Shown here in pieces: positions 1 through 40,247 of a stretch of DNA of 40,247 bases (its first letter is position 1; the number at the start of each line of letters is the position of its first letter). Location of the stretch: assembly GCA_001574975.1 (NCBI GenBank), contig KQ965756.1, forward strand, positions 348,864-389,110, in the 5' to 3' direction. The position numbers were made by a program, and so were the translations under genes. The DNA comes from Gonapodya prolifera JEL478 (lineage: Eukaryota > Monoblepharomycota > Monoblepharidomycetes > Monoblepharidales > Gonapodyaceae). Under the pieces are notes generated by a model, which made no database searches, was not told where the DNA came from, and was given only the letters and a program-made list of their open reading frames with translations.

Positions 1-3000
1 GTTGTATGGGCGTCTGACATGGCAGGGCGTTGGGTGATTCATTTGCATTGGATACGTCGGACTCAGTAGTGACTCAAGCGGACTATAAATATACTGTAAA
101 ACTATGATAAGCGAGAACAGAACATATTTCGTACTACAAGATAAGTCATCTACGACTACGACGAAGGTCCGCGTACGCTAGATTCAACATCTGATGCCAT
201 CCAAAGCTACTAGTTCTAGCTGGCAAGAGATGGACAAACAGAGTGAAGCCAAAATTTTTTGCAGAGTACACAAAGTTTCTCAAAACACAGGTATCAAAAG
301 CAGTGATCCACTTTAGTGATGTCACAGATGTATGACAAGCATAAGCATGAACTGCTCACATGTCATCAAAGAAGAAGGTGCATTGTGATCAGCCACATTC
401 TTGATGGAAAAAAATTGTGAATGCAATAGTTTTGTGGTCAACTTGCACCTGCAATAGTGATGGAAATCCAAGGTTGAAAGAGAAAATAAACTGAAGAGAG
501 AATCTTCCTGTAACATTGCAGGGGATTGTACTCATTCTGATGCCATTCTAGTGTTACCTATTAAGATCTGCAGTTACTGAAAATGCAAGTGCATTTAGTA
601 GAAAAGCAAGGACATGATCTGCTACCATCACACAAGTAGTGTTATTATGATTGACCCACATTTATAATGAAAAAGTTGTGACTGTAAAGACATTGCTTGC
701 CCCATAGACATCTGTGTGAAATTAAAGTGATGCACCCCAATTAAAAGTGGTAAAAAGCACTCCTCCCAATAATATGAGGAATGTACAGTGCCCATCAGTG
801 TTCTTTGCAACAAGCACTTAAAATTTAATGAGCAGTGTACAATTGTCATGAGTTTGCTAGCAGTCAGCCAGCATCAATGCCATCATCAAATAAAAAATTA
901 TTCTCATCAGTAAATGCCTCATTCAGAGCACTGTTCATCTGAATAGCATAAAGTGCATCAAATCTTCTTATCAAGTGCTGTAAATCACTTAAAAAGATGT
1001 TAGACAAGGACATCAAGTAAGACAAACTTGTATACATATTGGATGTCATCAGAAAAGTGGTTTCACCATGGCTTAACCACATTTTTGATGCAAAAATTGG
1101 TGCTGCAAAGACAATTCACTGCTGTGTCCACATAATCCAACAACAGTAGCATGTATTTCTAAAATCTAAGTGATGCATCCCTTTAAAAGTCATGAGAATC
1201 TGGCAGCCCATGTACAATTGTCATCAGTTGGCTTGGCAGTCAGCCAGCATTGTTGACATCATCAAAAAATAGAGTTGCCTCAGTGAGTGCCTCTTACAGA
1301 CTACTGCTTTTCAGAATAGCAAAAAGCATATCTAATATTCCAATCAAGAACTGTAGATAACTTGAAATGATGTCAGCCAAGTGCAATATGTATCAAGTAA
1401 AACAAATATGCTTCCAAATATGATTTTGCCAGACTAATCACTTTCCAGTGACTAAACCACACTTTTAATGGGAAAAAAGCTGTGACTGTAACAACATTAC
1501 TCTGTCTACACAATGCAATGGCAGCAGGATGTAGTACTACTAAAATCCAAGTGATACAACCATATGCCATGTGGTGGAGGAAGCAAGCACTTGTGACATG
1601 GAAAGAAGTTCACAAAGGTCATCATTTTGCTAGGCAGTCAACCAGTATTAGTGATTTTGTCAAAGAATGTAATCATCATTGGCAAGTGGTTTATCCTTAT
1701 CAAATCAAGTATAATAATCTCAACTTGACCTATTAAGGCCAGAGAACCCATAGAATGATGTCATACAAGTACACTAAGAAAGTCAAGCAAGGCTTCACAA
1801 CATTTCATCAGAAAAGTAGTGCTTTGTTGTGTAAACCACATTCTTAATGCAAAATTTGCAAGTGTGAAGATATTGCTTGGTTCAGATGCAATACATGCAC
1901 TTCTGTGCTGCAACAGATGCACCACTTAGACAAGGTGTGAAAGAAGATTGCCAACTGAAAGTGGAGTGTACATTCATCATCAGTTGGCTTGGCTTTCAGG
2001 CAGCACCAATTCCATTATCAAAATATGAAGTCTCAACAACAAATGCTACTTACAGAGTCTTGTTCTTCAGAATAGCAGAACACTTACCACATAGCTCTGA
2101 CAAAGACTGTAGGTCACGTAAATTGATGTCATACAAGTATATCAAGTGAGACAAGCATGTACACATACTGGATGTCATCAGAAGAGTAGTTTCAGAGTGA
2201 CAAAAGCATATCTCTCATGGAAAATTAGGACCACAGAATATTGCTTTGTCCACATAATGCAACCACACAAAGATATACTTCTGTAATCCAAGCAATGCAC
2301 CCATTTGAAAACTGGTGAAAAGAAGCACTTCTTACAATTGTCATGAGTCAGCTGGGCACTGAACTAGCAACAAAGCCATCATGTTGTCAGATCAGTGAGA
2401 TAGAATCCACAGAATACAAGAGAGTAGTGTAAAAAAATATGTCAAAATACTTGGCAGTCAATCAGTATCAATGCCAATTTTGAAGGTACCTCTCTGAAGA
2501 GGAAGTCTCCACTCACTCCAAAAATTCTAAGAATTTTTTTCATCTCAATAACCATATATGATGCTGCTGTTTGCTACAATGTCAAATAGCTTGTATGCCA
2601 TCATCAAAGAATCAAGTCATCAGAACAAGATGTTAGTCACTGAAGTCACCAGAACCTGCAAGAAGACTGTGGTCTGTGTACTGAGGGAAACTAGTTCCAA
2701 AGAGGTGATACTAGAGATATGCTTTGCTGCCTGGGGAACACATGTGCTCTGCATTGAAGCAATTCTCACATGAGCTTTAGCTCACGTCATCTTTTCTTAA
2801 TTCTTCATGTCATACCCAAGCCCCAAAGTCAAAATATTCATTGAGAGAACATATGTCAACACACCTAGCAAACAATGGTGATTGTGAGAGATATCAGCCT
2901 TAACCATTACAGAACACAGAGGGCTGCTGGTGGAAGAGCTCTATTTTTCAATGCATATCATTGTTCAGCAACAGGTGGCCCACTTGGCAAGTCATGCGGA

Positions 3001-3258
3001 ATCATCCTTCAGACCTCTATGCAGACTGAGAGGCATCTTGCACTCATGAAGAACTCAGCAAAGGCATGAAATGAAACTAAGTGACAAATACCTGACTGCT
3101 AGCGAAAACTGCACTGCGCTGAATCATACGATAAAAGTTTGAGCCATAGCACACGACGTGCCTTCATTCCTCTCAAACAACAAGGATTCCGCCTTGCGCC
3201 CGGGGTTGTGGAGAAAAGGTTGGGAACCAGAATCAATTTGTGACCACAGTCCCGGCAA
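1..3258. repeat. AT-rich, CpG-free degenerate tandem repeat (about 375-bp period)
   Basis: From about 185 to 3,100 the DNA is AT-rich and has almost no CG dinucleotides: I count none from 181 to 2,116 and only three before 3,100. The flanks at 1-180 and from 3,100 on are CpG-rich. Two landmarks recur. A block resembling CAATTGTCATCAGTTGGC followed by GGCAGTCAGCCAGCA appears near 839, 1215, 1614, 1971 and 2335. A block resembling TAAACCACATTCTTAATG appears near 391, 654, 1074, 1455, 1834 and, very degraded, 2207. Spacing is about 360-400 bp over most of the array. Open frames are all short and none resembles a known protein. This looks like an old satellite or decayed repeat whose CpGs were lost to TpG/CpA. 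I see no gene in it; 3,100-3,258 is ordinary 5' flank of the next gene. Confidence 0.75.
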
Positions 3259-4721
3259 ATGTCGGCATCGCACAATTCGCGTCTGTCCACCGAAACGCTG
3301 AAAGTGCTGAGAGAAATCACGTTCCCGATCGTCGACTCGCACCATCATCTGTGGCACGATCGGTGATTACAATTTCTCTTCGCATTCGCGCTCTCGGTCC
3401 GTTCGGCGCCCTAACCACACCAATCCACAGAGAATCGTCGCAAAGGTTCCCTGGGCTGCCCACCTCGTACACATGGCGTGACATTGTGCGGGACTACGAC
3501 CAGGCCGGACTCAAACTCGGAGGGTCCATCTTTATCGAGTAACTACAATCGGCCAGTTGTGGATACATGACCGTGTTTCAAGCCCCACCTCTATCGCCGC
3601 GATCGCAGGGCCAGCATGAGATCCTCGGACGGCTCGTCGATGGATGAGTCCGCCTGGGCGCAATCAATCGCGAACGAATCCAAAAACCAAGTCTGCACTG
3701 GTACTTCATCTTCCCCTTACCCTTCCCCCGCCATCCGAAATTGCATCTTAGATCATCTCTGCGCATAGGCATTCAATCTGCCATCGACATGGTGCAATCG
3801 CCGCAGAACTTTGAATCTGCACTCCTCTCCGCCCTCAAACACCCAAACTTCCGAGGGTTGCGCCGCATCGCTACCAAGAGAGACCCAGTCACAGGGGGGT
3901 ACTCTGGCATCGAGGAGAATCCCACTGTTTTGGAGCTGCCAAACGTAAGGCAGAACTTTGCGACGTTGAACAAGCACAAGATGAGCTACGAGGTGTGGTA
4001 TCGTCTCAGTGAGTCTTGTTTCGAATGTACTATGCAGGACTTTACTGACTGCTAACAACTTCTGCACAGAACCAGAATCGAGCCGCGCGACCACCGCCGG
4101 TTTCCTCTCCGTCGTGAAGAACAACCCAGACGTGACCTTCATCGTGGACCATTTCCTCGAGCCACAAGGTGCATATCGTGATGACGCAGGGATGTGGAAT
4201 GACTGCAAGCATGTTATGGCAGAGTATTCCAAGTAGGTGATCGAGTTCTGGAACTACCCCATGTGGTCGAGGTGGCACTTCGGGTGCCGCAATCTCCATA
4301 ACTCACTGGTCACCCTTTGAAGGTTTCCAAACGTCTACGCTAAACTGTCGGGTCTGATGCCTGGTCTGGGAGGTGGCTTCCACCTCCGGCAGGACCACCA
4401 GAAACCTTCTGCCGTGGAGCTGGCCGAGGGGAGGTTCGGCGAAATGGTGGGGTACGCACTGGACGTGTTCGGACCAAACAAGTGAGTGAGGCGACTGCTT
4501 TCCCTCGAATCAAAGACTGTTTTCGTAAACTTCCATCTTGGTATCGCTCACACAGGTGCATGTTCGGCTCCAACTTCCCCGTTGACCGAATTTCGGCCAG
4601 CCTGGGCGATCTTGTTGCTTGCTACTGGCTGGTCGGTAAAAGCAAGGGGTTGTCCGAGAGCGGGTTGAGGGAGGTGTTTAGCGGTAGTTGCAGGAGAGCG
4701 TATAAACTGGACGGGAAATGA
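3259..4721 (+). CDS. Amidohydrolase-2 family metal-dependent hydrolase (COG3618-like)
   Basis: Seven exons: 3259-3362, 3446-3538, 3615-3700, 3769-4008, 4070-4232, 4323-4481, 4556-4721; 336 aa. The ATG at 3259 opens the frame that leads into DSHHHLW (His28 and His30), the HxH metal-binding start of TIM-barrel amidohydrolase-2 enzymes. Later landmarks are GLPTSY, an NPDVTFIVDHF strand with the conserved histidine, FPNVYAKLSGL, and RxMFGSNFPVD-like CMFGSNFPVD near the C-terminus with the catalytic aspartate. Length fits the family. Members hydrolyse lactones, amides or decarboxylate small acids; the substrate here cannot be told from sequence. All six introns are GT-AG, 63-87 bp, with matching phases. 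The exon 2/3 junction (ending IE and restarting MRSSDG) lies in the least conserved part and is the least certain. Confidence 0.88.
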
Positions 4722-4931
4722 ACAACCGAAATGCAGTACACGCTACTTTGTGGCTTCAACATGATGTGGTTGACCACTAGAATGGTGCCCTATCATTGGA
4801 AGCACGTTGAAGGTGCATCACCCTTGGGCGGATCTTCTTCGCATTCCATTTTCCCGACGCGCATCATCCTCACGCCACCATGTCAAGAACGCTCCAGCAC
4901 CACTCTATCATCGAAGCCATTGCACCCATCA

Positions 4932-5794
4932 ATGCAAAATTCAACGCTCCTCCTCCCCATCACCGGCTTCTACGCCGGCATTCTCGGATTCGTGACCTGT
5001 ACGTTTCGCGGGCTCGTCCGCCACGCCGCCACCTGATCTCTCTCCCCGACGTTTCTAACCGGTTTCTCTTAACACCATTGTACAGGGCCCCTTGCGGTTC
5101 GAGTCGGGCTCGCGCGCGGGGCGGCTCTCGTGTCCTTGGGCGACGGATCCCGCGAGCAAGCGCTGGAGATTGTTGCGAACGCGGCTGCAAATGGGAAACT
5201 ATCGTCAGAGGCACTGGTAAGTTGCTCTGCTTGGCTCCATTGAGTGGAGGCTGGCCCGGGATTGTGCGTTCACCCAATTATGTTCATCAGCTTGCACCCG
5301 ACAACGTTTACAAAACCAAGTACTGGATACTCATGAAGCGGGTGCGGGCGCACGGAAACTTTGTGGAGCACACTGTGATCATGTTAATTCTTTGTGGTGG
5401 GTATGGCACGACTTGCGTTGTTTGGTGAAGTGATCTTACATCATCCTTTTCATTCGGATCCAGCCATCGCCGAGCTCAATGGAGCACCTCCCATGTTCCT
5501 CAACTTGATTCGTATGTGTTCACCTCCGTGCTCCGCACGGTGTGCCGATTTCTTGCCGATATCGTCGTGTCGCACCGAGTGTCTGACTAATTGCAATTGC
5601 GTATCCCCTCAGTTGCCACCTTCACTATCGGTCGTGTGTTGGTCGACTATGCCATCACATCTACCCCAATGGCGCTCGGATGGGGACGGGCGGCAGGAAT
5701 GATAACATCTGGGTTGGGAATCGGCTTGGTTGGTGGGTGGAACGTGTGGGCTACGTATGGGGTCTGGCGCGACGGCGCTGTGAAGTTCCCGTAA
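4932..5794 (+). CDS. MAPEG-family membrane protein
   Basis: Five exons: 4932-4998, 5086-5216, 5291-5396, 5464-5511, 5613-5794; 177 aa. The start MQNSTLLLPITGFYAGILGF matches the first transmembrane helix of MAPEG proteins (membrane-associated proteins in eicosanoid and glutathione metabolism), in the YecN-like branch. A loop with LAVRVGLARGAALVSLGDGS follows. The family signature is RAHGNFVEHTVIMLIL, then AELNGAP and a C-terminal helix region with GRAAGM. Such proteins are three- or four-helix ER or plasma-membrane proteins, some with glutathione transferase or peroxidase activity; the reaction here is unknown. Compared with bacterial YecN there is a roughly 20-residue insertion before the RAHGNF helix. 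An in-frame ATG lies upstream at 4731, but the downstream ATG fits the family start better. The CDS ends 8 bp before a long poly-G tract. Confidence 0.85.
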
Positions 5795-5800
5795 GGTGGT

Positions 5801-5802
<2 letters not shown>

Positions 5803-5866
<64 letters not shown>

Positions 5867-5875
5867 GGGGGGGGG
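5803..5875 (+). repeat. 63-bp poly-G homopolymer
   Basis: An uninterrupted run of 63 G (5803-5865), then one A and nine more G. It starts 8 bp after the MAPEG stop codon, in the 380-bp gap (5795-6174) between two convergent genes. The rest of that gap shows no coding signal. Poly-Gly or poly-Pro frames across it are artefacts of the homopolymer. Confidence 0.95.
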
Positions 5876-6174
5876 AAGCAGCGGTGTGATGTCGGTGGCG
5901 TATCGAGCATGTGATCTTGGTGAATGCTGGGGCGTTTGTAAGAAAACGGAATATGGATGGGATTTTCAATATGTACATCGTTCACACATGTAAAGGAACA
6001 GATTGAACATAATAATCTGAAGGGCAAAAACAACGATCTGTGGCACCTCTCCAACACCCCTCTCATAAAAAACTTCACGGCCATCATTTGTTGATAAGTC
6101 AAGTAATGTACTCTCCCTGTCCCGTCAACAGCGTCCGCTCTCTCCTTATGAAAACAAAACGCACAGTAGAGCAC

Positions 6175-7507
6175 TCAATTCTCCATTCGATCCATCTGCG
6201 CCACAATCCTTTCGATGCTCTCGTTCATCACTCTTTCCCTGGCCTCCTTGGCCTGCCGCTTCCGTTTCGCCCGAAGACGCTTCTGCTGCTCGACCCAGCG
6301 AGAGAACCAGTACAGGTGAAGAGGGAGAACGACGGCAGGGAGCGGCCACACTTGAGGAAGAGCGAGGCGATGCGATGGTTAGTGTGTGAAGGGGGCCGTC
6401 GACCAGAAGACCAGAACAGCGTACCAGTCATTCCCACGTCCAGTTCCACGGCCATGCTCCAGCACAGTGCCGCGTGCAGCGCGACGCGTGTTCCGAAGTA
6501 CGTTCCCCCGAACAAATAGTCGCGGCGGAATCGTTTGTCAAGCTGTCCGATCGCCATGATCAGCGTCGGAAGTTCGAGAAGACAGAAGGGCAGGATGCAC
6601 GCGACGAGGCCGTGGTATACAGCGAAGGAGAAGATGTACGTGAAGAGCGCGTGATGAATGTAGCCGGCGAGAAGGGTGATCTGACAAAAGAGGTGTGACA
6701 ATTTCAGCCGTGTCAGAGAAGAGAGCGGCCGGGACTTGAGCATACCTGGCTCCGATAGTACATGACGCCGATAGCGATGTCGCACCACATGTAAGTCAGA
6801 AAGTAGATAGCGATCCACAGGGAGAACCTCGATGCTCCAACGATCGGCCACCTTTCAGTCCGATCGACAGGGTAAAGTACAGTCACATAGACGGAAAAAT
6901 TACTCTTAGAAACGTTGGAGTCTTTGGCGGAAGCAGAAACTCACCGCGCCATGTCCCATCTGTAGAAAGTCCAACCAACGAATCCCACGAGTCCCGCAAC
7001 AGTCATGACCAGGCTGGACAGAACGGTCAAAATCCAAGACGTCTTGCGCTCGAACGAGTTGTCGAAATTTGGGTCAAAGTCCAGGACTTCTGGCTTCGCT
7101 CCGATTTCATCGACAGTGGCAGGGGTTTTGCCTCCATCCAGCTTTGCGTTCATCATCTCGCGCTTCCTCCGCTCCACCACCTTCTTCTTGCGGCCAATCC
7201 AAGCCTTTCTCACTCGCAGGAATATGTAAACTTGGATGAAGATAAAAGCGGCGACGGGTTTGAGGAACGACGGATGGGTGACCACCTCCGCCACAGAGTA
7301 CGAATGAATCTGACTCGGAAGAAGGCGGATGGATCCTCCCACGGGGCAGGTTACGTCCGCTGGCTCGGATGGGACGAGAGGGGACGCGGTGTGAGAGGCG
7401 CAGGAAACATCGGAGCCGTTCCGCGCGATGGCAGGAGCATTGGCAGGAAGCGGGTACTTGGGAAAGCGAGGAAGAGATGTCGGGTGGTGTGGTCGCTTTC
7501 GTGCCAT
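6175..7507 (-). CDS. TLC-like multipass membrane protein
   Basis: Four exons on the minus strand: 7507-6945, 6851-6746, 6680-6425, 6350-6175; 366 aa. The start is the ATG at 7507 (MARKRPHHPTSLP) with a purine at -3. The N-terminal quarter has one hydrophobic segment (VAAFIFIQVYIFL), a basic stretch (RKKKVVERRKRE) and a second helix before RWDMA. Further helices contain YFLTYMWCDIAIG, GYIHHALFTYIFSFAVYHG and CILPFCLLELPTLIMA. The His-His pair followed by LELPT is what TLC (TRAM/LAG1/CLN8) domains show, so I call it TLC-like. The C-terminus is a basic cytosolic helix (EQQKRLRAKRKRQAKEARER). TLC proteins sit in the ER and act in ceramide synthesis, lipid sensing or membrane composition; I cannot assign a reaction. 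Introns are 74, 65 and 93 bp with consistent phases. Confidence 0.75.
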
Positions 7508-8175
7508 CTCCCCGAACGAAAGGTATCGGATTGGGTTGTCCAGGGTGGTAAGTGGCAACACAAAAAAGATACGGCTCAACTATCGAAACAATCGATGGAA
7601 GGGATCTCGCGGGAGTTTTCTTCAGCAAAAATCCAACTGCTTTGACCCACTTTGAGGCAGAACTGTCGGTTTGGACTCCGGAGAATTGTGGGAGGGTTCC
7701 CTCCGGGCACGTGCCATGCGCTCCTCCATACCTTGCCGATGTTCCTCTTCAACACTGAAAGTTCCATCTCTTATGGTCAACTGTAATTGTGTCTGGTGTG
7801 CCGCGGCAGTCTAATACCTTGAATTACAAGGTGCAAAGAACAAGTCCGTCCCGCAACGGAACAAGCCCGGTGTCCGGCTTTTAACAACGACAAACATTTT
7901 CCTAATATGTTGTATCTTCGTTGCGAGCCCGGCTTCACATGCGAGTGCGGGATCGAAGGAACAAGGGGTGCCGTGTCCTAATGATCGTGCCTGGCACGTT
8001 GCGCAAAGATTGGGAAATTGCGAAGAGATTTGGTCACTGAAAAGACTCATTCACGCACACTCGCTCACTGACCATCAAGACTCGCTCCAGAGAGAACGCG
8101 GGACGCTTTCAAGAGACGATCCAGCGAGCTAGAACCAACAACCGTTGCACCGACGCACTTCGACGCTTACTTCAG
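7508..8175. other. Divergent intergenic region
   Basis: These 668 bp separate the minus-strand TLC-like gene from the plus-strand hypothetical gene starting at 8176 and must hold both promoters. A GTAAGT-like site at 7549 and short open frames are present, but I see no convincing exon, RNA gene or named regulatory motif. Confidence 0.5.
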
Positions 8176-9250
8176 ATGCCCTCAATTTGGGAGCTGGGGC
8201 GATATACGCTGCTTGTTGTTTTCCTGGGTGGAGCGCTGTCTGATGTGGAGTTCGGAATTCCTGGTTCGTTGACAGACTTGACTGCAGGTTCCTTACCACC
8301 GCACACTACAGGCAGTAACACCGACTTCTTCTCATGATTTAGTATGGCCCTGTACTACTCTCCTCCTGCTAGAGCCTCTGTATCGCCTGTACGCATATTG
8401 GAACCTGCAGCGGGCTTGGAAGGCTAATGTGCTGTCATCGCCCACCACGATAAACATCATAAATCCTGATACAACGACACCTGAGAAAAACCATGGCCGA
8501 GAGCGAGACACCAGTGCCACACAAATGGACTTACAGTCTCTAAGACGGCGATTTTCAGATGGCCTTGGCGGACGACCTCTGAACTCTCTGCGAAACCAGG
8601 AGCCACCTTCGTGGCGCGATTCGTATCCCACAACACCGCAATCTCTAATCGACGACTCGAAAAACTTCGATCTCCCCTCCATCAACACCCGTCGCATCCG
8701 CACATCATCCTCCAGTCCCCTCGTCAGCCCGAGCCCACAACGGATAAGCGACTCCCCTACATTCGCAACATCCCGCCTTCCTCGCGATATTCTCACCAAC
8801 TCCCCACGCCTCTCCCCTCGCATTCTCCCCAACTCCAACTCGCCCCGCCTCTCGCCTCGCATTCTCCCCTCGATAACTTCACCCAAACTCAGTCCCCACC
8901 TGCGCCCATCTACGCCATCCGCGCTCGCACCCGACGGTCTGGACATCGCTCACCACGAGCCCCAGCTCTTCTACCTCGGCCGACCTGCATCGTCGGGATT
9001 CGCGCCGCTCGGCAATCCCGACGCGATGGTGGATGCGTGGGATGAAGACATTCAAAGGGTCAGAGACGTGCTTGAAGCCGGGAGGGCTGTTGGTGTTCGG
9101 AATCGAGAGGGATCGATCGCTGGCGCTGGCTCGAGCTCGGGCTTCGACGGTAGTGGTACTCTCGATGCGAAGAGGTTCGCCAGCGCGGTGCCGATGACGC
9201 CATCGACAATGATGGGGATGCCGCTTTCGGCGACACCTGTGGCGGTATAA
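8176..9250 (+). CDS. Membrane-anchored Ser/Pro-rich hypothetical protein
   Basis: Two exons, 8176-8263 and 8343-9250, giving 331 aa. The N-terminus (MPSIWELGRYTLLVVFLGGA) is a hydrophobic helix able to act as a signal anchor. A second hydrophobic stretch follows just after the intron (WPCTTLLLLEPLYRLYAY). The rest is long, disordered and cytosolic in character, dominated by Ser, Pro, Thr and Arg. It contains an internal repeat, SPRLSPRILPNSN / SPRLSPRILPSIT / SPKLSPHLRPST, around residues 185-235; these SP sites suit proline-directed kinases. I do not recognise a family. The single 79-bp intron keeps frame exactly. Without the first exon there is no good ATG for the downstream frame, which supports this two-exon model. 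Confidence 0.65.
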
Positions 9251-11144
9251 ACTACGATTGAAGAAAGGAGCTCGCACTATACACTGTACAATTAGAATGT
9301 AAAATTTTGGATGATGTTATGTTATAAAGTTATGGAAGTATTTACATTCTGGGCTGGAAAGCTGAAGAACGTCAGATAAACACCTTCTCAGACGGCGGTA
9401 CCAATTCTACTAAAAAAGGGAACTCAAAAGAATGACTTCAAGGAGACAGCGCCAATCTGTCATTCCCAACTCTCACTTGTCGCGCGAGCACTCGCAACGG
9501 CGCGGTCCACCTTCGCACCTGTAACTGTCACCGTGACACCCGTTCTTCCTTCCTCCGATGAGTTTATATCCACTATGCTCGGCTACCAACCAGTTGCCAC
9601 GACAACCTGTAGGGCATTTCGTTGTCTTTTGTCAGAGATGCGCTAGCCGTCGGTGCTCTCTCTGCTCAACAGCACTTCTTTGGGGGAAAAAAAAAAGACC
9701 AGGTACCGGCTTTCATTCTTTGCGGCTTGTTTCCAGTGTCCCTAGGGGCATTGTCCTTGAGAGGGCTTTCAGTGCTTGCTTTCGATTCTTGTCGTTTTTC
9801 GTCTTCAGTGAGAGCAAGACTCCTTGGGAAGGGATGACGGCTGGAAGCGCCGCAACTTGATTGGGAGCTGATGAGCCAGCCTCGGCGGGGAGGTGGGTTG
9901 AGCGGCGGATGAAGTTTGTTGGTTGGACATCTTCCGCCTGAGAACATTGTCTGGGACCGCGTTGAAAGAATAGTCCAGCCGTTGGGCGCCAGAAAAGGTT
10001 GATGGCCAACGTTCCCTTTCCGCGTCTGTCCCAACGTTCCCGACGGCAAGCGCCACGAGATCGGGAGCGATGAGCGCTCCCGTGGTGGGAGCGGTCAAGG
10101 ATGGGACGGGAGCACGCGTAGCAAGGGTGGAGGGCGCCGTCGGGACAAGAAAAGAGCTCAACGGACCCTGGGTGGTTGTTGGAGGAGCCGGGTGACAGGA
10201 CGGACGTTGATCGGGAGAACACGGGGGACATGGGGGAGGACTGTGGTCGTGTTCCACCCTGGCCATTTGAACGTGGGTGACTGGAAAGATTGTCTGGCCC
10301 CCTCCCTCCAACCGGAGTTCCCATCGGGCGTCAATGTCGAGCAAAGGCAGGAGAAAGTCTCTTTGGCGATTGATTCCACCGGAGAGTGTAACGGTGGGAG
10401 ATCGGGGAACGGGAACGGAAACATAAAAGCCGAGCTGCCTTATCGTTATCATGGCATTACCGCAAAGCATTTACATCAGTCACAAGATAGATGGGGCGCT
10501 TTGCCTGCGGTGGCTAGCAGTCATCCGCGCTGTGCTGTGGATCATAAAATAAATCCACATATTTGGCTTCGTACGTCGACAATATGTATTTGCCACCTAG
10601 AAAAGTGCGACGGACGTCAATCTCCGTTTGTGAATGCTACTGCGTTGAGGGGGGACGAGAGCACGGTGCTGTGTTGCAGAAGAGGGAAAGTGTGGCCGAC
10701 AGTCCTTCCTCCTTGAGTGTCGATATTCTCGAGGTGGTTAATTGAGCTCAGAATCCGCAGGAGAGACCCGCAATGAGGGGAAAGAGCCGCGACAGGAAGC
10801 ACGAGACTAGTTCAAGTACTCATAGTCTTGCGAAGTGCAAAGCGACCGCGAAGGCGGACAAGAGACAGAGTTGAGAGTCGTCGCAACTCGTGTTGGTCTC
10901 TCGACTCGGGATACAAAAGTCATAAGAGCCAAGTTACGACGACAAGACTATTTCGCATGGCACGGTCTTCACATCTTAAACAATACAATAGACATTCATT
11001 GCATGGGAAGACCTAAAAACCTCCCACCAAATCATGCTGTGCCAAGATGATTATAAATAAAAAGGGAACAAAACTGCTCTCTATGATGGACTGAACCGTG
11101 CCAGCCGATTGCCCCACCATCTCTGCATATCACATACAATACTA
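9251..11144. other. Intergenic region with no established gene
   Basis: These 1.9 kb lie between the 3' ends of a plus-strand gene and the minus-strand DUOX. Several frames stay open for 200 codons, including two overlapping minus-strand frames. One plus-strand frame at about 9622-9837 reads like protein (rich in Ala, Leu, Gly and Phe) and is preceded by an acceptor-like TTTTGTCAG at 9635, but I found no start or partner exon. Real small or spliced genes may be hidden here. Confidence 0.4.
9805..10470 (-). CDS. Possible hypothetical protein (weak)
   Basis: An open minus-strand frame of 221 codons; a likelier start is the in-frame ATG at 10452 (MITIRQLGFYVSVPVPRSP). The first 75 residues have mixed hydrophobic and charged composition like folded protein; the rest is Pro/Ser/Thr-rich. 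No family is recognised. A second minus-strand frame of similar length (10324-9713) overlaps it, so openness alone proves little. Confidence 0.25.
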   Translation of the reverse strand: MLCGNAMITIRQLGFYVSVPVPRSPTVTLSGGINRQRDFLLPLLDIDARWELRLEGGGQTIFPVTHVQMARVEHDHSPPPCPPCSPDQRPSCHPAPPTTTQGPLSSFLVPTAPSTLATRAPVPSLTAPTTGALIAPDLVALAVGNVGTDAERERWPSTFSGAQRLDYSFNAVPDNVLRRKMSNQQTSSAAQPTSPPRLAHQLPIKLRRFQPSSLPKESCSH

Positions 11145-14100
11145 TCACCTGCCAAAAAACTCGCCAAAGTGATGAAGATAGCCATGACCCTGCTGTTCCC
11201 TGTTGAGCTCCGCGCACGCCAAGGCGATGCCGTCCATCATGACCGCTGCGCATGAAAAAGAGTTGAGGCATCAGTGGCATCCACTGTTGTTACATCGACA
11301 ACTGCATTATTTCGAACTCACCTGGTCCGCAGGAAAATACCCCGATATCCTTGCCTGGAACGGGCACCTGGTCGCTTTCGCTTGCAGGTGCTGGGCTGTG
11401 AATCTCACGTATCTCGCGGAACAGAGTGTCAAATGATGGGCGACCAAAATGAGTGCGAGAGCGGAGGCCCGTGAAGAGAGATTTTCCATTCATCCGTTCG
11501 AAGGAACGCTCCGTAATCTGTCAGGCACAAATAGATGTTAGATAGCGAAGACTGGTACGACCGTACGTCCAAAAGGATGTAATACTTACGTAAAGCATAG
11601 TCGTCTGCAAGTCGTATTCGCCGGCGATTGCAGTGATAAATATGTGTGTCTCCAACACCCGATTCACGTCGCGTTCCTCGAGCTCTTTGATGACATCTAC
11701 CATCCATTCAAACTGCTTTTGGCTCCGGGTGATCCAGATGAAGTACGCCTTCCGAATTCGCTGCTGTGCCAAGATGCCCGGGGCAATGTTTCCATTGAAA
11801 ACGAGCTCCTTCATGATACTCGCGAATGGAGTCACACCAATACCTGCCGGGCAGTTGATCAAATCCGAGTGAGGTTGCACGGCACGCGTGGAGGGGCAAA
11901 CGCGAGTTGTTACCCACCGCCGCCGACAAAAACCGCCACAGGGTACCGAGAGTAATCCCCAAAACCACCTCCGAAAGGCCCATCAATCAGCACACTCCCT
12001 TGGTTGCTGGCCCAGATCCGATCCCGTAATTGCGTCGTCCACGGTCCAACCGTGCGCACGTGCACAGAGAGAAACGGATCGTTGGGTGCCGAGCTCAGTG
12101 TAAACGGGTGGAACTCTTTAGCAGAGATGTCGGGGATAGACATGCGGAACCACTGGCCCGCTTTGTATTCGAAGTTTGTCGGCTTCTTAAGTTTCAGAAA
12201 GGTGACATCAGAAGGAAGGAGGGCAGATTCCAAGATAGCAACTTTGTAAGCACGCCGCTGAGCACTGAAAACGGAGTCTAATCGATAAACGCTGCGAACA
12301 AAAGTTCACGTCAGAAGCAAGGTGAGGAAGAGAATAAAACGATTCCTTACACTAATGGAATCAGAATGAAGTACCAGAAGTACGGTGGCTGAACAAGCTG
12401 CGCTGCTCCGTGAACGCACATCGCGAGATACCAAATGGGATGAAGTTGATGGAACATCCAAAATACAGTGAACGCGTTCCGGCGGACGTACTTTGGTGTT
12501 TGTGATTGATCGATTTGTCAAAATTGCGTTCGACCAAAAATTTTGGAGACTTCCACACTTACGTTGTGTGAAAATGTATATATCAGTATCATGAGGATCA
12601 CTAAGACGATTCCAGAAAACCCTGTCACCGATTGCCAACAATAGTAGAAATAAGACAAAAGCTCGTCGGAGTGGTGATAGACGTCACGGAAATAGCAGAG
12701 CATATCGTCCGAAGACTGTGTTGAGAGATTATAGAAGCTGCAAACGCAACAGAAAGGTTAACCCTATACTTGGGAGTGCTCCACGAAGTCCGATACTCAC
12801 TTGAAAAAATGTCCAACGATGTGGATTAGCGACATCAATAGCCCAGTCAAAGCTACAGAATGTAAGTTTGAAGCGTCAAGCCGGACTAGTGACTACATCA
12901 ATACATCTGGCAATATGACATACCAGCGAGAATATGGAATTGCAAATGAGAATCAAAGGGAATGAGTTCGACGAGCCACGTTTGTCGGAGCCAAACAATA
13001 GTGTTTTGACACCTCCAACGAATAACTTTTTAGTTTCCTGGCGCAAAGGATTGCAAGTGCCTTCTCGTGCTTCGGTGAAAACTTACATTGAAAGAAGAAC
13101 CCAGGCATATGCCCACATTTGACCAGAAGCCGCACCTCGGGTAACTGAGCACGACATCACATTAAGACGACAATCAGGAACCCTGCACGTAATCAGTGAA
13201 GACGGAGGCTCACTTGAAACACCAAATCCCGTAATCTGCCGCAAACCGCCATGCTCCTTGTTGTAGTAGTAAACATAAAAACGCTCAAAAAATATCCCTA
13301 CGGTGGAGAGAACAAACAAGAGAATGAATAGTATCTCCCTCCTCTTGTTCGTGAGATATGTCCTCCAATAAGCCAAATTCGATCGTCTTTCTGATGATTC
13401 ATCAGCCCCAAGTTGACTCCTCATCAAAACTTCGGTGACTGTCCTTTCCAAAGTGCGAGTCTCCGGTAAGCGAAACGAGCCTCGACGCGAAATGGACCTC
13501 TTCAGAGTAGAGAGCCCACGGGAGACACTTTGCGAAAGCCTGCGATTTCTAATACTTGAGGTGGGTGGTTGGTCGAGCATAACGCTTGTGGTCGACGAAA
13601 GACGCCCCAACTCTATAATCTGTGAGGTCGAACGATGCACCAAAGGAAAATCAAATGACTCTTTCGCCGGCGATAGAGGAGAAACTGCAATGTTGGTGCT
13701 GTCATTCAGAGCAAACTTTGGCGTTTCTGTGATGGTAAGAATAATGTTTTCGCCAAACACGTTCAAAGCGTGTCGGAAATCTTCGAATGACATCCGCTCG
13801 GTTGAGCCACCTCGATGGCGTTCGATCTCCTCCCACCACGAATCCACCACGGCAGCAGAAGCATCATTTATAGCTTCGCCACCCACTTCCACTCCAGTAG
13901 ACCCATCGTTCAGAAGAGACGTGAGCATCGTAACGAGTTCTCCCCGAGAGAGCATTCCATCGGCATCAAGATCTACACATTGGTCGTTGTGAGACCACGA
14001 TTATTGGTGAAGTTAATCTACCAAACTTACCGTGCAAATCAAACAACAGACGGATTTTCGCCTCGACATTCCCGCTATTAAAAATGACCATCATATCTAG

Positions 14101-17100
14101 GAGCTCCGTAAATTGTGCGTATCCGTTTCTATCCCTGTCAACTCGATTAAATATTTGCGTAGCGAAAAGTGAATGTTTGTCGATACGGAATGCCGCAGCA
14201 AACTCGTCACGGGAGAGTTCGGCTTGAGCCAGTCCACCAACGGCCATGGCTCCATTTGAAGACTTGGTCCGCTCCTTCCACCAGCTGCGATCGGTAGTGC
14301 CTGTGACCGAATCACCCTTCTGCGGTGCAACGATATGCGCTTCGGAAGTGCGCCATCAAGCAGTTAATAGTAAACGTTGAGGTATCGCTCGTCCCCACTT
14401 ACCTATCTCCCGGAAAAATTGTCCAATCGCCGTTGTCCACTGCGCCCGGCTGACGAGTTCGGTTTTCAGTTCGCGGTGTGACCTCAATACAACTTCTGGG
14501 ACTTTCGATAGCCCAGCTGTGTCAAGCAAGCTCAACAGTCGGTGGATAAATTCATCGCGCTTAGCAGCATCGGAGAATCGGAGCCAGATCTGGTGATTTG
14601 TAAACAAATAATCAGGGCTAAGTTCGGTAAATCAATAAGTGGTAGAGCCACCCACATCATACTCCTTAGGCACTTTAATAACAACCTCCGGAACCTCCGG
14701 ATCTGCGCGGCTTCCAACCAAAAGCCACTTCCTCCGTGTGTAGCCCCACGAGTTGACGTTCCCTTCTGGTTTTGTTGGGCAGAGCTTACCCTGCATTACA
14801 TCCCCAAAACGCTCGTACGGAACGTCCCGAAGAACTTTGCCAAAATCATTCGGCTTAACGAGCCGGATCTTGTCTGCCATCAAAATGGCAGCGATATCAG
14901 TTCCCATCGACAGGTCTACTGAGTCAGGTTGTGGCGTTTCTCCATTTGTAGTGGTGATCGCAGTGGGAACCCTCCCAGCAAACTCTGTTGCGAAAAATGT
15001 GTCAGTCAAGTCTCCTCCGGCGGACTCTCGCACTTCGATCCGTTCCTTTCGAGATTGGTCTTCCACCATCTTCCTGCGAGACTTGGCATTCTTGATAAGC
15101 AAGCTCCTCCACCACTTCGCGAGCGGAACAGTAGCTAACGCCAAGAGAGCTAACATCAACGAAGCGACGATGACCGCTGTGATTTGATACCCAGATAGCG
15201 TCAAATAATCAAAACGCTGCGGAGGTGTACAGATAGAGTCCACTGCATCGGTCCCATTGATCTGCCCCGGTTGATGACAATAGAACTCGCTTGGTGGCGC
15301 GTGCCACACGTCTTGTTGAAGCGCCCAATCTGGTATCCCAGTGTTGCGAATTATGATGGCCCTCATCGAATTGTTTGAGCTGCGAATGTAAGCGATCTCG
15401 GCGGGCGTGAAATATCCAGAACTAGGGTTCGCAAACCAAAAGCGGTCAGCGTCGCGGATTCGAGTGAACTGATCGGTGAGTACTCTAAATTACAACAGCG
15501 CGAAGTCAAATTTCATCGAACAGACAATTGTAGTTCAACTCACGCAGCAAACAAATCCCCCATTTCACCACCCGTCGTCTCCAGCAGCCCTCCAACCCAA
15601 ACGTCAATGTCGTTCAGGTTCCCGCCGTATAGTTCTTCCATCCGTTTCGCGACTGGTTTAATGCCATTCACAGGTACGTCCCAGTCACCAGTAATGTTCT
15701 GGAAAGACGTTATAGTTGCGAGATTGAAGAACCGGCGTGCGGTGTTGTAGTCGGGGAGACCTTTGCATATACGAATTCTTGTGATGAGTTTTCGTCATCG
15801 AAGCCGGTGATGTAGCACCACCGCACCTTCTTCCCTCCCCCTTTGAATGTTAATCGCCATTAGATCTCGCCGTGACATCTCCAAGGGGCCATAAGCAAAC
15901 CCTCTGAGATCCTCGACGACTATATTGTCTTCTCGTTCTGTGATCTGCGCCGTCATTCCCAAAAGGAAAGCATCCAAGTCGGTCTGGCTACCATTCACAA
16001 AGGCGCCGTTAAAGGCGTTATTCGAGGCGATATTGCTCCAAGAGAACGAGGCATTGGCGAGAAAGTCGCTCATGGTATTTGCACCCAGGTACTCTGGGTC
16101 GGATAGAATAGAAATCAGAGGGGTATCTCAGCACTAGGTTTAGGATCGCAGGAAGCTCACCATTCGGGTTCCAGTAACTGTTACATGTACGGAAGGTCTT
16201 TCCGGTCAAAAAATGACAAGAGCCTGCTAGACCAGCAGTCGAGTTATTTGGGTCTGCAAAGCCAACCGTTCGCCTCCATACGGCAGGTGGGACCAACGTA
16301 TGACCATATCTTAACGGGTCGAGGATGTTGAGATGATTCCGAGATCAGTGTCGAGTTTGAAAACTAACCTCATCGCGGCAGCATGGAAAATGGTAGCGAT
16401 TTGAGGATGGCTACGAGGATCGTAGCCCTTGTACGATGGAAGTTGACGGCCTGTGAACACGGGGAACCATTCTTCGGTGACAACCTGTGAGTTCGAAGGA
16501 CATAAGAACGGTCACGACGAAGACAGTCGAATATGACGCTGTGTTAGTGCATTAACGCATTCCCATAACAAATGATCCTGATTACCTTTTGGTAAAGTGC
16601 AATGACCCATCGTCTGGCCTCATTAAAAAGACGTTCATCGTCCCAATCCGGGTGAAGCACTTTCAACCGAGCAGCTTGGAAATTGTGCTCTCGGAACCAC
16701 AAAGTGCCCATGGAGAGTAGCATCGGGGTCTCGCTATTTGTTAGGCGAAGGTATAAGCAAAGTGATCCTTGGATATAAATAGTGAACAGTCCAAGAACCT
16801 ACTTTCCTCTCGTGTTACCTTGCCGGTGGCTGCGAAAAGGTGATTTGAGTACATGGTCCCTAGGTGGCGCGGGGTTCGCCAAGGGCAGGCCACCGTTGTT
16901 GAAGGCGGGGAATTTACCAGAGTTGTCGGCAAGAAGGGTGCCGTTGACATGTGAGCGGAGTGCGTTGGACCTGGAAGTTATGGGAGTATTACACGCGAAA
17001 AAAACGTGTAGAGTGGCAGCGATAACAGTTGAACCCCGTCAGCAGCGCATGTGGGTGCAGACGAGTCTGTGCATTCACTCACCACACTCGCGACGTCCCG

Positions 17101-18790
17101 TACACCACACCCCCATCAATCCACGGTGTGATCTCGTTCATCTGCGCCCTGCGAGAGTTGATCGCAAGCCCCGACGCGGCGTCGTATCGCGTGCGGGCGA
17201 GAGGAATGATGGTCTTGCCGGTGCCCGTGGGGTCAAACAGAGGGTCGCCGGCGGGAATGGCGATGTTGAAGTGGTCAATAGGGCAGTGTGGTCGTTGGGT
17301 GTCGACGATTTCGTGCACGACCTGCTCGGCTGGAGAGGTGTACATGTCGTTGGGAGGAGAAAGGTGGGTTCAGAAACGATGGAGTGAGAGGGAGAGACGA
17401 ATGCATAAACGATGCTAGCGTATGCATTCTTTTGCCTCCTGGGGGAAAGTTCCGACCACATTCCGTGTTGTTCACATCTAGCTTCCGTTCAATCAATCCT
17501 GGTCGTCGCACTCCACAAACTCCACCCGAAAGACATCAATGGGCTTCTGTGGCTCACCAAAGAATGTCATAAACACCGTCTTCCCTTTCGCATTCCCGAG
17601 TCCGGATTGCCCTCCCATGAGTTCCAACGAGAGTGTCCTGGGGTTGGGCCGGTCCGCACCTGCTGGCGCTTTGACGCCATCTGCATACTGCGATGGGGGT
17701 AGGTGAAGCATGGGGGAATCGACAGAACCCTAAAGGAGGGACATTGTTAATAAACTTGGCAACGACTTGCGCTTTATCGGGCGGATGACGGGAGGCCTTC
17801 CATCAATCGAGCAACATCTTCCACTGCAGCTCCGATGGCCGCGCTGGAGAGGATCTCTCAGTAAAAGCATCGATGCGCTTCCCTCGGTCCTCTCAGCACA
17901 GAACGGGAGATCACAAGCACGCGACGCAATTGTATAGACCCCACTCTCCGCGACGATGGATTCGATGCGCATTTTTTGCTGAGGATCGTGACGCGTGTCC
18001 AACTCACAAGACTCGGTAACGCAAGATTATTGTAGAATCCATCCCAAGGTGGAAACTCCCGCCACGGCTCATCATCGAAGCGATTGTCCGATGGTGCAGG
18101 CGGGAAAGCGACCACGAACGTATTCGCGATGCCAAACTTCGAGCTGTTGATTGTTGTGCCGGTGATGCCGTTGTTTGGAGTGACATTCAACGTGTTATTC
18201 CCGCTTATAAGAGCGACTTGTGCCGTGGTCGTTGAAGTCGTTGAAGCTGTTGAAGTTGTTGACGATGAGGAAGAAGACGCGATGGTGGTGGTAGCGAGCG
18301 GGAATATTGTTGATTTGGTGACTTTTGTCGTGGTCGAGGCCATAACCGATGTGGTGGTCCCTTCTGTAGGGCCCATCCCCGGTTCCCAACTGAAATGTGA
18401 CATCTCTGGAGTGGGAGACATTGGCGCTGAGCCCTCAATCCAGACGCAGTCGCCGGGTGACTTGAGCGGACGGCTTTACCTGTGTCTGGCGGCAATCTCC
18501 CGGTTGGTTTTGTGATACAGGGTTTTGCACGTCCCTTTCCCCCCTTTTTCTGGGATAGGAAACCCCTGGCGGGCGGACATTCGCCCCGTCGTCCACCACT
18601 GGGATGGGACCAATTCTGCTCTGTTTTGAGTCTGTAACTCCAATTAACTTACCGTACAGACACTCTGAGATTTGTAGCAAAGGCCGTAGAGAGTGTGGGC
18701 AGGTGGCGCAGTCTTTGTTTTGGTACAGTGTCTGTCAGGTTTGAGGGGAGTCACAATAGTTGTCCCGATCAGGTAACATACGGAGAGCAT
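11145..18790 (-). CDS. DUOX: Dual oxidase: haem peroxidase + EF-hands + NADPH oxidase
   Basis: Minus-strand exons: 18790-18653, 18631-18480, 18389-18008, 17729-17558, 17329-17083, 16970-16803, 16733-16586, 16484-16369, 16309-16161, 16093-15827, 15760-15544, 15484-14656, 14589-14403, 14339-14031, 13972-13214, 13144-13087, 13012-12924, 12852-12801, 12737-12563, 12490-12351, 12291-11918, 11843-11590, 11517-11322, 11245-11145; 1,892 aa. Order: short secretion-like start; Ser/Thr-rich stalk (about 100-150); animal haem-peroxidase domain (about 190-720) starting [16 protein letters not shown]; helix 817-841; PH-like region to KEYDIWLRF; EF-hands 1125-1136 and 1161-1172; Ser/Arg-rich linker; six-helix ferric-reductase core with haem ligands His1459, His1473, His1552 and His1565; FAD motif HPFTLSSAP (1646-1654); NADPH motifs GGGIGVTPF and CGP (1857-1859). 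The enzyme moves electrons from cytosolic NADPH through FAD and two haems to O2 outside, making H2O2 on calcium binding. It is divergent from DUOXA, its maturation partner. The two N-terminal exons are the only uncertain part. Confidence 0.93.
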
Positions 18791-18969
18791 TGAGACCGGT
18801 ACGAGCCTTTCCCTGAACCTGACCTGGGTCTGGGACCACGCAAAGAGCAACGAATCTGCTGCGTGCGACATCCAGCAGAGAATCGCGGGGTTCGCGTTGC
18901 TGTGTATCCGTCTCAAGCACCCAACCACTGTACGGCGGCCAGTACCGTACCAACTCCACTAAGTACGGC
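18791..18969. promoter_or_regulatory. Shared bidirectional DUOX/DUOXA promoter region
   Basis: Only 179 bp separate the proposed DUOX start (18790, minus) from the DUOXA start (18970, plus), so both 5' leaders and core promoters must fit here or overlap the genes. The sequence holds GTACGG at 18930-18935, its reverse complement CCGTAC at 18945-18950, and a second GTACGG at 18963-18968. Together they form a short inverted repeat plus one direct copy. No TATA box is evident. The boundary depends on the DUOX N-terminal model. Confidence 0.6.
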
Positions 18970-21149
18970 ATGTCAATATTCAGCGTGCTCCCCGCAGATT
19001 CTTCCGCATTCGGTCTCTTCCGTGAGCCACCGTGGCCTTCGGTGTGGCCCGCCGATGTTACACCATGGCGTAAGTTCTTCAACCCTCTTCGCCGGGTGAT
19101 CGACTGACCCCTAATGGATCAAAATTTGGACATAAACCTGCGTTCCTAGAATTCTACTATGAGGGAGTCACGATAACTTCGGTTTACGTGTTGATCCTGT
19201 GTGCAGCGCTGGTTTCGCTCCCGACATTCAACTATAAGATTCCTGTGAGTCGTCCATAATTGCAAGGGCGCCGCCACTCCTTCTGTGAGCGACACTAACC
19301 AAGCTCCTTTCGACTGGCCTGGCTCACTCCAGCGCACACGAAATGCCATCATCATCTTTTTCTGTGCCCTTTACATCTCGTACGCCATTGTCCCCCTCGG
19401 CATCTTCGGGTATTCTTGGTGTACTGGCACCATCGATTCACGCATGCCCCTCGCGTATGGCTCCCAGGGATTGGAGGTTCGAGCGAGAGTGGGGGTGCAT
19501 ATCGGGGTCCTTGGTGTGAATATCACCATGGAAGGTACGTGTTGGGCAATAAGATCACAGCGGAAGAACAGATCCGGATGTTGCCGGGGGCTTTCTATCG
19601 TACGTGGTGCATTCAATATTGCTGTCCCATCACGCCCGCAGGCCTTCCAGTGAACCAACAGAACCGTACTATCTTCTACAACGAGCATTTCTCGTGGTCA
19701 GATCCGTGGGGTCAAGGTCGCGTCGGGTTCGGCAAGTGCGTCTTTTCACGTGTCGTACTGTTCCCCATCAATTACTGACCAGATTTTAACTTAACTTTGC
19801 CGTCCTTCCGTGCACACACAAAGGTACGGAAACGTGTTCAACCGTGGCTACCGAGAACGGCAAATCCACGGTGTACCGACGCCTATCCAATGGGTCGCTG
19901 AGTACTTCACGTTGGACGGAGAGTGGGTGCGCTGGGGCAGGAACTATGCCAGGGGGGCCCACTACACTTTCGAAATGCTAAGGTAAGTTGGGTTCACAGG
20001 GAAGCTGGCCATGACAGCTCGTCGGGCTAGCATCTGATCACGCACTTCGATCCCGCCTCCTGGTAGAGTCTCTACCGGAGGTCTCATCATCGTGTTCGCC
20101 ATATACTGCGTCGGCGCCTACCACATCGGCGCCTGGCTCACCTTCGTCATCGGTGCCCTCCTCATCGCTTCTATGGCCACCTTCGCAGCGTATGCCGGTC
20201 CTGTGTGGAACCTAGAACCATTGATCATTCCTTTCAGGGACGGTAACCTGACATGCTCGCATGGGGCGAGTTTTTGGAACGTTGTGGCGGCGGGAATTTT
20301 ATGTATGGTGGGCAGTCTGGCGTCCACTGGTTTCGCTTGGGGCGGGTGAGTGCATATCAAGAGTTCGCAACGTGTGTGCATCTCAAGTAAACCATTTTTT
20401 TTTGCTCGTTCAGCGCCTTTTATACAGAAGACTGCGACGAAACCGCCGCATACAACACATTTCCCATGGGCCAGAGTAACGGACCCAGGCAGTCCAAGGA
20501 TGCAAAGCCGTCAGAAGGTTCCAGCTTGGAGCCCAAACCTATTACTCTCCACAAATCCTCGACATTTACGGTACATGCCTCCAATAAACCGCCTTCCCCA
20601 ACAAACAAACGCAACCGTGGGCGCGCACCACCACGTCTGGCATTATCCCGTTTGCTATCTCGTTCAAACACTTCGAGGCCCGTCACTTGGGGACCCTCAA
20701 GCTTCAGATCGAAAAGGAACTCCTCGGATGTCGACCAGGATGTGATAACACCATCCACGACGACTCCTGAGGATACGCAACAACGACTGGGACTGGAGCA
20801 CCTCTTGGTACACAAAGAGCAGCGATCAGAGAGGCTTCAAGCTGCGTTCTTGTCGCATACAGAGCGCCGATCACCAGAGCTCCAACCTGCCTTCTTGTCG
20901 GACAGGCCCTTGGAGTCGCTTTTGCTGGATCCAGAGATGCAGCAAATGTCGCCCACTTCTGGACGATTCGAGAGTCAGCTGTACCCATCTTTAAAAGCAC
21001 TTCGGCGGCTGAAACCATCTCCGGAGCCTACCGCCAATCAGTCGTCACCACCGCAGTTTGGATCACCAATATCATACATTCGCCGCGGGTCGCGTGTTCG
21101 GCTTGTTGTGCCTGAAGGGTCTGATCCATGGGAGAGTGGTGACGAGTAG
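18970..21149 (+). CDS. DUOXA: Dual oxidase maturation factor
   Basis: Seven exons: 18970-19069, 19150-19244, 19333-19534, 19642-19735, 19824-19982, 20067-20345, 20414-21149; 554 aa. The plan is that of animal DUOXA: a short outer N-terminus, helix 42-58 (SVYVLILCAALVSLP), helix 70-90, a large extracellular loop, then three helices in exon 6 (about 222-308). The loop carries the most diagnostic stretch, VRARVGVHIGVLGVNITMEG, followed by LPVNQQNRTIFYNEHFSW, with sequons at Asn128 and Asn140, and ARGAHYTFEMLR before the third helix. DUOXA carries DUOX from the ER to the cell surface and remains its partner. The last exon adds a cytosolic tail of about 240 residues rich in Ser, Pro and Arg, much longer than animal versions; its role is unknown. 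All six introns are GT-AG with matching phases. Its promoter is shared with DUOX. Confidence 0.92.
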
Positions 21150-21636
21150 TCTGAAGGGTGAACTGTAATTTCGTATCTTGATTTTTTTTTTGTTGCAAAA
21201 GTTAGAACATTGCTTCGTAACTGTGAAAGAACAGCGAAGTTCATTGCCATTTCACGATGCTGAGTCATTGAGAAGTCCTACAAGAGCAACAAGTGTGGAC
21301 ATTGACAGGACGTATTCATTCTTTTGATGCTTTGCTTCTTCCAAGTCTTTGTGGACAAAAAGAGCATTTCAGCAACCAAAAACTAACTAAACTACATAAC
21401 TTGTTTGCGCGACCACAGCCCAATCCTGAATTCTGAGCCTTCAGTCTTCCAATGCCCACGCGGAATCGCAACATCACATCTTACCGGAATTAATTATTTT
21501 ATCGGTTGAGCTTTCGCACTCCTCCCCAACGATCTCCATTTTCTGCGCCGACTTCCGGTCGACTCAGTGTTTCCCAACAACAATTCCGTCCGGTAACCGC
21601 AACGGCCTGTCATCAACCCACGGCCTCGCAGAAACG
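21150..21636. other. Intergenic region
   Basis: 487 bp between the DUOXA stop and the MscL start, same strand. It is AT-richer than the genes (T9 run near 21182) and fits a 3' UTR followed by a promoter. No exon or RNA gene seen. Confidence 0.5.
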
Positions 21637-23068
21637 ATGGACTCACCGCCTCCTTTATCTGACTCCGCGGTGTCTCCTACCACATCTCCCACCTCTCTCA
21701 GAAGAAACCTGAGTCTCTCGAGATCCCTCATTCCAAAATCGGGGTCTTCGGCTCCCCGAGAGCCGTCAGCTGTCGCCCACGTACGCTCTTCTTCAACACC
21801 TCCTTCCACTCTCCCCGATGGCCCGCCACCACCGACACCTGGAGCCCCCTCAATGAATAGCCCTTTCGGCCGAGCCGCTCCCCTCTCCCGTACGAGTACT
21901 CTGCCGTCATTGGACGTCCAATCCCTTACAGTGGGATACTTGGAGTCTACAGAAACTATGTGGCGACAGTGGAGACGATTCAAAGAGTTTGTCACCTCTG
22001 CGAGAGTCATCGAAGTCGCCATTGGCAATGTCATCGGCGACACCCTTAAGGAGGTGGTCAAATCTTTTGTCGCTGATGTTATTTTACCGCCACTGGCATG
22101 GATCGTTGGTGAGTATTGCGCGGAGGGGGTTTGGTGCCTTATCTGGTGCAATGGAAAGACCATAGACACGAAGCCCGGCGCCCCGAAGAGCAGTCGAATA
22201 CCTTTTTGCCACCTGTTGGGGTGACAATATTCAGATTGCGTCACATGAACTAATCGCACCGGTTCCTTTTACCAGGTAATCGCCTTCAAAACCAGTTTAT
22301 CGTTCTCGCCAGGGGGAGGTCGAAGACTCTTCGGTACCAAACGGTGGAACAAGCCATGGCGGACGGCGCCGTGACATTGAATTACGTGAGCCATCCACTT
22401 TTCGTGGACGAGATCCTGTAGCGCATTGAGCTGATTCCCTATTTCATCCCGCTTCCCGCTGTCATCTTCGCTGCACACAACAGGGCCGCTTTCAGAACAC
22501 CGTTTTCAATTTCTGGATAACAGGTCTCGCTGCCTATTACTGCTTGCAGGGTACGTCGTATCTTTTGTTTGCTACTCGACCTCGCCGTTAATCCGTCGGG
22601 AACATTGCATCATCAACGACCTCCCAAACTACTTTCCCACGGACCTGTTTGAAGTGGCACAAACCTTTTTCCGGCGATACTTGGAACCTGGGACGAGGGA
22701 ATGCCCTTTCGTGAGTTCTCACTATTCCCGTGTCGTGTGACCGTATGCTGAAGCATGGTTTTGCGCGTCATGCCGACTTGAATTAATTTGGTCATTTCAA
22801 TCATTTTCTGGACTATGGTCTGCTGTTTTACCTTAGTGCTGCTCCAATATACCGAAAAGGGTAAGGATCGTATTGGTTGACTCGCATTTGCACATCATTA
22901 TCCTTACAACCGCGCCTCTTTTTGCTACCGGCATCTCACCACTGGGCGCTTCTGAACTCCCTCCTCTGCGTACCGCACTCTTCCGCTGTTGCAATTGTAA
23001 AGGCCTCGAAATGCTCGCAATGCGCCAGTAGCGTGGAGCCAGTGCGAGAAGACTACGGAGGATATTAA
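21637..23068 (+). CDS. mscL: Large-conductance mechanosensitive channel, MscL family
   Basis: Six exons: 21637-22108, 22276-22385, 22484-22550, 22655-22710, 22837-22860, 23003-23068; 264 aa. The first 110 residues are a Ser/Pro-rich extension not found in bacterial MscL. The channel begins at FKEFVTSARVIEVAIGNVIG, the amphipathic helix and pore-lining TM1 of MscL, then VADVILPP. Exon 2 is the periplasmic-loop equivalent, ending LNY; exon 3 continues GRFQNTVFNFWITGLAAYY, matching the YGxFIxxxxxF start of TM2. The tail reads CPFCCSNIPKRASKCSQC: Cys233, Cys236, Cys247 and Cys250 form CX2C-X10-CX2C, like the zinc-ribbon-like tail of many bacterial MscL. MscL opens under membrane tension and releases solutes during hypo-osmotic shock; the membrane is uncertain here. 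Exon 5 is only 24 nt but supplies the second cysteine pair half, and every junction keeps phase. Confidence 0.85.
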
Positions 23069-23347
23069 AGGAGATTGTTTCGCAAGATTGATGGGTATTT
23101 TGGCCCAGGTGGAACGGATACGGCTATCGTCAGGAAATGACTTCGTACTTGATCCATCCGTCCTGTGGGGTGAACTGGAGAGGGTTGAATGTGTTTGGTC
23201 GAAGCATTGTTTGTGCATGAGTTAGGCCTTTACAAGTGTTTTGTCTACTAGATGAAGAGTTTTTGCCTGCTTTTCAAGGAAGATTTGCATCACAATGCAT
23301 GTGTTAGCAAGTGCACCTCACTTTTGGTGTGTTCCAAACCGCCAACG

Positions 23348-24949
23348 ATGCCCCTTGACCCTTCTCGCTACGTACAGCTTGGCACTGTCGAATGCTATCG
23401 TATCCTGTCAGGCATGTGGCAGCTCAGGTGAGGAACTTCCAGTTCGGACCGAACATCGTCGAGTCGGAGAGCTGACATGGAATCGAAAACGCATCGTCGC
23501 AGTTCTTCGGCATGGGGAAAGTACCCCAATCAAGATGAAATCGTCAAATCGATGAGAGAGTACTATGAGGCGGGATTCACCACGGTAAGCGACTTAAACA
23601 GTTCGATCTCGGCATGTACGGCAACCAACACCCAACAGATGGACATGGCAGATCACTACGGTCCCTCTGAAACGCTCTACCGGCGTTTTCTTCAAAATCT
23701 CGCGGCCCATCCCGGTCCTAGCGGCTTGCCACCCCCACGCGGTTTTACAAAGTGGGTACCGTCTCCCGGACCTATGGGGAGGAAAGAAGTCGAGAGAGCG
23801 GTCCGTGAGAGAATGGAGAGGATGGGCGTTCGATGTCTGGATATGATTCAATTCCACTGGTGCGTTCTGTATACATAGTCAATCGCTTAGATCGGTGACA
23901 CAAGAGTCTCACTTTGCCCCTCCTCGCCACTGAATATAGGTGGGACTACAGTGATAAACGTTACTTGGAGGCACTTCGGCATTTCAAATCTCTCAAGGAG
24001 GAAGGTCTGATTCGGGAGGTCGCTCTGACCAACTTTGACACACAGCGCCTCAAGGAGATTCTGGACGCCGGTGAGATTTGCTGATCTGGTAACGAAATTT
24101 GAATTGGAAATCAGATGCGTATTTTGATTCGCAACGACGCAGGGATCCCCATTGTTTCAAATCAAGTTCAGTTTTCACTCGTTGATCGAAGGCCAGAGCT
24201 ACGCATGGCGGAACTTTGCCGAGCTACAGGGGTCAAGCTCTTGACCTATGGCACACTAGTAGGTTCTCATACACATAAGAAGCGCCTGTTTCCTTCCAAA
24301 GTAAAACTATGTGATCTCGATAGTGTGGCGGCCTAATCTCCCCATCGTACCTCGGACAGGCAAATTCACCGCCAGCTCCTTCGCTTACACCATCACAACG
24401 AAAGTATATGCAGATGATACAGACTTGGGGTGGATGGTCCAAGTTTCAGGGACTCCTAAAAGTTCTGGATGAAGTGGCACAGGAGAAACGAAATCAAGGT
24501 TTGGAGGCGGATCTAAGCTCGGTAGCTGTGCGGTGGGCACTGGATAAGGATTTCGTCGGTGGGGTAAGTGCTTGATCGGAGGAGGGAGAGACCAAGTTCC
24601 TCCGAAACGAACTGTACTAAAAGATTGCATTCGCTTTGCCCAGGTCATTGTCGGTGAGCATTTTCGCATTTAATTGGCGATGCGAAGCCATTGACGCTAT
24701 CTCGTTCTTTTCATTTCAGGGGTGCGATTCGGTATCACATCCCATATATCTTCAAACAAGGCACCCTTCCACATTTCGCTGACTGAAACCGATCGAGATC
24801 GAATTGAACGTGCAGCGGGTACGGGCGAGCGATTGCTACAAGTTATTGGGGACTGTGGCGACGAGTGAGTCAAGTGTCAAATTCATTACAATGGGCCCCG
24901 AGAATGTCAGTGATTTGAAATCTGCCTCCAACTCGCCAGGTACCGATGA
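23348..24949 (+). CDS. Aldo/keto reductase
   Basis: Nine exons: 23348-23427, 23503-23584, 23639-23859, 23940-24070, 24143-24258, 24324-24563, 24644-24653, 24720-24864, 24940-24949; 344 aa. Landmarks of the (beta/alpha)8 AKR fold appear in order: LSGMWQLS at strand 1, MDMADHYGPSE with catalytic Asp56 and Tyr61, FTKWVP with the catalytic lysine, MIQFHW with the catalytic histidine, LTNFD, PIVSNQVQFSL, LLTYGTL, and VIVGVRF, which binds the NADPH phosphate. The C-terminus GDCGDEYR is typical. AKRs reduce aldehydes or ketones with NADPH in the cytosol; the substrate is unknown. Two exons are only 10 nt long. The first (24644-24653) encodes VIV and is needed to join the flanking exons in frame. The last restores the EYR ending; reading through its intron would stop two residues earlier, so that step is less certain. 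Confidence 0.87.
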
Positions 24950-25666
24950 GAAGTATTAATTGCACACCGTCCGATTGAGCCTTGCTAGTCGTATCTCGCG
25001 TGAAGGGTGGGAGTTTTGCAACAGTTTAACTGCAGTCAGTTCCCCACTAAGGTGGGATAACCACGTTATCTCTGCCATTGAAATAAAAAAGTTAAGATGC
25101 TCTTAAATTTCGAAAATTATGAATTTTACGAGCATTACTACAGAATCGTGGTTTGTTCTGGTCCGGTCCCGTCAGTGGGAGCTCTTTCGTGCAATGGAGC
25201 CTTGTGTTCTTTTCGCAATAGGTATTTCTATAGTTATTTCACGACCTATCTCGTTCACTGCAGTTCCGTAAAAGTCTTCCTCTGAGCGATGTCGTGCGAT
25301 CGAGGCTCATAGACTCCTCTACTCTTTGCTGGCACCGCCACAATAGTCAAATGTTTGAAAGGGACATACAACTTACTTATTCATACCCTGAGATCTTTGT
25401 TATTAACCCCGTTTGGACCTGTTGAAAGATTAGTATGACGAAGTGTGCAAGCAAGCCACCGAAGAAAAACCGCAATAGATCGATTCTGGGCCGTCCCACG
25501 GAAACTTCCCGCTCTTTTTGGCTTCGATCATTAGAGAAACATACCAAGAACGCTCTTCGACCGACGCGAGCCCAGGATCGGGCTGATCTAACGTTGAAAA
25601 GGGTCGCAGGCATATCTTAACCTCACTGGTTGTCAGCAACTCAGCGACAGGACGAAGGACACTTCG
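24950..25666. other. Intergenic region
   Basis: 717 bp between the aldo/keto reductase and the GATA gene. An AT-rich stretch near 25080-25130 would suit a 3' UTR end. No convincing exon, RNA gene or repeat seen. Confidence 0.45.
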
Positions 25667-27689
25667 ATGCCGAACACAAAGAAGGCAAACGCCGAGGAGG
25701 AACAGAGCGGGAGTTTCCACGATGGGACTGGTGCTTCGCAAAGTTCGCCTGCCTTTTCTCCTGACCAAAATGCATCCACTCCGACCAGTGATGGCGCAGA
25801 GCATGATCAGAACTCTGTAAATCTATCAGAAGCGGGAAAGGAGACGCCGGATTCCAAGCCTGGAGACGGCGACTTGAGCGAGACTGCGTCCCGAGCAGCC
25901 TCACCAACTCCGACAGCGGGTGGCGACCAGGACGAACAAAAGGCGCCACGAAAATGCTCTTATTGTGGTGCAACAACTACTCCAATGGTAAGCGAGATCA
26001 TCCGCTCGATTGCATGTTGCTCTGTGATACCACACGTATTTGACACCACTCGTTCGACCCTTCTCCCACGTCGATGAACCTGACCATAGTGGCGACATGG
26101 ACCAATAGAATACCGTGAGACATATTTTGATGGGTTTTGAGCACCCACTGTCGCTGATAGCACTCTTACTAGACGTGTTGTGCAATTCCTGCGGTGTCAA
26201 ATGGCGTCGAAATCAAATCCTCAAACACCTACCTCATAGCACGAACAAGCAAATTCGCCCGAACGCATTTACAGCTCCAAAGCGAACTGGACCGCCCCCG
26301 AGATCTGCGTCGGGTGCTCCAGAACAGGAAAAAGTCAAGAGTGAAATCGATGGGAAGGAAGACCCTTCCAGTTGGGTAATTTCTACAGAGACTATCTCGG
26401 CTCAGGTTGAGCGAGCGATGCAGGGAGTTGCGGATATTATCAATAGCGAAGGTGATCCAGGACTCTCAAACGAGCTGCTGGGTGAGAGTGTGACGGACGA
26501 ACACACCAACGGCGCACATTCGGATGAAAAGGTATCGAAATCGAGGAGGGATACCGGGAGAAGCTCAACCAGCCTGGCGGAGAAACTCAAATCCGCGGTG
26601 CGCTCGACAGACGCGTCAGTCTCATCACGGCGATCGCTGCGATCGTCCGACGCATCTGGGAAATACGAAGATCACATGGATGATGTCGAAATGTCGTCTA
26701 ATGGTGCGGCGTCAGCGCCAAATGGTGGAACCATTTCCCCTCCCAGTGTTACCCCCACGTCAACTGTGTCCGACGCAACTCCTGCCCCGCCTCCCACCTC
26801 CCTTCGTGTGCGGATAACGCGACCCTCTGTACCGACAATCGAGACACCGCCCCCACCTCCTGTTGGCCACCATAAACGCCGAGCTTTGGCAGCCGACGGA
26901 GAGGATAAAGTTGACGAGAAGGTGGTGCAGAAACCCGCTGCACCGACGAAAGCTGCGGCGAAGTCTCCAGAAGAAGCCAAGGGAATCAAAAAGGCGAAGG
27001 ACGCGGTGAAGGAGGTGGATGCCGAAAAGCTGTCGGGGAAGCGGAAGGGGCTACCAGGGGACTCTGAAGTAGACGAAGAGAGACCAGCGAAAAAGGTGAG
27101 CGCAAGCCGCAACCACGAAAGCGATGCGTCACTTATCAAGAACTTACATGGTGCGCCCTTGTAAGACCTCGAAACAGGACCTAACTAGACCTCGTGCCTC
27201 GCGGAGTTCGGTAAGTGCTCAGAGTAACATCCTCATTCGTATTTTACTCATTTTGAGGGACGTCAGGCGAAACCAACTGCACCCGAAACAACTCCTCCTC
27301 CCAACGTCACAATCGGACCCGGCCTCACCCTCGAGGAGATCTTCGAGCACCTCTTCCGGATGGGTATTCTCCAATACGTCGGCCCGAGTCCGCCCTCGGC
27401 AGTCCCCGAAAATGTGAAACGCGAGATCGAGGAGAAATCAACCATTCCGGCGAACCCTCACCGCGAGGAGGAGCGGAAGGGGCTCGACAGGGTGATCAAG
27501 ATCGAGGAGCGGATTCGGAGGGTGGAGGAGATCGTTGCCGAGGTGGCCAGACGGAGTCCGTTGCATGACACAACGGGAGCCGAAACAGGGCCCGCCGGAC
27601 AAGGTTTGGCTGGGGCTCTGAGCGAGATCAGAGCGGCGGCCAAGGGGATCAAAACCGGGATCGATGCAATGCAGACCGAGAATATGTGA
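25667..27689 (+). CDS. GATA-type zinc-finger transcription factor
   Basis: Five exons: 25667-25987, 26090-26114, 26173-27095, 27178-27210, 27267-27689; 574 aa. The finger is assembled across three exons: Cys97-X2-Cys100 (CSYCGATTTPM), WRHGPIEY from a 25-nt exon, and Cys119-X2-Cys122 (VLCNSCGVKWRR). That is CX2C-X18-CX2C, the class IV GATA finger, followed by a basic run. The N-terminal 90 residues are acidic and Ser/Pro-rich. After the finger comes a long disordered region rich in Ser, Pro and Lys with runs resembling nuclear signals (GKRKGLPG, RPAKK). The last exon ends in a charged helix (about 500-535, IKIEERIRRVEEIVAEV) likely to form a coiled coil for dimerisation. GATA factors bind GATA-core DNA in the nucleus; which genes this one controls is not visible. 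Missing exon 2 would break both the frame and the finger, which supports the model. Confidence 0.82.
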
Positions 27690-28007
27690 CGATGCTCACC
27701 GCGGCAGCAGCGCCACCGCCCACCCGCACATGCACTACATGACGTGCAAATGTCTCCACACGATGGAAACGAGAGGGAACTTTTGATTTGCACGTCGGGT
27801 CGGTTACGACTGACGATATTGTTATTTTGCACTACGACCCCCCCTGTACTCTTTGAAATTTCCACGTTTTCTTTGTTCAATATAGACCTTTATTTAGTCG
27901 ACAAAGACCTTAGTGCTTCCCCCCTCCCCCCTCCCCCCTCCCCCCTCCCCGCCTCTCTCTCTCTCGGCAGAGTCGACATAGCCTCCCNCCCGCCGCCCCC
28001 TCAAAAA
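27690..28007. other. Convergent intergenic region with C-rich microsatellite
   Basis: 318 bp between the GATA gene and the minus-strand oxidoreductase, presumably both 3' UTRs. From about 27919 to 27953 there are repeats of C6T, then a CT run. One undetermined base (N) sits at 27988 in a C-rich stretch, a sign of sequencing difficulty. No gene seen. Confidence 0.6.
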
Positions 28008-29629
28008 TCACCACCACTCCATTCCCATCCCGTACAACGCACCATCCGTCGCCCACCTCACGAACTCCTTTCTTTCCTTGGACGTCTCGAACATCTCCTC
28101 GGGGTACCACACTCCCGGCTTCACCCTTGCCCCACCAATACCTCCCGCGGCGCACACGGTCGCGCACTGAGCGCCGACGGGGGTCATGCAGAGCGCCATA
28201 ACTGCAACGGCGTGACCGATGGACTTGACGCATGAGGGGTGGTAGTAGGTCGCGGACAGCGTTGGCGGGAGATCAGTCGACGTTTTGGCCCCTCCTTCCG
28301 GGTGCGCAAGTGTGGTTGTCTCCGACCCAGTCGTCGAGCTCGGCGACCCTCCACCTCCTTCCTCCCCCTCGCGCTCGAGCGGGGGCGCGTCCTTGACAGT
28401 AGCCTTAATCGCCATACCCACGCCCTCCCCGACAAACCAATCCACCATCCTTATTGCTGGCTCCTGCCACTTGACGATCCACTCCACCAGCTCGCGGTTC
28501 TTGAGCTGCTCGCCGTACATCTGCCCCAAGATGCGCATGTTGTCGTTGAAGAAGTCCGGCGCCGTCGCGAATCGGGCTTCGACGGTGGGGATCCCGCATG
28601 TGGAGCGGATCGAGTGCACTTCGGGGAGGTCGAAGAGGTAGGTCCGTCTCGGGCCGATGGGGGCAGGGAAGGTGCACACGCGGGAGCCGGTGTGTGACAT
28701 GGGCATGGTGGTGTAGGAGATGCCGTGGCGGTAGTTTGTGGCGGGGATGCGCAGGATCATGAAGGAGGTAGTGAGGACTGTTGTGCCTGGATGGGAGGAC
28801 GAAACGGGTTAGGAAACCGAGTTAAAAACCTGAAATAACCCTGCAAAGTCGAAGGTGGAGCACAAAAGCGACGCAACGTCAGCAGCGCCCCCAACTAGGC
28901 GAGACTCACCCAATCCTCCGGTCCCAGCCACCCAATAATCAAACTCGACCGTCTTACACTTTTCGTTCCCGCCAACTTCCTCAATCAGTTCCTTTGCGAT
29001 CACATTGCTCAACCCGGGGAACAGCCCGCCCGTCGTGACGCAGGGCACGCCGGCGTCGAGGGCGGACTTGTGCAGGACCTTGCAGACTTTGCCGAATGCC
29101 GCGTCGTCGCAGACGTCGAGGTAGGGCGTGCCTGGTCATGAGTGGCAGGGGGAAGGAGGGGCATTCACGAGTCGTCGCGGTGAAGTAGGGACATGTCAGC
29201 TCGAGTCGGTGGACGCCTGCTTTGAGCGTTCTGGAGCCCTGACTCACGTGTCTCAATCGCCGCTTTCAGAACAGACGCTTCCGCGTTCTCCTGAAACGGC
29301 CCCGCGCAGTTCACGACCAGCTCGCACTTCCCCTTCCCTCCCATTTCCTTCTCCCCACCCTCGCCTCCCTTATTCCCCATCACCATCGCTGCAACGAGCG
29401 TATCGTACTTTGTCACGTCCACCTTCACAAACGTGCTCCTCGCAGCACCAAGCTCCGCACACAGCGCGTTTCCCCTTTCGGCGCTCCGTCCCGCAACGTG
29501 GATGTGGATGGTGGGGTGCAGAGCGACGAGGGATCGGGAAATGGCCGCGCCGACTTTGCCCGTGGCACCGATGACGAGGACGTATGGGTTGTGGTTGGTT
29601 GGCGTGGGGGCGGGAGACAGGGTCGACAT
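28008..29629 (-). CDS. Saccharopine dehydrogenase-like NAD(P)-dependent oxidoreductase
   Basis: Three exons on the minus strand: 29629-29248, 29131-28910, 28786-28008; 460 aa. The N-terminus reads PYVLVIGATGKVGAAISRSL, a Rossmann dinucleotide fold with Gly21-x-x-Gly24-x-x-Gly27, then HVAGRSAERG, VVNCAGPFQ, and across the first intron TPYLDVCDD. CVTTGGLFPGLSN and FDYWVAGTGGLG follow. This order matches saccharopine dehydrogenase-like and trans-acting enoyl reductase-like proteins. The C-terminal exon has a hydrophobic segment (GHAVAVMALCMTPVGAQ) and a Ser/Thr/Gly-rich loop before it. The start was set at ATG 29629; an in-frame ATG at 29695 would add 22 residues. The true lysine-pathway enzyme differs, so the substrate is open. 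Introns are 116 and 123 bp. Confidence 0.8.
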
Positions 29630-30102
29630 GGCGGAGGCGGGGGTGGAGGGGTAGGAGAGGCAAAGATAGAAGGGTGGGTGGGTTTGTGGGGCCACAGAAG
29701 GGGCTGGCGAGGGAAGATGTCAGACGCGGGATCGATCGATTCAAAGTTGACGTGCGGGTCGGTGAGTGGTGACACGTGACAGACGACACATCGCGGCAGC
29801 GTCCACCCGCCAAAGACAACGCAGCGAGTGCGCTTGGAGTCCGATGGGTGTGTGTGCGAACGCTTACCGTGTTTTCGTGCGCGGACGTTTGCCCTTTTGT
29901 CGGAACTGGGGGCCGATGTGTTTGTGTGGGGAGGGGTGACAGGTTTAGCCAAATATAGGTAATAATAGTAGTAATGCGACACACATATAAATATTCGTCG
30001 AACTCACGACAGTGGTTCCCGCAATGTCTTAGTATGGTGCCATGGAGCTGCTAATATCGGGTTTTGGTGGGGCATGTCTTGCCTTGCGCTTGACTGACCC
30101 TG
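29630..30102. other. Intergenic region
   Basis: 473 bp upstream of the saccharopine dehydrogenase-like gene and downstream of the minus-strand hypothetical gene. Long minus-strand frames here run into the oxidoreductase first exon in the wrong frame and are shadows. No other feature seen. Confidence 0.5.
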
Positions 30103-31019
30103 TTACACGTTGGAGAACGTTCGAGCGAAGTTCGAAAGCTGAGACATCGTATCGATAGCCCCATGGACCTTTGTCAAAACGTCAGATTTGTCGACCGGAG
30201 ATATCTGCTGAAAACAAGGTCTCAGATTTATTGAGTTGATATCATTGCGAAGCCCGTAGTGAGCGGTAGCGAGCGACGGTGAGCTCAAAGTTGGCAGTCG
30301 GGACAAAAACTTTTTGAAACGACGTTAAACCCCCCGGTTTTGTCCGCTCGATTGGCGCGTAGAGACAACACGAGGTGCCGTTTGCGCTCTCAGGGTCGGA
30401 TTCCGTTCGTGGGAGGTAGGAGTGGGTGGGTGAGTGGTTTTGAGAAACCAGGTGAAAAACACCAAACGATCGCAATCCCCGAGCATGATGTCCCTCTCAG
30501 GATGACGCCGAAGATACCACGGGGGTTTCATTCAGAGCGAGAGTCCTCTGGTACTGTTGGGTGGTGATAAGGACGTGGTCAGAACACCCAACACTTCGAT
30601 CCCACGGATTTCTGGATTCGAAGGGGAGGAATGGTCTTCCAAACACATCAAAGGCTCTACAGGTGAGAGTTTTGTGGTGGAGAGGGTAGCAAGACTGGTC
30701 CCAACAGGAGGAGCATCGTTAGCACGGAGCTAACACGTCCGAAGAACATTGACCTTGAAGTGGAAGACGTGCTTAAGGCATGCCTCGAGGAGTAGACTCC
30801 AGCAATTAGAGATGTGGACTGCGGAATTGTTGAGGGATGACTGCTTGAGCTGGTGAAGATGGGATCGCGCCGGTGGCTGACGATATGTATCGTAGCACCA
30901 AGTGAAACCAAATGAGATGTTAAGAATGTGTATTCAATGTAATGAAATCTTGCACAATGTTTACGGGTTCCGCTGGGATTTCCGTGTTCACCCACCCGGC
31001 TTTCCTCTCAAATCTCATC
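30103..31019 (-). CDS. Novel five-exon hypothetical protein
   Basis: No single frame here is long, but five short minus-strand exons join cleanly: 31019-30966, 30876-30754, 30694-30518, 30388-30278, 30207-30103, giving 189 aa. Every exon is a multiple of three and every intron (89, 59, 129, 70 bp) is phase 0. Good splice signals are TTGTTTTCAG before the last exon and a CTAAC branch-point-like site 24 bp before the exon 3 acceptor. The text reads like protein: SNCWSLLLEACLKHVFHFK joins to SCYPLHHKTLTCRAFDVFGR, and the end is QISPVDKSDVLTKVHGAI then a helical SQLSNFARTFSNV. Cysteines are frequent. No family is recognised. The donor before the last exon (GTCGCT) is weak, and the first exon is the least certain because the frame can also continue into the proposed first intron. 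Confidence 0.45.
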
Positions 31020-31573
31020 CATGCCAAAAGGCGTGAATTACCATATCAGCTCGCAACGGGCGAGCTCAAGGGCATAGCCCCACTATCTTATCAGTGTCAG
31101 TAGCACACGCGGAGTTTGGTTGAAGAGCGTCTATTCTAGCAACCTCCTCAACAAGAGCTCTTTTCTTTCATACGTAGCAGATAACATTTGACATCACTCG
31201 CTACTTTGCATGACTTGTTGGGTGATCGAAGTCCCACTTCAACCCATTCCGAAACGAGAGTGGTGAACTTGCGATCACAGCGCAATGCCAAACGCAACGA
31301 TGACCTTCTGATCGACTACAGATAAACGTAATGGCGAATGGCGCGATAATGTGTTCTCTTACTTGAATTAGGGTTCCGAGGCACACCCTCGGCAGCAGAT
31401 TAGCCAGCATCCCCGAACGCAAACTCCGTTCTCCCCACTGCTCTCTGCCATCCGACGAGGAGGCGTCTGCAATCTGCGCCATCGCACTTGTCTTCCGAAA
31501 AAGAATCGGATCGTCTCTTTGCCCCGCACTTAAAGAATCCGCGGACACGCGAAATCCGGAACCAACTGCAGCC
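31020..31573. other. Divergent intergenic region
   Basis: 554 bp between the start of the minus-strand hypothetical gene and the CoA ligase. It should contain both promoters. No recognised motif, exon or RNA gene. Confidence 0.45.
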
Positions 31574-34500
31574 ATGGTCGTCATCAAGTCGCCCTACCCG
31601 GACGTCGAGATCCCCAACGTCGATATCTAGTGAGTCGGAGCGGAGGCGGGCGATGGCTGCGTCTGTGGACGGTCTGGTGCTGACTCGTGTCGTTGCTGGT
31701 TCGATCTTCACCTTCACTCCGCAGCACGTTCCTGTTCGAGAACCTCACAGAGCAGCAGCTGGACCGCGAGGTAAGTCCCTCTCCCCCTTTCTACTCCTTC
31801 CCAACCTCCTCACCTCCCCACCACCCTGTCCCTCTCCACGCCCCGGCCCCCGTCAGACCTTCATCGACGTCGCCACCTCCCGCTCCATCACACTCCGCGC
31901 ACTTCGTCTCCGCATCGAACACCTCGCACGTGCCCTTTCCCACCCGAAAACCGCATGGGGAGGCTGGAAAAAGGGTGAGGTGTTTGCCCTGTTCAGCCCC
32001 AACCACGTCGATTACCCCGTCGCGTTGTGGGCGGTTTTGAGGGCGGGTGGGGTCGTGACGACTATGAACCCGAGTTGTGAGTAGTCCGACCGGAGCGAGC
32101 AGAGCGAGCGGAGGGATGACACCGAGGCCTAAGCGCGTGCCCGCTGGCCAAGGAGTCCGCCGGAGGCGATTGCCCTACGAAGCGAAATGTTGCACGCGGA
32201 GCGACATTGAGGTCTAAGCGACGTTACACGCTGACCGAGGAGTCCGCCGGAGGCGAATGATCTGCGCAAAGTGCGAATGATACGGCGCGGAGCGCATACT
32301 CCCGCCGGAGACGAAAGACCCTGCGGAGCAGAATGTTCTACGCAGAGGGAGCGTGTCGAGATCCGAGGCGATTGCCCTGCGAAGCTTTTCTGATTGCTCA
32401 CACCTTCATCCCGCCTTACCCACCCGTCCCCGACCCACACAACGTCCAGACACGGCCACCGAAGTCTCCTACCAACTGACCGACTCGCGCTCCAAAGCCA
32501 TCCTCACCACCACCACCCACCTCTCCGTCGCGCTCACTGCCTGCCGGGCCTCGGGCGTCAACATCCCGGCCTCGCACATCTTCATCATCGACGCCCCCGG
32601 CGTCACTTACAAGGCCGAGGGACACACGTTCTACACGCTCGAAGGGCTCGTTGTTGCCGGGGAGAAATTGCCCCCGACGCCGAGGGTGAAAGTTGGAGTG
32701 GACGAGACGGCGTTGTTGATGTATAGTTCGGGGACCACGGGGAGGAGTAAGGGTGTTGAAAGTACCCACAGGTGAGGGGAGGGTGCTGCTTCTCGAACTC
32801 CTACTTGTCCAATGGAACACCAATCATTTCCGCTTCTTTCAATCCAACTCCAACCCCTCTCCCACCCGCCCCACCCTTCGAACCTCCCCCGCGCTGCTGT
32901 TCTTTGCCCACAGAAACATCGTCACAAACGTCTTGCAAGTCTCTGCCGATGGCGTCGGCATGGCTCTTCCCGGCGATACCATTGTTGGCGTCCTCGTTAG
33001 TTTTCCCTTCTACCTTCCCACCTTCTCTTTCGCTCACTCAACGCCTCCTACCCCCGCCACAGCCCTTCTACCACTGCTACGGTCTGACCTACACCGTACA
33101 CTGGTCCGTCTACGCCGGGCTGCGCAACGTCGTGTTTGGTCAGTTCAAGCTGGAGACCTTCTTGGATGCGGTGAAGAAGTACAAGGTGTGTAGGTCGCCC
33201 GTTGGGCAGAACTCGGCGCTGCCCCATCTGACCAGCATACTGTACGGGGCACCTCCCTTCCCCGTCCTACCCGCCAGGTCAACGTCGCGCACCTCGTCCC
33301 CCCCATCATGATCCAGCTCGCCAAGAACCCCATCGTGGAAAAGGCCGACTTCTCATCCCTCCGCTGGATCGTGTCGGGCGCCGCACCAATGGCGGCCGAA
33401 CTCGGCGTGGAGGTGCGGCAGAGGTGCGGGGCGCAGATCAAGCAGGCCTGGGGTGAGTGGGGGTGCGGGTGGGGGTGTTGTGTGTGGAGTGGAGGTTGAT
33501 GGACGGGTTCTGCTGCATTGCGTCGATTATGTGGATTCCTCCTAGGCATGGTAAGTACCCCACCACACGCGAATGCACAGACACTCGTTCCCCCCTCACT
33601 CACACCTCCCCTCCCCACCCTAGACCGAACTCTCCCCCGTCTCCACCATCGAACCCTGCGGCCGCGTCATCGACGGCTCCGTCGGCGTCCTCCTGCCAAA
33701 CCAGGAAGCAAAGATCGTCCACCCGGAGACGCTCAAGGGTGAGTGCCACTTTTTGTGTGTGTGGGGTGAGGTGCGGTGGGAAATGTGTGCTGATGATTTG
33801 GTGGATTGGGGGGGTTTAGAGTTGGGGTATAATGAGGAGGGTGAATTGGTGAGTGGTGGCGACTTGATGCTCATGTCTTGGGGTTAGGTTGTTCTGACAC
33901 GATACGCCACGCAAAAGCTCGTGCGAGGTCCCAACCGGATGAAAGGATACCGTAAGTAACTCCCCCCGTCTCCTCCGCCTTGCACCTTCCACCTCCCTCG
34001 TCACTTCGCCGCTCCTTTCCTTCCCCCGCCCCCCGCCCCATTTCCGACAAACCCACCAGTCAACAACCCCGAAGCCAACGCGAACACAATCACGACCGAC
34101 GGGTACCTCCGCACGGGCGACTTGGCCGTCGTGGACGAGAACGGCGTGTTTTATATTCGGGATCGGCTCAAGGTGGGTTGGGGATTCTGGCGTGGTGTGG
34201 TGGGCTCGCGAGCGGTGATCGAACGTGGCCCGTGTTTTTGTGCTTTTAGGAGTTGATCAAGGTCAAGGGGTTCCAAGTCGCTCCAGGTGAGACCAGCCGG
34301 TTCCCGTTGCGATAGCATCACGTCGTGTCTAACCACTACGTATCGCAGCCGAACTCGAGGGCCTGCTCCTCACGCACGAAGCCGTCGCCGACTGTGCCGT
34401 CATGTACGTCTGCGGTCACTCCTTCTCTTGTACCTTCCCCATTATCCCTTTCTGACACCCTCCCCCNCCGGCCTCCAGCCCAATCGACGACGCCTACAGC

Positions 34501-34901
34501 GGCGAAATCCCCAAAGCCTTCATCGTGCTCAAATCCACGCACGTCCCATCGTCGCCCGCGCATGAAAAGACCTTACTGAAAAAGATTCTGGACCACGTTC
34601 ATGCGGATCTGGCGAGGCATAAGCATATTGGGGGGGTTGAGGTATTGGAAGCGATTCCGAAGGTGCGTGTTTGGGGCGGTGGGGGGGAAGGGGGGAGGCG
34701 GACTGGGGGCGGACTTGGGTGTGCTTTGTGGAAGACCAGAGGAGAAGGAGGAAACTCAGACCCCAGAACAACACTAACTCTCCCCCTTTTGGTCCACCTC
34801 GCACGTTACACCAGACGGCCTCGGGCAAGATCCTGCGCCGGACCCTGCGCGACATGGAGCGCGAGAAGGCGGCCAAGAGGGCCGGAGGGGCTAAGTTGTA
34901 G
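31574..34901 (+). CDS. Acyl-CoA / 4-coumarate-CoA ligase-like AMP-binding enzyme
   Basis: Sixteen exons: 31574-31629, 31725-31770, 31857-32076, 32450-32771, 32914-32995, 33063-33185, 33278-33452, 33546-33550, 33624-33738, 33820-33848, 33888-33951, 34060-34172, 34250-34286, 34349-34403, 34479-34662, 34815-34901; 570 aa. It is an ANL-superfamily adenylate-forming ligase: MYSSGTTGRSKG (P-loop, 199-209), PFYHCYGL, WIVSGAAPM, QAWGMTELSP, GYLRTGD (Asp433 binds ATP ribose), IRDRLKELIKVKGFQVAP (hinge), and TASGKILRR with catalytic Lys547. These activate a carboxylate with ATP and load it onto CoA. The C-terminal tripeptide AKL fits a type 1 peroxisomal signal, suggesting peroxisomal fatty or aromatic acid activation. 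The substrate is unknown. Exon 8 is just 5 nt and encodes Gly342-Met343. Intron 3 (373 bp) is swollen by a GC-rich repeat. One N at 34467 lies in intron 14. Confidence 0.9.
32092..32395 (+). repeat. GC-rich intronic repeat, copy 1 (2-3 tandem units)
   Basis: Fills most of intron 3 of the CoA ligase. Units of about 75 bp share CCGAGGCCTAAGCG, GCTGACCGAGG and CCGCCGGAGGCGAAT, with GCGGAGCG-like stretches. The same elements, in the same orientation relative to transcription, occur in two introns of the minus-strand aldo/keto reductase at 35944-36185 and 36985-37115. Confidence 0.75.
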
Positions 34902-35379
34902 ACGTGTTGGGTGGCGGCGTGGGGGTAGAGTGCGGCTGCAGTCGCGGGCTGTAGGAGTGTGGGGGTTGGGGGGGAGCTGGAGGGGAAGGGGAGGAAGATG
35001 TGGGCACTAGGAGGAACACTGTTTATTGTACGAGCGACCGTGTGCGGAGAGCGCGAATAGATCAACACCAAGCGTATCGCCTCCTTGGGGCGGGGCATGC
35101 ACTACGCAAACCGGACGTGAGGTGCATGTGGGCCGGCGCCGGGTCTGCGCAGAGCGCGGACTTGCCGCCAAACCATGAAACAAATGCAGGGGTGGGAGAA
35201 GGGCAGGTGAGAGGAACCATGAAGGTGGTTCACTTACAGAACAGGACAGTCACGGAGCGGAGCACGTTTATATTTCTACGAGAAGCTTTACACCTTCACA
35301 CTAGTTCCGCGATGTACACATCGCCCCCCTCACCCCCTCGCCCCCTCACCCGCCCCCCACCAGCGCTCCCTTTCCCCTT
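34902..35379. other. Convergent intergenic region
   Basis: 478 bp between the 3' ends of the CoA ligase and the aldo/keto reductase. It is GC-rich with G-runs on one side and C-runs on the other. No gene or named element seen. Confidence 0.5.
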
Positions 35380-35865
35380 TCACAGCTTCTTCTCCGGCGG
35401 GAAATTGCCCTGCCAAAACTGCCTATACCCCTCCTTCTGCCCGGCCTCGTCAATGCTCTTGACCTCCTCCTCGCTCAACACCACGGCCCCCACACCAAGG
35501 TACTCCTTCAACCTATCCTCCTTTGAACTCGTCGTGATCACAACGTTGCCCTTGGCCAGGTTCCATGCCTGGAGGACTTGTGCCGGTGTGGCGGAGTGGG
35601 CGGTTGCGATGGCGGAGACGATGGGGTCGACGGGGCCGTTTTGGTGCTTGACCAGGGGGATCAGTGGGCCGTAGGAGGCGGTGAGGATGTTGTGCTGCTT
35701 GTGGTAGGCGTGTAGGGCGGGTTGTTGGAGGTAGGGGTGGTATTCGATCTGAGTGGTGGGATGGGGGGGAGTGAGCGGGTCACGGAGTGAATTCAGATCG
35801 GAAAGGTGGAACGTGAAAGAGAGAAAAAGAGCAGTCAGTACGATACCACAGAATCCAGGCAAACG

Positions 35866-35940
<75 letters not shown>

Positions 35941-37517
35941 CATTATTCTGTACACTCCGCGAGAGTATTCCGCTCCGCGAGGTATTCGCCTCCGGCGGAC
36001 TCCTCTGTCATCGCTATCGCGAGATTATATTCCGCTCCGCGGGGTATTCGCCTCCGGCAGAGTCCTCGGTCAGCGCTATCACGCTTAGGCCTCGGAGTCC
36101 TCGTTATGCTCGGACCGCTCGGCTCCTCGCTCCTCCGTCGCTCGCGCCTCGTTCCTTCCGTCTCGCGCCCCCTCCACACACGCAACCCAAAGACGAACCT
36201 GGTTCAGCGCGGGTGTGTACTTTGGCTTGGCCGCAAAAATCTCTTTAAAGTCCTCGATTCTGAAATTGGAGACACCGATCTCCTTGGCGAGCCCGGCGTC
36301 CTTGACTTGCTCCATCTGCTTCCAGGCCGACGCGGCGGTGACATTTCCGGCGAGCCCGACGGTGTCGAAAAAGGGCGCGTGGATCAGGTATAGGTCGACG
36401 TAGTCGAGACCCAGACGGGCGAGCGAGCGGTTCAGGGCGGCGGGGATGTCGGCGACCTTGGGTTGTGAGGGCGAGAAGAGCAGAGCAGAGCGGGTAGAGG
36501 ATAGAGGATAGAGGATAGAGGATAGAGGATAGAGGAAAGGGAGACATGAGACAGGGCAGAGAGTAGTGCCGAGAGAAGAGCGGATCAGAGTGGGATGAGA
36601 AGGGAGACATAAGACAGGGCAGAGAGTAGTGCCGAGAGAAGAAGGCATCACAGAGTGGATTCAGATCGGACCAGGGGAATGAGAAAGAGAGAAGGGGAGC
36701 AGGCAGGATGAGAGGTGTAGGTGACGATGGGATAAAACAAGTTAAGTAACGGTAAGAGCAAGAATAACAAGGGAATAAGTCACCTCTTGCGCCCAGACTT
36801 TGGTGGTGACGAAGATGTCCTCCCTCTTCTTGCCGGACTCTGCGAGGTACTCTTTGATGGCGACGCCGTTGTCAATCTCGGTGCCGTACACGAGCGCGTT
36901 GTCGAGGTGGGTGAACCCTGACGTGTGCGCGGGACTGGGAGTGAGCGGGAGGGCAAGGACGTGCGTGGGGATTGCACGCTTCGTGGGACCATTTGCCTCC
37001 GGCGGACACACCCGCCGCGCTCGTTACCTCGGTCAGCGCTTCGCGCTGCGGCCTCGGGCTCTCTTCTCTCTCCCAGTCCGGCATCGGGCCTCTGGCCTCC
37101 GTCGCTCGACAACCCCCCATCAACTCACCGAGCCTCAGCGCCGTCTTGATCGCGTCGACGAGTTTCCTGTTCTCTGGCCTCTCTGCGTTGCCCTTTGGGC
37201 CCGCGAACCAGGCCGTTCCTGTTGTCGCGTGGCATCGGATTAGTAATCAGTCCACCCTCTCGCACTGCACTCGCACGCCACTTACCAGCACCAAACCCGA
37301 GCGCGGGAATCGTGGCACCAGACGCGAACGTGCGCACTGCGCTGCGGATGTCGGCGGATGCCATGTGTGCTTGTGCGTGCGAGTGGTCGACTGCGACTGC
37401 GATTGCGAGCTCGGGTGATTGCGCCAGAAGTCGGCTCGTTTGGTTCCGGTGCACGAGCCACGCCAAGAGAACAGCGACCGCAGCACAGACCACGAGGGCT
37501 GGGGCGCGAATCGGCAT
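35380..37517 (-). CDS. Membrane-anchored aldo/keto reductase
   Basis: Five exons on the minus strand: 37517-37286, 37218-37129, 36917-36784, 36456-36199, 35748-35380; 360 aa. The first residues are a signal anchor, [18 protein letters not shown], unusual for this mostly soluble family, followed by about 40 residues before the barrel begins at [13 protein letters not shown]. The catalytic tetrad is complete: Asp113 and Tyr118 in [13 protein letters not shown], Lys147 in VTTKVW, His178 in [24 protein letters not shown] and [13 protein letters not shown] follow, as in AKR families that reduce aldehydes and ketones with NADPH. The anchor places the enzyme on a membrane, probably the ER. Introns grow toward the 3' end (67, 211, 327, 450 bp) because they carry repeats: a poly-C tract, a 7-bp microsatellite and the GC-rich intronic repeat. 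Confidence 0.87.
35866..35937 (+). repeat. 72-bp poly-C homopolymer
   Basis: An uninterrupted run of 72 C on the plus strand, i.e. poly-G in the transcribed sense of the minus-strand aldo/keto reductase, in its last intron (35749-36198). Long poly-Pro or poly-Gly frames here are artefacts. Confidence 0.95.
35944..36185 (-). repeat. GC-rich intronic repeat, copy 2
   Basis: In the last intron of the aldo/keto reductase, next to the poly-C tract. Read on the minus strand (the gene's sense) it has GAGCGACGGAGG, CCGAGGCCTAAGCG, GCTGACCGAGG and GCCGGAGGCGAATACCC, about 75 bp per unit, matching the CoA ligase intron copy. Confidence 0.75.
36495..36665. repeat. TAGAGGA microsatellite and 63-bp tandem duplication in intron
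   Basis: In intron 3 of the aldo/keto reductase, about six copies of the 7-mer TAGAGGA span 36495-36536. Directly after, a unit starting GAGACATGAGACAGGGCAGA (36541) is repeated as GAGACATAAGACAGGGCAGA (36604), a 63-bp tandem duplication. Confidence 0.85.
36985..37115 (-). repeat. GC-rich intronic repeat, copy 3 (partial)
   Basis: In intron 2 of the aldo/keto reductase. On the minus strand it reads GAGCGACGGAGG, then a CCGAGGCC-like stretch, GCTGACCGAGG and TCCGCCGGAGGCAA, in the same order and orientation as copies 1 and 2. Confidence 0.7.
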
Positions 37518-40247
37518 GCGAGGATGGGGCGAGGGGCAGTTGCAGAGTGTGTGGGGTGACTAGGGCAGTCGGGCGGGGTGAATTTGCAACCGCGCGAAAG
37601 TTTTGTTGGAGTCAGGGACTACTAGTTTGCAAATAATTATGTTTGTGCACCAGAGTACTGAGCGGTATCGTTATCCAGAATGCGCAGAAGCTGGCTGACT
37701 TTGCGCCTCAAACCACACAAATGACCCCACGTCAATCAACCTTTCCCCCATGTTTCTCCCCCCGCGCGACAGATCCGTGTACTTGTCCGGCTGAACTCCA
37801 AAATAGTTACGGATTCCGACTCGACCTCCCCACCACCGAACCCGCATTCTCTGCAAATTCCACCATTCTGCCGGACCGAAGAGCGATAAAAATAGTTCGT
37901 CGGCTTTTCCATTCATGTTTTGTGGTGCGGGTTGTCAGGGGCGTATGGATTTCTCGAAACCTGCCGGGGAATAAAAATGAGGCGGGTTTGGTGTCTTCGT
38001 TATCAGAATATGTCTCCAGCGAGATTGTCGCTTCCAAAATAAACATGAGCTTGTGCGGTTTTGCGGCGGGGGGTAGTGGCGAGTGGAGTCCCTCCCACTG
38101 ACAATGAGTTGGCACCATGAAAGCTCCAGACGACTCATGTGCTCGTATGGTACCCAAGAGAAAAAAGAGGAGGGCTCCCGTCGAGGTCCTGCAGTGAGTG
38201 TTGACCGTTGGCTGCACCGGAATCCGGGCCGTTGACGTCATAAACTCGCAGCTGGGCAACCGTGCGGTAGAGAACTAGCTCAAGCCTTCTGTTGACGTCA
38301 TATAACGGACCCTCGGAAGAAAGTCGTGAATTCACTAAATTGATCTGTCTAGCTGCTGCTGGGTCTGGAAGTTGCCTACGTTTGCTGAAGCGTAGGGTGG
38401 AGCCTCTTTCACAGCGGGGTGTGTGAGGAAACAGAGTAACGTGGAACGTATGTTCGAGACGAAGCAGGAGTTCGTGTCCACCAGTGACTGCCACATACAT
38501 TTTGACGGCGAGTGCAGGGGCTGCGGTGAAGAAGGCTCCGGACATCAAAATCAGTGAAACTGAGTGCTGGGGTCAAGGCTTGTGTATTTTGAATGACACC
38601 ACGCTGAGCCCGGAAACCACAAAACGTCTCCAGTGAGATCGAAACGCCAAAAGCAAACATGCGCATGTGCAGTCCAGCAACGATGGCGGCTTACGGAGCC
38701 AGTCCATCCCGGTAAGATTCCGCTGCTGAGGTGCCACCGGCGCGAGCTCTTGGCGGTCCAAGCGCGCATATGGCATTCAGAAAAACAGAGAAGAAAAAGT
38801 TCCACTCCTGTCTGGGTGACACGATGTGTGCCGACTGTCCACTGTTGACTGTCGCCAGCACGGAGAATTGATTATTGACGTCACCACTCCGAACCCAGCC
38901 TGACACAAAACGTGCTGGACTGGAGTGTGAAACGTCACCAAAAAAAGCGTACCCAAGCAAGCGGCAAGTCCGAAACTGTGTATGAGTTGCCAGTCCCTGC
39001 CACGGAGTAGGCCAATCTTCCAGTCGTACCATTGAATTCACTATGCGAATATGCCCCAGCCTCCAGTCTTCAGGGTGACGTTCAAAGAGCACGAGTAGCA
39101 CAGCGGGGGTAACAGGCCTGGCTGTGTCGACGGGCGGGTTCGTGGTTGTGCAATACCTAATTCACTTGTCAATTGTTGCTAGATGCTATGGGTGACGTAA
39201 CCCGCACTGACCATCTCCGCCAGAGTCGCAGCGGGGGGGTCGAAAACTAAAAAGTGCGATCACAAAAAGAGGGAGCTGGGAGCTTGGGCCGGGGACCTTC
39301 CCGCCACAGGTTAGACTGTGTGGTGACCAAGTGACCAATGAAAGCCGACAGCGGAAGGCGGCTTTTGGAGGCGGGATCCTTCGAAAATTCCCGGGGGGAC
39401 ATGTCCACATGTTTTTTTGGCTTGTGGCCGTACAGTGGCACCCTGTATCAGGTGTAACGTGTAGGAAGATCGCCAATTTGGTGGGACGTCCTCGGTCCCC
39501 AACAGGGCCCATGGGTCAATTTTATGCTTACGTACAATCACATATACTCAGAACGAGCACTCCGCCGTGATGCCGTGACCCCCAATCAGATGTTGCCGGG
39601 CCAATTATGGGCGCTTGTGTGGCGTCACCCCGCTCGGCTCATACACCAAAAAATGTCTCCAGGGAGCTTGCAACGTCCAAGAGTAAGTGTGAACACGCGG
39701 GGTGGGGATAGGTTGCAATGATTAGGTGGGTGGGACGTCCTCAGGCCTGTCACCAACATAAATAGATTTATTTTTACATACAATCATATATATCCAACAC
39801 TCGGTCGTGATGCCGTGATTCGAAATCAGTGCTGGACCGATTGTGGACGCGCGGGTTTACTACTAATTCCCTTTCGGTCGATATAGGGAATGAAATGCCG
39901 AATGAAATAAAATACTTGAAGTAAAATTGCGAAATTCAAGGGCTGGAGTGCTTGCATTAACGCGATGGAGATTACAAATCGAAAATAGGTCTATTGCAGG
40001 TGCACTAGACTTCGTTTGGACCAGAGTACTAACGCTTTGAGGAAACGTACATTGCCCTATAGCATGAAGTGGCCGCGGCATTGTTATCCAGAATACGCAG
40101 AAGCTGGCTGACTTTACTTCTCAATCTCACCTGCCACCTCGTCCCACAACCACACCTCTCACGCCGCACTCTCAATGCCACTCTCGAACTAGATCTAATA
40201 CCACCCTCGCTCTCTTACTGTTCCCCGTTCTCCCCCCCCCCCCCCCC
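37518..40247. repeat. Gene-poor region of degenerate dispersed repeats
   Basis: No gene can be supported in these 2.7 kb. A block with TTATCCAGAATGCGCAGAAG then CTGGCTGACTTT occurs at 37671 and again, slightly changed, at 40084. A block around TGTCTCCAG(C/T/G)GAG followed by an A-rich stretch occurs at 38011, 38625 and 39654. A block from GTGGGACGTCCTC (39481 and 39730) to GATGCCGTGA (39569 and 39809) forms two tandem units about 245 bp apart. TGACGTCA-like sites recur at 38232, 38292 and 38876. This looks like decayed mobile or subtelomeric-type sequence, but no transposase, reverse transcriptase or terminal repeat was found. The longest frame (38548-38135, minus) has no recognisable features. 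Confidence 0.55.
40232..40247 (+). repeat. Poly-C run at the window end
   Basis: The window ends in 16 consecutive C. Given the 63-bp and 72-bp homopolymers inside the window, this may be the start of another long tract and the point where assembly stopped. Confidence 0.8.

Follow-up and report, generated by a model that had tools for sequence, protein, structure and literature searches.

A head-to-head DUOX/DUOXA gene pair, and an old duplicate of it, in the flagellated fungus Gonapodya prolifera

The window analysed here, a stretch of 40,247 nucleotides of Gonapodya prolifera DNA, carries a gene for a dual oxidase (DUOX) and, divergently oriented beside it, a gene for its partner, DUOXA. 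An initial annotation had placed a full DUOX ending at a stop codon at 11145 on the minus strand and a DUOXA ending at 21149 on the plus strand, and both the gene models and the Pfam domains agree with it. The DUOX gene (11145 to 18421, minus strand) is modelled with 23 exons encoding 1725 residues. Its start was set at 18421, the first in-frame ATG of the outermost exon that has support from the paralogue described below; an exon further upstream may contain the real start. The DUOXA gene (18970 to 21149, plus strand) has 7 exons encoding 554 residues, with a match to PF10204 (DuoxA, 3.3e-44). Its conserved DuoxA domain is followed by a long tail, encoded in exon 7, whose sequence is divergent. 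The conserved part matches human DUOXA1 (E 9.9e-17), and the NIT..G.PV.Q.N.T..Y.E stretch of the human protein is aligned within it. Among viral contigs, 19 pattern matches to DUOXA yielded no true relatives.

The two conservative start codons are separated by 548 bp (18422 to 18969), a probable bidirectional promoter. A spacing of only 179 bp, proposed earlier from an ATG at 18790, rests on an unproven first exon. Position 18790 is the site of one weak signal-peptide candidate, and a search of the intergenic stretches of this pair and of its paralogue (548 and 594 bp) gave no convincing signal-peptide exon for either copy. The models contain 28 introns, 22 in DUOX and 6 in DUOXA, all of them in frame, and 25 of the 28 are 58 to 112 bp long. 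The earlier count of 29 introns in unbroken phase thus holds for 28; the 29th would lie upstream in DUOX. The GT-AG ends of these introns are not independent evidence, because the gene finder requires them.

By sequence, the window DUOX is a full-architecture DUOX, with peroxidase, PH-like, EF-hand and NOX parts. The peroxidase homology domain (15307 to 18046, minus strand; residues 126 to 692, spread over several exons) matches An_peroxidase (PF03098) at 7.8e-127. It is followed by a cytosolic loop that precedes the NOX core and contains a PH-like region and two EF-hands. The PH-like region is assigned from a stretch aligned to human DUOX1, that is, at the level of sequence and not of fold. 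The EF-hand pair (13767 to 14061, minus strand; residues 1065 to 1143; EF-hand_7, 1.4e-7) has, in both loops, an acidic residue or Asn at positions 1, 3 and 5 and Glu at position 12. The NOX core, made up of the heme-binding helices and the FAD/NADPH domains (11214 to 13112, minus strand; residues 1258 to 1703 by Pfam), matches NAD_binding_6 (4e-25), FAD_binding_8 (8.5e-17) and Ferric_reduct (1.5e-7), with PF08022 and PF08030 above cut-off.

A second head-to-head pair, absent from the initial annotation, is present in the same genome on another contig, C9. Both of the DuoxA loci found in the genome therefore have the same layout: the two genes are adjacent and divergent, with a short intergenic stretch (548 and 594 bp between modelled start codons). 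The two pairs sit on contigs of 444 kb and 804 kb. Twenty introns match in place and phase between the DUOX copies (of 22 and 21), although the window model was built with the C9 protein as guide, which favours such agreement. DUOXA exons 1 to 6 are of equal length in both pairs. The silent distance between the copies is saturated, with a third-position identity of 37%, so that no value for the date of duplication is obtainable. None of the open reading frames of at least 50 residues in the C9 flanks (9.5 kb on each side) matches the window at E 1e-4, and a duplication that took in the neighbouring genes is accordingly rejected. A comparison of the two intergenic stretches revealed no shared promoter motif, the best match being 10 bases (E 0.24). 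Together, the common introns, the lack of detectable common flanks and the saturated silent sites point to an ancient duplication of the pair, with its linkage kept ever since.

Multiple lines of evidence place both DUOX copies within the DUOX family. Over four stretches the C9 DUOX is colinear with human and mouse DUOX1, at 913 and 906 bits (E 2.5e-273 for human), versus 231 bits (a peroxidase) and 209 bits (NOX5) for the best non-DUOX chains. The NOX part alone scores 466 bits to human DUOX1 versus 186 to NOX2. Both halves of the fungal DUOX cluster with vertebrate DUOX. In the peroxidase tree of 46 rows, an unrooted tree with several rows, DUOX ones included, flagged for odd letter composition, the four DUOX rows form one side of a branch supported at 100/99. 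Its bacterial rows are 39 of 80; two over 600 residues were dropped and every second of the remaining 78 was used. The DUOX rows also form one side of a branch at 100/99 in the NOX tree, with the genome's own other NOX outside. This tree has 8 rows, without human NOX5 or any named NOXA, NOXB or NOXC sequence, and its Cylindrospermum NOX5 row fills 46% of the columns; it sets the DUOX rows apart from the other NOX proteins, and resolution is lost beyond the DUOX rows, where branch support is 55/64 and 59/65. The identity of the peroxidase domain to human DUOX1, 41.8%, is barely above the 38.2% found with a non-DUOX chain.

Particular residues are also shared with the family. The four NOX heme-ligand histidines (human H1130, H1144, H1225 and H1238) are present in both fungal copies. 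In human DUOX1, C118 and C1165 are described as forming a bridge between the peroxidase domain and a NOX loop (PMC7794343), and both fungal copies have Cys at both equivalent positions. Elsewhere, the C1165 position is Val in NOX2 and a gap in the genome's own NOX, and the C118 position is Ser in chain 8s6c, Pro in Dictyostelium peroxinectin A (PoxA) and a gap in the lactoperoxidase row. Human DUOX1 and the two fungal copies share a cysteine motif, C.F ... R.CNSYW, which occurs in none of 13 bacterial rows sampled from the 78. A further reading, that of a DUOX-specific insert, was withdrawn, since the solved-structure rows have no letters there between their pieces.

The peroxidase active site distinguishes the two copies. 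All five of the active-site residues checked are kept in the window DUOX, while the C9 copy lacks one and human DUOX1 three; the human-type losses of the distal His, Glu and Asn are absent from the window copy. The codon equivalent to the distal histidine (17313 to 17315, minus strand) encodes His in the window copy, Glu in the C9 copy, which has thus lost this residue, and Ser in human DUOX1. At Gln91 and Asp94 the residues of the window copy are Glu and Val, respectively, which counts against the explanation given below. The row for bovine lactoperoxidase does not cover the distal region. According to the structure paper, human DUOX1 has no heme-ligand histidine (PMC7794343), whereas in the present alignment all DUOX rows have His at that position; because these statements disagree, the residue mapping does not agree with the human structure throughout.

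Taken as a whole, the locus is probably best explained as an authentic DUOX/DUOXA pair that belongs to the genome of a flagellated fungus and works by the following mechanism. Once expressed, DUOXA would promote maturation of DUOX, escort it to the plasma membrane and remain complexed with it. Binding of Ca2+ to the EF-hands would turn on the transfer of electrons from NADPH in the cytosol, by way of FAD and two hemes, to extracellular O2, giving H2O2. Because its five checked residues are kept, the extracellular peroxidase of the window copy may consume the enzyme's own H2O2, for example in cross-linking wall or spore-coat proteins, and would then make it a dual oxidase in the full sense. With its distal histidine lost, the C9 copy may only produce H2O2. 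The divergent layout could allow one short stretch to drive both partners jointly. The peroxidase domain must be exported, and so the failure to find a signal-peptide exon counts against this explanation.

The published distribution of DUOX bears on its origin. A 2014 survey of fungal peroxidases gives Duox for Metazoa and one choanoflagellate only, and counts no Duox gene among 216 genomes of fungi and oomycetes (PMC4029949). A NOX phylogeny places DUOX among metazoan groups and gives other NOX types for fungi (PMC9421330); the initial annotation's view of the pair as known from animals was in line with both. Another choanoflagellate, Monosiga, is reported to be without Duox (PMC2121648). The annotation had likened the head-to-head layout to that of vertebrates. 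The likeness is real, but the layout is not confined to vertebrates: 'back-to-back' DUOX and DUOXA are described for sponges, human and Salpingoeca rosetta, and the linked pair is described as older than Metazoa (PMC10282587).

Descent from the common ancestor of animals and fungi seems the best fit, on trees without rows from choanoflagellates, sponges or other fungi. Such vertical descent would need many losses, given the absence of Duox from the 216 genomes. A more specific proposal is offered tentatively: that an operon-like DUOX/DUOXA unit came down from that ancestor, stayed linked through the old duplication, and survives in the window copy as the ancestral enzyme, with an active peroxidase half, both making and spending H2O2; by analogy with DUOX on animal coats, it might serve to harden the wall of a spore, cyst or zygote.

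Horizontal transfer of the linked pair, with a holozoan as donor, be it an early animal, a choanoflagellate or some other lineage, and with later duplication and acquisition of fungal-style introns, is judged less likely. It would account for the patchy distribution seen in the 2014 survey, a head-to-head pair could move as one short piece of DNA, and transfers from Metazoa to early-diverging fungi have been reported, one with later intron gain (PMC11291939). However, with silent sites saturated, a one-off transfer that preceded the duplication would have to be ancient, and the 20 exactly common introns would place the intron gain before the duplication as well. Furthermore, a donor with the human-type losses of distal His, Glu and Asn is disfavoured, because the window copy does not share them.

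It is quite improbable that DUOX and DUOXA reached this fungus apart, by descent or by acquisition, and became linked there independently of animals. Linkage can change, as indicated by two ctenophores in which DUOX and DUOXA are reported not to be syntenic (PMC10282587). Yet the orientation is that of animals in both pairs despite their different flanks, so re-linking would predate the old duplication; a recent event is unlikely, given that this genome has two such pairs, both of them old.

An animal contaminant or a misassembled contig is very unlikely as the source of the pair, because the genome holds fungal and flagellar marker families: Zn2Cys6, chitin synthase (weak matches, 1.2e-4 and 5.1e-4) and radial spoke. 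The surveys that record DUOX only from animals and a choanoflagellate (PMC4029949, PMC9421330) would favour contamination, but the pairs lie on contigs of substantial length, and two of the 63 Zn2Cys6 matches in the genome are on the window's own contig, about 290 kb from the pair. The short introns, the ordinary neighbouring genes and an identity to human DUOX1 of about 41% also stand against it. Rejected on contig context, introns and markers, as the initial annotation had anticipated from the short fungal-style introns, this reading gives way to a real DUOX and DUOXA that are very probably native to a flagellated (zoosporic) fungus. The same genome contains 33 GH28 matches, or 13 places after grouping; 14 GH28 homologues have been reported for Gonapodya (PMC4494064). 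Near the window there is also a predicted NOX gene with a different extracellular domain. While this gene suggests that fusions may occur here, the idea that a peroxidase and a fungal NOX fused convergently is rejected, with next to no chance of being correct: both trees speak against it, as do the pair of cysteines, the CNSYW motif, the conserved middle region shared with DUOX and the adjoining DUOXA.

A DUOX/DUOXA pair in a fungus is new with respect to surveys that had DUOX as an enzyme of animals and a choanoflagellate (PMC4029949, PMC9421330). If it was inherited, the peroxidase-NOX fusion, the partnership with DUOXA and the head-to-head layout all move back before the animal-fungus split; if it was transferred instead, a two-gene redox module can travel as a unit. 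The pair gives access to the role of DUOX before thyroids, guts and epithelia, and to the reason for its lasting linkage. The window copy, with its residues kept, and its sister, with one lost, are natural paralogues for comparing the two dual-oxidase activities.

Like vertebrate DUOX1/DUOXA1 and DUOX2/DUOXA2, the fungal genes belong to the same two families, are arranged head-to-head and occur as two pairs per genome, and the domain order, compared for the C9 copy, is colinear with that of human DUOX1. They differ in their fungal host, in the tail of DUOXA, and in the modelled 548 and 594 bp between start codons, versus human intergenic distances of 135 bp and below 0 (PMC2871058). Moreover, the window copy retains peroxidase residues that human DUOX1 has lost. 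The pairs of sponges and Salpingoeca rosetta, likened here by published description, are linked in the same way but are holozoan. Fungal NOXA, NOXB and NOXC share the NOX catalytic core but, to our knowledge, have no peroxidase domain. They are also entered separately from Duox in the surveys (PMC4029949, PMC9421330). Finally, Dictyostelium PoxA (6erc) is identical to the window copy at the five active-site residues, but its chain of 511 residues is a peroxidase domain only, with 31.9% identity.

The window, G000:C26:348864-389110, holds a minus-strand DUOX gene and a plus-strand DUOXA gene, both where the initial annotation had placed them. Models of both genes come from a small splice-aware gene finder that imposes GT-AG intron ends, with the DUOX model guided by tblastn with a second copy on contig C9. 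DUOX runs from an ATG at 18421 to a stop at 11145 (23 exons, 1725 aa), and DUOXA spans 18970-21149 (7 exons, 554 aa). Short introns with unbroken phase had been described across 29 introns; the phase holds, and 25 introns are 58-112 bp long, but the models contain 28, with the other three (228, 243, and 278 bp) all in DUOX. The predicted DUOX carries the Pfam domains An_peroxidase, EF-hand, Ferric_reduct, FAD_binding_8, and NAD_binding_6, each over cut-off. DUOXA carries DuoxA, also over cut-off, and matches human DUOXA1 (E 9.9e-17).

Whole-genome searches find DuoxA and An_peroxidase in two places only, the window locus and one on C9; NAD_binding_6 matches at both loci and four further places. 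The C9 locus (about 766.9-775.7 kb) is a second divergent pair, oriented as in the window (DUOX minus, DUOXA plus). The two DUOX copies are 65.6% identical (1103/1682) and have 20 introns in the same place and phase, out of 22 in the window copy and 21 in the C9 copy. One further intron pair agrees in phase and lies four alignment columns apart, and one intron is found in the window copy alone. DUOXA exons 1-6 are equal in length in both copies (100, 95, 202, 94, 159, and 279). The synonymous distance between the copies is saturated: NG86 yields no value, and third-position identity is 37%. At E 1e-4, the window has no match to any ORF of at least 50 aa in the 9.5 kb that flank the C9 pair on each side. 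Together, the exactly shared introns, the saturated silent sites, and the unlike flanks indicate that the DUOX/DUOXA unit was duplicated long ago, keeping its layout in both copies as the surroundings diverged.

We take the host genome to be that of a flagellated fungus. It has 63 matches to Zn2Cys6 domains (two on the window's contig, C26), 2 to the fungal chitin synthase N-terminal domain (weak, though over cut-off), and 8 to radial-spoke protein, six of them within one stretch of contig C3. The genes around the window pair (amidohydrolase, MAPEG, MscL, aldo/keto reductase, saccharopine-dehydrogenase-like, and AMP-binding) are all ordinary, as are those around the C9 pair (flank loci L003 and L004). 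Near the latter lie a sterol-sensing (SCAP-type) protein and an EF-hand protein, and directly beside it is a WD40 protein in which an EF-hand-like segment is visible by eye. MscL (5.4e-17) lies directly downstream of DUOXA, from 21958 onward on the plus strand, followed by the aldo/keto reductase, with which the model fuses it. A predicted multi-pass membrane protein at 6175-9463 (minus strand) has no Pfam match and looks TLC-type by eye.

Multiple comparisons place the fungal proteins within the DUOX family. Aligned in four colinear stretches, C9 DUOX reaches 913 bits with human DUOX1 and 906 with mouse DUOX1, versus 231 for the best other chain (peroxidase 8s6c), 209 for NOX5, and 180 for NOX2. 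Its peroxidase part alone gives 365 bits with human DUOX1 and 237 with the best non-DUOX chain; the NOX part alone gives 466 with human DUOX1, 186 with NOX2, and 178 with NOX5. The window NOX half is 41.3% identical to human DUOX1 (209/506) and 31.7% to NOX2 (139/438), and its peroxidase half is 41.8% identical to human DUOX1 (207/495), 38.2% to 8s6c (168/440), and 31.9% to Dictyostelium peroxinectin A, PoxA (136/427). A peroxidase tree of 46 rows, built with 39 of the 80 bacterial rows fetched, puts the two DUOX sequences of the fungus and the two from vertebrates on one side of a 100/99 branch. This tree lacks its own root, and PoxA and lactoperoxidase lie on long branches in it. The DUOX rows also group at 100/99 in a NOX tree of 8 rows rooted on the genome's C72 reductase. 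The four NOX heme histidines are conserved in both fungal copies, which also share with human DUOX1 a C.F ... R.CNSYW motif seen in 0/13 sampled bacterial rows. In human DUOX1, C118 and C1165 staple the peroxidase domain onto the membrane domain (PMC7794343); both fungal copies have Cys at the equivalent positions.

A human NOX2 search of the genome finds the two DUOX genes, a NOX on C26, and two reductase-type genes (C72, with three ferric-reductase Pfam domains, and C121); no additional NOX was seen by this search, in which a missing match is not proof of absence. The C26 NOX (G000:C26:336547-341604; loci L008 and L002), some 7-12 kb to the left of where the window begins, is a predicted 20-exon fusion: its complete NOX core is joined to an extracellular domain that includes MHNPRGSNNKLNEQ and to what by eye is probably a signal peptide. 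The extracellular part has no Pfam match and resembles Dictyostelium DD3-3. Because the finder merged two genes elsewhere, this fusion is a putative one.

For the peroxidase active site, we assume the myeloperoxidase numbering distal His95, Arg239, Glu242, proximal His336, and Asn421. At these places the window copy, PoxA, and 8s6c have H, R, E, H, N; the C9 copy has E, R, E, H, N; and human and mouse DUOX1 have S, R, R, H, C. Across 78 bacterial rows, the five places hold H (76 rows, with 2 gaps), R (78), E (77), H (78), and N (77), so the window copy has the usual active-site set. Judged by these residues, the window copy may work as a peroxidase and the C9 copy probably does not. However, the window copy has Glu at Gln91 and Val at Asp94 (Ile in PoxA), and our tentative, alignment-based mapping puts His at the proximal place of human DUOX1, at odds with the structure paper, which reports the heme-ligand histidine missing (PMC7794343).

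Human DUOX1 forms a 2:2 complex with DUOXA that makes extracellular H2O2 from cytosolic NADPH, with Ca2+ as the switch (PMC7794343). Apart from a signal peptide, which was not seen, the fungal pair has the domains and residues that were checked with this mechanism in view. Cross-linking roles are listed for DUOX in the nematode cuticle and the sea-urchin fertilization envelope (PMC3591440); by analogy, the pair might supply local H2O2 that cross-links walls or coats when cells encyst or zygotes form.

fPoxDB, which covers 216 genomes of fungi and oomycetes, counts 0 Duox genes in them and states that Metazoa and a choanoflagellate are the only places where Duox was found (PMC4029949). Linked DUOX/DUOXA pairs have been reported from sponges, human, and Salpingoeca rosetta, with the linkage broken in two ctenophores (PMC10282587). 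Monosiga is reported without Duox (PMC2121648), a 2017 study suggests DUOX loss in choanoflagellates and cnidarians (PMC5372347), and neither DUOXA nor choanoflagellate occurs as a word in a survey from 2022 of ROS enzymes in animals (PMC9524095). None of the matches listed in the open-licence literature is a publication on fungal DUOX or DUOXA, and automatic annotation of this genome, if public, may already carry these names.

Several features lead us to favour, from sequence comparison, a long-standing presence of the pair in the fungal line: there are two old pairs, each still linked; 20 introns coincide exactly; the branches are deep; and peroxidase residues that vertebrates have lost are kept. 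Its inheritance from the animal-fungus ancestor seems reasonably probable. The same evidence also fits an old horizontal transfer of the linked pair into the fungal line, which we consider rather unlikely; by itself, it does not discriminate between this and inheritance from the common ancestor.

The present models give another spacing for the window pair than the initial annotation. The 179 bp initially given between start codons was measured from an ATG at 18790; coding supported by the paralogue extends as far as an exon whose first in-frame ATG is 18421, giving 548 bp, and the C9 models give 594 bp. For an exported domain, a signal-peptide exon would be expected further upstream; none was found for either DUOX. 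These lengths of the putative promoter stretch, set by the predicted DUOX start, are provisional. Human pairs are separated by 135 bp (DUOXA1/DUOX1) and by less than 0 (DUOX2/DUOXA2), according to PMC2871058.
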